Below, piece after piece: positions 1 through 64,000 of a stretch of 64,000 nucleotides of DNA (positions within the stretch are counted from its first letter, which is position 1; the number at the start of each line of letters is the position of its first letter). Below the pieces are notes generated by a model, which saw only the letters and a list, made by a program, of their open reading frames with translations, was not told the DNA's origin and did not search any database. The DNA is taken from contig WYBU01000124.1 in the NCBI GenBank assembly GCA_011525745.1, positions 1 through 64,000 on the forward strand, read 5' to 3'. A program made the position numbers and the translations under genes. This stretch comes from Planctomycetaceae bacterium (GTDB lineage: Bacteria > Planctomycetota > Phycisphaerae > UBA1845 > UTPLA1).

Positions 1-5
1 GGAAC

Positions 6-89
6 TGCGGCCGAGAGGAGTCGAACCTCCACGAACTTACGTTCACTAGAACCTGAATCTAGCGCGTCTGCCAATTCCGCCACGGCCGC
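6..89 (-). tRNA. tRNA-Leu (anticodon CAG)
   Basis: Read on the minus strand, the acceptor arms pair as GCGGCCG with CGGCCGC followed by discriminator A. The anticodon stem CTAGA/TCTAG encloses the loop TTCAGGT, giving anticodon CAG, which decodes CUG. A long variable arm and the T-arm sequence GGTTCGACTCC fit the class II tRNA-Leu fold, and the length is about 84 nt. The 3' CCA is not encoded, because the template continues as GTT after the discriminator base. It lies at the window edge, so any neighbouring tRNA to the left cannot be seen. Confidence 0.95.
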
Positions 90-458
90 GGTGCGCTTCG
101 GGTAGTCGGGATGCGGCGACCCTGCTCCGCCGATGCGATCAACATTGGCGAAAGTCTAGCGTCGTCGGCGCCGCGCGGCAAGCCGACAGGGCCGGCGGTT
201 TGCGCGGGTGATGTCGATCTCATCGGACGCGAAAACGCGCTTCGAGAGTGAACGTAACGCCTGTTGCCGCCTTGGCGCCCGATGCAGCGCGCCAAGGGCT
301 GCACGCTCGCGCAGGCGGGGGCCGTGCCACACGGGGACGGGCGAGACGCCCGTACCGCCCCAACACAGCCGGAGGCGGCTGTCCCCCTTTCATGGCCCAC
401 GGGGGCGGCGCGAAGCGGTAAACCCCTACCCCAACCCGCTCCCTGGCGGGGCGAGGGA
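90..458. other. Intergenic region with scattered palindromic repeats
   Basis: No convincing gene is seen. Open frames here are arginine- and proline-rich and match repeat-derived peptides. The stretch 325-350 holds a short copy of the ACGGGCG/CGCCCGT palindrome, and about 368-389 holds an isolated member of the ACAGCCG hairpin family that is expanded into an array further right. Confidence 0.6.
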
Positions 459-806
459 GTTACAGCCGAGGGCAACCCTGCCCCGTTTACAGCCGGGGGC
501 GGCTGTGCCCCATTCACAGCCGAGGGCGACGGTGAACCATCACAGCCGGGGGCGACTGTGCTCCATTCACAGCCGAGGGCGACGGTGAACCATCACAGCC
601 GGGGGCGGCTGTGCTCCATTCACAGCCGGGGGCGACTGTGCTCCATTCACAGCCGAGGGCAACCCTGCCCCATCACAGCCGAGGGCGGCTGTGCCACATC
701 ACAGCCGGGGGCCGCTGTGCTCCATTCACAGCCGGGAGCGGCTGTGCTCCATTCACAGCCGGGGGCGGCTGTGCCACATTCACAGCCGAGGGCGGCTGTG
801 AACCAC
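459..806. repeat. Tandem array of about 13 hairpin-forming 26-27 bp units
   Basis: Consecutive units share the core CACAGCCGGGGGCGGCTGTG, whose arms CACAGCC and GGCTGTG are perfect inverted repeats. Units are joined by short linkers such as CTCCATT, AACCAT or CCACAT. Some units have lost the right arm (CGACGGTG or CAACCCTG), others keep a perfect stem. Single copies of the same hairpin occur elsewhere in the window (about 368-389 and 35473-35497), so this is a local expansion of a dispersed element. The spacing has no constant repeat with variable spacer, so it is not CRISPR. Confidence 0.9.
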
Positions 807-835
807 ACGGACCCAAAGCCCGTGCCCGCGAGGCG

Positions 836-893
836 CCGCACGGCCAAGCCCTCGCGGAGTTCGACACGACGGGCGGGACGCCCGTACCACCCA
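836..893. repeat. Family B palindromic repeat copy
   Basis: This is the inverse orientation of the element best seen at 61625-61727. It carries GGCCAAGCCCTCGCG, a short divergent spacer, and then ACGGGCGGGACGCCCGT followed by ACCACCC. Only one side of the outer inverted repeat is retained, so it is a partial copy. Confidence 0.7.
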
Positions 894-970
894 AATCACA
901 AGCTCGTCCCGCGCGACGCCTGGACCCTGCCACCCCGCCGAATGCGAGCGGGTTGATTACAAGCGACTCC

Positions 971-2281
971 TCACTCGGCCGTCAGCGTCAGCCGGCCCGA
1001 GAAGCCGACATTCTTACGCGGATTCCTACCAAAAAAGTCGATCCGCCCGCCGTACTCGAACTGAATCGTCTCGCCCCGCACCACGCCGCGGCCGGTGCAG
1101 TTTTTGTAGATGCGCGGCGGCCGGTCGCCCTTCCACAGCGGATTACTCGCGAGCACGAGCTGATTGCCTTTGAGCTGAACGGTCCACGTGATCGTCCCGG
1201 CCGCGCCGCCTTTGCCCCGCACGACGATGTCGTATCGATTGCCGTCGAGCGGCTTGATCTGCGCGTGGATCGGTTCCTCGACGACCTGATTGTTGGCGCC
1301 CCGTTCCCAGCGCGAACCGCGGTACTGCCCTTTCTGAAGCACCACGGCCGGCTCGGAGTCCGTCTTCTTGCGTGCGCTCTGCACCGTCTTCGGCTGCCGC
1401 GCGGGCTTCTCGGCGACGGCCGGTTCGTCCGGCTCCTGCCGCGGGGCGATCGGCTTGAACCGCGCCGATTCGATCAGCCAGCGGCCCTTGTCGCAACGAA
1501 CGACGAGCTTGTTCGAGTCGGAGGCGACGGCCGCCCCCATGAAGATCGGTCGTGCCGCGCCCAGATCGGCGCTGACCAGCGAATCGCGCACCGACAACAT
1601 CACGCGCACCGCATCGCCGGCGGCGCCGCCGGCCGGAATCGACAGCAGACTGTCGCCGGGCAACGGGCATTCGATCATCAGCCCGCCGCCGGCATCCAAT
1701 CGACGGGCTGTGATTTCGAGACGATAGTCGCCGTCGGGAACGCCGTCGATTTCGAGCTTGCCCTTTTCGGCGAGCGTGCGCTGAGCGACGTCGAGCGCGG
1801 CGACGCGGTTGTCGCCCCAGGGAACGGTGTCGTCTTCCTGTTTGAGCTGCTCGCATTCGGCGTGGATGGCGGCGGCCAGGGCGTCCTTGCGTTCCTTGAG
1901 ATAATCCTTTTCGGCGCGATCGTAGTCTTTGAGCAGCACCTTGAGTTTGCTCTCCGCGAGCGTGCGCTGCGTCTTGACCGGGACCATCGTGGGCCACTGG
2001 CCGGCCTTGAGGAATTCGTCACGTTCGCCCTTGAGTTTCGCCAGGGCGCCCAGCGCGTCGTCCTGCGCTTTCGTGCGGAGTTTTTCCTCATGGCGGTCCA
2101 GCGCCTGGAGCACGGCATCGCGGATTTCTGACATGTCGTCTTCGTACTTCACCCGCGCCTCGGCCAGCCGGGCGGCGATGGCGTCCGGCTCGTCGGCCTT
2201 CGCTCCCGGGGGCACGGCAAGGAAGACAGTCAGGACAATGACGTGCCGCAATGCGGTCATGTGGATTGCCGATTCGCGCAT
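971..2281 (-). CDS. Secreted hypothetical protein with coiled-coil N-terminal half
   Basis: The protein is about 436 aa. The ATG at 2281 is chosen because AGGAGG (template 2290-2295) lies 8 nt upstream; a longer frame to 2338 has no such signal. Residues 1-30 form a signal peptide (hydrophobic core around HVIVLTVFLAVPP, Ala-rich cleavage site). Residues 35-150 are heptad-like and rich in Glu, Lys and Arg, as expected for a coiled coil. The middle is beta-rich, then a Lys/Pro linker leads to a compact C-terminal domain with several Trp and Gly residues (WERGANN, TWTVQLKGN). I do not recognise a named family. It is likely periplasmic or surface attached. The gene stands alone on its strand. Confidence 0.8.
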   Translation of the reverse strand: MRESAIHMTALRHVIVLTVFLAVPPGAKADEPDAIAARLAEARVKYEDDMSEIRDAVLQALDRHEEKLRTKAQDDALGALAKLKGERDEFLKAGQWPTMVPVKTQRTLAESKLKVLLKDYDRAEKDYLKERKDALAAAIHAECEQLKQEDDTVPWGDNRVAALDVAQRTLAEKGKLEIDGVPDGDYRLEITARRLDAGGGLMIECPLPGDSLLSIPAGGAAGDAVRVMLSVRDSLVSADLGAARPIFMGAAVASDSNKLVVRCDKGRWLIESARFKPIAPRQEPDEPAVAEKPARQPKTVQSARKKTDSEPAVVLQKGQYRGSRWERGANNQVVEEPIHAQIKPLDGNRYDIVVRGKGGAAGTITWTVQLKGNQLVLASNPLWKGDRPPRIYKNCTGRGVVRGETIQFEYGGRIDFFGRNPRKNVGFSGRLTLTAE

Positions 2282-2398
2282 ACACCGTTCCTCCTGTGAA
2301 TGTCCTTTTATTATCCGAAATCCGCGGCGTCGCGTCAACGTCGACCCGCCCGGCGCCCCGTGTCGGCAGCGCCGCCGGCGGGACCGTCGACCGCGGTT

Positions 2399-2689
2399 CT
2401 ACTGAGATTGACGCGCTGCGCCCGGCACCGGCGTCAGGCTCGTCGCGGCATCGGCCGCAGGCGATTGCCCGAAGCAGGCGGATGGCCCTTCGATCATCAG
2501 GATCGCCTCGGCCACAAGTCCTTCCATGCCATACCATGCACGGGCCTTCTCACCGGTGGTGCAGATCCACATGTCGCCATACGTGGTTGACCAGATTCCG
2601 TCGAATCGATCGCAGTCCGAACCGATCTTCCTCGTGCCGGCCCATTCTTCATCGGGCGCGTTCGGCTCGTCGCGCAGCCGACGAGGGCG
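2399..2689 (-). pseudogene. Decayed fragment homologous to the C-terminus of the neighbouring WD40 kinase
   Basis: An open frame bounded by TAA (template 2690-2692) and TAG (2399-2401) has no plausible start codon. Its translation contains TYGDMWICTTGEKARAWYGM and ends near AEAILMIEG. The last residues of the kinase gene at 3378 read TYGDMYLHTFGDAVMGWYGM and end in LEALMLIEG. Over 38 aligned residues without gaps, 19 are identical. The fragment continues about 25 residues past the point where the kinase stops. It is best read as the remnant of a duplicated or related gene cut off at its 5' side. Confidence 0.7.
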
Positions 2690-2737
2690 TTACGGGTCGC
2701 GAATGAATAACTGTTACAGTTTGCGGCCAGAAAACCT

Positions 2738-2758
2738 TGATTTCAGGCCATGAAATCA
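2738..2758. promoter_or_regulatory. Inverted repeat upstream of the PIN-domain gene
   Basis: TGATTTC and GAAATCA are perfect 7-bp inverted repeats separated by 7 nt, about 40 nt upstream of the PIN gene start. The surrounding 100 bp is clearly more AT-rich than the rest of the window and holds TATAGATAAT close to the start. An operator is plausible for a VapC-like gene but nothing proves it. Confidence 0.35.
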
Positions 2759-2797
2759 TGTCTTGGTGTATAGATAATTCATGCGCGACGCCTTAGC

Positions 2798-3211
2798 GTG
2801 CCCGTGCTGGATACCAGAATCCTCGTCGACTTGATGCGCAAGCATCATGGTCATACGCCGCGTCGGACGATCGCAGCCATTCGTGCGATCGTGTCGAGCG
2901 ACCAGGAACTAATGACGACGCGATTCAACGTAGCCGAACGCCAGGTCGGCACCGAACCGTCGGCCGACCAGGTAGCGGAAGCGGCACGGATTGATGCCGC
3001 GTTGCGGGCGTTTCGCACCCTCGAGTTCGACCACATTGCTGCACGGATCTACGCGCGGAACGAAGCGTCCGTGCGAGGCATGGGACGCCCGGTCCGCGAT
3101 TTTGATGCGCTGATCGCCTCCGTCGCCATACATTACGGGCAAGTCCTCGTGACGCGTAATCCGCTGCACTTCGCCTCATTAAGCGGGCTGAATCCGCATC
3201 CGGTCGCGTAA
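2798..3211 (+). CDS. PIN-domain protein (VapC-like ribonuclease)
   Basis: The 137-aa protein has the usual length and acidic residues of PIN nucleases: Asp5 in VLDT, Glu48 in NVAER, and Asp101/Asp103 in RDFDALIASVA, followed by VTRNPLHF near the end. VapC family members are Mg-dependent ribonucleases, often cutting tRNA or rRNA. The start is GTG at 2798; the same frame is closed by TAG at 2771. No reading frame resembling a VapB antitoxin lies directly upstream, where a degraded kinase fragment on the other strand occupies the space, so this is a solitary toxin-like gene or its partner is elsewhere. The leader is AT-rich, suggesting acquisition. Confidence 0.85.
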   Translation: MPVLDTRILVDLMRKHHGHTPRRTIAAIRAIVSSDQELMTTRFNVAERQVGTEPSADQVAEAARIDAALRAFRTLEFDHIAARIYARNEASVRGMGRPVRDFDALIASVAIHYGQVLVTRNPLHFASLSGLNPHPVA

Positions 3212-3377
3212 ACAGCGCGGTTGAACAACGACAATGCAGGTTCATCGGACGGCCACCGTAACCGGAACACTCGGGTTCCAGACCGAACTGGCCTGATCCG
3301 TGGGTCCATCACGCCAAACGCCGGGGCCGCAACTGCGTTTTGCCTCACGAGGACTTCGTCGTCGGACGGGACTCCGA

Positions 3378-7649
<4,272 letters not shown>

Positions 7650-8276
7650 GGGTTGGCCCTGTTGGCGGACGGCGCTACGGTCGCCCGGTTCGCCGGCACG
7701 TTGATCGCGACGCGGCCCATGCGTCGCGACGGCGTAAACGAAGTCCTGCCATGATACCGAAGGCAGGCGGCAACAGCCCAATACGCCGCCCGACTCACCA
7801 AGCGACGAATGACCGCGGCACGTGCAGCGGAATTTGCGAAATCTGGAATCCGTCGCCTGCCGGGCGGATATGGCCGGCGGGCAACCGCAACTACAGCGCT
7901 GGATCAAGGTCAGCGCCAAATCAGAACCCACCGCGCAAGCGGGGCGACCGACCCGAAGGACCGACTTTCGAACCGCCAGCGCTGTAGTGCAATTGCAAAG
8001 GAGTGGGTATCAAGCCGCCGCCAAAGCAGGTGGCGCGACGTGAAACGACTCGATCGGGACTTCGAGCGTCCGCGCGCGTGGACGGACCGACGCAAGGATA
8101 GATTACGCGATTGAGCACGGGCGCTGCGTCGTAGCGGGCTGCATCAAAGATCGCGGACGCCGGGAGGGCACGTTCTGGAACACGTCGAATCTGCGTGGGG
8201 TAGGGCCATCCCGATGATGGGTGGGCTTTTCGCGGAACGCTGTCCGTTCGCGACGTCCCGCCGAACGACCAGCGCG
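7650..8276. other. Intergenic region between sigma factor and kinase genes
   Basis: The 627 bp between the ECF sigma gene and the kinase gene contain no convincing reading frame. They hold one inverted-repeat element at 7891-7987. The length suggests the kinase has its own promoter, but none could be identified by eye. Confidence 0.5.
7891..7987. repeat. Short inverted-repeat element with 12-bp perfect termini
   Basis: CTACAGCGCTGG (7891-7902) and CCAGCGCTGTAG (7976-7987) are perfect inverted termini bracketing 73 bp. The interior contains CCACCGCGCAAGCGG and a GACC-rich stretch that would translate as PPRKRGDRPEG, a peptide I recognise as a common repeat-derived artefact in planctomycete ORF sets. 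It resembles a miniature non-coding mobile or REP-like element. Confidence 0.6.
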
Positions 8277-8873
8277 TCAATCCCGCTCGTCGCTCCGCAA
8301 CTCCCGCGACAGCCACGCGCGGGCGAATCTCCAGTCGTCCTCGACCGTCCGAACGGAAACCCCCAACATCGCCGCGGTTTCCGCAACCGATAACCCCGCG
8401 TAATAGCGCAGCCGGACAATCTCGGCCGCCCGCCGGTCCTGTTGCCCCAAACGCCCGATCGCCTCCTCAATCGCGATCAGATCGGCCGGATCGGCGTCGG
8501 CCGCGGCCAGCGTGGCGACGTCATCGAGGTCCACTCTGGCGCGGCGGCCGCCGCGCTTGTGCCGCGCGCGGGCCTTGGCGTAGTCGATCAGCACGCGCGG
8601 CATGGCCTGCACCACGGCGGCGTAAAAATGGGCGCGGTTTCGCCAGGGAATCTGCCGCGGTCCGATGAGTTTCAGATACGCCTCGTGCACCAGCGCGGTG
8701 GCCGAGAGCGTGTGGCCCTCGCGCTCGGCCTGCATCAGTTCCCCAGCGGTGCGGCGGAGCTGGTCGTAGACCTGTGCGAGCAGTTCATCCGCGGCCGGCG
8801 CGCGCGGCGGCGCATCTCCGGGTGCGTTGAGATGCTCGGGCCGGACGCTATGCTCGTCGGTGCGGCGGGGCAT
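8277..8873 (-). CDS. ECF-type RNA polymerase sigma factor (planctomycete kinase-associated type)
   Basis: The protein is about 198 aa from the ATG at 8873; a longer frame to 8966 starts with unrelated low-complexity residues. Sigma region 2 is recognisable (DELLAQVYDQLRRTAGELM, then TALVHEAYLKLIG and FYAAVVQAMPRVLIDYAKAR). Region 4 carries a helix-turn-helix (EIVRLRYYAGLSVAETAAML followed by VSVRTVEDDW). This layout fits the ECF group found beside large Ser/Thr kinases in Planctomycetes, in which no classical anti-sigma factor is present and the kinase is thought to control activity. It lies 627 bp upstream of the kinase on the same strand. Confidence 0.93.
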   Translation of the reverse strand: MPRRTDEHSVRPEHLNAPGDAPPRAPAADELLAQVYDQLRRTAGELMQAEREGHTLSATALVHEAYLKLIGPRQIPWRNRAHFYAAVVQAMPRVLIDYAKARARHKRGGRRARVDLDDVATLAAADADPADLIAIEEAIGRLGQQDRRAAEIVRLRYYAGLSVAETAAMLGVSVRTVEDDWRFARAWLSRELRSDERD

Positions 8874-9218
8874 GCCGGGGATGTTATTACCGCCGCGAAA
8901 CGGGAACCAGTCCGCGGGGCACACTCGTGAAGCGTCAGCGCTCGGAGTCTCAGGATGCGCCCGCATTTTTGGCCGTTGGGCGCCGCTCCTTTAGAAACCG
9001 ACATCCCTTGTGCCGACCAGGTTGCAGGAGTGTGCATGAGAAGCCTGGACCGAACCGCAATCCAAAACGAAACCAAAATATGCGCGTGAAGGGAGCGGCG
9101 AGTGGTCATCATGAGGAGCGAAATGCTTGACCGCGGCTGTTCGACTTGAATCGGGTTTGTCAGACACGCTCCAGCGGCGGCGGCCGGACAGCCACGCGAA
9201 TCGCTCGCGTCGCCCGGC
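8874..9218. other. Intergenic region with a degenerate family C repeat
   Basis: No gene is supported. About 9047-9102 has GACCGAACCGCAA followed by GTGAAGGGAGCGGCGA, a stretched member of the repeat seen in triplicate at 28801-28910. Confidence 0.45.
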
Positions 9219-9419
9219 TCAACGCGTGGTGACATGGTGCGCTTCGTATCGCGCGATTTCTTCCTTGAACTCGTTGATGGTCCGCTTCAACGATTCCAAG
9301 GTCATTTCGCGAAGCTCCTCGTCGCCACCTTCTTCGGACCGCAGCGCCTCATAGCGCGCGGTCAGACGCGCGATCTTGGATCGCGTGTGTTCCAACTCAT
9401 CCTGGTTCTTCAGGCTCAC
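9219..9419 (-). CDS. Small coiled-coil protein paired with a nucleotidyltransferase
   Basis: A 66-aa protein starts at GTG 9419 and begins VSLKNQDELEHTRSKIARL. It is almost entirely helical with a strong charge pattern and no signal peptide. The start codon overlaps the stop of the upstream nucleotidyltransferase gene as GTGA, so translation is probably coupled. Small helical proteins encoded directly after DUF6932-like nucleotidyltransferases suggest a dedicated partner, perhaps an antitoxin or inhibitor, but that role is inferred only from size and coupling. The same frame continues upstream as a longer but unlikely ORF that is antiparallel noise over the nucleotidyltransferase gene. Confidence 0.7.
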   Translation of the reverse strand: MSLKNQDELEHTRSKIARLTARYEALRSEEGGDEELREMTLESLKRTINEFKEEIARYEAHHVTTR

Positions 9420-9816
9420 AAGATCACCTCGACGACCCCTTTGGGTACGCCGTCGCGGTCGGTTCCATAGATCACTTCGACAAATTCCGCGAAATCCTCG
9501 CGCCCAACCAGCTTCATATCCAGAAAAGGCAAGCCTTCGCGAAGGTCCTTTACGGCGTCCCTGTCCCTGCGCCGACCGGGCTGGAACAGCAATACACAAT
9601 CCACGTCGTTTGGTTCCATTATATCGGTGACGAAACTGCCGTTCAAAACGACTCGCTCGGCGCCGGCTCGCCGGGCAAGGTCCAACATCCACCGGACGGA
9701 CTCCATCTGTACGCGCCGCAATTCAGAACCTCGTCCGAAGCGCGCATCAATCTCATCAAGCGTTGCCGCGTGGAGACCAGGAGGCAGGCAACCGGAGTCT
9801 CAAATGAAGGAATCAC
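9416..9816 (-). CDS. DUF6932-type nucleotidyltransferase, apparently frameshifted near the 5' end
   Basis: The intact frame encodes CLPPGLHAATLDEIDARFG, then an Mg-binding nucleotidyltransferase motif LNGSFVTDIMEPNDVDCVLL (GS followed by DVD). This frame closes upstream at a TGA (template 9800-9802) without a normal start; the first usable codon would be TTG at 9721. In the adjacent frame GTG at 9816 opens VIPSFETPV, matching the expected N-terminus of this family, and joining it to LPPGLH needs a one-base shift around 9788-9790. The gene is therefore either recently broken, mis-sequenced or recoded. It overlaps the following 66-aa gene by the GTGA junction. Substrate is unknown. Confidence 0.65.
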
Positions 9817-9864
9817 GGTTTATCTACTGTGAGCGAACGGCGGATGACTCGCAATGACGTCGTT

Positions 9865-9957
9865 AGGAGTCGCGCACAAATAACCAAAACGATCGTCTTG
9901 GGTGGTACGGGCATCTTGCCCGTTCCGTACGGGCGGGACGCCCGTGCCACCCCTCTG
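9865..9957. repeat. Family A compound palindrome, copy 1
   Basis: The element starts GGAGTCGCGCACAAATAACC, continues with an ACGATCGTCTTG box, then GGTGGTACGGGC, an inner palindrome and GCCCGTGCCACC. The outer arms of 12 nt are nearly perfect inverted repeats with a second hairpin nested inside. Related copies lie at 13818-13951, 28967-29102 and 51894-51976. Confidence 0.85.
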
Positions 9958-10072
9958 CAATTCGATCTTGGCAGTGACCGTTCGCTTGTTCCGTCGTCGG
10001 CAGGGTCGGGACCGGTCGTTACGGCCCGGAAGGCGATCCAGCGCAGAGTCCGAATGCCTCGACGGCTTCGCG

Positions 10073-11899
10073 CTACTGCGGCAACTGGTACAACTCAACG
10101 CGCGGGCGCTGGCCGGGACGCGTCACGACGAGCTGATTACGCTCGGCGTCGATGGCCAATACGGCGTCGATGGTGCTTTCGAAGTCTCCATCAGCGTCGG
10201 GCGGCAGATCGAAGCGCGTGATTTCGCTCATGTCGTCCAGGTTAACCAGCACGATCTGCGTCGTGAACGACGTGTTGACGCGAACGTTGACGGCCAGGCG
10301 GTTGCGCTGCGCATCCAGCGCCATCTTGTGTATCTGCGTGCCCAGGGGCATTCGGCCGAGCACCGAGAAATCCGACGGCGACAGGCTGACCAGCTCCGAT
10401 CGGCCGCTGGGGCCGCCCTGCGTCCCGACGTACAGCCGCCGCCGCGCTTCATCCATCAACACGCCCTCGATGGGATCGGCGAACTCGAGCATTTCGGTCG
10501 AGGCGTCGTCCATGTTGACGATAAAAACAGTCAGATGATCGACGAAGAACAGGCGTCGCGTGACGGGGTCCCAGGCGGCGCTGTTGCTCTTGCCGCGCGA
10601 AAACGTCCGCACGGGGTCCTTGTACTGGAACTGCTGCACCAACTCCAGCGGCGAACCGCCGAAGACAAACACCGTGCCGCCGTTGCCATCGCGCGAGAAC
10701 ACCGCGTTCTGCTGCGGATCGACCAGCAGTTCCTCGAACGCGTTCAGCCCGCCGACGTGAGCGGGAGCGCCGTCGAAACCCAGCCCGCCGTCGAAAGCGA
10801 ACACTTTGCCGAGCGTCGACGCGAACGATTTGCCGTTCGCGCCGGCCGTGACGCCGCGCAGGGACTGGCCGGGCGGCATGCGGCCCGCGGCGAAGAAGTC
10901 GGGACAGTAAGTCAGCGCCTGGGGCTGCTCGAAGAGGTGATCGGGTCCGAAGCTGACCGGGATCGTCAGATTCGTGAACTCCCGAAGGATGGCGGCGTCG
11001 GCGGGATCGATCTGCACCAGCACGTTGCTCGACGCGCGAACCGACCACAGCATTCCGTCGGGCGTGGCGGCCAGGCAATAGAACAAGTAACCCAGCGGAA
11101 ACAGCCCCACGATGACGCGGTCGGCCGTGACCGGGTCGATGCGCGCGAGGAATCCCTGGGCGAGCGGTCCGCCCATGGCGTTGACGCCGTAGAGCGTGCC
11201 GTCGGACGTGAAGGTCAGACCCTGGATGTCCGGCGCGGCGCCCGGCTGCTGATTCATCAATCCGATCCGCGCGGCGACGCCGGTCTGCGGTTCGAGGCGC
11301 CACAGGAAATCGTCGATGGTCACGGCAAAAAGGTGTCCCGTGCCGGGCTGCCGCGCAAGACCGGTGACGAACTCCAGGGCGAAGCGCGGATCGATGGTCT
11401 CGAGAATCGGCTCGGGCAGCACGGTTCGCACCGATTCGTCGGCCGGGTTGTACTCGAGGATGCGCGTCCGCCGCCCGGCGGGAGCGTTGTCGGCGAGGTA
11501 GATGGTTCCCGTGTCTTCGTTGCAGGCGATGCCCTGAACGAACTGAATCGCGCCGTCCGGATTCGTCGGGCGAAACGACTTGACCCGACCATCCGTTGGC
11601 GACACGCCGACGAGCAGATCGTCGTTGGGGTCGATGCCGTAGAGGATGCCCTGACCGGCGCCGGGCGACACTTCGGCGCGCCTCTCGAGGTCGACCGTGC
11701 GGATGCGTTCGCCGTCGCCGATCAGCGCGCGGCCGTTGGCCGCGTCGATGGCGAGTATGCCAGACGGCAGGTTGGTGGGGATTTCAGCGACGAGCGTCAC
11801 CCCGTTGTCGGGCAAAGTCGGCAAATCGGGGGGACAAGTCAGCCCCAGCAGCGGCAACGGCAACGCAGCGCACAGCAAGAGGGACGTTTTTCGCTTCAT
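10073..11899 (-). CDS. Secreted propeller-like protein of unknown function
   Basis: The ATG at 11899 has AAGGAG a few nt upstream on the coding strand and gives about 608 aa; upstream extension of the frame reads through repeats. The N-terminus is a signal sequence (RKTSLLLCAALPLPLLGLTC), possibly a lipoprotein signal with Cys near residue 19, though the lipobox is imperfect. The body repeats short beta-strand blocks such as GILAIDAANGRALIGDG, SDGTLYGVNAMGG, TGHLFAVTIDDFLWRLEP and ARRRLYVGTQGG, typical of SMP-30/NHL or PQQ-like propellers. No catalytic motif is visible. It probably acts outside the cytoplasm. No operon partner is apparent. Confidence 0.82.
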   Translation of the reverse strand: MKRKTSLLLCAALPLPLLGLTCPPDLPTLPDNGVTLVAEIPTNLPSGILAIDAANGRALIGDGERIRTVDLERRAEVSPGAGQGILYGIDPNDDLLVGVSPTDGRVKSFRPTNPDGAIQFVQGIACNEDTGTIYLADNAPAGRRTRILEYNPADESVRTVLPEPILETIDPRFALEFVTGLARQPGTGHLFAVTIDDFLWRLEPQTGVAARIGLMNQQPGAAPDIQGLTFTSDGTLYGVNAMGGPLAQGFLARIDPVTADRVIVGLFPLGYLFYCLAATPDGMLWSVRASSNVLVQIDPADAAILREFTNLTIPVSFGPDHLFEQPQALTYCPDFFAAGRMPPGQSLRGVTAGANGKSFASTLGKVFAFDGGLGFDGAPAHVGGLNAFEELLVDPQQNAVFSRDGNGGTVFVFGGSPLELVQQFQYKDPVRTFSRGKSNSAAWDPVTRRLFFVDHLTVFIVNMDDASTEMLEFADPIEGVLMDEARRRLYVGTQGGPSGRSELVSLSPSDFSVLGRMPLGTQIHKMALDAQRNRLAVNVRVNTSFTTQIVLVNLDDMSEITRFDLPPDADGDFESTIDAVLAIDAERNQLVVTRPGQRPRVELYQLPQ

Positions 11900-12345
11900 G
11901 GCCTGCTCCTTGTGGTTCGACGGGCTTCTGCGAGGGCGCGGCCGCTGCAAGCAGGAAGGCGAGTGGGACCGCAGTTCGTCAGAATAACGCATTGTCGAGG
12001 CTCGAATCAAGGACTTTCGGAAACAGAAGTGAAGCCAGGCGCGAGCGTGAAAGGCGGCCACCATGAGAACGAAGGGCGTGCTATTGTTGTTGTGCGCGCT
12101 TCGCACGGGATGAATTCCCGTGCCACGCGAAGAGACACCGCCGAGGGCCGCTGTGCCGCGTCCTTCACCGCCGGCGGGCGGCTCTGCTCCCCGCCGCGCG
12201 AACGTAACGGCGTCGCCAATTGGCCATTCGCGGATTAGCATTCCCGATTCAGGCCGCGGCATCCGCGTGCGACTCGCTTTCTCCCGCGGAGCGGCAGGCG
12301 TCACGGGCGCCGATACATCAGTCATTCTCGACCGGATTCGCGCGC
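11900..12345. other. Divergent intergenic region with palindromes
   Basis: This gap separates divergently transcribed genes and presumably holds both promoters, though none is clear. At 12103-12123 GCACGGG and CCCGTGC form a 7-bp hairpin arm pair around GAATTC-containing sequence, flanked by a CGCGAAG motif also seen at 31696-31751. A fragment GCCGAGGGCCGCTGTGCC at about 12138 belongs to the hairpin family of 459-806. Confidence 0.5.
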
Positions 12346-13749
12346 ATGTTCGATCTTCGCGAAAGCCCCGTCAGCAGCCTGCTCTTCCCCGAGATCGAAG
12401 AGCTGGTCAAGACGCGCCAGTTCGGCGCGCTGCGCGATGCCCTGTCGGAGCTGACGCCGCCCGACGTGGCCGACCTGCTCCGCGCCATGGAGCCGGACGA
12501 CCGCGCCGTGGCGTTTCGCGTGCTGAACAAGGCGATGGCCGCCGACGTGTTCGAGTATCTCCCGGCGGATGAGCAGGAGGAGATGCTGCGAAGGCTGGGC
12601 CAGGCGGAAGTGGCGGCGATTCTCAACGAGATGGCCCCCGACGACCGCACCGCGCTGTTGGAGGAGCTGCCGGGCGCGGTGACGCAGCGGCTGATCACCG
12701 TGCTGTCGCCCGAGGAGCGGGCCGTCGCTCAAAAACTACTGGGCTATCCCGAAGAGTCGATCGGCCGGTTGATGACGCCGGACTACGTCGCCATCCGCGA
12801 AGACTGGACGGTCGAGCAGGTGTTCGAACATCTGCGGCGCTTCGGGCGCGACAAGGAAACCATCTCGATCCTGTACGTGGTCGACGCCAACTGGAAGCTT
12901 CTGGACGACATCATGCTGCGGTCTTTCGTGCTGGCCGAACCGCAGACGCGCGTGTCGGATCTGATGGACGAGCAGACGGTCCGACTGCTGGCGACCGACG
13001 ACCAGGAAACGGCGATCGCCTATTTCGAGAAATACGACCGCTCGGCGCTGCCGGTCGTCGACTCGGACGAGATTCTGGTCGGCATCGTGACGTTCGACGA
13101 CGTGATGGACATCGCCAAGGAAGAAGTGACCGAGGACATCCAGAAGATGGGCGCCGTCGAGGCCCTCGACGAGCCGTACATGTCGGCGTCGCTGTTGACG
13201 CTGGTGCGTAAGCGCGGCGTGTGGCTGTCGATGCTGTTTCTGGGCGAGATGTTCACCGCCTCGGCCATGGCCTACTTCGAGCACGAGATCGAACGCGTCG
13301 TGTTCCTGGCGTCGTTCATCCCGCTGATCGTCAGCAGCGGCGGCAACACCGGTTCGCAGGCGGCGACGCTGGTCGTGCGGGCCATGGCGCTGGGCGAAAT
13401 CCGGCTGATCGACTGGTGGCGAGTCGCCTATCGCGAACTGGCCAGCGGCCTGATGCTGGGGGGCTGGCTCGGTTTGCTCGGCATTGCGCGGATTCACGTG
13501 TGGCATCTCGCCGGCTGGAAGGATTACACGGCGCACTATCACCTCGTGGCGCTGAGCGTGGGCGTGGCCGTCTGCGGCGTCGTCATCTGGGGAACGATGA
13601 TCGGCGGTCTGCTGCCGTTCCTGCTGCGGCGGATCGGGCTGGATCCCGCCGCGATCTCGGCGCCGTTCGTCGCAACACTGGTCGACGTGATCGGCATCGT
13701 CACGTACTTCACGGCGGTGACGATGTTTCTCACCGGCACGCTATTGTGA
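12346..13749 (+). CDS. mgtE: Magnesium transporter MgtE
   Basis: From ATG 12346 the protein is 467 aa, matching the usual MgtE length; the frame extends upstream but that part is unrelated. The N-terminal MgtE domain has acidic helical repeats (DALSELTPPDVADLLRAMEP). Two CBS domains follow (GRLMTPDYVAI, then VSDLMDEQTVRLLATDD with ALPVVDSDEILVGIVTFDDV). The C-terminal part has five membrane helices with the conserved signature IPLIVSSGGNTGSQAATLVV and a last helix VDVIGIVTYFTAVTMFL. MgtE is a dimeric Mg2+ channel gated by Mg2+ binding to its cytosolic domains. It stands alone. Confidence 0.97.
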   Translation: MFDLRESPVSSLLFPEIEELVKTRQFGALRDALSELTPPDVADLLRAMEPDDRAVAFRVLNKAMAADVFEYLPADEQEEMLRRLGQAEVAAILNEMAPDDRTALLEELPGAVTQRLITVLSPEERAVAQKLLGYPEESIGRLMTPDYVAIREDWTVEQVFEHLRRFGRDKETISILYVVDANWKLLDDIMLRSFVLAEPQTRVSDLMDEQTVRLLATDDQETAIAYFEKYDRSALPVVDSDEILVGIVTFDDVMDIAKEEVTEDIQKMGAVEALDEPYMSASLLTLVRKRGVWLSMLFLGEMFTASAMAYFEHEIERVVFLASFIPLIVSSGGNTGSQAATLVVRAMALGEIRLIDWWRVAYRELASGLMLGGWLGLLGIARIHVWHLAGWKDYTAHYHLVALSVGVAVCGVVIWGTMIGGLLPFLLRRIGLDPAAISAPFVATLVDVIGIVTYFTAVTMFLTGTLL

Positions 13750-13817
13750 GCGTGTGTCGGCCCGCGACGCAGGCCCCGCGAAGATGCGCGGCCGGAGCAA
13801 GCGTTCTAAAGATTTTC

Positions 13818-13951
13818 CGGATTCTCAGGCATCGCGCGGAAATAAGGTGAACGAACCGAAGAGGCGTGGTACGGGCGTCCCGCCCGTCCGGAACGGGCAA
13901 GATGCCCGTACCACCCAGGACAATCGTTCTGGTTATTTGTGCGCGACTCCT
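13818..13951. repeat. Family A compound palindrome, copy 2 (inverse orientation)
   Basis: Reverse complement of this stretch gives GGAGTCGCGCACAAATAACC, the ACGATTGTCC box, nested GGTGGTACGGGC/GCCCGTACCAC arms, and an extended right flank including TCGTTCACCTTATTTCCGCG. That flank is shared with copy 3 (28967-29102), so the whole unit is about 130 bp. It is followed at about 13952-13990 by a related copy of the CCCACCGC repeat of 54340-54497. Confidence 0.85.
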
Positions 13952-14026
13952 CATCATCGTGAACCCACCGCTGCGCGACGGGTCGCCCGGACAAGGCGGA
14001 CGTTGCACGGGTCCGCCCAACGCTTC

Positions 14027-14731
14027 TTACGCCTGACGGCGTGCCCAGACCTCTTCTGCTTCGGGCGGGCGGATGTACAGCGGGACCAGATCAAACGGCG
14101 CGACAAAATCGCCCCGCTCAATCGCGCGCCATCCCAGCAGCAACACCGATCGCGCCCGCGGCCACCGCGCCGCTTCCTCCACCGCCGACAGCCCGGATGC
14201 GGCGACCGCCGCTTCGTGATAGGCAAGGCCCTCGCCCGTCAGCCAGCAGGGACGCGGCGCTGATTGCAGAACCGCGTCGGCCGGCGCCAGCTTCGGTTCG
14301 CACAACCGCGACATCGCCGCGTCGTCCCTCCGATAGTACGCCGCGAAGACGCGCCCACCCTTGGCATCCAGCAGCGCGGCGACGTGTCCGCCATCCGGAA
14401 CGTGCGGGCGAGCCGCATCGGCAATCACGTCGAGCGTCGGAACCGCCACGAGCCGCGCTCCGCGGGCCAGCGCCAGATGCCGCGCCACCGTCACCGCCAC
14501 GCGCAGGCCGGTGAAGCTGCCGGGACCGACCGAAACACAGCAGGCATCCACCCGGCCGGCCGGCCACCCCTGTCGCCGCCATAGCCGGTCGATGGCCGGC
14601 AACAAGTCGGCGGCGTGGCGGGCCGTCTGCGACAGGGGTTCTTCGTCGAGCAACGCGCCGTCGACGCCGGCGGCAATACTGCCGAGTCGGCCGGAAGTCT
14701 CGATGCCCAGGATAGGGCCGCCGCGTTCCAT
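14027..14731 (-). CDS. tsaB: tRNA threonylcarbamoyladenosine biosynthesis protein TsaB
   Basis: The ATG at 14731 gives 234 aa beginning MERGGPILGIETSGR. The ASKHA-fold hallmarks are ILGIETS at the N-terminus and SVGPGSFTGLRVAVTVARHLA in the middle, which is the TsaB/YeaZ signature. TsaB scaffolds TsaD and TsaE in making the t6A modification at position 37 of ANN-decoding tRNAs. The C-terminal half is shorter and less conserved, as usual. tsaD and tsaE are not in this window. A longer frame starting at TTG 14752 is less likely. Confidence 0.93.
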   Translation of the reverse strand: MERGGPILGIETSGRLGSIAAGVDGALLDEEPLSQTARHAADLLPAIDRLWRRQGWPAGRVDACCVSVGPGSFTGLRVAVTVARHLALARGARLVAVPTLDVIADAARPHVPDGGHVAALLDAKGGRVFAAYYRRDDAAMSRLCEPKLAPADAVLQSAPRPCWLTGEGLAYHEAAVAASGLSAVEEAARWPRARSVLLLGWRAIERGDFVAPFDLVPLYIRPPEAEEVWARRQA

Positions 14732-14750
14732 GCAGGGAATGTAGCGTGTC

Positions 14751-14794
14751 AAGAAGCAAAGCGGGCGCTGCGTCGTGAGGTACGCAGCGCCCGC
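14751..14794 (-). terminator. Strong intrinsic terminator downstream of the dockerin gene
   Basis: GCGGGCGCTGCGT (14761-14773) and ACGCAGCGCCCGC (14782-14794) form a perfect 13-bp stem with an 8-nt loop. On the minus strand the hairpin is followed by TTTGCTTCTT. It sits just past the stop of the dockerin-type gene ending at 14849 and before tsaB on the same strand, so it should separate the two transcripts. Confidence 0.8.
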
Positions 14795-14848
14795 AAGCGA
14801 TTGACGGGGGCAGTCGCGGTCGGCACGGCGCCGCCGCGATACGATTCG

Positions 14849-15277
14849 TTATTGCATCAGCGCCGCGACAAAGAGCGACACGTCGCCGGCGGACACGCCG
14901 CCGCCGTCGAAATCGGCGCAGGGACAGTTCGAGCCGTCGACGCTGAACAGGCAGTTGATGAACAACTGCACGTCGTCGCCGTCGACCTCGCCATCCAGGT
15001 TCAGATCGCCCAGCAGCGTGCACACCTGCGACGGCAGCGTCCAGAATCCGCCGACCAGCTCAAAGCCGCCGCCCGTCATCGCGCCGCCGGTCGGTCCGGC
15101 ATCGTGCTGGCCGATCGTGCCGGACAACTCGAAGTCGCCCTGGCTGTCGGTGGAGAACATGACGCCGCCGCCGTCGATCGTATGCCAGTCGATCTCATAC
15201 TGTGCGAGCGCCGCCGCGGCGAAAGCGGGCACAAGCAACAGACCCAAAACGGTTCTGAATGTAGGTCGCGCGAACAT
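14849..15277 (-). CDS. Small secreted dockerin-type protein
   Basis: The 142-aa protein starts at ATG 15277 with AGGAGC upstream. A signal peptide (TFRTVLGLLLVPAFAAAALA) precedes a short beta domain, YEIDWHTIDGGG to GGFELVGGFW, which I know as a recurrent extracellular module in planctomycetes. Residues about 90-142 are a dockerin-like pair of calcium loops: GDLNLDGEVDGDDVQLFIN and ADFDGGGVSAGDVSLFVAAL. Here dockerin repeats probably serve anchoring or cell-surface assembly rather than a cellulosome. No cohesin is visible nearby. The gene is followed by a strong hairpin terminator. Confidence 0.88.
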   Translation of the reverse strand: MFARPTFRTVLGLLLVPAFAAAALAQYEIDWHTIDGGGVMFSTDSQGDFELSGTIGQHDAGPTGGAMTGGGFELVGGFWTLPSQVCTLLGDLNLDGEVDGDDVQLFINCLFSVDGSNCPCADFDGGGVSAGDVSLFVAALMQ

Positions 15278-15670
15278 GATTGCTCCTCGCTTCGCCGGCG
15301 GAGAGAGTTCCGCCGGGGTGCTGAGTCACTTGGTACTGCGGCCCTGCATAAAGCATAACGCAAGAACGGGGCCGCGAACGACAAGAAACCGCTCCACTTC
15401 TTATTACCTCGGTTTGCCGGGGTTTTGGACACCCCGCGCTCCGGTGGGCAACGGGGGCTTCGTCCAGCGTGCTAACCCATTATGGCGACAACACTTGCGG
15501 ATCAATGCGCCCGTGCGGGGCCGGCTTGCAGTCCGTGGAGCACAACCGCCCCTGCCTGTCTCCGGGCGGTACGGCCATCCCCGCATGGCACGCGCACGCA
15601 GGCCGGGTAACTCCGCCGCCCCCGGCTGTGTCCGGGTGCTTGTGCAATCGAGCGGTCCTCGAAGCGGACC
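15278..15670. other. Intergenic region without a supported gene
   Basis: Reading frames on both strands are low complexity and lack start signals. The dockerin gene promoter would be at the left end (15290-15360), where the sequence is slightly less GC-rich. Nothing else is recognised. Confidence 0.4.
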
Positions 15671-17191
15671 CTACGGGCGAATGTCCGCCAGCGTGGCTTC
15701 CAGGCGCTCCAGCCGCTCTTCGAGGGCGGCCAGGCGCGCGTCCTTGTCGGCGTTCTCTTCCTTCAGCGAGGCGATCACCGCCTGCTGCTCCTGAAGCGCG
15801 GCGATGGCCACCACGCTCAGACCCGAGTAATTCAGCGTCATCGTGTCACCGTCGTCCGTCACCAGGCTGGGAAACAGCGGCTGCACTTCCTGAGCGACGA
15901 AGCCGATCGACTTCGGCAGCGTGCTGTCGGACTGCTCGATGTCGTAGCGGAAGGAGACCGGCGCCAGCCGCAGCGCGCGCGGCAGCACGTTGGTCAGCGG
16001 CTCAATCTCGCGCTTGCGGCGGCGGTCGCTGACCGAGGTCCAGTTGCCGGTGCTGTCAAGCCGAGCGACGTTGAACACGCCGTTGGCGATGTTCGTGGCT
16101 TCGAGAAACCCGCCGTCGGTCTGGCGCAGCCCGCCCTGAAAGGCAGTGGCCACATTCTGAATCCTCACGCTCCAGTCGGTCGAGCCGAGCGAGTTGTGAA
16201 GCAGGTGTAGTCGACTCAACGGACTGGTGGTGCCCACGCCCAGGTTGCCCGCACCGTCGAAGGCCGCGCGGTCCGAAGCGGCGCCCACGTTGCGAAACAC
16301 GAGCTTGCCGGCGCCGGCCGTGTGGCCCGAGCCGGTTGAAATCAGGCTCCAGTTTGTTCCTCCGGTGGAATCGTTGTACAGCGAGATCAACGATCCAAAC
16401 GTATCTGAGCTGCGAAACCTGGCCACGCCGTTGGCCGCGGAGACGACATCGAGATGAAAGGCCGGCGCCACGGTGCCCATGCCGATCCGGCCCGCCGGCG
16501 TAAAGACCAAACGATCGGCGACGCCGGTTTGGGCGATTCGGAACGTGTGGTCGCTTGTGTTAAAGCCAACGTGGTAGTTCACACCGCCCGGCGACTGGTC
16601 CTCAAAAAGCACACTGGTGGAAGTAGCGCCGGCCAGATGAAGTTTTTGCTGCGGATTGGTGGTGCCGATCCCCACGCGGCCGCCGTTGCCCACATAAACG
16701 GCGTTGGGCTGGCTGCCGTCAACGGCGTCCAGCGCGTAGCCGTTGGGGGCCGACAAGGCGCGCTGGGCATAGGGCGTCGCGGTCAGCGACTGCCGCGGGG
16801 CCAGCGTGGTGAGCGGCGGCTCGCTGCCGGAGCCGTCCCACGCCGGGCTGCGCACAGCCACTTCCAGCCAGCGGGCCTGCCCGTTGAACGCGGTCGAGCC
16901 GAACTCGCCTCCGCCGTTGAGCGTCACCGTGAACAGCCCGTCGGCCACGACGACGCCCGCGATCGTCTGAGCCGAGCCGATCTGCGTACCGCCGGTGGGC
17001 GGATTGCCGGTTCCGGCACCGTCATACAGCGTGAAGCGCAGATCGACGATGTTGTTCAGAGCGGCGCCATCGAGCATCAGGCGGCCCTGATAAGTGAATC
17101 CCGGACCCACCGCGGTTTGCGCGGCGACGGGGACGGCGGCGGCGAGCAATAGCGCGCCGGCAAGTGTGATCGAAGCGCGTTGACGTGGCAT
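15671..17191 (-). CDS. Secreted repeat protein with C-terminal S74 intramolecular chaperone domain
   Basis: The 506-aa protein starts at ATG 17191, preceded by AAGGAGG on the coding strand. It has a signal peptide (GALLLAAAVPVAAQ) and an N-terminal beta domain (GFTYQGRLMLDGAALNN). A stalk of short beta segments with the pattern VGIGTTNPQQKLHL follows, repeated as RIGMGTVAPAFHLDV and NLGVGTTSPLSRLHL. The C-terminus holds the peptidase S74 / endosialidase-chaperone motif SDRRRKREIEPL with IGFVAQEVQPLFP, and ends in a coiled coil. In phage tailspikes this domain drives trimer folding then self-cleaves. Here it predicts a trimeric surface fibre. Cleavage is inferred, not shown. Confidence 0.88.
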   Translation of the reverse strand: MPRQRASITLAGALLLAAAVPVAAQTAVGPGFTYQGRLMLDGAALNNIVDLRFTLYDGAGTGNPPTGGTQIGSAQTIAGVVVADGLFTVTLNGGGEFGSTAFNGQARWLEVAVRSPAWDGSGSEPPLTTLAPRQSLTATPYAQRALSAPNGYALDAVDGSQPNAVYVGNGGRVGIGTTNPQQKLHLAGATSTSVLFEDQSPGGVNYHVGFNTSDHTFRIAQTGVADRLVFTPAGRIGMGTVAPAFHLDVVSAANGVARFRSSDTFGSLISLYNDSTGGTNWSLISTGSGHTAGAGKLVFRNVGAASDRAAFDGAGNLGVGTTSPLSRLHLLHNSLGSTDWSVRIQNVATAFQGGLRQTDGGFLEATNIANGVFNVARLDSTGNWTSVSDRRRKREIEPLTNVLPRALRLAPVSFRYDIEQSDSTLPKSIGFVAQEVQPLFPSLVTDDGDTMTLNYSGLSVVAIAALQEQQAVIASLKEENADKDARLAALEERLERLEATLADIRP

Positions 17192-17590
17192 GAGGGCCTC
17201 CTTTGTCGCAAATGCGTAAATAGGCGCAAAGCGTCGGGTGGGCGCGCCGAAGCGCCTGGTTGCACGTTCAGTTCGATTGGGTAACGCCCGAAAGCTCGGC
17301 CTTACACAGGGGGATTACGCAAAGCGGTGACGGAGACCTTCACGAATTCGAAAAAAAACGTCGAAAAGTCAAAAAGTCCAATCGTCGAAACGTCAACACA
17401 TAGAACGGAGAGCAGCAGATCCGAACCGCGCCCGTGAGGAAGCGCCGGGAAACGCAGCGAACGCGGCGCGCCCCACGAATCCCGCGCAGTGCAACGAACA
17501 GTCGAAGCACAAAGCGGCGCCAACGGTGACAGACGCCCCGGCGCTCCCTCACGGTCGCGGTTCGGTTCAACGCGGCGGTCGCAAGACGGA
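17192..17590. other. Intergenic region with two repeat families
   Basis: The stretch 17341-17398 carries several GTCGAAA and CGTCGAAA words, related to the TTTCGACGTTT tracts at 52996-53072 and 63490-63568. About 17419-17452 and 17526-17573 carry opposite-facing family C pieces (GATCCGAACCGCGCC and CCTCACGGTCGCGGTTCGG). No gene is supported. Confidence 0.55.
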
Positions 17591-20500
17591 TCATTCGGAT
17601 GTCGTCAGCCGCATCGGCGGCGGCCCTTTCAGGTCCTGCCGCGCCGCCGGCAACGCCGGAGCCGGGCGATTGCGGAATTTCGCGTCCAGACGCGTGTGCT
17701 TGTTCTCCATCTCCTTCGGCCGCCCTCGGATGAAGACCGCCAGCGTACGCTGCGACGCCTGGCAGGGATGACCGGTCGTCACGATCAGATCGGCCGTCTT
17801 GCCGCGCGCGATCGAGCCGAGCCGATCGGCGACGCCGAGAATCTCGGCGGCCCCCAGCGTCAGCGCGTGAACGGCGCGATCCGCGTCCAGCCCGTGCGCC
17901 GCGGCCATCCCCGCGTCGGTGGCGACGTTCTTGGCCAGCGTGGCGTCGCCGCCGCCAAAACCGATGCGCACGCCGGCGCGGTCCAGCACGCCCGCGTTGC
18001 GATAGACGCTGTCCCACGGCTCGAACTGCCCGCCCGGCATGCTCATTGGACCGTTGACGATGACCGGCACGCTCTTCTCCGCCAGCGTGTCGGCGAGCTT
18101 CCACGCCTCGCGCCCGCCGGCGATGATCAGTTTCAGGCCGTAGCGTTCGGCGAAACGCAGCGCCTCCTGAATCGCCTTGACCCCGGCGGCCGGAACGATG
18201 ATCGGCGCCGCTCCGGTCACGTAGGGCCGCATGGCCTCGAAGCGGTCGTCGGTTTCCTTGAACCACTCGGGCGGCGACCGGCCGGACTGCGTCACGTCGG
18301 CGTACTGCTTCGCGCGGCGGAAGAACTCCTCGATCTTGCGCCACTCGGCGCGGTGTTCCTTGACGCGCCGCTCGCGGCCTTCGTCCGGCATCTGAACCGG
18401 CAGCGACGGCAAGTTGACGATCAACGGCGCGACGCCGTCGATCAGCATCTCGGGCATGGTCCAGCCGTCGAGGTTCAGCAGCGCTGCGCGGCCGGCGATC
18501 GTGCCGCCGGCCGGGACGACCAGGGCCGACGTGAAACCGTCGGCTCGCGTGACGGGAATGGCTTCGGCATGTGGATGAACGCCCGAAGCGGCCCAGACGT
18601 CGGGCTGCATCGCGCCCAGCTCGAATGTATCCACGCTGCCGGCGACGGAGCCGATCTCGTACAACCCCAGCGTGCTCCAGGCGTTGATCAGTCCGGGATA
18701 GACGTGCAGACCGGTTGCATCAACGGTGGTCGCATCGGCGGGAATCGACGTGTTGGCGCGCGAGCCGACCGCTTCGATGCCGGCCGGCGAAAAGACGACG
18801 ACGCCGTCAAAGATCGGCATGCCGGTGATCGTGTGAACCGTCGCTCCGCTGAGGGCGTACCGGCCGCTCGGCGATTGTGGAATCTCCAGCATCCCGCGCG
18901 GAGGCGCAATCGTTGCCAAAGCCCGCTGCGCTGCGGGCGCAGCAATGGCAGGCTGCGACGCGCTGGTCGGAGCGGAAGCGGACGCCGTCGCCGGCGCGGC
19001 CGTTTCGCGCAGATCGCGATGTTGGTAATAGACCTCGCCCCCGACCAGCGTCATGACGCACTTGGCGAAGGTGTCGAGCGGATGGCCGTCGAAAACGGCC
19101 ACGTCGGCCAGCTTGCCGACCTCGATCGAACCGACGTGCTTTTCGACGCCCAGGCTGATGGCGGCGTTCAGCGTGACGAGCCGCAGGGCGTCATCGGCCG
19201 ACAGACCGGCGTAGCGCACCGACTTGGCCGCTTCGAGATTCAGATGCCGCACGACCTCGCCCGAGTCGGAATTGACCGTAGCGACGATGCCGCCCTGCGC
19301 CATGCGGCCGGCGTTGTGCGGCACCGCCTCGTACGCCTCGATTTTGTAGGCCCACCAGTCGGAGAACGTCGACGCCGCGCAGCCGTGGCGATGAATCTCG
19401 GGGATGACTCGATAGCCTTCGAGCACGTGCTGCAACACACCGACGCGGAAGCCGAATTCTTCGGCCACGTCCAGCAGCCGCAGCATCTCGTCGGAGCGAT
19501 AGCAATGGCAATGCACCCAGATGTCGCCGTTCATCACGTCGCACAGCGCGTCGAGCCGCAGATCGCGACGCACCGGTCGCGGCGACTTGCCGGCGGCCCT
19601 GTCGCGCTCGTAGCGCGCCCGCTCGTCGGCGTAGCGCCGCGCTTCGGCGAACGACCGCCGCAGCACGGTCTCGACGCCCATGCGGCTGGCCGGGAACCGA
19701 TCGCGATTGGGCGAGCGCGAATTGGAACGCTTGACGTTTTCGCCCAGCGCGAACTTCACCGTGCGCGGCGCCTCGCGCGCGATCAGCTCCGACGCCGGCC
19801 GGTCCCACTTCAGCCGCAATACGACGTTCTGCCCGCCGATGGTGTTGGCCGAACCGTGCATCGTGTGGATCATCGTCACCCCGCCGGCCAACGCGCGGTA
19901 CAACGCGGTGTCGCGCGGATCGACGATGTCGGCCATGCGCACTTCGGGCGTGACCGACTGCGACGCCTCGTTCAGTCCACCGTCCAGCGCCATGTGCGAA
20001 TGGCAGTCGATGATGCCGGGAGATACGACGTAGCCGGGCAGGTCGAGGATGGTGCTGCCGTCCGGTGCGGCCAGATTCTCGCCGATGGCGGCGATGCGGC
20101 CGTCGCGGATCAGCAGATCGCAATGCGACCGGACGCCGTCGGTGAACGTGATCACGTGGACGCCGCGCAACAGGACGTTGCCGCCGGTGCGGAACGTGGG
20201 GAAACGATCGGCTTCGATTTCGGTTTCCCACTCGGGGAAACCGGCGGGCTGCGACGCGGGCGCTGACGCGGGTTGCGACGCGGGTTGCGACGCCGGTTGC
20301 GAATCCGGTTGTGAGGCGGGTTGCGAATCCGATTGCGAATCCGGCCGTGTTTCGGGCTGCGGCGCGGTCGACGTGGCCGGCGCGGTTGTCGGGGCCGAGG
20401 CCGGCGCCGAAGCAGGGGCGGAGGCCGGCGGCTTCTTTGCATCGTATTGGAACTTGCGGCCCTCGACGAAGGCCCAGCGGACCTCGGCTTTCTTGTCGGC

Positions 20501-22003
20501 CGGCGGCGCCGTGAAGACGACCAGGTTCGCCAGATACCCCGGCGCGACGCGACCGACCGAGCCATCGACGCCGAGCAGTTCCGCGGCGCGGACCGTCAGC
20601 GCAGCCAGCGCCGCATCGGCCGGCAATCCGTTTTCGATCATCGTGCGCAGGTTCTTGAGCGCCTCATGGGGCGACTTGGCGCCTTCGGTCGAGAACGCGA
20701 ACGTCACGCCGGCGGCTTGCAGCACTTCGGCGTTCTTGACGCGCTCCTTCCACAGTCGCAGGCGCTCTTCGTACGCGCGGTACGGCTCGAACGGCTGCTT
20801 CTCCCACTCGTCGTCAAACAGTGGCACATACGGATCTTTCTCGGCGTTCGCTTCCTCCGCCGGCGCGGACGCGCTGGCGGTCGTCGCGGTCGGCTGCGAT
20901 TCCGGCTGCGACGCCGTTCCCTTCGCGGGTTTCGCCGCAGTCGCCTTCTTCGGCTCCTCCGGCAGCGACAGCGACAGAATGACCGGCGTGTTCGTCGTCT
21001 TCAGCCGCTCCGCGGCGCGCCACGCTTCGGCGCCGCCGATGATGATCGGCCTGAGATTCCATTCCGCCGCCGCGTCGAGGGCGCGGTGTATCGCGTTGAT
21101 GTCGTCGGCGTGAAACGCAAAGCCCAGGCCCGAGCCGCGAACGGAACGCAGCGTCTCGAGGTCTTCGTCGTGCGGCGGGCGCGGGCGGCCGGCCGGATCG
21201 GCGGCGTGCCAGGCGATCAGTTCCGCGTGCCAGTCGGCGTCGTGCAGCGTCTGACGGAACAAGGCGATCGCACCGGCGATGGTAGTGGGATACTCACCGC
21301 CGAATCCGAATCCGCCGCGGCTGAGCCGCACGTGCATCGCCAGGTCGGCCTTCAATAGCGCGCGACGCGGCGGGGCGTCGCCGAGCTGAAACAGCGCGCT
21401 GGTTCCGGCGAACAGGGCCGGCGTCGGCATGACGTGCGCGGTCGTGAAACCGGCGCGGCGGCGCGTATCGGCGTCGGCCTTCGACGGATCAAACGACTCG
21501 TCCGCCCGCCAGGTCGGATGTATCAGCCGCCGATACGCTTCGCTCGTGCGCGGCAGCGGCCCTTGCACCGCATCCTGTGGATCGTCCTCCCGCAATCGCC
21601 GCTCGGCGGCCGACGGACCGCTGCGGACGAACCCCTGAGCCGTCGCCGCGTCAATGAAACCGGCGCACGCCACGAGGCCGCCGCCGTCGATCACCTCGGC
21701 CTGCGGCGGAATCGCCGCGTCCGGCCCGACCGCGACAAAGCGCCCCTCGTGCATGACGATCGTCACGTCCGCGCGCTCGCCGCCCGGCTCCAGCAGGCGC
21801 ACGCCGCGCAGAACGATGGGCGGCTCGAAGTCGGCGGCCCGGGCGACGCCGAAGCAGGCCGGAAGCAACGCGACGCCGCAAAGCCAGGCGCGCGACAGGC
21901 GGCGCCCGGCGCTCGACGCGGTAATGCGGGCCAGGCAAAGTGTCAGCGAATTGGGACGCAGGTTCGGGACGGAAGTGCATTGTGATTTCATAGGCGTTTC
22001 CAT
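17591..22003 (-). CDS. Secreted triple amidohydrolase-like protein
   Basis: From ATG 22003 the protein is about 1470 aa; a frame to 22183 adds only Arg/Ser-rich sequence. A signal peptide ends near ACFGVARA. Three imidazolonepropionase/amidohydrolase-like units follow. Unit 2 (about 600-970) has a metal site: DCHSH near 666, His in WVHCHC near 826, LQHVLEG near 857 and Asp in VNSDSGE near 910. In unit 1 the HxH position reads GFIDAATAQG, and in unit 3 it reads GLINAWSTLG, so both lack metal ligands there. Units 1 and 2 are joined by a Ser-Gln-Pro-Ala tract (about 520-587). One unit is probably catalytic and two structural or substrate-gating. Substrate is unknown. Confidence 0.85.
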   Translation of the reverse strand: METPMKSQCTSVPNLRPNSLTLCLARITASSAGRRLSRAWLCGVALLPACFGVARAADFEPPIVLRGVRLLEPGGERADVTIVMHEGRFVAVGPDAAIPPQAEVIDGGGLVACAGFIDAATAQGFVRSGPSAAERRLREDDPQDAVQGPLPRTSEAYRRLIHPTWRADESFDPSKADADTRRRAGFTTAHVMPTPALFAGTSALFQLGDAPPRRALLKADLAMHVRLSRGGFGFGGEYPTTIAGAIALFRQTLHDADWHAELIAWHAADPAGRPRPPHDEDLETLRSVRGSGLGFAFHADDINAIHRALDAAAEWNLRPIIIGGAEAWRAAERLKTTNTPVILSLSLPEEPKKATAAKPAKGTASQPESQPTATTASASAPAEEANAEKDPYVPLFDDEWEKQPFEPYRAYEERLRLWKERVKNAEVLQAAGVTFAFSTEGAKSPHEALKNLRTMIENGLPADAALAALTVRAAELLGVDGSVGRVAPGYLANLVVFTAPPADKKAEVRWAFVEGRKFQYDAKKPPASAPASAPASAPTTAPATSTAPQPETRPDSQSDSQPASQPDSQPASQPASQPASAPASQPAGFPEWETEIEADRFPTFRTGGNVLLRGVHVITFTDGVRSHCDLLIRDGRIAAIGENLAAPDGSTILDLPGYVVSPGIIDCHSHMALDGGLNEASQSVTPEVRMADIVDPRDTALYRALAGGVTMIHTMHGSANTIGGQNVVLRLKWDRPASELIAREAPRTVKFALGENVKRSNSRSPNRDRFPASRMGVETVLRRSFAEARRYADERARYERDRAAGKSPRPVRRDLRLDALCDVMNGDIWVHCHCYRSDEMLRLLDVAEEFGFRVGVLQHVLEGYRVIPEIHRHGCAASTFSDWWAYKIEAYEAVPHNAGRMAQGGIVATVNSDSGEVVRHLNLEAAKSVRYAGLSADDALRLVTLNAAISLGVEKHVGSIEVGKLADVAVFDGHPLDTFAKCVMTLVGGEVYYQHRDLRETAAPATASASAPTSASQPAIAAPAAQRALATIAPPRGMLEIPQSPSGRYALSGATVHTITGMPIFDGVVVFSPAGIEAVGSRANTSIPADATTVDATGLHVYPGLINAWSTLGLYEIGSVAGSVDTFELGAMQPDVWAASGVHPHAEAIPVTRADGFTSALVVPAGGTIAGRAALLNLDGWTMPEMLIDGVAPLIVNLPSLPVQMPDEGRERRVKEHRAEWRKIEEFFRRAKQYADVTQSGRSPPEWFKETDDRFEAMRPYVTGAAPIIVPAAGVKAIQEALRFAERYGLKLIIAGGREAWKLADTLAEKSVPVIVNGPMSMPGGQFEPWDSVYRNAGVLDRAGVRIGFGGGDATLAKNVATDAGMAAAHGLDADRAVHALTLGAAEILGVADRLGSIARGKTADLIVTTGHPCQASQRTLAVFIRGRPKEMENKHTRLDAKFRNRPAPALPAARQDLKGPPPMRLTTSE

Positions 22004-22176
22004 TCGGCTCGCGCGGCGACCGCGTGGCGGGCTTGCAAACGGGCGCGAACCGCATTGTGATGAGGTTTCACGTTGCATCCGCGGCGACCGCGCAGGTGCG
22101 TCGTCGCTGCACGCACGTCCTGGCGCCTTCGGCCGGACGCGCGCCCTCATGCACAACAAGACGGATTCGCGGCCCG

Positions 22177-24075
22177 ATGACAAATGGCGAGCATCCTACA
22201 CGCCGAGGCGGCCCGGTGGAAAATCCCGCCCACACGGCTTCGACGGTGGGCGGTGGGGGACTTTTCGCGCAATGGTCGATGCGCCTGCTCTACTGCGGCC
22301 TCTTTGCGCTGGGACTCACGATGGCCGCGCTGCCGCTGATGCGCGGACCGCAGCTCGTGCTGCCCGACCGAATCGGCGCGGCCATCGGCAACATCGACGA
22401 ACGGCAGATTCGCGAGCGAACCGCGGAGGCGGCCCGGTGGTTCGATCGCATTACGGCGATCAACGGCGTGCTGCTCTTGCTGCTGGCAGGCGTAAGACTT
22501 TTTCGACGACCTGGCCTGCGCATCCACGTTCCTACCCGCCGCGCCGCCGCGAGCGCCGCGGATGCTCGCGCACAAGCGGTGGAATTCGCCGGCGTCGCGC
22601 GACACCGGACGGCCGGCCTGCTATGCCTGCTGACGCTCGCTTCGGTCGTGCTGCGCATGCCCGGCCTGTGCCACGGGATGTGGTATGACGAAATCTACAC
22701 GGTGCAGTCGTACCTCTCTGCCGATTGGCGCGGCATCGCGACCGATTACGCCGCCCCCAACAACCACATCCTGTTCACACTGCTGCTGAAGGGGTGGGAT
22801 GGCCTGTTGCCCGGGTCCGTGTCGGGCGACGCGCGCGTCACGGCCTGGCGCTGGCTCTCGGTGATTCTCGGCGCGTTGTGCGTCCCGCTGATGTGGCGAC
22901 TGGCCCGCGAAGCAGCGACAGGCAGACGCGAGCGGAACGCGCTGGCGTGGCTGGCGGCCGCCGCGACCGCCGCATGGCCGCTGGCGGTCGATGTGTCACA
23001 ACAGCTCCGCGGCTATGCGCCGGCGATGCTGCTGGCGGCGGCGGCAACCGTGCTCTTCCGCCACGCCTGGGAACGAAGAGGCGGCTGGAGCGCATACGTG
23101 CTCGTCGTGGCCGCGCTGGTCTATACGCAGCCGATGGCGGCGGTCGTACTGGCGGGACACGTTGCGGCCGTCGCAATCGAGGCGGCGCGCTCGCGAGCGG
23201 AAATCGACTCGCGGCAAGCGACGCGATCGTTTCTGCTCGCGTTGCTGCTGATGGCCATGATCGTCGCGCAGCTTTACGCCATGCTGATCCCCGATGCGCT
23301 GCGCAACGCGCGCGAGCAAGCCGATCCGCAGGTGCGGCACCTGACGGCCGGTGCGTACGTGCTGGAGTGCTGCAAGGCGATCGGCGCGCGGGCGGGTCCG
23401 ACGTGGGCGTCCGTGCCCATCGCCCTCTTATTGATTCCAGGCGCGGTCCGCCTGGTTCGGCAATCGCGCCCGATCGGCGCTGTGATCGTCGTGCCGCCGA
23501 TGCTTCTGCTGGTTGTCGCGCTGCTCTGGCCGCCCATGCGGCAGACCCGTTTCCTGCCGCTGGCGGCGCCGCATCTGATGCTCTTGTTGTGCCTCGGGGC
23601 ACTGTCCGTCGTGAACCAAATTGACCGGGCGGCCGGCGGTGTGGACCCCCGTACGCGCCAACCAGGCCGGTCAGCGATGGCGCTGGTGGCCCGCGCGCTG
23701 CCGGCGATGACCGTGTGTCTGGCGAGCGTTGCCGGCCTTCGCGACATATACGCGCTGCCGGTGCAGGCGATCCGCGAAGCGATGCGACACGCGGCCCGGC
23801 ACGGCGGCGGTCACACCGTCGTCATGGGCCTGGGCGCGGCGCAATGCACGTATTACGACCCCGCGGCGCGAAAGGCGTTCGGCGCCGAACAGCTTCGTGA
23901 AGCCATGCGTCGCGGAAGCGTGTCGCGGGTCGTGTTGCCGTTTCCGCGAACGTGGCTGGGGCGCGCCGAGCAGGAACCGCTGCGGCAACTACTGGAAGTG
24001 TCGTTCGAGGAGGATGCGCGATTTGCGGGACGATTGGCGGAGGATCCCAACGTCATCGTTTACCGCTTGAAATAG
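22177..24075 (+). CDS. GT-C family membrane glycosyltransferase (family 39-like)
   Basis: The ATG at 22177 gives 632 aa. Hydrophobic helices alternate through the length, with the first at about residues 35-50. The first periplasmic loop carries the acidic motif GMWYDEIYTVQSYL, followed by ATDYAAPNNHILFTLLLKGW; an Asp-Glu pair at this place is typical of the dolichyl/undecaprenyl-phosphate sugar transferases of the ArnT/PMT group. Such enzymes move a sugar from a polyprenyl phosphate donor onto a protein or lipid outside the membrane. The acceptor cannot be told. The gene diverges from the amidohydrolase gene with about 170 bp between starts. Confidence 0.85.
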   Translation: MTNGEHPTRRGGPVENPAHTASTVGGGGLFAQWSMRLLYCGLFALGLTMAALPLMRGPQLVLPDRIGAAIGNIDERQIRERTAEAARWFDRITAINGVLLLLLAGVRLFRRPGLRIHVPTRRAAASAADARAQAVEFAGVARHRTAGLLCLLTLASVVLRMPGLCHGMWYDEIYTVQSYLSADWRGIATDYAAPNNHILFTLLLKGWDGLLPGSVSGDARVTAWRWLSVILGALCVPLMWRLAREAATGRRERNALAWLAAAATAAWPLAVDVSQQLRGYAPAMLLAAAATVLFRHAWERRGGWSAYVLVVAALVYTQPMAAVVLAGHVAAVAIEAARSRAEIDSRQATRSFLLALLLMAMIVAQLYAMLIPDALRNAREQADPQVRHLTAGAYVLECCKAIGARAGPTWASVPIALLLIPGAVRLVRQSRPIGAVIVVPPMLLLVVALLWPPMRQTRFLPLAAPHLMLLLCLGALSVVNQIDRAAGGVDPRTRQPGRSAMALVARALPAMTVCLASVAGLRDIYALPVQAIREAMRHAARHGGGHTVVMGLGAAQCTYYDPAARKAFGAEQLREAMRRGSVSRVVLPFPRTWLGRAEQEPLRQLLEVSFEEDARFAGRLAEDPNVIVYRLK

Positions 24076-24149
24076 CCGCTCAGGCCGCCTGTCGCGGATC
24101 GCGGTGCGGAGGATGCTCGCAGGAATACTCTGGCAATCTCTTGAAGGTC

Positions 24150-24250
24150 GGCATGGTCCAACCCTCTCGCGAAGCAAGCCTTAACGTTGCCGGTGGTACG
24201 GGCGCACCGCCCGTTTGTCCCACTCTCGCGAGGGCTTGGCCGTGTTGAAC
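24150..24250. repeat. Family B nested palindrome, copy 2
   Basis: The copy runs from GGTCCAACCCTCTCGCGAAG to CTCGCGAGGGCTTGGCCGTG, with GGTGGTACGGGCGCACCGCCCGT nested in the middle. The outer arms (CCCTCTCGCG / CGCGAGGG) and the inner arms (ACGGGCG / CGCCCGT) are both inverted, giving a two-level stem. Confidence 0.8.
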
Positions 24251-24315
24251 GGCGTGCCGCGCACAAAGCGTCAGATTATATCTGTTAATTCTTGCGCATC
24301 TTCCGGCGGCGCGCC

Positions 24316-24789
24316 TTACCACCAATCGTCATACCAGTCGTCCCAGTAGTAGTCGTCGCCGAAGAAGTAGCTCTCGTCGTAATAGACGCCCTCATCCCAG
24401 AACCCGCCGTCGTCGTAGTACCCGAAATCGTCGTAGTAGCCGTAGTCGTCGTAGTAGCCATAGTCGTCGTAGTAGTACTCTTCGTCATAGTAGAAGGCGT
24501 CATACCAGCCGGGATCGAAAAACCAGAAGCCCAGGTCGAAGAACGCGGGGTCCTCGTAGTAATAACCGTAGTCTTCATAGATGACGACCGGTTCGGCGTA
24601 ATACGCCGGCGCTGAGAAGAAATCGAAGAAGAACGAACCGCGGTCATCGTCGTCGTCGTCAAAATGGACCGCGTCACAGCCGCCCGCGGCCAGCAGCGGA
24701 ATGCACAGAATCGTCGCGAAGCGCGTGACGACGGATCGAACGGGACGGCCGAACTCGGTTTTGGGGGCCGGCATCAGGGGGGCTGACAT
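24316..24789 (-). CDS. Tyr/Asp-rich lipoprotein of unknown function
   Basis: The 157-aa protein starts at ATG 24789 with GGAGAGG upstream on the coding strand. The hydrophobic stretch FATILCIPLLAAGGC ends in a lipobox with Cys38, so the mature protein should be lipid anchored. From there on the sequence is almost only Tyr, Asp, Phe, Glu, Gly and Trp: about 27 Tyr in some 117 residues, an Asp6 run, and repeats of YYDDYG. There is no Lys and one Arg, so it is highly acidic. No family is recognised. Possible roles are metal binding, tyrosine cross-linking or an adhesive coat; none is demonstrated. The opposite-strand Val-rich frame is its shadow. Confidence 0.75.
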   Translation of the reverse strand: MSAPLMPAPKTEFGRPVRSVVTRFATILCIPLLAAGGCDAVHFDDDDDDRGSFFFDFFSAPAYYAEPVVIYEDYGYYYEDPAFFDLGFWFFDPGWYDAFYYDEEYYYDDYGYYDDYGYYDDFGYYDDGGFWDEGVYYDESYFFGDDYYWDDWYDDWW

Positions 24790-25023
24790 GATTTCCTCTC
24801 CCGCAGGGCCGCACGTTTTCCGCGGCGACCCGCCAGGGACATAGACACGTTCCCCGGCCCGACGTTGGCCGGCGCCCTGCTTGTCAATGTCAACGGCGGG
24901 CCATAATCTCGGTCGCCGCGATGATATTGGCTGCCCGCCCGCGCGACGCGGCGCGGCTCGGACCGGGCGCGACGGCGCCGATGGCCGCGACCGCCCGAAA
25001 ACGCCGTTCGCTCAAGGAATCCG

Positions 25024-26781
25024 ATGCGCACCCTGGCTCATGTGACACACGAGGCCGTCCACAAGATCGGCGGCATCGGCACGGTTCTCGAAGGACTCCT
25101 CACGGCGCGGGCCTATCACGAAGCCGTCGATCGCACGGTGCTCGTCGGGCCGCTCTTTTCGGTCGAGGGCGATGCAACGACGCGACTGGGACGCGGCGGC
25201 GAAGTCTTCTACTCATCGATCGATCATCGTCGCGACCATCCCGCGGCTCACGCTCTGCGCGACGTCGAGCAGCGCTGCGGCGTCTCGATCATCTACGGCC
25301 GCCGGCCGTTCAAGGCCGTGGACACCGGCTTCGAGTCCGCGCCGGAAGTGCTGCTGATCGCGGTGTGGCACGCGCATCCCGGACCGCTGAAGTACCTCAA
25401 GTTCCGGCTGTACGAGTCCTTCGGCATCGCCTCCGACCGCTACGAGAGCATTTGGGAGTACGAGCAGTACGTGCGGCTGGCGATGCCCGCGCTGGAGGCG
25501 CTGCGGGCCATCGGCGCCTGCGGCGGCGCGGAGCAGCAGTGCGTCGTCGTCGCGCACGAATTCATGGGCATGCCCACGGCCCTGGCCGCCAAGCTGTTTC
25601 CGGAATTCGGCTGCAAGGCCGTTTTCCAGGCGCACGAAGTCGCGGCGGTGCGCAAGATCGTCGAAGAGCATCCCTGCCACGACACGATGTTCTACAACGT
25701 GCTGCGCCGCGCGCCGCGCGAGGGGCTGTATCTCGAGGACGTCTTCGGATCGCAGGACGGCTACTTCAAACATCCGCTGGTCAAGGCGGCGCGCTACTGC
25801 GACAACATCCTGGCCGTCGGCGACGACGTCGTCGAAGAGCTGCGCTTCCTGTCGCCGCGGTTCAAGGATGCCCCGATCAGCCTGACCTACAACGGCATCC
25901 CGGCCTATCGCTCGACCGCCGACGAAGACACGGCCAGCAAGCGGCGGCTTCAGGTCTATGCCGAGAACCTGCTCGGCTTCTGCCCCGATTTCGTTTTTAC
26001 GCACGTCACGCGCCTGGTGCGCAGCAAGGGCCTGTGGCGCGATCTGGAAGTCATGGAACACATCGAGCGGGCCTTTCGCGCCGACGGCCGCACGGCCGTG
26101 CTGTTCGTGCTGTCGACCGAGATGGGCGGCCCGCGCCGGCCGGCCGACATCCTGCGCATGGAGCGCGACTACGGCTGGCCGGTGGCGCACCGCGAGGGGC
26201 TGCCGGACCTGTCAGGCGGCGAGGCGGCCTACTACGTGGGGGTTCAGGCGTTCAACGCGCGATCGCGGCAGTGCAAGGTGATCTTCCTGAATCAGTTCGG
26301 CTTCGACCGCGAGCATTGCGGTTTGCGCATGCCCGAAGACGTGCGGTTCTGGGACATCCGCCGCGGCAGCGATCTGGAGTTCGGGCAGAGCGTGTATGAG
26401 CCGTTCGGCATCGCCCAGATCGAGGCGCTGTCGTTCGGCAGCATCTGCGTGATGAGCACGGTGTGCGGCTGTGCCGGTTTCGTGCGGCGCGTGACCGACA
26501 ATCGACCGGGGCCGAACGTCATCGCCGTCGATTACACGCACCTCGACCAACCGGTGGCGCAGGTCCGCGATCTGCTGAAGCTCACCGAGGCGGATCGCGT
26601 GCGGATCGAGCGCAACGTGGCGCGGGAAGCGGCGCGGCAAATCCTGGCGGCGCTGCCGACGACGCCGATTCAATCCGCCGCGCTGCTGGATCGCGGCCAC
26701 GAAATCGCCCGCCGCATGAGTTGGGACGTAATCGCGCGCGATTACTTCATGCCGGCCATCGAATACGCCATAAAAAGGTGA
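25024..26781 (+). CDS. Glycogen/starch synthase-like glycosyltransferase (GT-B)
   Basis: The 585-aa protein starts at ATG 25024. The N-terminus has EAVHKIGGIGTVLEGLL, in which the K-x-G-G type loop corresponds to the ADP-sugar binding loop of glycogen and starch synthases. The C-terminal Rossmann half holds THVTRLVRSKGLWRDLEVME and SVYEPFGIAQIEALSFGSIC, the E-x7-E type motif of retaining GT-B enzymes. It is longer than bacterial GlgA and lacks its usual order in the middle, so the exact donor and product remain open. A role in glycogen or an extracellular glucan is likely. A terminator follows directly. Confidence 0.85.
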   Translation: MRTLAHVTHEAVHKIGGIGTVLEGLLTARAYHEAVDRTVLVGPLFSVEGDATTRLGRGGEVFYSSIDHRRDHPAAHALRDVEQRCGVSIIYGRRPFKAVDTGFESAPEVLLIAVWHAHPGPLKYLKFRLYESFGIASDRYESIWEYEQYVRLAMPALEALRAIGACGGAEQQCVVVAHEFMGMPTALAAKLFPEFGCKAVFQAHEVAAVRKIVEEHPCHDTMFYNVLRRAPREGLYLEDVFGSQDGYFKHPLVKAARYCDNILAVGDDVVEELRFLSPRFKDAPISLTYNGIPAYRSTADEDTASKRRLQVYAENLLGFCPDFVFTHVTRLVRSKGLWRDLEVMEHIERAFRADGRTAVLFVLSTEMGGPRRPADILRMERDYGWPVAHREGLPDLSGGEAAYYVGVQAFNARSRQCKVIFLNQFGFDREHCGLRMPEDVRFWDIRRGSDLEFGQSVYEPFGIAQIEALSFGSICVMSTVCGCAGFVRRVTDNRPGPNVIAVDYTHLDQPVAQVRDLLKLTEADRVRIERNVAREAARQILAALPTTPIQSAALLDRGHEIARRMSWDVIARDYFMPAIEYAIKR

Positions 26782-26787
26782 TCCAAA

Positions 26788-26807
26788 AAAACGGCCCGCG
26801 CCGTTTT
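26788..26807 (+). terminator. Intrinsic terminator after the glycosyltransferase gene
   Basis: AAAACGG (26788-26794) pairs with CCGTTTT (26801-26807) around a 6-nt GC loop, 7 nt after the stop codon. The run of A before and T after gives a bidirectional-looking terminator. Confidence 0.7.
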
Positions 26808-27047
26808 CCCTTGCCGGGAAACGGCCGGGCCATTCTCATTCCCCTCACGGGAAAGCACCGGTGTGCGCTCCGCGACGCGGGTGGTTCGCGGACTCGCGTC
26901 GCGTTGTTGCTGCATTTCTAACGTAGGATATTCGGAGATATAAATCAAAACTTGCCGCCAAATGTTCGTAAGTCGGAACGGAGCGGAACCTTACCGGCAG
27001 TCGCCCTCGTTTGCGGACGTGATGAATTTCGCCGCCACTGCGGCGGA

Positions 27048-28700
27048 CTACCGCTCGCCGGCCAGGGCGGCGTCCAGTTCGCTTGCCTTCGCGAATCCCA
27101 GCCTTTCGGCCAGCGCGTCGGCCGGTGCGTTATCGGCGGCGACGCCCACGAGTTCGGCGGGCGCGATGCGCGCCAGCGCGAATTCCGTCAACGCGAAGGC
27201 CTCGCCGTAGAACCGCCGGTCGTTGCCCGGATGAATCTGTGACAACGCGAACAACTCAGCCGCCGGGCGCACGCCGCCGGTCTCGGCCGGCACGCGGCGG
27301 AACTGAATCGCCCGGCAGCGCGGCTCGCAGTGCAGCGCCAGCCCCTCGCTCAGCACCGCCGACGTCGGGCGATATCGCACCGCCGCGGCGAGCGCCAGAT
27401 GCGCCAGTTCATGCGGCAGCGTGGCGGCCAGCAGCAGCGGATCATCCTGCGCTACCTGAATCGAATGCGCGATCAGCCTGCCGTCAGCGGTGCGAATAGC
27501 GCTGACGGCGCGAACGGCGTCGCCCAGGTTTGCCTCGCGTCGCAGCGCCTCGAGATTCGCGTGCAGCGTGACTTCGCAACGTTGTTCCCACGGCAGCGTC
27601 TGCGGCGTGCGGCCCAGATAACGGCAGACGCGGTCGAAGTGAAACTCGAGCGCGTCGCCGACGCGCCGGGCCGCGGCCGGATTGCGATGGCGAATCAAAA
27701 ATCGCGGCCCGTCGATCACGCTCCACTCGTCGGCGCCGTGCGAGCGCCACATCCCGCTGCGCCGCGGGCTGAGCGTTTCGGCATAGCGTCGCCGCGCGAC
27801 GCGCAGCGCCGCCGTGCGCGCGCGGCGCAACGCCTCTGCGTCGCGCACCGCAAAGCGCTGCCCCCCCGCCTCGGCGTAATTCTCGCCGGCGCGCCGCGGA
27901 TCGTTCAGGTCCTCGTTGGCCAGACCGCGCAGCAACGCCAGCACCGGATCGCCGCGCTGACCGATGAACGCCTCGGCTGTCGTCACGGTCTTGTGCCAGT
28001 ACTCGATCGGAAAATCACGGTGGTCGATATCGTCCGCCAGCGCGAACACCATCGACTGAAGCCAGCGCTGCCTCAGGCTGTCGGCCACCGGCCGGCCGGC
28101 GTGCTTGACGGCATCGTAGTAATGGAACGCCTGCGCGAAGTTTTTGCAGAAATAGTGATCGTCGCCGGCGCCTTCGGCCGCCGCCAGCAGATCGCCGGCC
28201 CACTCCAGCCGCCGCTCGGGAAACAGCGCCGAGGCCTGCCGCAGCGTGTCATAGGCCGGCTCGAACCATTCCAGCCGGATCATCCGCCGCGCTTCGTCGA
28301 CGCGGGCGGAAACATCGCGCCGGGCCGTGGCGATCGCCTCGATCAGCCGCCGCGCCGCGGCGTGAGTCGGCTCGACGCTCAACGCGGCCTGCGCCGCGCG
28401 CTCGGCGTCGGCGAAACGCTCGTCTCGCAGCAGCCGCTCAGCCAGGGCCATGTGAAGCTGCACGAACTCGGCGCGGATGGCGGCGTCATTCGGGCTGCGG
28501 CGATAGGCTTCCTGCACCGTTCGGATCGCCTCCTCCAGTTTTCCCCGGCGCAGGAGTTCGGACAGCCGCTCCGACAGCGGTGATGTCGCCGACGCGGGTC
28601 CGCCCGGGCGCGACGCGGGCGGCTGTGCGGCCGCTGCAATCATCGCGCAACACGCGACGGCGGCGGCGATACGGGTTCGGTGACTCGCGAAAGCAGGCAT
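27048..28700 (-). CDS. TPR-containing secreted protein with gluzincin-type HELAH site
   Basis: The ATG at 28700 gives about 550 aa; an in-frame GTG at 28709 is an alternative. A signal peptide is followed by a Pro/Ser stretch and TPR-like helices (LEEAIRTVQEAYRRSPNDAAI, ADAERAAQAALSVEPTHAAA). The C-terminal third has LPHELAHLAL near residue 430 and SEGLALHCEP about 22 residues later. HExxH with a downstream Glu is the zinc site of gluzincin peptidases of the MA clan, and the spacing fits peptidase-MA-like domains of planctomycete TPR proteins. It may hydrolyse peptides outside the cytoplasm. No partner gene is adjacent. Confidence 0.8.
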   Translation of the reverse strand: MPAFASHRTRIAAAVACCAMIAAAAQPPASRPGGPASATSPLSERLSELLRRGKLEEAIRTVQEAYRRSPNDAAIRAEFVQLHMALAERLLRDERFADAERAAQAALSVEPTHAAARRLIEAIATARRDVSARVDEARRMIRLEWFEPAYDTLRQASALFPERRLEWAGDLLAAAEGAGDDHYFCKNFAQAFHYYDAVKHAGRPVADSLRQRWLQSMVFALADDIDHRDFPIEYWHKTVTTAEAFIGQRGDPVLALLRGLANEDLNDPRRAGENYAEAGGQRFAVRDAEALRRARTAALRVARRRYAETLSPRRSGMWRSHGADEWSVIDGPRFLIRHRNPAAARRVGDALEFHFDRVCRYLGRTPQTLPWEQRCEVTLHANLEALRREANLGDAVRAVSAIRTADGRLIAHSIQVAQDDPLLLAATLPHELAHLALAAAVRYRPTSAVLSEGLALHCEPRCRAIQFRRVPAETGGVRPAAELFALSQIHPGNDRRFYGEAFALTEFALARIAPAELVGVAADNAPADALAERLGFAKASELDAALAGER

Positions 28701-28800
28701 GGAAGGCACCGGCTGGTTCGGGTCGGGTGGGCGTCGGCTTACGAGATCATCCTACGTTGCGCCGGCGCCTCATGCCAGTGCGATCGTGTGTGAAGCGGCT

Positions 28801-28910
28801 GATCCGAACCGCGACCGTGAGGGAGCGGCGCATTCCCCGATCCGAACCGCGACCGTGAGGGAGCGGCGCATTCCCTGATCCGAACCGCGACCGTGAGGGA
28901 GCGGCGAGCT
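28801..28910. repeat. Three tandem family C repeats, period 38 bp
   Basis: GATCCGAACCGCGACCGTGA begins at 28801, 28839 and 28877, each followed by GGGAGCGGCG. The first two units are linked by CATTCCCC or CATTCCCT. Single or broken copies are at about 9047-9102, 17419-17573 and 62525-62577. No coding function is likely. Confidence 0.9.
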
Positions 28911-28966
28911 GTCATCGGAAGAAGCGAAACGCCCTGCCGCGAATTGCCGGCCTTGAATCGAGCCAA

Positions 28967-29102
28967 GGAGTCGCGCACATATAGGCAGAACGATTGTCCT
29001 GGGTGGTACGGGCATCTTGCCCGTTCCGGACGGGCGGGACGCCCGTACCACCCCTCTTCCATTCGTTCACCTTGATTCCGCGCGATGCCTTGGCGTATCA
29101 AT
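28967..29102. repeat. Family A compound palindrome, copy 3
   Basis: GGAGTCGCGCACATATAGGC, an ACGATTGTCC box, GGTGGTACGGGCATCTTGCC, inner hairpin CCCGTTCCGGACGGG, GCCCGTACCACC, then the flank TCGTTCACCTTGATTCCGCG. It matches copy 2 along its full length of about 130 bp. It sits immediately upstream of aroDE and could place a hairpin in that leader. Confidence 0.88.
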
Positions 29103-29153
29103 GCGGAATCCTCGCACCCGCGTCAAACCGCGCGACGGCGATAGAATCCCGCC

Positions 29154-30785
29154 ATGACGTTGCTGCTGGCCAGCATCGTGGGGCCTTCGTTTGATGACGC
29201 GCTGCGCGCAGTGCGCCGCGCGATCCAGAACGGCGCCGACGGCGTCGAGCTGCGCCTCGACGCCATGGCCGACGTCACCGACGAACAGGTCATGATGATG
29301 CTGGCCGAGTTGCCCGACGATCGCCACGCGATGCTGACGATTCGCTCGCGCGAGGAGGGCGGTCACTACGACGGCCTCGACGCCGACCGCGTCAGTCGCC
29401 TGATCGCGCTGGGTCCGCTGTTCGACTCGATCGACGTCGAAGCGGCGCTGTGGAGACGCTCCGCCAACATCCGGCAGAAGATCATGCTGGCCGTCGAACG
29501 GTCCGCACACGAGCCGCCGCCGCTAGAGCAGACCGACGTCGCCCTCGCGGAACCGCACGCCGAAATGGCGGAAGTTTCGCCCGCAGCGCCGGTCCCCGGG
29601 CGAAGACTGCTGATTCTCTCGCACCACGACACACGCGGCCGGCCGCCGCGCCTCAGCGCCGAGTTGCTCGACCTGGTTCGCGAGCCGCGCTGCGACATCG
29701 TCAAGCTGGCGTGGGCCGCGCGCAGCCTGCGCGAGTGCTTCGAGGCGTTCGAGCTGATGCGCGATCGGCACAAGCCGCTCGTGGCGATCTGCATGGGCGA
29801 CGACGGGCTGATCTCGCGGCTGCTGGCGCGCAAGTACGGCGCGTGGGCCGCGTTTGCCGCCGTCGATGCCGCGGCCGCGGCCGCGCCGGGCCAGCCCACG
29901 ATCAACGATCTGAAGCGACGTTACCGCTGGGACGCCATCGGCCCGCGTACGGAGGTATACGGCGTCATCGGCGATCCGATCGGCCACTCGCTCAGCCCCG
30001 TCGTGTTCAACGCTGCGTTCGATGCGGCGGGCATCGACGCGGTGTACGTGCCGCTGCGCGTGCGGCCGGGATACGAGTCATTCAAGGCGTTGATGGTCGA
30101 GGCGCTGGCGCGGCCGTGGTTCGATTTGCGCGGCGTGAGCGTCACGTCGCCGCACAAGGAACACGCGCTGCGCTTCGTGACCGAGCAGGGCGGACGCGTC
30201 GATGAACTGGCGCGGCGAATCGGGGCGGCAAACACCCTGAGCATCGACGCAAGCGGCGGATCGTCGGCGAGCAACACCGACTCCGCCGCGGTGATGGCGG
30301 CGATCCGCGCCGGGACGGACCTGGCGCCGGCGGAATGGAGCGGCGCGCCGGTCGCGATCCTCGGCGCCGGCGGCGCGGCGCGGGCGGCGGCAGTAGCCCT
30401 GCGCGAGATCGGCGCCGACGTGACCGTGTACGGTCGGTCGCGCGCGCGTGCCGATGTGCTGGCGGCGGACCTGGGATGCCGGGCGGCGAGTTGGGACGAG
30501 CGCCACACGCTCGCGGCGCGCATCCTGCTCAACTGCACGCCGATCGGCCAGTCGCCGGACGAAAATGCAACGCCGATCGACGCATCGGCGCTGCGCGGCG
30601 ACATGATCGTTTTCGACGCGGTCTATCGCCCGCGACAAACCCGACTGATCGTCGAAGCGCGGGCGCGCGGATGCCGCGTAATCGAGGGGCTTGAGATGTT
30701 CCTGCACCAGGCCGCCGCGCAGTGGCGCGCGTGGACCGGGCGCGATGCGCCGCTGTCCGTCATGCGATCAGCCGCGACGCCATGA
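29154..30785 (+). CDS. aroDE: Bifunctional 3-dehydroquinate dehydratase / shikimate dehydrogenase
   Basis: The 543-aa fusion starts at ATG 29154. Residues 1 to about 240 are a type I dehydroquinase: VELRLDAM near the start, SHHD in the middle, and the Schiff-base Lys in CDIVKLAW. Residues about 255-543 are shikimate dehydrogenase: YGVIGDPIGHSLSPVVFNAA, the substrate-contact motif SVTSPHKEHAL, GAANTL, and the NADPH-binding loop ILGAGGAARAA. The two enzymes carry out consecutive shikimate-pathway steps, dehydroquinate to dehydroshikimate to shikimate, in the cytoplasm. The same order is known in plants and in some planctomycetes and chlamydiae. No other aro gene is adjacent. Confidence 0.96.
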   Translation: MTLLLASIVGPSFDDALRAVRRAIQNGADGVELRLDAMADVTDEQVMMMLAELPDDRHAMLTIRSREEGGHYDGLDADRVSRLIALGPLFDSIDVEAALWRRSANIRQKIMLAVERSAHEPPPLEQTDVALAEPHAEMAEVSPAAPVPGRRLLILSHHDTRGRPPRLSAELLDLVREPRCDIVKLAWAARSLRECFEAFELMRDRHKPLVAICMGDDGLISRLLARKYGAWAAFAAVDAAAAAAPGQPTINDLKRRYRWDAIGPRTEVYGVIGDPIGHSLSPVVFNAAFDAAGIDAVYVPLRVRPGYESFKALMVEALARPWFDLRGVSVTSPHKEHALRFVTEQGGRVDELARRIGAANTLSIDASGGSSASNTDSAAVMAAIRAGTDLAPAEWSGAPVAILGAGGAARAAAVALREIGADVTVYGRSRARADVLAADLGCRAASWDERHTLAARILLNCTPIGQSPDENATPIDASALRGDMIVFDAVYRPRQTRLIVEARARGCRVIEGLEMFLHQAAAQWRAWTGRDAPLSVMRSAATP

Positions 30786-30869
30786 GCATCGTGAGCCACC
30801 AATCGGCTTGCCGCCTCGGGTGAATGCGTTGCCGCGCGAGTGTCTCGGACTTCGATTGAGGGCCATGCG

Positions 30870-31658
30870 ATGAATCTCGAAATCGCCGGAAAAGTCGCCG
30901 TCGTTGCGGCGTCGAGCCAGGGGCTGGGCCGGGCCGTCGTCGAAGGTCTGGCGCGCGAGGGCGCGCACGTCGTGATGTCGGCTCGCACGCAGGACAAGCT
31001 CATGCGCGCCGCCGATGACGTGCGCCGCGCGACCGGCGCCGAAGTTCTGCCGATCGTGGCGGACGTGGCTCGGCCCGACGATTGCGCCCGGATCGTCGAA
31101 GCCGCCGTCGAACGTTGGGGGGGCGTGGACATTCTCGTGACAAACACCGGCGGGCCGCTCCCCGGCACGTTCGAGACGACCGACGAATCCGCCTGGGAGG
31201 TGGCCGTGCAGAACACGTTGATGAACGTCGTTCGGCTCTCGCGGCACGCCATTCCGCACATGAAGACGCGCCGCTGGGGCCGCATCGTGCACATCGCCAG
31301 CACCTCCGTGAAGCTGCCCATTCCGGGATTGCTGCTGTCCAACAGCCTGCGCGCCGCGGTCGTCGGCCTGGCGCGAACGATGGCCGTCGAGCTGGCGCCG
31401 CACGGCATCCTCGTGAACTGTGTCTGCCCCGGCTCGCACGACACACAGCGCATTCGCGAACTGGCCGAGCGAAACGCGGCGGCGAAGCGAATATCGACGG
31501 ATGCGGCAATGGCCGAGCTGACGAACGCCATTCCCCTGGGTCGACTCGGCCGCCCCGCCGAACTGGCCGACGTGGCGGTGTTCCTGTGCAGCCAGCGCGC
31601 CAGTTACGTCACCGCGGCGACGATCGTCGTCGACGGCGGCCTGACGCGCGGCGCCTAG
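30870..31658 (+). CDS. Atypical short-chain dehydrogenase/reductase
   Basis: The 262-aa protein starts at ATG 30870; a frame opening at 30840 adds only ten residues. The Rossmann loop reads VVAASSQGLGRAVVEGLA, a variant of TGxxxGxG, followed by SAR near the NADP discriminator. TNTGGP replaces the usual NNAG. The catalytic Ser is in IASTSV, but the YxxxK motif is replaced by a LSNSLRAAVVGLA segment. I recall SDR homologues with the same S-N-x-L-R variant, so this is a real subfamily, not decay. Activity as a classical oxidoreductase is uncertain. It follows aroDE on the same strand with an 84-bp gap. Confidence 0.9.
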   Translation: MNLEIAGKVAVVAASSQGLGRAVVEGLAREGAHVVMSARTQDKLMRAADDVRRATGAEVLPIVADVARPDDCARIVEAAVERWGGVDILVTNTGGPLPGTFETTDESAWEVAVQNTLMNVVRLSRHAIPHMKTRRWGRIVHIASTSVKLPIPGLLLSNSLRAAVVGLARTMAVELAPHGILVNCVCPGSHDTQRIRELAERNAAAKRISTDAAMAELTNAIPLGRLGRPAELADVAVFLCSQRASYVTAATIVVDGGLTRGA

Positions 31659-31695
31659 GGGTCCTGGTGATAATCGGTGTGCATTCATGGGGAGT

Positions 31696-31751
31696 CGCGT
31701 GGAACGGGCTTGTAGCCCGTTCGTGCGGGCAGAATGCCCGCACCACGCGAA
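31696..31751. repeat. Triple nested palindrome
   Basis: The outer arms CGCGTGG/CCACGCG enclose two side-by-side hairpins, AACGGGCT/AGCCCGTT and GTGCGGGC/GCCCGCAC. It could fold into a three-way cruciform. The CGCGAAG flank recurs at 12103-12130. Confidence 0.7.
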
Positions 31752-31860
31752 GCAAAAAAAGCGACCACCTGGCACATCACCCCGACGCGCGACGCGCAGC
31801 GCAATGGCGACGGGGGATGCAATTCGCACGCGTCGCCGGTACAATGCCTGATCGGGTCGG

Positions 31861-31878
31861 GGAGCGCGGCCGCGCTCC
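31861..31878 (+). promoter_or_regulatory. Perfect 18-bp palindrome in the STAS leader
   Basis: GGAGCGCGGCCGCGCTCC reads identically on both strands. It ends only a few bases before the ribosome binding site GTAGGAG of the first STAS gene. It could be a protein-binding operator or a leader hairpin affecting translation; neither is shown. Confidence 0.45.
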
Positions 31879-31892
31879 GGTAGGAGTCTTTC

Positions 31893-32249
31893 ATGTCAGG
31901 CGACTCGCGGCTGCTGGTACAGGGCATCGGGGATGTCACGATCATTAACTTCCAGGATGCTTCGATCCTGGACACGCTGCTGATTCAGAAGATCGCGGCG
32001 GAGCTGTACGGTCTGGTCGACGAGAAGGCCAAGCGCAAGATCATCCTCGATTTCACGACCGTGAAGTACATGGCCTCGCAAACGCTGGGCGTGCTGCTGA
32101 CGCTTCAGAAAAAAGCCAGGACTCTGAAGGGCAAGGTCGTCTTTTGCAGCCTCAAACCCGATCTGATGAAGGTCTTCAAGATCACCGGCCTGGAAAAGAT
32201 GTTCGAATTCTACGACGACGAGACCAAAGCGCTCGACGCGTTCCGCTGA
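31893..32249 (+). CDS. STAS-domain anti-sigma factor antagonist
   Basis: The 118-aa protein starts at ATG 31893 with GTAGGAG upstream. It is a single STAS domain: LLVQGIGDVTIINFQDASIL at the start, then RKIILDFTTVKYMASQTLGVLLTL. The conserved Ser before a Leu-Gly turn (ASQTLG) matches the phosphorylated serine of SpoIIAA/RsbV-like antagonists. Such proteins release a partner from an HPK-type kinase when dephosphorylated. The next gene is a second STAS protein 57 bp downstream. No RsbW-like kinase is adjacent. The SpoIIE phosphatase at 45785 is a candidate phosphatase but lies 14 kb away. Confidence 0.92.
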   Translation: MSGDSRLLVQGIGDVTIINFQDASILDTLLIQKIAAELYGLVDEKAKRKIILDFTTVKYMASQTLGVLLTLQKKARTLKGKVVFCSLKPDLMKVFKITGLEKMFEFYDDETKALDAFR

Positions 32250-32306
32250 CGGCGCGCCACGCGATCGACCTCTTGACCGCCGCCCTCCGTAATTAAAGGT
32301 CATATC

Positions 32307-32702
32307 ATGAGTGCTCAGCCCGCCGTGTCGTTCCGCGATGAGTCCGGCTGGCGCATCGGCGTCATCGGCCGGGACGCCATGGCCGAACCGGACGTGCTCG
32401 CCGACATACAGGACGCCGTCCATCGTTCGCTCGAGGAGCGCCCCGCGCGCCGGCTGGCGCTGGACCTCGCCGCGGTGCAGTACATCGCCAGCAACGGCAT
32501 GAGCCTGCTGTTGATGCTGCACAAGCGCCAGCGAGAAGCCGGCGGCGAGCTGACGTTGTGCGGCCTGGACGCCAACGTGGCTCGATCGTTTCACGTCGCC
32601 CGGCTCGACCGCGTGTTCGAAATCCACGAAAGCAGCGCCACGCTGCAACGCGACCGACCCGACGGCACGCCGGCCGCCGCCGCGCCAAAGGCGACTGGTT
32701 GA
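32307..32702 (+). CDS. STAS-domain protein
   Basis: A 131-aa protein starts at ATG 32307 (AAAGG upstream). The STAS core includes RRLALDLAAVQYIASNGMSL, in which Ser in ASNGMS fills the phosphorylation position. The C-terminal tail (about 20 residues) is Pro/Ala-rich. Sequence differs from the preceding STAS gene, so this is an old duplication or two distinct antagonists of one switch. The 57-bp spacing and same strand argue for one transcript. A family B repeat follows the stop. Confidence 0.88.
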   Translation: MSAQPAVSFRDESGWRIGVIGRDAMAEPDVLADIQDAVHRSLEERPARRLALDLAAVQYIASNGMSLLLMLHKRQREAGGELTLCGLDANVARSFHVARLDRVFEIHESSATLQRDRPDGTPAAAAPKATG

Positions 32703-32755
32703 ACCGATTCCCCCTGGATGCGCGCGGAAATAGCCCGCACGATGACAAGTAAAGG

Positions 32756-32850
32756 CGGCACGGTCCCTCCCTCGCGCGAACGAAGCCTTCATGTCTTGGG
32801 GGGCACGGGCGTCCCGCCCGTGAGGCAAATTGGCAAGAGCGTGACAAAGG
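32756..32850. repeat. Family B nested palindrome, copy 3
   Basis: GGCACGGTCCCTCCCTCGCG, then ACGAAGCCTTCATGTCTTGG and a GGCACGGGCGTCCCGCCCGT core. The left flank matches the copy at 35303-35395 (ACGAAGCCTTCATG), but the right outer arm is lost. Confidence 0.75.
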
Positions 32851-32902
32851 TTGTCGTGCCCAATGGCCAATGATTCGTTCACGTCATTCCCGACGCGCGT
32901 CC

Positions 32903-34192
<1,290 letters not shown>

Positions 34193-34285
34193 GGCAGCAG
34201 TATTAAAGCACGCCCGTTGCCGCCCCGGACGTCATGTCCACTAGGTCCTCTCCGTCTACGGTCAACCAACGCCGCAAAGGACCGG

Positions 34286-34365
34286 ATTCCCGCCTGCGCG
34301 GGGAATGACCGTTCCTGGCAGAAAGCTGATCGCTCAAAGCCGATGGCTGATGGCTGATGGCCTTG
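34286..34365. repeat. REP-type hairpin followed by GATGGCTGATGGCT repeats
   Basis: GATTCCCGCCTGCGCGGGGAATGAC holds arms ATTCCC and GGGAAT with a GCG loop, like widespread REP sequences. It is followed by GCTGATCGCTCAAAGCCGAT and two direct GGCTGATGGCTGATGG copies. The gap lies between the GT4 gene and the methyltransferase gene. Confidence 0.6.
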
Positions 34366-34381
34366 GTCCTCACCGCGAACG

Positions 34382-35227
34382 CTACGGACACGGCTTTCGG
34401 CTACTCCTCGCCACGATGCCCGCCGCGATGCGCCGCGGGCCGGACGGCCCTTCGGCGTAACGAACGATGTCCCAGAAAGCGAACCGCTCTTTCAGCTCGC
34501 CGGGTTGCAGCACGAATTGGCGACGGCGCGGCTTGCCAAATACGATGCGCTGAGGCTCGACGAACGTTTCGTATACAAGCCAGCCGCCCGGCCGCACGGC
34601 GCGCTGAATCCACTCAAACAGCGGCCGATGCAGGTAGTTGAACCCGACCACGAGGTCATACTCACCGCTGACCATCCCCAGCGCGTCGGGCTCCAGGTCC
34701 ACGACCCGCGTCTGAATCGACACGCCGCATCGCCGCCCCCGATCGGCCGCACGCTCCAGCGCATCGGGCAGCACGTCCCACGCATCCACGTTCCAGCCCT
34801 GCATCGCCAGCCACACGGCGTCGCGCCCCGTCCCGCACGCCAGGTCCAACGCGCGCCGCTGCCCGGTCGGCGAGTCCTCGATCAAGGGCAACGCCTGCAC
34901 CAGCCACTCATGCGGCGACCATAGTCGCACGCGCGACGGGCCTTCGATCCACGCGGTTCGATCGGACGCCTCGACGACCGCGACGTCCTCAAATCCCCGC
35001 GCCCGTAACCGCGAGCGCGCCCAGCGCGCGCGAACCGGAGGATCGTCATATACGCGAAGCGACGCACGGCGCGCCGGCAGCTCGTGAACCCGCACCGCCA
35101 GCTCCTCCAACGGAATGTTCGCCGCGCGCGGATCGTGCCCGGCCAGGTACGACTCGGACGGCCGGGTGTCGAGCAGGTCGCCGAGCGCCAGCACCGCGGT
35201 CGGTTGCCGATCGAGAGGATGGCTCAT
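34382..35227 (-). CDS. SAM-dependent methyltransferase with degenerate rhodanese-like N-domain
   Basis: The ATG at 35227 gives about 281 aa. Residues 1-100 resemble a rhodanese domain (LLDTRPSESYLAGHDPRAAN, then LRVYDDPPVRARWARSRLRA) but the active-site Cys loop is absent, Asp being at its place. Residues about 120-281 are a class I methyltransferase with RRALDLACGTGRDAVWLA and the later FNYLHRPLFEWI. The fold binds S-adenosylmethionine; the substrate could be a small thiol or tellurite-like compound as in TehB, but this is a guess. The gene stands alone on its strand. Confidence 0.85.
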   Translation of the reverse strand: MSHPLDRQPTAVLALGDLLDTRPSESYLAGHDPRAANIPLEELAVRVHELPARRASLRVYDDPPVRARWARSRLRARGFEDVAVVEASDRTAWIEGPSRVRLWSPHEWLVQALPLIEDSPTGQRRALDLACGTGRDAVWLAMQGWNVDAWDVLPDALERAADRGRRCGVSIQTRVVDLEPDALGMVSGEYDLVVGFNYLHRPLFEWIQRAVRPGGWLVYETFVEPQRIVFGKPRRRQFVLQPGELKERFAFWDIVRYAEGPSGPRRIAAGIVARSSRKPCP

Positions 35228-35653
35228 GCTCGTGCACACTCCGCCCGCGCCAGGCGCAGGATTCACTCAAGAATAACCCACGAATTCTCACGGGAGGCGG
35301 CATGGTCAAGCACTCGCGCGAACGAAGCCTTCATGTTTGGGGTGGTACGGGCGTCCCGCCCGTCTTGTCCAACCTCGCTCGGCCTTGGCCATGTTGACAC
35401 CCGTCGTCGGCCGCAGGCGATCATTCGTTCAGGTCATTTCTGCGTCCTGAGTCGCGGCGGGTGACGAACCAACACAGCCGAGGGCGGCTGTGCCACATCG
35501 CCCGCGCCACATCGGCCGCGCACCATCGGCCGCACGCACCTATGACCGACTACCCGCGCGTCGTATAATCCGCCGCTCGTCTCAGGCCGGCAAGACGCGC
35601 CGCTCGCCCCAGGCATGACCGAACCCTGCGACGCTTGCAAGGAGTACGTGCCG
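35228..35653. other. Intergenic region with family B and hairpin repeats
   Basis: 35303-35395 is a family B copy: GGTCAAGCACTCGCGCGAAC to CTCGGCCTTGGCCATGTTGA with GGTGGTACGGGCGTCCCGCC inside. 35473-35497 is a single ACACAGCCGAGGGCGGCTGT hairpin of the 459-806 family. No gene is present. The MmgE/PrpD promoter must lie in 35500-35640 but is not recognisable. Confidence 0.6.
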
Positions 35654-37069
35654 ATGTCCCTCGCCGAAAAACTCGCCGGCTGGTCCGCCGGATTGAAATA
35701 CAGCGATCTGACCCCCGAAGCCGTCCACGAAGTCAAACGTCGCCTCATCGACTCGACTGGCACCGCACTCGGCGCTTATCACAGCCGCCCGGCCGCGATC
35801 GGCCGCGAGGCGGCCGCAGAGGTCCCGGTCCGCAATGGGGCGGTCGTCTTCGGAACGCGCCTGCGCACCGCGCCGCCCCTGGCGGCGCTGTGCAACGGCG
35901 CCCACGTGCGCTATCTCGACTACAACGATACCTATCTTTCCAGGGAACCGGCCCACCCCTCGGACAACATTCCCGCCACCCTGGCCGTCGCCCAAAGCGC
36001 CGGCGCTACCGGCCGCGACTTCATCCTCGCCACCGTCATCGCCTACGAAATCCAGTGCCGCCTGTGCGACGCCGCCAGCCTCCGCAAGAACGGCTGGGAC
36101 CACGTGTTCTACGTGGCGCTGGCGTCGGCCCTCGGCGCCGCCCGGCTGTGGAAGTGCAATTCGGCCGCGATGGTTCACGCGCTGGGCCTGGCCGGCGTCT
36201 GCAATATCGCCACGCGCCAGACGCGCACCGGCCAGATCAGCATGTGGAAGGCCTGCGCCGCCTCGAACGCCGCCCGCGGCGGCGTGCTCGCGGCCAACCT
36301 GGCGCGGCGCGGCTTCACCGGTCCGCACGAAATCTTCGAAGGCCCCAAGGGCGTGTTCAAGATGCTCACCGGCGGGCCGTTCGACGTCGAGCTGGGCAGT
36401 CGCAGCGCCGGCTACATGATCAACCGCACCTACATCAAGTTCTGGCCGGCGGAGTACCACGCGCAAAGCGCCATCGACGCCGCGCTTCAGATTCGCCGCG
36501 AGCTGCACGCCGCCGGCCAGAGCGCCGCCGACATCGAGCGGATGGAGATTGAGAGCTTCGAGGCCGCCGTCAGCATCATCGGCAGCGAGCCTGAAAAGTG
36601 GCGCCCGACCAGCCGCGAGACGGCGGATCATTCGATGGGCTACATGGTCTGCGCCGCGCTGTACGACGGCGACGTGACGAAGAAGACCTTCGAGCCGAAA
36701 CGCTTCACCGATCCCAAGGTGCTGTCGCTGCTCGACCGAACGGCCATTCGCGAGGCCGAAGACCTCAACCCCGGCTACCCGGCCGGCATTCCCAACCGGC
36801 TGCTCGTGACGCTCAAGGACGGCCGGCGGCTGGAGAAACGCGTCGACTTCCCGCGCGGCCACGCGGGCAATCCGATGAGCGACGAGGAAGTGGAGCGGAA
36901 GTTCCGCACGCTGGCGACGGGCGTGATATCAGAAAAAACGCAGGATGCGCTGCTGAAGCAGATGTGGTCCATCGACAAGGCAAAGCACGTACGGGACGTC
37001 TGGTCGTTCAACGTCGCGCGGAAAGGCTCGGCGCGCAAAAGCAAACCCAAGCCGCGGGTACGCAGGTGA
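35654..37069 (+). CDS. MmgE/PrpD family protein
   Basis: The ATG at 35654 has AAGGAG 9 nt upstream, giving 471 aa; the frame opens further left at 35615. Family features are EVKRRLIDSTGTALGAYHSR, LRYLDYNDTYLS-like sequence with HPSDNIPATLAVAQ, and NRTYIKFWPAEYHAQSAIDA, which match the 2-methylcitrate/aconitate-type dehydratase fold (PrpD). PrpD removes water from 2-methylcitrate in propionate use. Because no prpB or prpC is near, the actual substrate is open. A Lys/Arg-rich tail ends the protein. Confidence 0.9.
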   Translation: MSLAEKLAGWSAGLKYSDLTPEAVHEVKRRLIDSTGTALGAYHSRPAAIGREAAAEVPVRNGAVVFGTRLRTAPPLAALCNGAHVRYLDYNDTYLSREPAHPSDNIPATLAVAQSAGATGRDFILATVIAYEIQCRLCDAASLRKNGWDHVFYVALASALGAARLWKCNSAAMVHALGLAGVCNIATRQTRTGQISMWKACAASNAARGGVLAANLARRGFTGPHEIFEGPKGVFKMLTGGPFDVELGSRSAGYMINRTYIKFWPAEYHAQSAIDAALQIRRELHAAGQSAADIERMEIESFEAAVSIIGSEPEKWRPTSRETADHSMGYMVCAALYDGDVTKKTFEPKRFTDPKVLSLLDRTAIREAEDLNPGYPAGIPNRLLVTLKDGRRLEKRVDFPRGHAGNPMSDEEVERKFRTLATGVISEKTQDALLKQMWSIDKAKHVRDVWSFNVARKGSARKSKPKPRVRR

Positions 37070-37622
37070 GCCGCACTTGCCATCGCGGCGCAGCTCCGCG
37101 TTCAGGTGCACGAGTAAAAATAGGAACAAAAACAGGAGCAAGCGTAAGTTGATGATGAAATAACGTTGAGTCCCTGCCTCCCCGTTTCAATCTGCAGGCT
37201 TTCCACGAACTCGTGAAACTCCCGTACTTGCGAGAACTTCTCGATTATTGATTGCCCCACTGCCCTCAAACCGTCCTGAAAACCGCTATAATAGACACTT
37301 TAGTCTCTTGCGACTGAATTCGTGCGCATGATGGCGTTGATTCTCGTGCAGATGGCAACGGAAACGCCTCCCCTAGCCGAGTTGGGAGGCAACGAGACAA
37401 TCGTGCGGCGAAGCGATCGTTGATTGTGATTGGACTCAAACAAGAGTCCCGCGCGCCGCGCGCGTACCTGGATACGCAAGTGAAAAACGTCCCGGCGTTC
37501 GAAGGTGATGCGGTAAATGATACTGGTTCACGGGGCGTGCTTTCAACTTGTTTTGTTCCGGTTATACCTGGTTAGGTTGTGCGGCCTTGGGGGTCGTTTC
37601 AACTCGTACCGGAGAGAGGAAG
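37070..37622. other. Leader region of the FG-GAP gene with a possible promoter
   Basis: The 550-bp gap is less GC-rich than its surroundings. TATAAT occurs at 37287-37292, preceded by ACCGTCCTGAAAACCGC, but no good -35 hexamer is seen. The phrase ACTGCCCTCAAAC near 37258 recurs near 40118, on either side of the gene. No reading frame in this gap is convincing. Confidence 0.4.
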
Positions 37623-40013
37623 ATGATGTCTTCATCTACGGCCTTTCGATCATTGGTGAATCGAGGTGTACGAGGCGCGGCCGGGGTGGCTGCGGCGAGT
37701 TGGTTGATGATCGTGTTGCCCGCAGGCGGCACGGAGCGTGTGCCCGAGGGATTGTCCGCCTCCGACTGGTCGAGCATTCGGGCGGCGTATGAGGCGAATC
37801 GTCACGCGGCATTTCCGGTTGAGGGCGGCTGGCAGACCCGCAATCCCGGCCAGCAGTGGCGGACACGGTTTGACGGACGCGGGTTCGAGACGACGCCGAA
37901 CGGCGGAGGATGGTCGTGGGGGCTGGCACTGTTGAATTACGGGCGTGAGTGCGCGGAGGGCGATCCGAGCCGCAAAAGCCTGCCCGCCGCGGCGGGTGAG
38001 GGAGCGGGTTCGCTGCCGGTGTGTGTGCGAGCCGACGGCGGTCGCATCGAATACGAATGGGATGACACGCTGACCGAGTGGTACGTCAACGACCAACGTG
38101 GGCTGGAACACGGCTACACCGTGCATCGGCGGCCGGATTCATATCATACCCGAGAAGGCGGGAATCCAGCTTGGGAACGCCCACTCCAATTCACGCTCGC
38201 CGTGCGCGGAGGACTGCGTCCGCAGGTGAGCGGCGACGGGCGGAGCGTGACGTTCGTCAGCAACGCCGGCGCGGCGGTGGTGATCTACAACAGCCTGACC
38301 GTGATCGACGCCGCCGGCGCACCGGTGCCCGGCTGGTTCGAACTCGGCGCCGTCAATCCGAAATCCCAAATCCCAAATCCGCGATTCCTCCGTCTCGTGG
38401 TCGACGACTCAAACGCGACCTACCCCGTCACGATCGACCCCATCGCCCAGCAGGCCTACCTCAAGGCGTCGAACACCGGGGCGCTCGACGAGTTCGGCTG
38501 GTCCGTGGCGGTCAGCGGCGACACGGTGTTGGTCGGGGCACCTGCGGAAGACAGCAGCGCCACCGGCGTCAACGGCAATCAGGCTGACAACAGCGCCACA
38601 GATTCCGGCGCGGTCTACGTCTTCGTCCGCTCCGGCGGCGCCTGGAGCCAGCAGGCCTACCTCAAAGCCTCGAACACCGGGACAAACGACCGGTTCGGCT
38701 ACTCCGTGGCCGTCAGCGGCGACACGGCGGTGATCGGAGCGTTCCTGGAAGACAGCAGCGCCACCGGTGTCGGTGGCAACCAGGCCAATAACGGCGCGTC
38801 CAATTCCGGCGCGGCCTACGTCTTCGTCCGCGCAGGCGGAGTCTGGAGCCAGCAGGCCTACCTCAAAGCCTCGAATACTGGGGCGGGCGATAACTTCGGC
38901 GTCTCCGTTTCGGTCAGCGACGACACGGCGGTGGTCGCGGCGTACTTGGAGGCCAGCAGCGCCACCGGCGTCAATGGCAACCAGACCGACAACAGCGCCC
39001 CCGAGTCCGGCGCTGCCTACGTCTTCATCCGCTCGGCCGGGGTCTGGAGCCAGCAGGCTTACCTCAAGGCCTCGAACACGGGGGCGGGTGACTGGTTCGG
39101 CGTATCCGTTGCGGTCAGCGGCGACACGGTGGTAGTCGCGGCACCCGCTGAAGACAGCAGCGCCACCGGCGTCAATGGCAACCAGATCGACAACAGCGCC
39201 CCCGAGTCCGGTGCCGTCTACGTGTTCATCCGCTCGGCCGGGGTCTGGAACCAGCAGGCCTACCTCAAGGCCTCAAACACCGCGGCGAGCGACTGGTTCG
39301 GCGTATCCGTTGCGGTCAGCGGCGACACGGTGGTAGTCGCGGCACCCTTGGAAGACAGCAGCGCCACCGGCGTCAATGGCAACCAGACCGACAACAGCGC
39401 CATCGATTCCGGCGCGGCCTACGTCTTCGTCCGCTCCGGCGGCGCCTGGAGCCAGCAGGCCTACCTCAAGGCCTCGAACACCGGGCTTGACGACTGGTTC
39501 GGTCGCTCCATTGCGGTCAGCGGCGACACGGCGGTGGTCGGAGCGTATCAGGAAGACAGCAGCACCACTGACGTCAACGGCAATCAGGCTGACAACAGCG
39601 CCACATATTCCGGCGCGGCCTACGTCTTCGTCCGCTCCGGCGGTGCCTGGAGCCAGCAGGCCTACCTCAAGGCCTCGAACACCGGTTCGGGAGACCTGTT
39701 CGGCTACTCCGTTGCGGTCAGCGGCGACACGGCGGTGGTCGGGGCATGGGGGGAAGACAGCAACGCCACTGGCGTAAACGGCAACCAAGCCGACAACAAC
39801 GCCGACGCTGCAGGCGCGGCGTACGTCTTCAACGGTCTGGGACCACCGGACGCGGACGGCGACGGCATCCCCGACGCCATCGACGTCTGCCCGAACAACA
39901 CACCGGGCCTTCCCGTTGACTGCGACGGCCGCCCGCTGCGCGACTGCAACGGCGATTGCCTGGTTGACGGCGCGGATATTCAATGCATCGTGGTTGAACT
40001 CCTTGGGCAGTAA
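37623..40013 (+). CDS. Secreted FG-GAP repeat protein with seven 67-aa repeats and a dockerin tail
   Basis: The ATG at 37623 follows GGAGAGAGGA and gives about 796 aa. A signal peptide spans about 1-40. Residues about 276-738 are seven units starting QQAYLKASNTG and containing FG-S-VAVSGDT and AYVFVRSG, an FG-GAP/integrin-alpha-like blade pattern, so a beta-propeller is expected. A thrombospondin-3-like calcium segment (DADGDGIPDAIDVCPNN) and a dockerin-type end (DCNGDCLVDGADIQC) close the protein. It is likely a surface or adhesion protein. Two oddities lie before the repeats: translated repeat-type stretches SYHTREGGNPAWERP and NPKSQIPNPRF. Confidence 0.92.
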   Translation: MMSSSTAFRSLVNRGVRGAAGVAAASWLMIVLPAGGTERVPEGLSASDWSSIRAAYEANRHAAFPVEGGWQTRNPGQQWRTRFDGRGFETTPNGGGWSWGLALLNYGRECAEGDPSRKSLPAAAGEGAGSLPVCVRADGGRIEYEWDDTLTEWYVNDQRGLEHGYTVHRRPDSYHTREGGNPAWERPLQFTLAVRGGLRPQVSGDGRSVTFVSNAGAAVVIYNSLTVIDAAGAPVPGWFELGAVNPKSQIPNPRFLRLVVDDSNATYPVTIDPIAQQAYLKASNTGALDEFGWSVAVSGDTVLVGAPAEDSSATGVNGNQADNSATDSGAVYVFVRSGGAWSQQAYLKASNTGTNDRFGYSVAVSGDTAVIGAFLEDSSATGVGGNQANNGASNSGAAYVFVRAGGVWSQQAYLKASNTGAGDNFGVSVSVSDDTAVVAAYLEASSATGVNGNQTDNSAPESGAAYVFIRSAGVWSQQAYLKASNTGAGDWFGVSVAVSGDTVVVAAPAEDSSATGVNGNQIDNSAPESGAVYVFIRSAGVWNQQAYLKASNTAASDWFGVSVAVSGDTVVVAAPLEDSSATGVNGNQTDNSAIDSGAAYVFVRSGGAWSQQAYLKASNTGLDDWFGRSIAVSGDTAVVGAYQEDSSTTDVNGNQADNSATYSGAAYVFVRSGGAWSQQAYLKASNTGSGDLFGYSVAVSGDTAVVGAWGEDSNATGVNGNQADNNADAAGAAYVFNGLGPPDADGDGIPDAIDVCPNNTPGLPVDCDGRPLRDCNGDCLVDGADIQCIVVELLGQ
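38448..39836 (+). repeat. Seven in-frame 201-bp repeats inside the FG-GAP gene
   Basis: Units start at 38448, 38649, 38850, 39051, 39252, 39453 and 39654, each with CAGCAGGC(C/T)TACCTCAA. The period is exactly 201 bp. Identity at DNA level is high, including synonymous positions, so recombination or slippage could change copy number. The last unit is shortened where it meets the C-terminal tail. Confidence 0.95.
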
Positions 40014-40423
40014 CAAAGTTAACAGTGTGATATGGTAACGTAACCGTGGCCGCGGTTCGCAGCAGGCGGTGATACCGCCGGCCAGTTTTTCAATGTCGTT
40101 TCTTGAACGCAATCGGTGTACTGCCCTCAAACTGCGCTCAAGTCGCGCCGCGTGACGGTACAACACCGCGGACGAACAGGACGGCCGCAAAACGCGCGAA
40201 ATCGTTTCTGTGCGGAGGTTGGGCGATAAACTGAGCCCCCGGCAGAGTTTAAGTGAACGGGGGAGAGCCATTCCCACCTTCTGTCTCTCCTGCTCTTGAT
40301 TGTTTTCTTGATTGTTTTCCTGATTCTACCCATACGTTTGCTCCGACACCCTGCCGTTGGACCCCCCCGCCCCTGCATCCCCGGCTCGTTATTGATATCC
40401 TGATATCAACAGAGGAACCACCC
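40014..40423. other. Intergenic region after the FG-GAP gene
   Basis: No gene is supported. The stretch 40287-40330 contains two direct TTGATTGTTTTC copies followed by CTGATTC. The long frame starting at 40253 is only an upstream extension of the methyltransferase gene. Confidence 0.45.
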
Positions 40424-41089
40424 GTGCCCCGCATCCCCGAACCCGAGCGCATGGACCTTCTCCACGAAGCCGAGGCCTACGCCCGCGCCGACTTCGCCGA
40501 TGTCAACCAGCGATTCGTCGATCGGATGCTCCAGCTTGCGGCCGCCGCCCCGCCGCGCCTGACGCTGCTCGACCTGGGCACCGGACCGGGCGATATCCCC
40601 CGCCGCATCGCCGCCGCCCGGCCGAACTGGCGCATCGTCGCCGCCGACGCCGCCGAAGCCATGCTCGCCATCGCACGGCGCGAAACCACCGTCGCCCCCG
40701 CCCGTGACGCGATCCGCTGGACGCGCTGCGACGCCAAGGCGCTGCCCTTCGTCAACGGAGCGTTCGACGCCGTCGTCTCCAACAGCATCCTGCACCACAT
40801 CACCGAGACGGTCGTGCTGTGGTCCGAGGTCCGGCGCGTCGCCCAGCCGCGGGCGCTGATCTTCTTTCGCGACCTCGCAAGGCCGGAATCGCCCGAGGCC
40901 GCCGATCGCATCGTCGCGCGGTACGCCGGCAACGAGTCGGCAACCCTTCAGGAGGAGTTTCACCGCTCCCTGCTGTCGGCCTACACCGTCGACGAAGTGC
41001 GCGAACAGCTTGCCCGGGCGGGGCTGGAATCGCTCAACGCCGCCCTGATCACCGACCGCCACCTCGACATCTGGGGCCGGCTGATCTGA
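40424..41089 (+). CDS. SAM-dependent class I methyltransferase
   Basis: The start GTG 40424 is preceded by AGAGGAA, giving 221 aa; ATG 40451 is an alternative. SAM-binding motif I is LTLLDLGTGPGDIPRRIA, followed by the acidic WRIVAADAAEAML, and the FDAVVSNSILHHI motif of ubiquinone/menaquinone-type C-methyltransferases. The C-terminal part has STYTVDEVREQLARAGLES-like sequence. A small molecule is the likely substrate. It is followed by the lipoprotein gene at 41180 with a 90-bp gap and the same strand. Confidence 0.87.
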   Translation: MPRIPEPERMDLLHEAEAYARADFADVNQRFVDRMLQLAAAAPPRLTLLDLGTGPGDIPRRIAAARPNWRIVAADAAEAMLAIARRETTVAPARDAIRWTRCDAKALPFVNGAFDAVVSNSILHHITETVVLWSEVRRVAQPRALIFFRDLARPESPEAADRIVARYAGNESATLQEEFHRSLLSAYTVDEVREQLARAGLESLNAALITDRHLDIWGRLI

Positions 41090-41179
41090 TGACCGCACCT
41101 TTGACCCCGGCCCGGCCGGCCGGTAGACTGTTGTATTGGACCGTAAGAGGCTAGCCAGTATCCCTCCCGTTTTGCCCGG

Positions 41180-42178
41180 ATGAGTATGATCCGCGTCCGT
41201 TCGACAGTCAGCGCCGTCCCCCGCGCGTCCGTCCCTGTCATGGGAATGGCGATCGTCCTCCTCGCCGGCTGCTCGATGCCGGGCGAATCGCCCTGGTCGC
41301 CATCCGGCGGCGCGTGGAACCTGACCGGCGCTGGAGAGCAAGCCTCGGCCTCGCCGGCATCCGCGAATGAACCGGCGGCACAAGTCCCGATCGCCGCGCC
41401 GCTGCCGGTGCTCAAGGTCTCGACCCCGGCCCCCGATTCGGCCATCCCCGTGCGGCAGGTGACGCTGCTGCTGAACGTGCTGCGCGTCGAGGCGTCCTCA
41501 GGCTCGTTCACCGACAACGGCGAACTGTGGGACCTGCTCGACGAGACCGCGGCCACGCCGCGGACCGTCCTCACGTTGCGCGAGAACGGATTCCGCTTCG
41601 GCGTCGGCCGGCCGGAATTGTGGCCGACGTTTCGCGAGCGGCTTTCGCGGCTGCCCATGGTGCGAACCGTCTACGATCAGACCGTGCCGCCGCAGGACCG
41701 GCCGATCGACCTGGAACTGTCGGCACGCCTCGACGATCTGTCGGTATTCGTCTTCGAGCGCAACGGTTCGATGCGAGGCTGCCTGTTCAGCGACGCACGG
41801 CCGCTGCTGCGGGTCGACCTCGGCGCGCGGCCCCAGGAACCGGGCGCGACGCAGATCGAGATCACGCCCGAAATCCGACGGCCGCCCGGTCCGCTGAAGT
41901 ACGTGCACAACGGACAGACGTTCGAGCGCCGCAACGAGGTGCTGGGCAGCGTGTTCGACGAACTGGCGTTCTCGACGGCGCTGCGCGGCGGGGCGTTTGT
42001 CGTCGTCGGGCCGGCGCGGTGTGTAAACGCGTCGCCGGTCCTGGGCCGCCCTTTCTTCCTGCGGGACGACGCCGGCACGGTTCGCGAAAACCTGTACATC
42101 CTCTCGCCCCAGACGCATGAGTCGACGACGTGGTGGGTAGACCGAACCTTGACGGACGCAGCGCTGCCGCCGCGTTAG
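41180..42178 (+). CDS. Hypothetical lipoprotein
   Basis: The 332-aa protein starts at ATG 41180. MGMAIVLLAGC gives a lipobox with Cys31, so it is predicted to be lipid anchored in the envelope. A Ser/Ala/Pro linker follows and then about 270 residues of mixed alpha/beta sequence with no motif I recognise (for example VRQVTLLLNVLRVEASSG and AFVVVGPARCVNASPVLGRP). It lies between a methyltransferase gene and a histidine kinase gene on the same strand, 64 bp ahead of the latter, so they may be co-transcribed. Confidence 0.8.
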   Translation: MSMIRVRSTVSAVPRASVPVMGMAIVLLAGCSMPGESPWSPSGGAWNLTGAGEQASASPASANEPAAQVPIAAPLPVLKVSTPAPDSAIPVRQVTLLLNVLRVEASSGSFTDNGELWDLLDETAATPRTVLTLRENGFRFGVGRPELWPTFRERLSRLPMVRTVYDQTVPPQDRPIDLELSARLDDLSVFVFERNGSMRGCLFSDARPLLRVDLGARPQEPGATQIEITPEIRRPPGPLKYVHNGQTFERRNEVLGSVFDELAFSTALRGGAFVVVGPARCVNASPVLGRPFFLRDDAGTVRENLYILSPQTHESTTWWVDRTLTDAALPPR

Positions 42179-42242
42179 ACGGCGTCAAGTGGGGTGCGCG
42201 GATCGCACGACGCACGCCGCGGCAGCGCGGCGCTGACGGTCG

Positions 42243-43391
42243 GTGGCAGCGCTTCATGCGGAGTTCGCGGGTTTGACCCATTCACCGGGCCAGCACGGCG
42301 CTTCGTACTTCGAGCATATCTGCGACAGCCTCAGCTTTGCGCTGATCGCCACCGATGACCGCCTTTGCATTCGTTTCTGCAACGCCATGGCCGCGCGCAT
42401 GTTCGCCGCGCCGGCCGAAGACGTCATCGGCCGGCCGGTCCTCGACGTATTTCCCGAAAACGTTCGCGATACGGCGCGGCCGATCCTCGAGCGCGTGCTT
42501 GGGGAATCCACTCCCGGCGAGTTCGAATTCCCCCAGCGCGATCCGGCCACCGGGCGACTGATGTTTCTGGTGGCCGTGATTTCTCATATCCCCGCCTCGG
42601 CCGACGCATCGCACGGCGTGTCGGTGGCCATGCGCGACATCACGCAGCGCCGCGAACTGGCCCGCCAACTGTCGCGAGCGCGGCGGATGACGGCGCTGGG
42701 CGACATGGCCGGCGGCGTGGCGCACCACTTCAACAGCCTGCTCGGCGGCGTCACGATGCGGTTGGAGCTGCTGATGCAACATATGTCGCGGCGCGATCGA
42801 TTGCGCAAAGACCTGGAACAGGTGGCGGCGGCGATCGGCCACGCGGCGCGTATCAGCGGTCAACTGCTGACGTTCGCCGAGGGCGATCACGAGGCCGGTC
42901 ACCTGCGCGACCTGACGGAGGTCGTCACGTCGTGCGGCGACGAGATGCGACGCGAGCTGGCCGAAACAAACGTTCGCGTCGAAACGGCGATCTCGCCCAT
43001 CCCCCCGACGCAGGTCGAGTCGCGCCGGCTGCGGGCCGTGCTCGACAGCCTCAAGCGCAACAGCCTCGAGGCCATGCCCGACGGCGGCGTCATCCGGTTG
43101 TCGCTGAGAGAAGTGGACGGCATGGCGCAGGTCAACTTCGAGGACACCGGTCAGGGCATACTGGAATCAAAGCTGGAAAAAATCTTCGAGCCGTTCTTCA
43201 CGACCAAGGGCGAATTGGGCGGCGGCGCCGGCAAGAACACCGGACTGGGCCTGGCGGTGGTTCACAGCTTCGTTGAAGACATGGGCGGGCGAATCGACGT
43301 CGAATCGACGCTCGAAAAGGGAACGACGTTCTCCATCCGCCTGCCGCTCGGCTCCGAGCACTTCACCCGGCGGCGAAGGATGATGGAGTAA
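42243..43391 (+). CDS. PAS-domain sensor histidine kinase, cytoplasmic
   Basis: GTG 42243 gives 382 aa with no membrane segment. Residues about 20-130 are a PAS domain (YFEHICDSLSFALIATDDRL). The HisKA box is ALGDMAGGVAHHFNSLLGGV; His161 is the phosphate-accepting candidate, with His in place of the usual Glu next to it. The HATPase domain shows LDSLKRNSLEAMPDGG (N box), FEDTGQGI (G1) and the GGGAGKNTGLGLAVVHSFVE lid. It autophosphorylates and passes phosphate to a response regulator, which is not in this window, so this is an orphan kinase. The stop precedes the convergent GNAT gene. Confidence 0.93.
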   Translation: MAALHAEFAGLTHSPGQHGASYFEHICDSLSFALIATDDRLCIRFCNAMAARMFAAPAEDVIGRPVLDVFPENVRDTARPILERVLGESTPGEFEFPQRDPATGRLMFLVAVISHIPASADASHGVSVAMRDITQRRELARQLSRARRMTALGDMAGGVAHHFNSLLGGVTMRLELLMQHMSRRDRLRKDLEQVAAAIGHAARISGQLLTFAEGDHEAGHLRDLTEVVTSCGDEMRRELAETNVRVETAISPIPPTQVESRRLRAVLDSLKRNSLEAMPDGGVIRLSLREVDGMAQVNFEDTGQGILESKLEKIFEPFFTTKGELGGGAGKNTGLGLAVVHSFVEDMGGRIDVESTLEKGTTFSIRLPLGSEHFTRRRRMME

Positions 43392-43552
43392 GAACGGCGA
43401 GCAGGGGACAGGGATGCACCTGAGCGCTGGTGAACCGAGCTTTACAAGTCCGCAGCGTCCATGCCGTCCATGTCGTCCGCTCGGTCCACTGCCGAAATGT
43501 GTTTCGCGCTTCGTGAATCACGAGCAACCGGAAACTGCACTGAGCCACGGGC

Positions 43553-44392
43553 TCAATGCACCCCGCTTCGCTCCCAACTCGTCAACCGCCCCGCCTCAAC
43601 GAACCCGAAACGCTGAAGCACGCGACGCGACGCGCCAACGCCATCGCTTTCCCGATCGCTCGAAACGCCCGTCTTCGTGATCCATCCCGACGCAATCGCA
43701 ATGCGCGGACGCAGCCGATAGGCCAGTTGCAGCGCGTGCCGCAGCAGCGCCGTTGCCACGCCGCGGCCCCGACTGGCCGGACAAACGTACAAGTCCTGGA
43801 CGCGGCAGATGTCGCCGACCTCCAGCAACCCCACGCGGCCGGCCGTTTCGCCGCCGATGACCGCCACAAACCCATCGAGGTTGGCGTCGTCCAGCCGTTC
43901 GTTGGCGGCATCGGCCAGCTCGGCCCGCAGATCGGCGTCGGCCGCCGCTTCGACGTCGTCCAGCCAGGATTGCCGATGGGCTTTGCGCATGGCGCGCGCA
44001 GGGAGAATACGCAATTCGGCTTCGTGCGCCGCGCGGAGTTCATCGAGGCTCGGCCAGTGCGACAGGCCGAAAACGGCCTGCTCGCGGCGCACCCAGCCCA
44101 GGGCGGCCAGGTGCCGCTCAACCGGCTCGGCGGGCTGTTCGGAGGAAAGCGTCCAGCGCAGACAGCAACGCTGCCGCGCGGAGAAATGGGCCTCGACGCC
44201 GGCATAGGCGTCGGCCATCGTTGCGTCGAAGAGCAATACGTCGCGAATCTGGTTGGCGTCGGGCAGGTGAGGAAAGGCCGCGGCGCAAAACGCCATGCCG
44301 GCGGCGATCGGCTGGGGCGCGGTCAACTGGGCGTGGTATGCCTGCTCGCTGCGCCGAAACGCCGACAGCACGTCGGGGGCCGCGGGCGACAT
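43553..44392 (-). CDS. GNAT-family N-acetyltransferase
   Basis: The ATG at 44392 gives 279 aa; a longer frame extends into the neighbour and is spurious. The C-terminal half is the GNAT core: AVIGGETAGRVGLLEVGDIC, then LYVCPASRGRGVATALLRHA with the R-G-x-G-x-A acetyl-CoA loop, and a final RVLQRFGFVEAGRL. The first 130 residues are a second, weaker GNAT-like half. It transfers an acetyl group to an unknown amine. The gene starts 5 bp after the DUF1571 stop, so the pair is probably one operon. Confidence 0.9.
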   Translation of the reverse strand: MSPAAPDVLSAFRRSEQAYHAQLTAPQPIAAGMAFCAAAFPHLPDANQIRDVLLFDATMADAYAGVEAHFSARQRCCLRWTLSSEQPAEPVERHLAALGWVRREQAVFGLSHWPSLDELRAAHEAELRILPARAMRKAHRQSWLDDVEAAADADLRAELADAANERLDDANLDGFVAVIGGETAGRVGLLEVGDICRVQDLYVCPASRGRGVATALLRHALQLAYRLRPRIAIASGWITKTGVSSDRESDGVGASRRVLQRFGFVEAGRLTSWERSGVH

Positions 44393-44397
44393 GACGA

Positions 44398-45363
44398 TCA
44401 CATTCCGTAGCTGGCCGGATCGAAGTCGGACTCGCCGCAACCGGCGTTCATGCGCACGTCGCGATATTCGTAACGTCCGAGCATTTGCGACTGACCGGCA
44501 TCGGCGAACGAGTATACCGCAACGGGCACGAGCCATTCCTGATCGATGAAATACACCGCCGACGCGTCGGGATATGGCCCGTCGGCGCCGTAATTCGGCA
44601 GGAATCGCTCCAGCTTCCACACCGGGCGGCCGTCGAATTCGGCTTCGCCCGCGAATCGCAGATCGAGGTGGCCGTTCTGTTCCGCCTTGCGGCTGAACTC
44701 CACGATCAGTTCGAGCGAGCGCGCGAATCCGAAGTCGTCGATGGGCCGACGCGACGCCTCGCGCGCGCGTACGCCGCGAATCGGCTGGCGGATGCTGCGC
44801 ACGAACAACTGTGCGATCGCGCCCGGCTGGCACACGGCCAGGTCGCGCTCCTCGAGCCGCTCGGCCTGCGGATCGACCCAGCGACCCGCGACGTAAATGA
44901 CGCGTACGGCTTTGTCCGGGTTGCGCACCCAGTGCATCATCACGCTGTAGGGCTGCTGGCGGAAGCGAACATCGATGATCTGCTCCCGGCTCATGCCGCT
45001 GAAGAGCAATTCCTGCTTGACGAACGTGCAGCGATAGTCGGCGACGTTGCGCAGATGGTTCGCCCTGGCCCACTCCAGCGCGTCGAGCGGGCGCTCGCAG
45101 AGTACCTGCGCGAAACGGCCGCGGTCAATGGTACCGCCGACTGCTTCGGCCGCCTGGGCGACCCGGACAAGACGCGGGCGCGTCGATCGCGGATCCGACT
45201 GCGAGCGCTGCTGCCACTGATAGGCCAGGACGACCGCCAGTAACGCGCCGATGAGAATCCGCGCGCGACGCGGTGCGGGCGGCGACGATGACGGGGGATT
45301 CGGGAGATCCATCCGGTTGTCAGGCTCCGAAGGCTTATACACGCTCGGCGCGGTCGGGATCAT
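44398..45363 (-). CDS. DUF1571 family protein
   Basis: The 321-aa protein is shown from ATG 45363; ATG 45312 (MDLPNPPSS) is equally possible. A Pro-rich start precedes one membrane helix (ILIGALLAVVLAYQW). The DUF1571 core follows: NVADYRCTFVKQELLFSGM, then IIDVRFRQQPYSVMMHWVRN, a signature I recognise from planctomycete genomes. Function is unknown; the fold is likely a lipoprotein-carrier-like beta structure outside the membrane. It is immediately followed by the GNAT gene. Confidence 0.87.
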   Translation of the reverse strand: MIPTAPSVYKPSEPDNRMDLPNPPSSSPPAPRRARILIGALLAVVLAYQWQQRSQSDPRSTRPRLVRVAQAAEAVGGTIDRGRFAQVLCERPLDALEWARANHLRNVADYRCTFVKQELLFSGMSREQIIDVRFRQQPYSVMMHWVRNPDKAVRVIYVAGRWVDPQAERLEERDLAVCQPGAIAQLFVRSIRQPIRGVRAREASRRPIDDFGFARSLELIVEFSRKAEQNGHLDLRFAGEAEFDGRPVWKLERFLPNYGADGPYPDASAVYFIDQEWLVPVAVYSFADAGQSQMLGRYEYRDVRMNAGCGESDFDPASYGM

Positions 45364-45784
45364 ATGCGAGGCCCCCCAAGGTCGTTAAGGGACGAAATTG
45401 CAAGCGCCATCAACTGGCCCGCAAACCGGACTCTACCTGGTTTATCGGCTGGTATCAGGCCGCAACTCCCGTGCGGTTGGCGGGGTGATGAAAGCGAATT
45501 ACATCCATCCCAAGGTCCGCGCGGCCTCGTAGAGGAGTCGGTGGGGGGCGCACATCCTGCCGTGCGCCAACGTGGTAGGCGTTCGAGAGTCGCGAGGACA
45601 TCGAGATCATTATACAACACAACAATGTTGGTTTTCTCAAATTCTGGAATCCCAACCTCGAGGCATCAGCGAACGTCTGATAAAAGCCCGCGTCGGAAAT
45701 CTTCCCTTGAACTCCAACTCGGGCGATTGCTGCTACAATTCCGGCGCTTGCATTCGATAACACCAAAACCAGAGTAACGCCTCC
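45364..45784. other. Divergent intergenic region
   Basis: About 420 bp between the DUF1571 gene and the SpoIIE-type gene. The stretch 45600-45780 is relatively AT-rich and holds TTGAAC near 45708 and TACAAT near 45733, but the spacing (21 nt) is too long for a good sigma-70 promoter. Apparent ORFs in this region (45364-45777, 45360-45620) have no recognisable features. Confidence 0.4.
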
Positions 45785-47080
45785 ATGATTACCGCACCCG
45801 CCACCGGATCGGTGCTCGAAAAATGGGAGGACCGTCTCCAGCACGTCGTCGAAACGATGCGCGAGCTGAGCCGCCAATCCGATCCGCAGGCCATGGTGCG
45901 TACGTACACGGACCGAATTCGCCGGCTGATGCCCGTCGATGGATCGGTCTCGCTCAGCCGCCGTGACCTGCCGGCGCCGAAATACAGAATCACCCGAAGC
46001 ACCACCTGGAAAGAAAGCGTCAATCCGTGGAAGCATGCCGACCGCCTGCCCGTTCTCGAAGGCGGTCTGCTGGGAGAGCTGCTCTACGCCGATCAACCTC
46101 AGATCATCGACGACCTGCACGTCTCCCCCGACGATCCCGCCAGTCGCTACTTCGAGGGCCACCGGTCGCTCATGGCGCTGCCGCTGTATGACCGCGGCGT
46201 GGCGCTGAACATGGTCGTGCTGTTCCGCCGCCAACCGCGCGGATTCGACCGGAATCAGTATCCCGAATACGTCTGGATGAGCAATCTCTTCGGCCGCGCC
46301 ACGCACACCCTGGTCCTGTCCGAGCAGCTACAGACGGCCTACCAGGCGGTCGACGAAGAGCTGCGAATCGTCGAGAACATGCAGCGGTCCCTGCTGCCCG
46401 CGATGCTGCCGAAGATCCCCACGCTCGATCTGGCGGTTCACTACCAGACTTCGCGCCGCGCCGGCGGAGACTACTACGACTTCTTCGAGCTGCCCGAAGG
46501 CAAATGGGGAATCCTGATCGCCGACGTCAGCGGTCACGGCACGCCTGCCGCCGTCGTCATGGCCATCACGCACGCCATTGCCCATACACTGCCGGGACTT
46601 CCCACGCCACCCGCACGCCTGCTCACGCACCTGAACCACCATCTCGCCCGACAATACACGGCCGATTCGGGCGCATTCGTCACGGCTTTCTACGGTGTGT
46701 ACGACCCCGCCCGCCGATCCCTGACCTACGCCCGTGCCGGACATTGCCCGCCGCGCGTCAAGCGCTGCCGCGACGGCACGCTGTCGATCCTCGACGGCGT
46801 CGGATCGCTGCCGCTGGGCATCGTCGCGGATGCCGCCTATGAAGAAGTGACCCAGCAGTTCGTCCCCGGCGATCAGATCATCTTCTACACCGACGGCATC
46901 ACCGAGGCGTTCAACCCCGAAGGCCGCATGTTCGGCGTCGAGCGGCTCGACGAAGTGCTCGAGTTGTGCCATCTGGACGCGAACGGCCTGATACAGACCG
47001 TGATCTCGGCCGTGGATCAGTTCGGCGGCGGCCAGCCGGCCAGCGACGACCGGACGATCCTCGTTGCAAAAGTCGGATGA
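45785..47080 (+). CDS. GAF-domain PP2C/SpoIIE phosphatase (RsbU-like)
   Basis: The 431-aa protein starts at ATG 45785. Residues about 20-190 form a GAF-like sensor (RRLMPVDGSVSLSRRDLPAP, HRSLMALPLYDRG). The SpoIIE domain has MQRSLLPAMLPKIPTLDLAV, the Mg-binding Asp motif RRAGGDYYDFFEL, IADVSGHGTPAAVVMAI, FYTDGITEAF and SDDRTILV, so all catalytic metal ligands are present. Such enzymes dephosphorylate STAS antagonists in partner-switching systems. The two STAS genes at 31893-32702 are possible substrates. It lies just ahead of smc but with a 134-bp gap. Confidence 0.94.
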   Translation: MITAPATGSVLEKWEDRLQHVVETMRELSRQSDPQAMVRTYTDRIRRLMPVDGSVSLSRRDLPAPKYRITRSTTWKESVNPWKHADRLPVLEGGLLGELLYADQPQIIDDLHVSPDDPASRYFEGHRSLMALPLYDRGVALNMVVLFRRQPRGFDRNQYPEYVWMSNLFGRATHTLVLSEQLQTAYQAVDEELRIVENMQRSLLPAMLPKIPTLDLAVHYQTSRRAGGDYYDFFELPEGKWGILIADVSGHGTPAAVVMAITHAIAHTLPGLPTPPARLLTHLNHHLARQYTADSGAFVTAFYGVYDPARRSLTYARAGHCPPRVKRCRDGTLSILDGVGSLPLGIVADAAYEEVTQQFVPGDQIIFYTDGITEAFNPEGRMFGVERLDEVLELCHLDANGLIQTVISAVDQFGGGQPASDDRTILVAKVG

Positions 47081-47214
47081 CCCGGCCCCGCCGGACCTCG
47101 CGATATTTCCGCGAAAAACGCGCTTAACAACCGCGCCGAAGCGAGTAAACTATTCCCCGGTCCGACGCCGGCAGGACGCCGGACGCGTCATGCGGCATGG
47201 AGGCTGAACCGGCC

Positions 47215-50200
47215 ATGATCCTCAAAAAACTCGTCGCGCAGGGATTCAAGAGCTTCGCCGACCGCATCGAATTCGAGTTCGACCAGGGCATCACCGCCAT
47301 CGTCGGCCCCAACGGCTGCGGCAAGAGCAACGTCGTCGACGCCATTCGCTGGGTGCTGGGCGAGCAGTCGGCCAAGAGCCTGCGCGGCCGGCAGATGCTC
47401 GATGTCATCTTCAACGGCTCGGGCACGCGCAAGTCGGCCGGCATGGCCCAGGTCGATCTGATTTTCGACAACTCCGACAGCCTGCTGCCGATCGATCAGA
47501 CCGAGGTGATCGTCAGCCGCCGGCTTTACCGCAGCGGCGAGAGCGAGTATCTGCTGAACAAGCAGACGGCGCGACTGCGCGACATCAAGGAACTGTTCAT
47601 GGACACGGGCGTCGGCGTCGACGCCTACAGCGTCATCGAGCAGGGCCGCGTCGATGCGCTGTTGCAGGCCAATCCGTTCGAGCGGCGCGTGATCTTCGAA
47701 GAGGCCGCCGGCATCAGCAAGTTCAAGGCCCGCAAGAAAGAGGCGCAGCGCAAACTCGAACGCGTCGAGCAGAATCTGCTGCGGGCGCAGGACATTGTCG
47801 ACGAAATCGAGAAACGGCTGCGCAGCATCAAGCTGGCCGCCGGGAAGGCCCGCAGTTTTCAGCAGTATTCCGCCCGGCTCAAGGAGCTGAAAAGCCGCTA
47901 CGCGCTGGCGAGCTACCACGAGCTGCGCGTGCGCCAGGACTTGCTGGAACGCGAAGCCGCCGCACTGACCGACCAATCGACCGAGTTACGGGCGCGGCTG
48001 TCGGAGAGCGAAGCCCGTTCGAGCGCCGCCCAGGTACGCTCGCTGGAGTTGGAGCGCGAGATCGGCGGGGTCGACACGCGGCTGCTGACCGCGCAAACGC
48101 AGATCAGCGGCCACGAGGAACGCGTCCGCGCCACGCAGCAGCGCGCCGAGGAACAAGCACAATCGCTCGACCGAACACGGCAACGAATCGAAGGCCTGGC
48201 TCAGCAGCTCGCACGCAACGAAGAGCAACTGTCCGTCGCGCAGGCGCGCCACGACGAGGCCGGCCGCGAGTTGGATGCGCTTCAGGCGCGCGTCGCCGAG
48301 TTGCAGCAAAGCGATGGCGACATGGCCGCCGAGGTCGTCCGCGCCCAGAATCAGCTCGAAGATGAACGCTCGGGCGTCATGGAACTGCTGCGCCGCACCG
48401 CCGCGCTGCGCAACGAAATCGAGAACATCGGCCGCGAGCAGACCTCGCTGACCGGCCAGCAGGGCCGGCTGGCGGCCCGCGACGCCGAAATCGCCTCGCA
48501 AATGACCGAGTTGCTCGCGCGCCGCGAACGGCTCGAAGCCCGCCGCAACGAAATCGCCCGCCTGATCGAAGAGCAGCGCCAGGCACTGGACGAAACGCGC
48601 GGCCGCGCCGTGGCGGTCACAGAGCAGCGCGGTCGGCTGCGCGATCAGATCGCCGCGGCCAAGGAATATCGAAGCGGTCTCCTGTCGCGCCTGCAAACGC
48701 TGGAAGAACTGGATCGCCGCCGCGAGGGCATGATCGCCGGCGTTCGCGAGGTCCTCACGCGACGCGACGCCGACCCCGAAAACCGCGTGTTTTCGTACGT
48801 GCTCGGCCCGGTCGGCGAGTTGTTCGAGGCCGACGTCGCCCACGCCGGCATCATCGAAGCCGTGCTCGGCGAGCTGGAGCAATACCTTGTCGTCCGCACG
48901 CGCGACGAGTTGCTGGCCGACCGCGATGTCCTGGCGAAAATCGAGGGCCGCGTGCTGGCCTTCTGTCTCGATCAGCTTCCCGCGCCGATCTCGGCCGGCG
49001 ACATCACCGCGCAGCCGGGCTACGTCGCCTGCGCGGTCGACTGGGTGCGCGTGCCGCCCGAATGCGAAAAACTGGCGCGCCATCTGCTGGGACGGACGTT
49101 TGTCGTCGAGTCGATCGACGATGCGCGGCGGCTGTCGCAGATGTGCCCGCCCGGCACGCGCTTTGTGACGCTCGAAGGCATCGTCTGGGATTCCGACGGC
49201 CGCATCGCGCTGGGATCGCTCGGCGCGGGCACCGGCCTGATCAGCCGCCGCAGCGAGCTGCGCGAGTTGCAGGATCGCATCGCCGAAGTCGAGACGCGCG
49301 TCGGCGAGCTGACCGCGCAGCTCGCCGCCGCCGACGGCGAGGCGGCGCGGCTCGACTCGTTGCTGACCCAACTGACGCAGGCCGTCCACGACGCCGACCG
49401 CGAGCGGGCCGAGACCGAAACGGCGCTGCACGCCGCCGTCGAAGCCGTCGAACGGCTCGCCCGCGAGCAGCCCATCGTCGCTTCCGAGGCCCAGGCCGTC
49501 GCGCGGCAGATGGCCGAAGCCGCGCAACGCGAGCAGAGCAGCCGCTCGGAACTGGACACGCTGGAACATTCGAGTTCGCAACGGCAGCGGCGCATCACCG
49601 AGTTGCAGGCCGAGCTGGAAGAGCGCGCGGCGCAGCGCCGCGCCCTGTCCGAGCAGATGACGCAGGCCCGCGTCGCCGCCGGCGAGGCCGCGCAGCGCCG
49701 CGCCGCGCTGTCCGAGGCGGCCGAGGCCGCCCGCGCCGCGTTGGAGCAGGCGCGTCGCGCCCACGACGCGGCCGTCGGCGAAGTCGCGGAACTCAGCCGC
49801 CGAATCGACGAGGCCCGCTCGCAGATCGCCGAGAGCGAGGCGGCGCTGGGCCGCCTGCGCGAAGAGGCCGTCGAGCTGACGCAACGCGCGGCGACACTGC
49901 GGCAGGAACGCGAGCAACTGCTGTTCGTCATCGACGAACAGGCCGGCGCCCAGCGGCAGTTACGCGGCGAGCTGGAGGGCGTCGAGTCGCAACTGAACGA
50001 GCGCCGCATGTCCATCGGCGAAACGCGCGTGCGCATCGAAGACCTCGAACGCCGCATGCGCGAAGAACTGTCGGTCGAGCTGGCCGAGCAGTACGCCGCG
50101 TACCAGCCCGAAAACGAGGACTGGTCGGCGGTCGAGGCCGAAATCGAAGAGCTGCGCGGCAAGATCGAACGGCTGGGCCACGTCAATCTCGACGCCATTA

Positions 50201-50799
50201 CCGAGCAGGAAGAGCTGGAGCAGCGGCTGAGCTTCCTCACCGGTCAGCGCGACGACCTGCGCGAGAGCGAGCGGCAGTTGCAGGAGCTGATCCGCAAGCT
50301 GGAGGACGAATCGAAGCAGCGTTTCCGCGACACGTTCGAGCAGATTCGCAACCACTTCGGCGAGCTGTTCCGCAAGCTCTTCGGCGGCGGGCGGGCCGAG
50401 ATCACTCTTCAGGACCCCGATGACGTGCTCGAATGCGGCATCGACATCACCGCAAGACCGCCGGGCAAAGAGCCGCAGAGCATCGCCCTGCTGTCCGGCG
50501 GCGAAAAAACGATGACGGCGATTGCGCTGCTGCTGGCGGTGTTCAAGACGCGGCCGTCGCCGTTCACGCTGCTGGACGAGGTCGACGCCGCGCTGGACGA
50601 AGCCAACAACGAGCGTTTCAACCGCGTCATCCGCGAGTTCCTCAGCGATTCTCAATTCATCATCATCACGCACTCGAAGCGCACCATGAGCATCGCCGAC
50701 GTGCTCTACGGCATCACCATGCAGGAAGCCGGCGTCAGCAAGCGCGTCGCCGTGCGGCTGGAAGACGAACACGGCGAGCCGGTCTCGGCGGTGGCGTGA
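47215..50799 (+). CDS. smc: Chromosome segregation protein SMC
   Basis: ATG 47215 gives 1194 aa, matching bacterial SMC. Walker A (VGPNGCGKSN, residues 30-39) lies in the N-terminal head. Long coiled coils flank the hinge (about 500-680; GVREVLTRRDADPENRVFSY and ALGSLGAGTGLISRRSELRE). The C-terminal head has the ABC signature LLSGGEKTMTAIAL and Walker B FTLLDEVDAALDEANN. SMC condenses DNA together with ScpA and ScpB, which are not nearby. An in-frame ATG at 47197 would add six residues; the chosen start is preceded by GGAGGC. Confidence 0.97.
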   Translation: MILKKLVAQGFKSFADRIEFEFDQGITAIVGPNGCGKSNVVDAIRWVLGEQSAKSLRGRQMLDVIFNGSGTRKSAGMAQVDLIFDNSDSLLPIDQTEVIVSRRLYRSGESEYLLNKQTARLRDIKELFMDTGVGVDAYSVIEQGRVDALLQANPFERRVIFEEAAGISKFKARKKEAQRKLERVEQNLLRAQDIVDEIEKRLRSIKLAAGKARSFQQYSARLKELKSRYALASYHELRVRQDLLEREAAALTDQSTELRARLSESEARSSAAQVRSLELEREIGGVDTRLLTAQTQISGHEERVRATQQRAEEQAQSLDRTRQRIEGLAQQLARNEEQLSVAQARHDEAGRELDALQARVAELQQSDGDMAAEVVRAQNQLEDERSGVMELLRRTAALRNEIENIGREQTSLTGQQGRLAARDAEIASQMTELLARRERLEARRNEIARLIEEQRQALDETRGRAVAVTEQRGRLRDQIAAAKEYRSGLLSRLQTLEELDRRREGMIAGVREVLTRRDADPENRVFSYVLGPVGELFEADVAHAGIIEAVLGELEQYLVVRTRDELLADRDVLAKIEGRVLAFCLDQLPAPISAGDITAQPGYVACAVDWVRVPPECEKLARHLLGRTFVVESIDDARRLSQMCPPGTRFVTLEGIVWDSDGRIALGSLGAGTGLISRRSELRELQDRIAEVETRVGELTAQLAAADGEAARLDSLLTQLTQAVHDADRERAETETALHAAVEAVERLAREQPIVASEAQAVARQMAEAAQREQSSRSELDTLEHSSSQRQRRITELQAELEERAAQRRALSEQMTQARVAAGEAAQRRAALSEAAEAARAALEQARRAHDAAVGEVAELSRRIDEARSQIAESEAALGRLREEAVELTQRAATLRQEREQLLFVIDEQAGAQRQLRGELEGVESQLNERRMSIGETRVRIEDLERRMREELSVELAEQYAAYQPENEDWSAVEAEIEELRGKIERLGHVNLDAITEQEELEQRLSFLTGQRDDLRESERQLQELIRKLEDESKQRFRDTFEQIRNHFGELFRKLFGGGRAEITLQDPDDVLECGIDITARPPGKEPQSIALLSGGEKTMTAIALLLAVFKTRPSPFTLLDEVDAALDEANNERFNRVIREFLSDSQFIIITHSKRTMSIADVLYGITMQEAGVSKRVAVRLEDEHGEPVSAVA

Positions 50800-50873
50800 T
50801 TGGGAATGTCACGTTCGCAGAATTCGAGACATTCTCGATTGGCAACCCGCGCCGACGCGAGTGTACAATAAGG

Positions 50874-50948
50874 ATGAGCAAGCCACGTCAAGATCCTGCG
50901 GAGGTGCGAAAGAAACACGCAGCGATATGCGGCGGCGCGGCAGATTGA
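50874..50948 (+). CDS. Possible 24-aa leader peptide
   Basis: ATG 50874 is preceded by AAGG and opens MSKPRQDPAEVRKKHAAICG, ending in TGA. It sits 75 bp after the smc stop and 30 bp before the retropepsin-like gene, on the same strand. Nothing is known of a product. Such small frames can arise by chance in this composition, so support is weak. Confidence 0.3.
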   Translation: MSKPRQDPAEVRKKHAAICGGAAD

Positions 50949-50978
50949 TATCACATGTGACTGGTTCGCTGGTTTGCC

Positions 50979-51404
50979 ATGGACGCTGACATGGCCGAGA
51001 TTCGAGCGAGAGTACGGCTGACGAACGCCGTTGACGAAGCGCGTGCGAAGGCAGGTGAGCTTCGACCCGAGGCGGTCCGCGCCTACGATGCGGATGCGCT
51101 CGTCGATACCGGCGCCGTGAGGTCCGTTGTTCCGGTACACGTCCGCGAGAGACTGGGCGTTGCCGTGCGTGGCCAGCGCGTCGCAGAGGATGCCGACGGC
51201 CGCAAGGAAACCGTCGACGTGACCGGTCCGATCGTCTTCGAATTACTCGGGCGCGACACGCTGGAAGAGGCTTTGGTGCTCGGCGACGAAGTCCTCATCG
51301 GCCAGACCGTCCTTGAAAAGCTGGATTTGCTCGCCGATTGTCAGGGACGGCGGCTGATTCCCTATCCCGCGCATCCCGACCAGCCCGTCACGAAAGTCAA
51401 ATAA
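50979..51404 (+). CDS. Retropepsin-like aspartic protease fold protein
   Basis: The 141-aa protein starts at ATG 50979, with ATG 50991 (MAEIRARVR) as an alternative. The motif DALVDTGAVRSVVP is the DTGA active-site signature of clan AA aspartic proteases, followed by LLGRDTLEEALVLGDEVLIG near the middle and IGQTVLEKLDLL, the second glycine-hydrophobic element. Single-domain retropepsins act as dimers. Its substrate is unknown. It has no signal peptide. It lies downstream of smc and before a convergent small gene. Confidence 0.82.
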   Translation: MDADMAEIRARVRLTNAVDEARAKAGELRPEAVRAYDADALVDTGAVRSVVPVHVRERLGVAVRGQRVAEDADGRKETVDVTGPIVFELLGRDTLEEALVLGDEVLIGQTVLEKLDLLADCQGRRLIPYPAHPDQPVTKVK

Positions 51405-51505
51405 ACGATTCCTGGCGGGATGGCGCATGTCCAATACCTGAAAGTCGACGTACGCGCCCTTCGGCATCGACACCGCTTCAGCGATTTCAGCCCCGTCCCC
51501 TCCGA

Positions 51506-51778
51506 CTACTTACCCCGCGCCTGCTTGAGCCAGTCGTTGACGTGCGCGGCCAGCAGTTCGGGCTTGCGCTGTTTGAGGATGTGCGCCGCGATCGATGCCG
51601 GCACCTTTAGATTGTTCATCGCCGTCTCGACGCGCTTCCAGAGTGCGTCGCGTTTCTTGTCGGTGTCGGCCAGGTACAGATCGCTCACCAGCTCGCTCAG
51701 CCTGGTGAGCATGATCTCGTCCTTCCGCTCGTAGTAGCGCTCGATGACCTTGCGCTGATAGTTGCTGTACTCGGGCAT
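51506..51778 (-). CDS. Conserved small helical protein
   Basis: The 90-aa protein starts MPEYSNYQRKVIERYYERKD and continues SELVSDLYLADTDKKRDALW and VPASIAAHILKQRKPELLAA. It is all helical, charged and without signal or membrane parts. I recall similar 90-aa proteins in other planctomycetes, but no function is known. It faces the retropepsin gene convergently. A long antisense frame across this region (51510-52418) is spurious. Confidence 0.75.
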   Translation of the reverse strand: MPEYSNYQRKVIERYYERKDEIMLTRLSELVSDLYLADTDKKRDALWKRVETAMNNLKVPASIAAHILKQRKPELLAAHVNDWLKQARGK

Positions 51779-51852
51779 GATGCGTGATGGTATGCCGAGC
51801 GCGGGCCGTTTTCCCTACTCCCGGCTCGCCGCACAATCGGTCATGACGCGCG

Positions 51853-51976
51853 GCAGGATCAAACCCTCGCGCGAAGCGGCACTCCCGGTCTTGGGTGGTA
51901 CGGGCGTCTCGCCCGTCCGGCACGGGCAAGATGCCCGTACCACCCAGCACAATCGTTCTGGTTATTCGTGCGCGCA
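51853..51976. repeat. Chimeric repeat: family B left end joined to family A right end
   Basis: The left part (51853-51890) reads GGATCAAACCCTCGCGCGAA, the family B outer arm. From 51894 it continues as family A copy 4: GGTGGTACGGGCGTCTCGCC, inner hairpin, GCCCGTACCACCC, the ACAATCGTTCTGGTTATTCG box and GTGCGCGC. This indicates recombination between, or shared ancestry of, the two families. Confidence 0.75.
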
Positions 51977-52027
51977 GGTCCCCGCGCTTGCGCCCGAGAC
52001 TCCGATGCGCGCTGCCGCCGGCGCGTT

Positions 52028-52828
52028 TCAAATGAGCTTCTCTTCCTCCCGCAAGATCTTCACCAACTGCTTCGCCAGTTCGGCCGGTTCGCCCTCCAAC
52101 ATGCGGCCGGGCGGGCGCGGCGGAGGCGGGGCGAACTCGCCCATGCGCGTGGCACACGCCGTCGGCGACAACTCCGCCGCCGAAAAACCCAGCGCCGCCG
52201 CATCGAGCGTCTCCAGCGGTGCTTTCTTCGCCTTCATCAGCTTCGGCAGCGACGGATATCGCGCCTCGTTCAGCCCCTTCTCGCACGTCAACAGCGCCGG
52301 CAGCTTCACTTCGACCACTTCCTCGGCGCCCTCGATGCGCCGCCGCGCCGTCAACGACTTGAAGTCCGCCCCCCACTCGATGGCCGTCACCGCGCCGACG
52401 TGCGGCCAGTCGAGGCATTCGGCCAGGGCCGGTCCAAGCTGGCCGCTGTCGTAGTCGATCGCGACCTTGCCCGCGAAGATCACGTCAAAGCCGCGCTGCG
52501 CGATCGCCCTCGCGATGACCCGCGCCATCGTTAATTCGTCGATGCCCGCAAAGGCGTTGTCGCACAGATGAATCGCGTGATCGGTCCCCATCGCCAGCGC
52601 CGTCCGCAGCGCCTCGGCGCAGGCCGCCGGTCCGCACGTCAGCGCCGTGACCTCGGCCTTGGCCGCCGGGTTCTTCTCTTTCGTGCGAATCGCTTCCTCG
52701 ACCGCGAACTCGCAGAACGGGTTGAGGACGAACTTCACGCCCGCGGGGTCGATGCCGCTGCCATCCGGCTTGACCTTGATGACGGCGGTGGACTCGGGCA
52801 CGTACTTGGTCAGAGCAAGTATCTTCAT
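52028..52828 (-). CDS. etfB: Electron transfer flavoprotein beta subunit
   Basis: The 266-aa protein starts at ATG 52828 with MKILALTKYVPESTAVIKVK, the normal EtfB N-terminus. The AMP-binding region shows IFAGKVAIDYDSGQLGPALA and LPALLTCEKGLNEARYPSLP, hallmarks of the subunit that accepts electrons from acyl-CoA dehydrogenases. EtfA, normally adjacent, is not present on either side; upstream lies the B12-binding/GTPase gene. It is either encoded elsewhere or replaced. The length (266) is typical. Flavin and partner contact cannot be verified from sequence alone. Confidence 0.93.
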   Translation of the reverse strand: MKILALTKYVPESTAVIKVKPDGSGIDPAGVKFVLNPFCEFAVEEAIRTKEKNPAAKAEVTALTCGPAACAEALRTALAMGTDHAIHLCDNAFAGIDELTMARVIARAIAQRGFDVIFAGKVAIDYDSGQLGPALAECLDWPHVGAVTAIEWGADFKSLTARRRIEGAEEVVEVKLPALLTCEKGLNEARYPSLPKLMKAKKAPLETLDAAALGFSAAELSPTACATRMGEFAPPPPRPPGRMLEGEPAELAKQLVKILREEEKLI

Positions 52829-53137
52829 GATCGTACCGCGACTTCCCTTTCTACTCCGGCCATTTCAGAACACGCCGCGCCGGCGGGAATCCAGTCCTCC
52901 GCCAACACCGTGTACCTGAGCGACGGTGGACGGAACGGACCGAATGGACGACACGGACGAGGTGGACGAGCAAGTCGTCGATCACTTGCTTGTTCCCTGT
53001 TCCCTTGCCTCTTGTTTCAACGTTTCGACGCTTCGCCGTTTCGACGTTTTGACGTTTTGACGTTTCTTTCGTGCCTTTTCCCGTCACACATTGCATTGCA
53101 GTCACGACTCGCGCCGCACCGCAACAGTCGCAAACCA
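52829..53137. other. Intergenic region with GGAC and TTTCGACG repeats
   Basis: 52921-52975 has a run of GGACGGAACGGACCGAATGG-type 10-bp periodic words, also seen inverted at 43455-43500. 52996-53072 has repeated TTTCGACGTTTTGACGTTT words, a low-complexity tract related to 17341-17398 and 63490-63568. No gene is present. Confidence 0.65.
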
Positions 53138-54277
53138 TCAGCCTTTCAACAGCACGTCCGCCAGCTCCGCCACGCCCTTGCCGCGCGACGCGATGGTCTG
53201 AACGATCGGCTTGTCCTTGCCGATGGTCTCGCGAATCTGCGCCGCCAGCCGGTCGGCCCCTTCCAAATCGGCCTTGTTGATGACGAAGACGTCGGCGATT
53301 TCCGTGATGCCCGCTTTCTCTAGCTGCAACTCGTCGCCCGCGCCCGGCATCAACACGAGCACGACCGGCGAGGCCACGTGGCGGATCATTACGTCATTCT
53401 GTCCCGCGCCGACCGTCTCGACGATCGTCACGTCGATCCCCGCCCGGTCGATCGCCCGCAGCATCCCGTCCGTCGTCGGCGCAATGCCGCCCATCATCCC
53501 GCGGCTGGCGCACGACCGCACGAACACGCCGGCGTCGCCGGCCTGCTGCGCCATCCGCGCCCGATCGCCCAGCAAGGCGCCGCCCGTGATCGGACTGGCC
53601 GGATCGACGGCCACCGCCGCCACCGAGTGGTTTCGCCGCCGCAGCTCCTTGAGCAACTGGCCGATGAGCGTGCTTTTCCCCACGCCCGGTGCGCCCGTGA
53701 TCCCGATGGCCTTCATGCGCGGCCGGCCGTGTTCCACCAGCTTCGCCGGCAGCCGGCCGTCGGCGCCGCCCGACTCGATCCACGACAAAACACGTCCGAG
53801 CACCGAGTGATCCTGCTTCGGCAGGTCGGAAAGCCACTGCTCACCGCGCGCACTCAGCGCCTCGCGTCGTGCCCTTTGCGAGGTCTGGCCGATGCGTTTG
53901 CATTCGGTGATGATGCGTTCAAGCGAGGTTTCCGGCTCGAACACACCCGCGACGCCGGCGGCCTTCATCGGCTCGATGTCGTCGGGCGGAATGATGCCGC
54001 CGATGACCAGCGGCATGTCGTCGCGCCCGCAGCGCGACAGTTCCTGCTTGATGATGGGGACGAGCGTCGTGTGGGCGGCGCTGTGGAAGCTGGCGCCGAG
54101 GATGTCGACGTCTTCTTCGATGGCGGCCTTGACGGCCGTGGTGGGCGTCTGCCACAGGCCGGTGTAAATGACCTCCATGCCCGCGTCGCGCAGGGCGCGG
54201 GCCAGGACTTTCACGCCGCGGTCATGGCCGTCCAGGCCGATTTTTGCCAGCAGAATACGAACAGGCTGCTCGTGCAT
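53138..54277 (-). CDS. Cobalamin-binding domain fused to a MeaB/ArgK-type GTPase
   Basis: ATG 54277 (MHEQPVRIL) gives 379 aa; the frame opens further upstream without support. Residues 5-130 are a B12-binding domain with the DGHDRG motif (D-x-H-x-x-G, 16-21) and later LGASFHSAAHTTLV, as in methylmalonyl-CoA mutase. Residues about 160-379 are a P-loop GTPase: GAPGVGKSTLIG (near 192), a SCASRGMMGGIAPTTDGMLR segment, the DxxG-position ETVGAGQND, and NKADLEGAD. MeaB chaperones mutase and its cofactor. No mutase gene is in the window. The layout resembles the two N-terminal domains of IcmF without its mutase part. Confidence 0.9.
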   Translation of the reverse strand: MHEQPVRILLAKIGLDGHDRGVKVLARALRDAGMEVIYTGLWQTPTTAVKAAIEEDVDILGASFHSAAHTTLVPIIKQELSRCGRDDMPLVIGGIIPPDDIEPMKAAGVAGVFEPETSLERIITECKRIGQTSQRARREALSARGEQWLSDLPKQDHSVLGRVLSWIESGGADGRLPAKLVEHGRPRMKAIGITGAPGVGKSTLIGQLLKELRRRNHSVAAVAVDPASPITGGALLGDRARMAQQAGDAGVFVRSCASRGMMGGIAPTTDGMLRAIDRAGIDVTIVETVGAGQNDVMIRHVASPVVLVLMPGAGDELQLEKAGITEIADVFVINKADLEGADRLAAQIRETIGKDKPIVQTIASRGKGVAELADVLLKG

Positions 54278-54339
54278 TGATTCACCGCACCGGAATCTAG
54301 CAAATTCGCGAATGTCGGTAAAGCGCGCGGCCAAACGCA

Positions 54340-54497
54340 CGCTTCCCTGGGTGGCCCACCGCGAAGCGGCTGCCTGCATGATCAGAGCCCCAAGCGCAAG
54401 CGCCGGGGCAGCGTCTCAGCGTGGGGTTTCCGCAGCGCTTGTGCATGCGGCTCGGACGAAACGGGTGGCCCACCGCGAAGCGGTGGGTTCACGATGA
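54340..54497. repeat. CCCACCGCGAAGCGG dispersed repeats
   Basis: GGTGGCCCACCGCGAAGCGG appears at about 54350 and again near 54467, the second followed by TGGGTTCACGATGATG. The arms CCCACCGC and GCGGTGGG form a hairpin. A related inverted copy lies at about 13952-13990 beside family A copy 2. Confidence 0.7.
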
Positions 54498-55709
54498 TGC
54501 GTCTTCGAAAAAACGCCCCGTTGCGCGCTCGCGGTCAACGCACATCTCCCCCAACACCACCTCCACCGTCTGCCGCGCCATCATCGCCGGATCGAACATC
54601 TCCGCCGCGCGCTGGCGCGCCGCCGCGCCCATTCTGCGGCGCAGCTTCGCGTCGCCCAGCAACGTCGCCATCGCTTCGGCCAGCGCCGTAACGTCGTCGC
54701 CCCGCACGACCAACCCCGATTTTCCGTGCGCGACCAGCTCCGGCAATCCGCCGGCGTCGGACACGACGCAAGGCAACCCGCGCGCCATCGCCTCGGCCAC
54801 GGCGTTGGACGACGACTCGCGCCGCGATGGCAGGACGAACAGGTCGAGGTCGCCGAACGCCCGCTCGCGGTCCGCCACGAAGCCGGCGAAGCAGACGCGG
54901 TCCTGTACCCCAAGCTCCGCTGCCCGGCGGCGCAGCTCGTCGATCAGCGCGCCATCGCCGACGTACCTCAGCCGCGCCCCGGCGAAACGCGGAGTGATGC
55001 GCGCGAACGCCTCGAGCGTCAGATCGGCGCCCTTGGTGCGCGACACCTGGCCCACGGCGCCGACGACGACGTCTGAGGCATCTTCGCGCCGGCCGACGAT
55101 TCCGCCGGCGTCCGCCGTCCCCGCGGCGTTGCGAATGATGCGAATCTTACGCCACGGCCAGCCGTAGAGCGCCGCGTATTGCCCGGCGATGCGCCGGCTG
55201 TTGAAGATCAGCGCATCACAGCAGGCCGCCACGATGCGCATGCGCAGCGCCGCGCGGTTCAGCCGCGACGGGCGCGCCGGCGGCGCGAGACCATCCGCCA
55301 TCAGCGCCGGCTCCGGCGGCTGGCGGATCGAGGCCGCCACGCGACAGCCCGCCAGCTTCGCCGCCACGATCGAGGCGCCGAACGCCCCGCCGTGCCCGAG
55401 CTGCACGACCAGCACCGCGTCCGGCCGGCGTCGGCGAAACCACGCCCATCGCCGCGCGATCAGCCCGGGCCGCAGCCGCCGATCGCCGCGCAGATGAGCG
55501 TCGAGCCAGTTGACGCGCTCGAAAGTCAGCGATGGCTGCGGCGGCTCATGTGCCGCGGTCAGGTCGTCATAGATCCAGTCGCCGGAGTAGGCGACGTGCA
55601 CGTCGGCGCCGGCGGCAAGCAGCGCGCGAATCGATTCGAGAAGATACTTCTCCGCCCCGCCGAGCAGGCAACGGCCGTTGTGAAGAACGTGATGGGCCGC
55701 CAGCACCAT
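54489..55709 (-). CDS. Family 4 glycosyltransferase
   Basis: ATG 55709 gives 406 aa starting MVLAAHHVLHNGRCLLGGAE; a GTG at 55793 is in frame but adds 28 non-Rossmann residues. The C-terminal GT-B half has VVGAVGQVSRTKGADLTLEA, RLRYVGDGALIDEL, and VLPSRRESSSNAVAEAMARG with the E-x7-E type catalytic motif, then PCVVSDAGGLPELV. It transfers a sugar from a nucleotide donor, probably onto a surface glycan. The 3' end overlaps the repeat tract of 54340-54497. Confidence 0.9.
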   Translation of the reverse strand: MVLAAHHVLHNGRCLLGGAEKYLLESIRALLAAGADVHVAYSGDWIYDDLTAAHEPPQPSLTFERVNWLDAHLRGDRRLRPGLIARRWAWFRRRRPDAVLVVQLGHGGAFGASIVAAKLAGCRVAASIRQPPEPALMADGLAPPARPSRLNRAALRMRIVAACCDALIFNSRRIAGQYAALYGWPWRKIRIIRNAAGTADAGGIVGRREDASDVVVGAVGQVSRTKGADLTLEAFARITPRFAGARLRYVGDGALIDELRRRAAELGVQDRVCFAGFVADRERAFGDLDLFVLPSRRESSSNAVAEAMARGLPCVVSDAGGLPELVAHGKSGLVVRGDDVTALAEAMATLLGDAKLRRRMGAAARQRAAEMFDPAMMARQTVEVVLGEMCVDRERATGRFFEDASS

Positions 55710-56082
55710 GACAGTCGGCGCTCGGCGAGGCCCACGACTCCTCGTCGACTCTCGGGTTGTGATCAACTTGTTGCAGACGAACTCAGGCACCACCGCATTA
55801 TCGGTCGATCGGGATCGTCGATTCAGGATTCGAAGTCCGCCATGTGTTGGTTCGAAACCGAATTACCGTCGTGCGATGCCAGAAATGAGCACACTCATGA
55901 TCTCAGCAGACGCTTATAACGCTTTTGTTGACATCGACTTATGTAAGCGTCGGTCAATGAGCGCCGTTGTTGGCGGAGGGGAGCGCGTCATCTTGTGGTG
56001 CACACGTGCACGGCAAACCGATTTGTGTATCATTCTTTCGAAAAAACGATACACAAATGGCTTTGTCGCGCAGGCGTGAGTC
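55710..56082. other. Low-GC intergenic region between glycosyltransferase and Fic genes
   Basis: Composition drops clearly against the surroundings from about 55880. It holds a 38-bp palindrome (see separate entry). Overlapping short frames have no recognisable product. Confidence 0.5.
56021..56058. promoter_or_regulatory. 38-bp AT-rich palindrome downstream of the Fic gene
   Basis: ATTTGTGTATCATTCTTTC (56021-56039) and GAAAAAACGATACACAAAT (56040-56058) are reverse complements except at two positions. There is almost no loop. It begins 25 bp past the Fic stop. A bidirectional terminator, an integration or recombination site, or an operator are possible. Confidence 0.5.
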
Positions 56083-57195
56083 TCAAAAGACGGATCGACC
56101 CTCAACGATATTGAGAAGATCTGGAAAAACGAGAATCGCCGGTCGTCGACCGCTCGCGGATCGAAGTTCACGCAATAATCCGCCATCGCGCGCCAATCTC
56201 ACGATTCGGTTTGCCGTCGGCTTCGGAATCTCAACGGAAGTCACAAAGTCAGATGTCTTGAAGATCGGGCGACCGAAAAACCAGTCCAAGGCACGGATCG
56301 CGAATTGTGAACGAATACTATCGACAATCCAGTCTTTCTTTGTCCGGTATAATTCCAGAATCTCCTTGGCCTTCGCTTCGTTGCTCCTCGCCTGCTCCGT
56401 TAGCGCCGTGAGGAAGAAATGGCACCACCCAGTCCAATCGTTATCGCGTGAAACAGCAAGGAGTCGCTCATAGTATTCCTCGCGGCGCGACCCAAGGTAC
56501 CCACTTACGTAAAAATCGGGCGTTGCCAGCACCTTCTTTTCAACAAGAAAAAGGGGCACAAACAACCGGCCGATCCTGCCGTTGCCGTCGAGAAACGGAT
56601 GGATCGCTTCGAATTCGGCATGTAATATTGCAAGTTGAACCAGCTTGTCCTTCGCTTCATCATGTAAATATCTCTCCCAACGCGACATCAGTTCAGGTAC
56701 GCGGTCGGCCGCAGGCGGGACGAATCGAGCCGTCTCCATCGTACACCCTGCCGGCCCGATCCAATTGGCCAAGCGCCGATAGTCTCCTGGCGACCTGTTT
56801 TCGCCCCGGACACCGTGCATGAGCACGCGATGGGTCTGACGCAACACGCGTTGTGAGAGGGGCAGATTCCGCAACGCCGAAACCGCATGTCGCATCGCCC
56901 TTCGATAATTCAGCACTTCTTGGATGTCGTTCCGCTTTTCGCCCGTCGCCGAATCCTCAGACGCCTCAAACTCCAATACTTCGCCGATCGTCGCCTGCGT
57001 ACCCTCGATCTTGCTCGAAAGCACCGCTTCTTGCGTGGTTAAAGGCGCGAGCAAGACCTGCGCATTCGGAACGCCATGTAGCACGCCTTCGTATCGCGCC
57101 ATTGCCGCGCTTGCCGGGCCGATCAACGGAACCAACCGATCCCAATCCAAGCAGTCGGGCGGAAATCTCCCCTCGTGATACATCACCGTCGGCAT
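56083..57195 (-). CDS. Fic family protein
   Basis: ATG 57195, with AGGGAG upstream, gives 370 aa. The Fic motif HPFLDGNGRIGR is at residues 199-210, with the catalytic His199 in place, so the AMP-transferase (or related) active site is intact. An N-terminal inhibitory helix carries SSKIEG (60-65), the (S/T)xxxE(G/N) motif that restrains class II Fic enzymes by blocking ATP gamma phosphate. The C-terminus has a winged-helix-like segment (KPTANRIVRLARDGGLLREL). Targets are unknown. Its lower GC than the neighbours suggests lateral transfer. It may act as a stand-alone regulator or toxin. Confidence 0.93.
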   Translation of the reverse strand: MPTVMYHEGRFPPDCLDWDRLVPLIGPASAAMARYEGVLHGVPNAQVLLAPLTTQEAVLSSKIEGTQATIGEVLEFEASEDSATGEKRNDIQEVLNYRRAMRHAVSALRNLPLSQRVLRQTHRVLMHGVRGENRSPGDYRRLANWIGPAGCTMETARFVPPAADRVPELMSRWERYLHDEAKDKLVQLAILHAEFEAIHPFLDGNGRIGRLFVPLFLVEKKVLATPDFYVSGYLGSRREEYYERLLAVSRDNDWTGWCHFFLTALTEQARSNEAKAKEILELYRTKKDWIVDSIRSQFAIRALDWFFGRPIFKTSDFVTSVEIPKPTANRIVRLARDGGLLRELRSASGRRPAILVFPDLLNIVEGRSVF

Positions 57196-57365
57196 TGGCA
57201 ACGTCTCCCTACCAACAGTCCGACGACCACGTTCACAACCAGACTCTGTCCTCGAAATCCGCGCGAACCAACCAACATCGAAGCGATCATAAAACTCCAC
57301 CTAACGATAATAGGGGCCACCGTATATAAGTCATTTACGTATACGCTCGGTGACTCAAGAACACT

Positions 57366-60044
57366 TCATTCCCGAATTCCTGATTGCGTCTCCGTCCGTG
57401 CCGGTCGCTCCGCCGGCGGCATCAGAATCTCCATCCCCTCCGAAATCGGCAGCTTCAGCAAATCTTCCTCATCCACCGGCCAGCCGGCCGGATCGCCCAG
57501 CGCCGCATCGACCACCAGCAGCGTGCGGGCCGAGCTGCCCGGCGGGATGTAGAGATACCCCAGCACGCGCTGCGACGGCCGCAGCTCGCCGAACATCTCC
57601 TTCGCCTCCGGCGCTTCGTTCAGCAACTCCAGATACGCCCGGTACGCCTCGGGCCGCAACACCAGCAGCGCCCGCCACCGGCCGTCGTTCCGATACGCAT
57701 ACGCCGCCGTGTCCTCGCGCGACCAGTCCATCACGTTGTTCAACGTCCAGTCCGTGTCACGCTGACGGTCCCACGTTTCCGGCAGCACGCGATAACCCGG
57801 ACCCGCCGCAGCCTCCGGCACGCCCAGCGCCACGTGTCCGCGCGTCGGGTCAGCCGGGTCGATCGCCCCTCGCGCCACGAGTCCCGCCACGCCGGTGATC
57901 GCCTGCAAATCCGCGTCGCTCAACCGCGGCGCGCTGTCGTGATAGTTGCCCGACGCTTCGGCCCAGTCGTAATAGCGGCCGGCAGCCGGCGGCTCGTATT
58001 CCGGCGCGCGTTCCTCCTCCGCCGGATCGGTCACGCGAAACGCCAGTCCCGGGATTTCGCGATTTTCCCAGCTCGTCAGGCGCAGTGAGAAGCCCCAGCC
58101 CTTCTCGCGCGGCGCGGGCCAGCCCTCCACGATCGCCTCGATGCGGTTCCATCCGCGACGCAGCCGGGCGCGCGACATGACCATGTCTGGCAGGTTCTTG
58201 TCTTCCCAGCGGGCCGTCGCGTAATAAACGCCGCGATGCACCAACTGCCGGTTCACCCACACCGCCATGCCGTCGTTGTGACCCAGCCACATGGCCGCGA
58301 CCTGCTCGCGCGGCGAATAGACCCAGCAGCTTGCCTTCGCCACGCCCCACCGCACGTCGCCGACATGATGTCGCAAGTCAACAAACGGCGTCGCACTTTC
58401 CACCGGCCGCGGCGCGACCGGCGACGCCCCCGCCGGCGGAAATGGATCGAGCACGTGCTTGTCGGGCATCCCATCCGGCGACAACGTGCCGCTGACCTCG
58501 TACGGACCCTCGACCATCCAGCGCCGCAGATACGCCTCGGGAACCGCCGGCGCCGCGATCATCGTCTTGCGATAATTAGCCAGCGTCATGTAGTAACGCA
58601 TGCTCGAGCGATGCCCGAAACCCATCGACGGAATCGGCCGAATGCCGCAGCCGTCCGAGTCATGCGTCACCGGATAGCCCGGCGCGCTTTCGGCCGCGAT
58701 CGTCGTCCAGTCGAACTGATGGTTCCATTCGTGCAGCATCACCTCCCAGCCGCGATCGGGACCCAGATCGGTCAGCGCCGCGCCGTTGGGACCGACGTCC
58801 GGTCCGCACGCGGCGCTGCCGCCCGTCGGCCGGATGCTGATAACGCTGTCGTATGCGCCGCGCACCGCGAACAGATCGTCCGCCGGCCCGTACAACATCC
58901 CCGCGTGCGTCGTGTACTTTTGCACCGACTGGTCCTTCAGCCACACGAAATCGGTCTTCAGCAGCAACATGCCGTCCGACGCTCCGAAGACGAACTGCTG
59001 CACCAGAAACCAGTCGTGATAAATCCGCTCGACCTGCTCGGTCGTCAGCCGCACCGTCTCGCGCACCGTCCGCCCGTCGCGCTGCCGCTCCACCTCTTCT
59101 TCGTTGAGGATCACCACGAGCACGTACCACTCAACCGGCGCGCCGCCCCGGGCCTGCGCCGCCGCCAAACCGGCCCGCCAGGCGTACTTGGCGGCCGTCT
59201 CGGGCGGCGAGTTCAACCGCTCCACCAGCTCGCTGAGCCGATGCCACGCATCCGCCGCGCCCCCATCGAACGGACCGATGTTCGACCCTTCAACACGCGC
59301 CAGCGCGAACAGGCCGATCTGCTGGAGGTACATCAACGTGTTCCGCCGCGTCGCGTAATCCAGCGCGTAAGGCTGCGGGCGCTTCATGTAGCGGATCATC
59401 CGCAGATTACGCCGCGCGAACCGCCCGATGCGCTCGTCCGATGCATGCTGCGCCGAAAGACACGCCGCCTCGGCCGCGTCCAGCCGGTTGCCGATCAGAT
59501 GGCTCAGCCCCTCGAATCCCGTCCGCGCGTCGCCGGCCGGCAGCCGCTCGATCAGCAGCTCCAGCGGACCGTCGAAATCCGATGGCGCGGCCAGGAAGTC
59601 GGGCGAGCCGAGCGTCGACAGCGCGAACGGCCGCGGGGCGCTGACCCGTGCGGTGATCCAGAGCTGACCGGCCGCGCGGCCGTCGTTGGCTTCGAGCGTG
59701 TCGATCCCGATGACGTAGGCGGTCAGATGCGGCTGGATGTCCCACGCGGGCAAGTCGCGGCCGTTGCAGGTGAATTCGATCCGCGGCCGGTCAGCCGGCT
59801 GCGTGGCGGTGGCGGCGTCGGCGGACATGGCGAGAAAAACCATCGGCTGTCGCACAACGCCGAAGCGATCGTAGGGCCGCCGCAGCTTCAGCTCGTAAGT
59901 GTCGGGCCGCAGGTTGAACTGCTCGACCGGCAGCCAGGTGGACTCGACATGATTACCCGCTCGCGTAGCTTCGCCGGGCGCCAGAACCGCGGCGCACGCC
60001 AGGGCGCACGCGATGAAGGACGTGGTCGTTCGCCGATGATTCAT
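57366..60044 (-). CDS. Large secreted protein with HEWNH putative metallopeptidase motif
   Basis: The start at ATG 60044 (60050 also possible) gives about 892 aa with a signal peptide (SFIACALACAAVLAPGEATRA). Near residue 436 the stretch WEVMLHEWNHQFDWT holds an HExxH zinc motif. The C-terminal third resembles a jelly-roll or carbohydrate-binding fold (GMAVWVNRQLVHRGVYYATA and RRGWNRIEAIVEGWP). I do not recognise a named family, so protease activity is inferred only from the motif. It is probably exported. It is divergent from the PQQ-propeller gene. Confidence 0.82.
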   Translation of the reverse strand: MNHRRTTTSFIACALACAAVLAPGEATRAGNHVESTWLPVEQFNLRPDTYELKLRRPYDRFGVVRQPMVFLAMSADAATATQPADRPRIEFTCNGRDLPAWDIQPHLTAYVIGIDTLEANDGRAAGQLWITARVSAPRPFALSTLGSPDFLAAPSDFDGPLELLIERLPAGDARTGFEGLSHLIGNRLDAAEAACLSAQHASDERIGRFARRNLRMIRYMKRPQPYALDYATRRNTLMYLQQIGLFALARVEGSNIGPFDGGAADAWHRLSELVERLNSPPETAAKYAWRAGLAAAQARGGAPVEWYVLVVILNEEEVERQRDGRTVRETVRLTTEQVERIYHDWFLVQQFVFGASDGMLLLKTDFVWLKDQSVQKYTTHAGMLYGPADDLFAVRGAYDSVISIRPTGGSAACGPDVGPNGAALTDLGPDRGWEVMLHEWNHQFDWTTIAAESAPGYPVTHDSDGCGIRPIPSMGFGHRSSMRYYMTLANYRKTMIAAPAVPEAYLRRWMVEGPYEVSGTLSPDGMPDKHVLDPFPPAGASPVAPRPVESATPFVDLRHHVGDVRWGVAKASCWVYSPREQVAAMWLGHNDGMAVWVNRQLVHRGVYYATARWEDKNLPDMVMSRARLRRGWNRIEAIVEGWPAPREKGWGFSLRLTSWENREIPGLAFRVTDPAEEERAPEYEPPAAGRYYDWAEASGNYHDSAPRLSDADLQAITGVAGLVARGAIDPADPTRGHVALGVPEAAAGPGYRVLPETWDRQRDTDWTLNNVMDWSREDTAAYAYRNDGRWRALLVLRPEAYRAYLELLNEAPEAKEMFGELRPSQRVLGYLYIPPGSSARTLLVVDAALGDPAGWPVDEEDLLKLPISEGMEILMPPAERPARTETQSGIRE

Positions 60045-60266
60045 GTGCATCTCACTGCTTCCAGCCGAATCGCGACCGGCGCCTCCGCCGGCGGCCGGAC
60101 ATCGTAACAGCAACGCCCCGCGACCGGCCACGCGAACCAGCCGCGCTTGTGCTTTTCTCCGTTCCTGGCGTTAAACTGAACGAATCAACCGCCGAGCCTT
60201 CGGCGCGACCGAGGCTTCGGCGGGCCAGGTGCGGGCCGGTCGCGGACTACATCTTCGGAGCACCCC

Positions 60267-61580
60267 ATGACACGCATCTCGTGGCGTTCGACGGTTCGAC
60301 TGCGCTTTCCCTCCTTGCCGGCGCTCTGCTCGACTGGCGCCGTAGCGCTCTTTGTCATCGCCTCCGACGCCGCCGCGCAGTGGCCCCAATGGGGCGGGCC
60401 GCGCCGCGATTTCACCGCCGACGCCGCGAAGCTCGCCACGCAATGGCCCGACGGCGGACCGAAGAAACTCTGGTCCCGCGAACTCGGCGACGGATACGCC
60501 GCCATCTGCGTCGACGACGGAAAACTCTATACGCTCTATCGTCTCGATCAGAAAGCCGACGAGGAAAAAGGCGTAAAGGCCGTCGCTGACGAAGTCGTCG
60601 TCTGTCTCGACGCCGCCACCGGCCGCACGATCTGGGAACATCGTTACGAAGCCCCGCTGACCAAGGACATGGGCATGGAGTTCGGCCCCGGCCCGCACAG
60701 CACACCGCTGATCGTCGGCGACCGGCTCGTGACCATCGGCTGCACCATGATCATGCACTGCCTCGACCGCAAGTCCGGCAAGCCGATCTGGTCGCACGAT
60801 TTCGCGAAAGAATACAAGGCCGAGGTCATCGGCCGCGGATACGCCGCCAGTCCCATCGCGTGGAAGAACACCATCATCGTCCCGGTCGGCGGCAAGGGAC
60901 AGGCCGTCGTGGCGTTCGATGTCGCCGACGGCCGCATCGCCTGGAAGAAGCACGACTTTCAGATCACCCACGCCTCGCCGTTGTTGATCAACGTCGACGG
61001 CGAAGAACAACTCGTCATGTTCATGGGCGAGGAAGTCGTCGGACTGCGGCCGGCCGACGGCGAACTGCTGTGGAGCCATCCGCACAAGACGCAGTACGGC
61101 GCCAACATCTGCACGCCGGTATGGGGCAGGCACAACATTCTGTTCATCTCGTCAGCCTACGGCATGGGCAGCCGCGGCATTCAGTTGTCGCGCAAGGACG
61201 GCAAGACCACCGCGACCGAGCTGTGGTACAACGCCAAGATGAAGATCCACTTCAGCAATGCCGTCGGCGTCGGCGACCGCGTGTTCGGCTCCAGCGGCGA
61301 CTTCGGCCCCTGTTTTCTGGCGGCGGTCAACATCAAGACCGGTGAGTTCGCGTGGAAGGAGCGCGGCATCAAGAAGTCCAACCTGGTCTATGCCGACGGG
61401 AAACTGGTCGTCGTCGCGGAAGATGGAATGATCGCGCTGGTGCAACCGGGCGACAGCGGCGCGACCATCCTGGCGAAGGCGACGTTGCTGGAGAACAATG
61501 CCTGGACCGTGCCGACGATCGTCGGAAATACGCTCTACATCCGCGACCGCAAGCACGTCATGGCTCTGGACCTTGGCTGA
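60267..61580 (+). CDS. PQQ-like beta-propeller repeat protein, secreted
   Basis: The 437-aa protein starts at ATG 60267. A signal peptide (GAVALFVIASDAAAQ) is followed by propeller blades with the pattern AATGRTIWEHRYE, DRKSGKPIWSHDF, DVADGRIAWKKHD and NIKTGEFAWKERG, the tryptophan-docking repeat of PQQ-like and BamB-like proteins. No PQQ dehydrogenase catalytic residues are seen, so it is probably a structural or scaffold protein in the periplasm. The gene diverges from the HEWNH gene and lies 203 bp ahead of pdxJ. Confidence 0.9.
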   Translation: MTRISWRSTVRLRFPSLPALCSTGAVALFVIASDAAAQWPQWGGPRRDFTADAAKLATQWPDGGPKKLWSRELGDGYAAICVDDGKLYTLYRLDQKADEEKGVKAVADEVVVCLDAATGRTIWEHRYEAPLTKDMGMEFGPGPHSTPLIVGDRLVTIGCTMIMHCLDRKSGKPIWSHDFAKEYKAEVIGRGYAASPIAWKNTIIVPVGGKGQAVVAFDVADGRIAWKKHDFQITHASPLLINVDGEEQLVMFMGEEVVGLRPADGELLWSHPHKTQYGANICTPVWGRHNILFISSAYGMGSRGIQLSRKDGKTTATELWYNAKMKIHFSNAVGVGDRVFGSSGDFGPCFLAAVNIKTGEFAWKERGIKKSNLVYADGKLVVVAEDGMIALVQPGDSGATILAKATLLENNAWTVPTIVGNTLYIRDRKHVMALDLG

Positions 61581-61624
61581 CGCGCCGCGCAATCATGCGA
61601 CCCACAATCATCCTTGGGGGGTGG

Positions 61625-61727
61625 CACTGTCAAGCCCTCGCGCAATGTGAGCCTCACTATCGGGGGTGGTACGGGCGTCCCGCCCGTTCGATCGCACCCT
61701 CGCGAGGGCTTGGCCGTGTTGAGCCAC
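61625..61727. repeat. Family B nested palindrome, best preserved copy
   Basis: CAAGCCCTCGCG near the left end and CGCGAGGGCTTG near the right are a perfect 12-bp inverted pair. Between them sits GGTGGTACGGGCGTCCCGCCCG, itself palindromic. It occupies most of the gap between the PQQ gene and pdxJ. Other copies are at 24150, 32756 and 35303. Confidence 0.9.
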
Positions 61728-61783
61728 CCGCAATACCATTACGCTGAATACTTGGAGAGGGAGCCGCGCCGCCCCCAAACCCC

Positions 61784-62509
61784 ATGGCACAGCTCGGCGT
61801 CAACATCGACCACGTCGCCACCGTCCGTCAGGCCCGCCGCACGGACGAGCCGGACCCCGTCTGGGCCGCCGTCGAAGCGCAGCTTGGCGGCGCGGCGTGC
61901 ATCACGTTCCATCTGCGCGAGGACCGCCGGCACGTCAACGACCGCGACGCGGCGGCGCTCAAGGAAATCGTCAACGTCAAGCTGAACATGGAGATGTCGA
62001 TCGATTCGCGCATCGTCGCCATCGCCGCCCGGCTGCGCCCGACGCAGTGTACGCTGGTCCCCGAGCACCGCGCCGAACTGACGACCGAAGGCGGCCTGGA
62101 CGTCGTGCGCCTCGCCCGCCGCATTCGACCGGCGATCCGGCGGTTGCGCGACCGCGGCATCGTGTGCAGCGCGTTCATCGAGCCGATCCGCGAGCAGATC
62201 GAGGCCTCGGCCGCGATCGGATTTCACGCCGTCGAGCTGTGGACCGGCTCGTACGCACACGCGCGAACGCCGCGACAACTCGCCGCGGCGCTGAATACGC
62301 TGCGCGAAAGCGTCGATATCGGCCGCGGCTGCCGGCTGGAGGTGCACGGCGGACACGGGCTGACTTATCGCAACACCGGACCGGTCGCCGCCATCCCCGG
62401 CTTCAGCGAATTCAACATCGGCCACAGCATCGTGTCGCGCGCAGTCTTCGTCGGCATGCGCGAGGCGACGCGCCAGATGGTCGAGCTGCTCCGCCTGCAC
62501 GCGCCGTGA
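61784..62509 (+). CDS. pdxJ: Pyridoxine 5'-phosphate synthase
   Basis: The 241-aa protein starts at ATG 61784 with MAQLGVNIDHVATVRQARRT, the PdxJ signature in which His and Arg bind substrate. ITFHLREDRRHVNDRDAAAL, LNMEMSIDSRIVAIA and LEVHGGHGLTYRNTGPVAAI are also typical. It condenses 1-deoxyxylulose 5-phosphate with an aminoacetone phosphate product of PdxA, making pyridoxine 5-phosphate in the DXP-dependent B6 route. PdxA is not seen. A family B palindrome lies directly upstream. Confidence 0.97.
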   Translation: MAQLGVNIDHVATVRQARRTDEPDPVWAAVEAQLGGAACITFHLREDRRHVNDRDAAALKEIVNVKLNMEMSIDSRIVAIAARLRPTQCTLVPEHRAELTTEGGLDVVRLARRIRPAIRRLRDRGIVCSAFIEPIREQIEASAAIGFHAVELWTGSYAHARTPRQLAAALNTLRESVDIGRGCRLEVHGGHGLTYRNTGPVAAIPGFSEFNIGHSIVSRAVFVGMREATRQMVELLRLHAP

Positions 62510-62524
62510 CGTACCCTCTTCTTG

Positions 62525-62577
62525 ATCCGAACCGCGACCCTGAACGCGACCAAGGCGGGAGCGTGAAGGGAGCGCCG
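62525..62577. repeat. Family C repeat, stretched copy
   Basis: GATCCGAACCGCGACCCTGA, a 10-bp insert, then GGGAGCGTGAAGGGAGCGCCG. It follows the pdxJ stop by about 15 bp. Confidence 0.7.
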
Positions 62578-62673
62578 GGCGACGCATCGTACGTGTGCGG
62601 ACGGACGGACTCGGACCAGGTCAGCGACCACTGCACGCCGGGGCGGGGACGAGGGCGGGCGGTTTCGATCGCC

Positions 62674-63417
62674 TTACATCACCGTTCCACACACCAGTGT
62701 CGGCGCCTGTTCCGGTCCTTGTGCATCGGCGGTCCCCGCCGCGGTCGCCGTATTGCGCTCTTCGGCGCCGGCGGCGCTGTACGCCCGCGCGGCCCACGTC
62801 ACGCGCGTGCCGTGCACGAATGGGCCGCTGACGTACTCAAAAACTCCGGCCCGAAAGCGATACGCGACCGTCGCGACCTGCTGGTCGTAATCGACCGCGC
62901 CCGGCGATGCCGCGTCGTTATAGAGCCGAAAATCCGCCGGCGCCGCTTCCTGACCCGTTTCGTCGTATCGCCACGTCACGCGAAACCGCCCACCCGGCAG
63001 CGGCCGCACGCACAACATCGTGGGGGCGTTCGACGATGGGCCGGCCAGCGCGCCCGACCCGTCGAACGCCGCGCGTACGCGCGGGGCGTCACGGTCATCC
63101 GCCACGCCGCCGGCGCCGACCACGTGCAGCGCGTACCACCACTGCGATCCCGGCGGATGTCCCACCCAGGGAAACGTGCTCAGCGTCGCCCCGCGGCCAT
63201 CCGCCCGGCCGACCATCGGATCGGTCAGCGCCGGCGGACGTCCCGCCGCGCGCCGTAGATCGTGCCCGCCGCGGATGCGCACCCAGAACCGCCCGCGCGT
63301 CAGGCACAGCGCGTTGTGCCAGGCGTCGAAACGCGGGCCATCGCCGGCTCGAAAGAAGTCGAACCGCCCGCCCAGCAGCGGCGAAAACCGGCCTATCCAT
63401 TTGTCGATCTGAGTCAT
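62674..63417 (-). CDS. Hypothetical protein
   Basis: The 247-aa protein starts at ATG 63417. It has no signal peptide. The first 60 residues (KWIGRFSPLLGGRFDFFRAG) and the middle (STFPWVGHPPGSQWWYALHV) are aromatic-rich; the C-terminal half looks like a fibronectin or propeller beta domain (FRVTWRYDETGQEAAPADFR, RVTWAARAYSAAG). I do not recognise a family. Together with the next gene it may belong to a structural or phage-tail-type cluster that continues beyond the window, but this is inferred from position and fold impression only. Confidence 0.65.
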   Translation of the reverse strand: MTQIDKWIGRFSPLLGGRFDFFRAGDGPRFDAWHNALCLTRGRFWVRIRGGHDLRRAAGRPPALTDPMVGRADGRGATLSTFPWVGHPPGSQWWYALHVVGAGGVADDRDAPRVRAAFDGSGALAGPSSNAPTMLCVRPLPGGRFRVTWRYDETGQEAAPADFRLYNDAASPGAVDYDQQVATVAYRFRAGVFEYVSGPFVHGTRVTWAARAYSAAGAEERNTATAAGTADAQGPEQAPTLVCGTVM

Positions 63418-63568
63418 CTCAACGCTTCAACCTCAGCCAATCCCCGCCGCGCGATCCGCGGCCCGCAGCCACGTAAGCGCCACGACGTTAATGCACTCTT
63501 CTGTTCCCCGTTGCCTTGTTTCGACGTTTCATTTCGACTTTCGATTTTCGACTTTCGAATTTCACGCC
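63418..63568. repeat. TTTCGAC low-complexity tract
   Basis: 63517-63560 has TTTCGACGTTTCATTTCGAC and three more TTCGA-centred words. The same words occur at 17341-17398 and 52996-53072. Confidence 0.65.
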
Positions 63569-64000
63569 TCACTCCACCCCCAGCACGTTCTGCGTCGGCG
63601 CATTCACGTCATCGACGATCGGCGTCAGTGTGCGCAGCGGCGTCACGCCGTCGTCATCCATGATCTGCACCACCCCCGTCGCGATCGTCTGAACCTGCCG
63701 GTTGACCAGGGCCGCCTTGCACAGGTGCAACTCGTTCAGCAGCGCCGCCGCCTGGCCGGCCGTGAACAGATCGCAATTGACGATCTCGCACGTGCCCGCC
63801 ACAGCCGTATCGCCGGCGTGGCTGCTGCGGATGCGCACGTCGATCGTCTGCCCCGCGCGGACCGCCGGAATCAACACGCTCAGCCGTGTCGTCGTCGCGC
63901 CCAGCGACTCGGGAAAGAACCGGTCGGACTGGTTGGCCGGCACGTTGTCGCTCGATGCGCCGGCGATGGCGACGCCGTCGAGATAGACGCGCAGCTCGCG
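63569..64000 (-). CDS. Partial hypothetical protein, possibly phage-like
   Basis: The frame is open to the window edge; its first visible residues are RELRVYLDGVAIAGASSDNV. The visible part is about 143 aa and ends at TGA-strand position 63569 with PIVDDVNAPTQNVLGVE. The text VQIMDDDGVTPLRTLTPIVDD looks like phage structural or tape-measure-adjacent proteins, but no match is certain. A short internal frame (63702-63986, plus strand) is a shadow. Most of the gene lies outside the window, so start and function are unknown. Confidence 0.6.
   Translation of the reverse strand, partial: RELRVYLDGVAIAGASSDNVPANQSDRFFPESLGATTTRLSVLIPAVRAGQTIDVRIRSSHAGDTAVAGTCEIVNCDLFTAGQAAALLNELHLCKAALVNRQVQTIATGVVQIMDDDGVTPLRTLTPIVDDVNAPTQNVLGVE

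Follow-up and report, generated by a model that had tools for sequence, protein, structure and literature searches.

Tyrosine/aspartate-rich lipoproteins in one order of planctomycete bacteria and a candidate ECF sigma regulon of envelope-stress type

The ECF sigma factors RpoE (sigma-E) of E. coli, held by RseA, and SigW of Bacillus are each encoded beside a membrane anti-sigma factor and are autoregulated, and their regulons combine an AAC -35 and a GTC-type -10 with many exported targets. The planctomycete system described here appears to be laid out likewise in all these respects, and we know of no counterpart in the RpoE or SigW regulons of the tyrosine/aspartate-rich (Y/D) lipoprotein that is its subject. 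Proteins of related appearance occur elsewhere. Tyr-rich proteins become cross-linked in apicomplexan oocyst walls, and their precursors are, like the protein described here, Tyr-rich, of low complexity and exported, but they are eukaryotic and not lipid-anchored. YTV-domain proteins are cell-wall (envelope) proteins of planctomycetes, larger and cysteine-rich; the present protein belongs to the same setting but differs in having no Pfam match. The flavobacterial (GYYDD)n Tat-signal lipoproteins, from loci in Aequorivita, Formosa and Psychroserpens, are also small, exported and lipoprotein-like with tandem YYDD units, but they differ in their signal peptide (RRDFIKKSG, SCSSDD), in the fusion of some of them to another domain and in belonging to another phylum, and their design is probably of independent, convergent origin. 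The flavobacterial loci that we collected are L058, L064, L070, L075, L076, L089, L094, L103, L132, L136 and L166, of which L058 and L064 carry the further domain.

The gene that led to this study lies in a 64,000-nucleotide stretch of planctomycete DNA, which we call the window. Its features are as follows.

24316..24789, minus strand: Tyr/Asp-rich lipoprotein gene, 157 amino acids (basis: open reading frame, Shine-Dalgarno site, codon use, and relatives that are built alike and are under purifying selection)
Residues 1-37 of that protein: signal peptide, with lipobox LLAAGG-C38; the mature chain is residues 38-157
24795..24802, minus strand: Shine-Dalgarno site GGGAGAGG, before the ATG at 24789
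24409..24475, minus strand: 18-bp tandem repeat coding for YYDDYG units, 3.7 copies (Tandem Repeats Finder)
24643..24660, minus strand: Asp6 tract, residues 44-49, a little past the putative lipid-anchor Cys (direct reading)
24842..24868, minus strand: ECF-sigma-type promoter CCAACG-N14-GTGTCTA, with the -35 AAC at 24866-24864 and the -10 TGTCTA at 24847-24842

The open reading frame at 24316-24789 is a genuine gene. Its codon use is like that of neighbouring genes (log-score 0.26, GC3 0.79), whereas the other two minus-strand frames have distinctly negative scores. A single frame of the opposite strand scores about as high, but it contains 22 stops. The mature chain from Cys38 (120 amino acids) holds 27 Tyr (22.5%), 30 Asp (25%), 16 Phe and 7 Trp, with one Arg, no Lys and a net charge of -36. 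A sequence-only reading of this stretch had already given about 27 Tyr, no Lys and one Arg, and had noted the Asp6 and the YYDDYG repeats, which are the tract and the 18-bp array listed above; these counts hold. The order of the residues is non-random, with 11 motifs of two to three hydrophobic residues followed by two acidic ones in the mature protein against 2.4 in shuffled sequences (0 of 5000 shuffles reached 11). The window contains other tandem arrays, of 27-bp units at 462-805, of 38-bp units at 28801-28906 (98% identical) and of a 201-bp unit at 38447-39830 (about 6.9 copies, which probably encode repeated domains of a protein), as well as a single gene at 29154-30785 with type I 3-dehydroquinase and shikimate dehydrogenase domains (an aroDE-type fusion).

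The lipobox Cys proposed in that reading can be accepted; position -3 holds Ala in place of Leu, and the n-region is long. The 117 residues counted after the Cys are in fact 120. The protein has the signal peptide, lipobox and invariant Cys of a bacterial lipoprotein, and the Cys is kept at the same place across the aligned set, so that the product is probably exported and lipid-anchored on Cys38. AlphaFold2 predicts disorder (mean pLDDT 41.6, a poor model from a shallow five-sequence alignment), and the chain is probably intrinsically disordered. BLAST, Pfam, NCBIfam and PDB searches returned no relative of the window protein; no Pfam family matched at E<=10, the YTV domain included, and tblastn and BLAST in relatives, genome contigs and plasmids, together with phmmer against PDB, gave no usable match. 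Such searches fail because the protein is of low complexity.

Relatives were instead found through composition-based DNA patterns (YDDYGYYD; YY[DE][DE]xYY[DE][DE]), profiles built from the first finds, and synteny. The search among relatives that the sequence-only reading had proposed yielded some 50 small lipoproteins of this kind, as a rule a single one in each genome; those relatives that carry a name are Phycisphaerae/Planctomycetota metagenome-assembled genomes (MAGs; for example JAKLKO010000015.1). They share one build, a signal peptide, a Cys (often GCD) and then Y/D/E repeats whose number differs among relatives, and a Shine-Dalgarno-like site precedes nearly every member. Asp stands at +2 (the Lol +2 rule) in 28 of 53 members, a figure for which the background lipoprotein set was too small a comparison to judge. 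Lipoboxes in the f8 subgroup are non-canonical, many having Ser, Thr, Ala or Asn rather than Gly before the Cys, which makes lipidation uncertain there. The composition had been called rare. Among 368 predicted genes in 31 family neighbourhoods, those highest in Tyr plus Asp are almost all family members.

The distribution of these proteins is narrow. Of the 114 genomes sampled from the order, the window's own among them, 51 carry the Y/D signature (part of the 51 read at protein level and a few without a match in a simple ORF scan), against 0 of 56 from the other orders of the class (Fisher 1e-11), the genomes compared being mostly MAGs. In the rest of the phylum it appears in 6 of 148 genomes; one of these gave no readable ORF, and the readable ones hold larger proteins of another build and no small lipoprotein. 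The family libraries and literature searched contain no description of the family, in agreement with the earlier statement that its function is undescribed; the Y/D lipoproteins form a family that had not been described before and that belongs to a single planctomycete order.

Disruption of the reading frame in relatives had been named beforehand as the outcome that would speak against the gene. In the relatives the frame is intact: indels in the repeats leave it unbroken, and dN/dS is 0.11-0.23 in five close pairs of family members (none a very close relative of the window gene itself), a range that shows purifying selection among the relatives. The window gene stands alone, and gene neighbourhoods vary among members; neighbours are conserved only within related genera (an FHA-like/STPK/ECF module in f1, proB in f5, polA in f8) and therefore point to no operon-based function. 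The sequence-only reading had likened the composition to cross-linkable or metal-chelating structural coats, but the neighbourhoods examined show neither a cross-linking enzyme nor a metal gene or coat operon adjoining the Y/D gene. Two f8 genomes (G112 and G040; L283 1111-1662 and L285 1495-2097) have a second small lipoprotein-like gene after the Y/D gene, with an N-terminus similar to that of the Y/D gene and an Asp/Ile/Val-rich, Tyr-poor tail, and the window's own genome encodes at L293 (G000:C36:10301-13378) 1483-1731 a small protein with an f8-like TATCDP N-terminus and a hydrophobic, Tyr-poor body.

Whether all members descend from one ancestor is a separate matter. As a control, the family profile (A1) also matches the flavobacterial (GYYDD)n lipoproteins, with E down to about 1e-11, equal to some members; profile similarity across families is thus largely compositional, a single common ancestor is not proven, and A1 was dropped as proof of homology across families. 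Common descent is clear only within subgroups, namely the f1 WKKK group, the f5 pair and f8 with its CDPxxG...R motif, while across families the case for kinship rests on shared architecture, lineage restriction and the promoter.

The chief new finding, which the sequence-only reading could not have made, is a shared promoter. Alignment of the upstream regions of the family revealed a fixed-spacing element, CYAAC[CG]-N14-GTGTC[AT]A. The 64 kb of the window contain one exact copy of it, 77 bp ahead of the ATG of the Y/D gene. AAC-N16-TGTC is present upstream of 31 of the 53 members, against an expectation of about one (background 0.019 per 260 bp) and against 0-2 regions for spacers of 13-15 and 17-19; the binomial value of 1e-39 overstates the case because the members are related. 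One-step variants precede another seven of the 53, and 15, mostly f4, have no recognisable motif. Counted over 61 genomes, the full motif occurs 90 times and a reversed control about 49 times, and a search with the spacer one base longer (N15), a partial control, gave counts near background. A few N15 sites precede LPP20-like, Arg-rich or DUF3300 secreted genes, which suggests that spacing 17 is used as well.

In at least 13 genomes this element also stands before a gene for an RpoE/SigW-like ECF sigma factor, usually at a distance of 32 bp, and for 12 of 13 such sigma genes the next gene in line encodes a one-TM anti-sigma-like protein. The window's own genome has a single clear orthologue of the sigma gene (G000:C147; E 4e-52, next 6e-20), and about 30 nt before its start codon lies CCAACC-N14-GGGTCTA, which departs from the element by one base (GGTC for TGTC). 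Among NCBIfam models this sigma matches SigW (124.9 bits, cut-off 209) and RpoE (121.3, cut-off 236) best, scoring below both equivalog cut-offs. The adjoining anti-sigma gene encodes one hydrophobic segment and matches an NCBIfam antisigma model at E 2.8e-9, below cut-off. The AAC/GTC layout and the autoregulation are in keeping with ECF promoters at large (PMC8103513), and both marks of an ECF regulon are found here, a target that shares the promoter element of the sigma gene and a sigma gene that adjoins a membrane anti-sigma gene. We infer from this arrangement that the Y/D gene is directly regulated by this ECF sigma, and the shared promoter points to a regulon of envelope-stress type. 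The -10 of the sigma gene itself ends about 5 nt before the start codon (L355, L335, L338, L343 and others; in the window's own genome L419, near 1441-1471), and the autoregulated transcript would therefore be leaderless or nearly so.

Candidate regulon genes were taken from the motif sites, some of which are chance occurrences. In the 61 genomes, 13 of the sites lead into ECF sigma genes and about 15 into genes for Y/D lipoproteins, some of them new and divergent (L374, L380, L382, L390, L391) and uncovered by the motif. Other sites lie before genes for secreted proteins (LPP20-like, Arg/Tyr-rich and others), for a trypsin-like protease and for a fatty acid desaturase. The window's own genome has only two full-motif sites, one before the Y/D gene and one before the gene of an Arg-rich secreted protein of 225 amino acids with 36 Arg and a net charge of +16 (L354, G000:C52:42200-44400, complement of 1255-1929), which has no Pfam or NCBIfam match.

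Put most cautiously, the Y/D protein is an exported and probably lipid-anchored and disordered product of an envelope-type ECF regulon. Going further, we give about an even chance to its being a disordered acidic-aromatic lipoprotein that is induced by envelope stress and tethered to the membrane, where it may act as a charged brush, condensing with cations or with the co-regulated Arg-rich protein. The RpoE/SigW-like sigma factor, held by its membrane anti-sigma factor, would be freed by an envelope signal and would switch on the Y/D gene, and the induced protein would cover a membrane face with a dense brush, polyanionic and tyrosine-sticky. There its repeated (aromatic/hydrophobic)2-3-(Asp/Glu)2 units would most likely bind cations or else basic partner proteins, of which the Arg-rich secreted protein is an example, and condensation of the brush with what it binds might protect or patch the envelope. 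The brush and its condensation are hypothetical, and we hold this part of the proposal only tentatively.

Of the alternatives, the one that fares best is a store of metals or cations, in which Asp/Glu pairs and Tyr phenolates would bind Ca, Mg, Fe or rare earths and so buffer the periplasm or the surface. The net charge, the Asp6 tract and the paired carboxylates, the acidic pairs being a constant element of the repeats, would suit such a store, but no metal transport or metal-regulator neighbours were noticed, the promoter is of ECF type rather than a recognised metal box, and the protein has no defined binding loop; we regard it as unlikely. Rather more doubtful is a structural coat whose Tyr would be oxidised to dityrosine, cross-linking the protein into an insoluble envelope layer. 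The Tyr content and its placing in repeats, the stress-type promoter and the precedent of the oocyst walls speak for a coat, but no oxidase gene was seen adjoining the Y/D gene, and in f8 relatives Tyr runs alternate with, and are partly swapped for, runs of Ile/Val/Phe between the same acidic pairs (EIIIFDD, EVVVVDD, EIIIIEDD). Over the repeats Tyr makes up 69-77% of the hydrophobic residues, the remainder being Ile, Val, Phe or Trp. The replacement favours a hydrophobic-acidic pattern, weakening both the dityrosine and the phenolate-metal readings, and makes phenol chemistry unlikely as a general requirement of the family.

A signal or decoy within the stress circuit, its aromatic C-terminus (WW, CF, DCY, FF) mimicking the tails of misfolded outer-membrane proteins and thereby tuning the protease that cuts the anti-sigma factor, seems improbable to us. 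The E. coli protease DegS is activated by C-terminal peptides of unfolded outer-membrane proteins (PMC8103513), and 32 of 53 family members end in Trp, Phe or Tyr, but one f1 subgroup has a basic WKKK-type tail instead. That the composition merely reflects slippage of the 18-bp repeat, in a protein without selected function, would fit the tandem array and its variable repeat number but is very hard to reconcile with the low dN/dS of the five pairs, the conserved promoter, the occurrence across an order and the conserved non-repeat N-terminal motif of f8.

Our preferred reading, an induced and membrane-tethered acidic-aromatic lipoprotein, can be extended to an order-wide ECF-controlled system in which the polyanionic Tyr/Asp brush would condense with a secreted, co-induced Arg-rich polycation and so seal or stiffen the damaged envelope, an on-demand extracellular coacervate; in this full form it is a speculation that we think has a slim chance of being right. 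The envelope biology of this phylum is poorly known, and an odd low-complexity reading frame, invisible to BLAST and Pfam, now stands for a family to which a promoter, a candidate regulator and a regulon open to test can be assigned. Promoter conservation supplied links beyond the reach of sequence similarity, naming a sigma/anti-sigma pair and co-regulated partners, and the promoter match is the first testable clue to the role of the Y/D lipoprotein. If the acidic and basic low-complexity proteins act jointly, they would constitute an inducible envelope-repair condensate.
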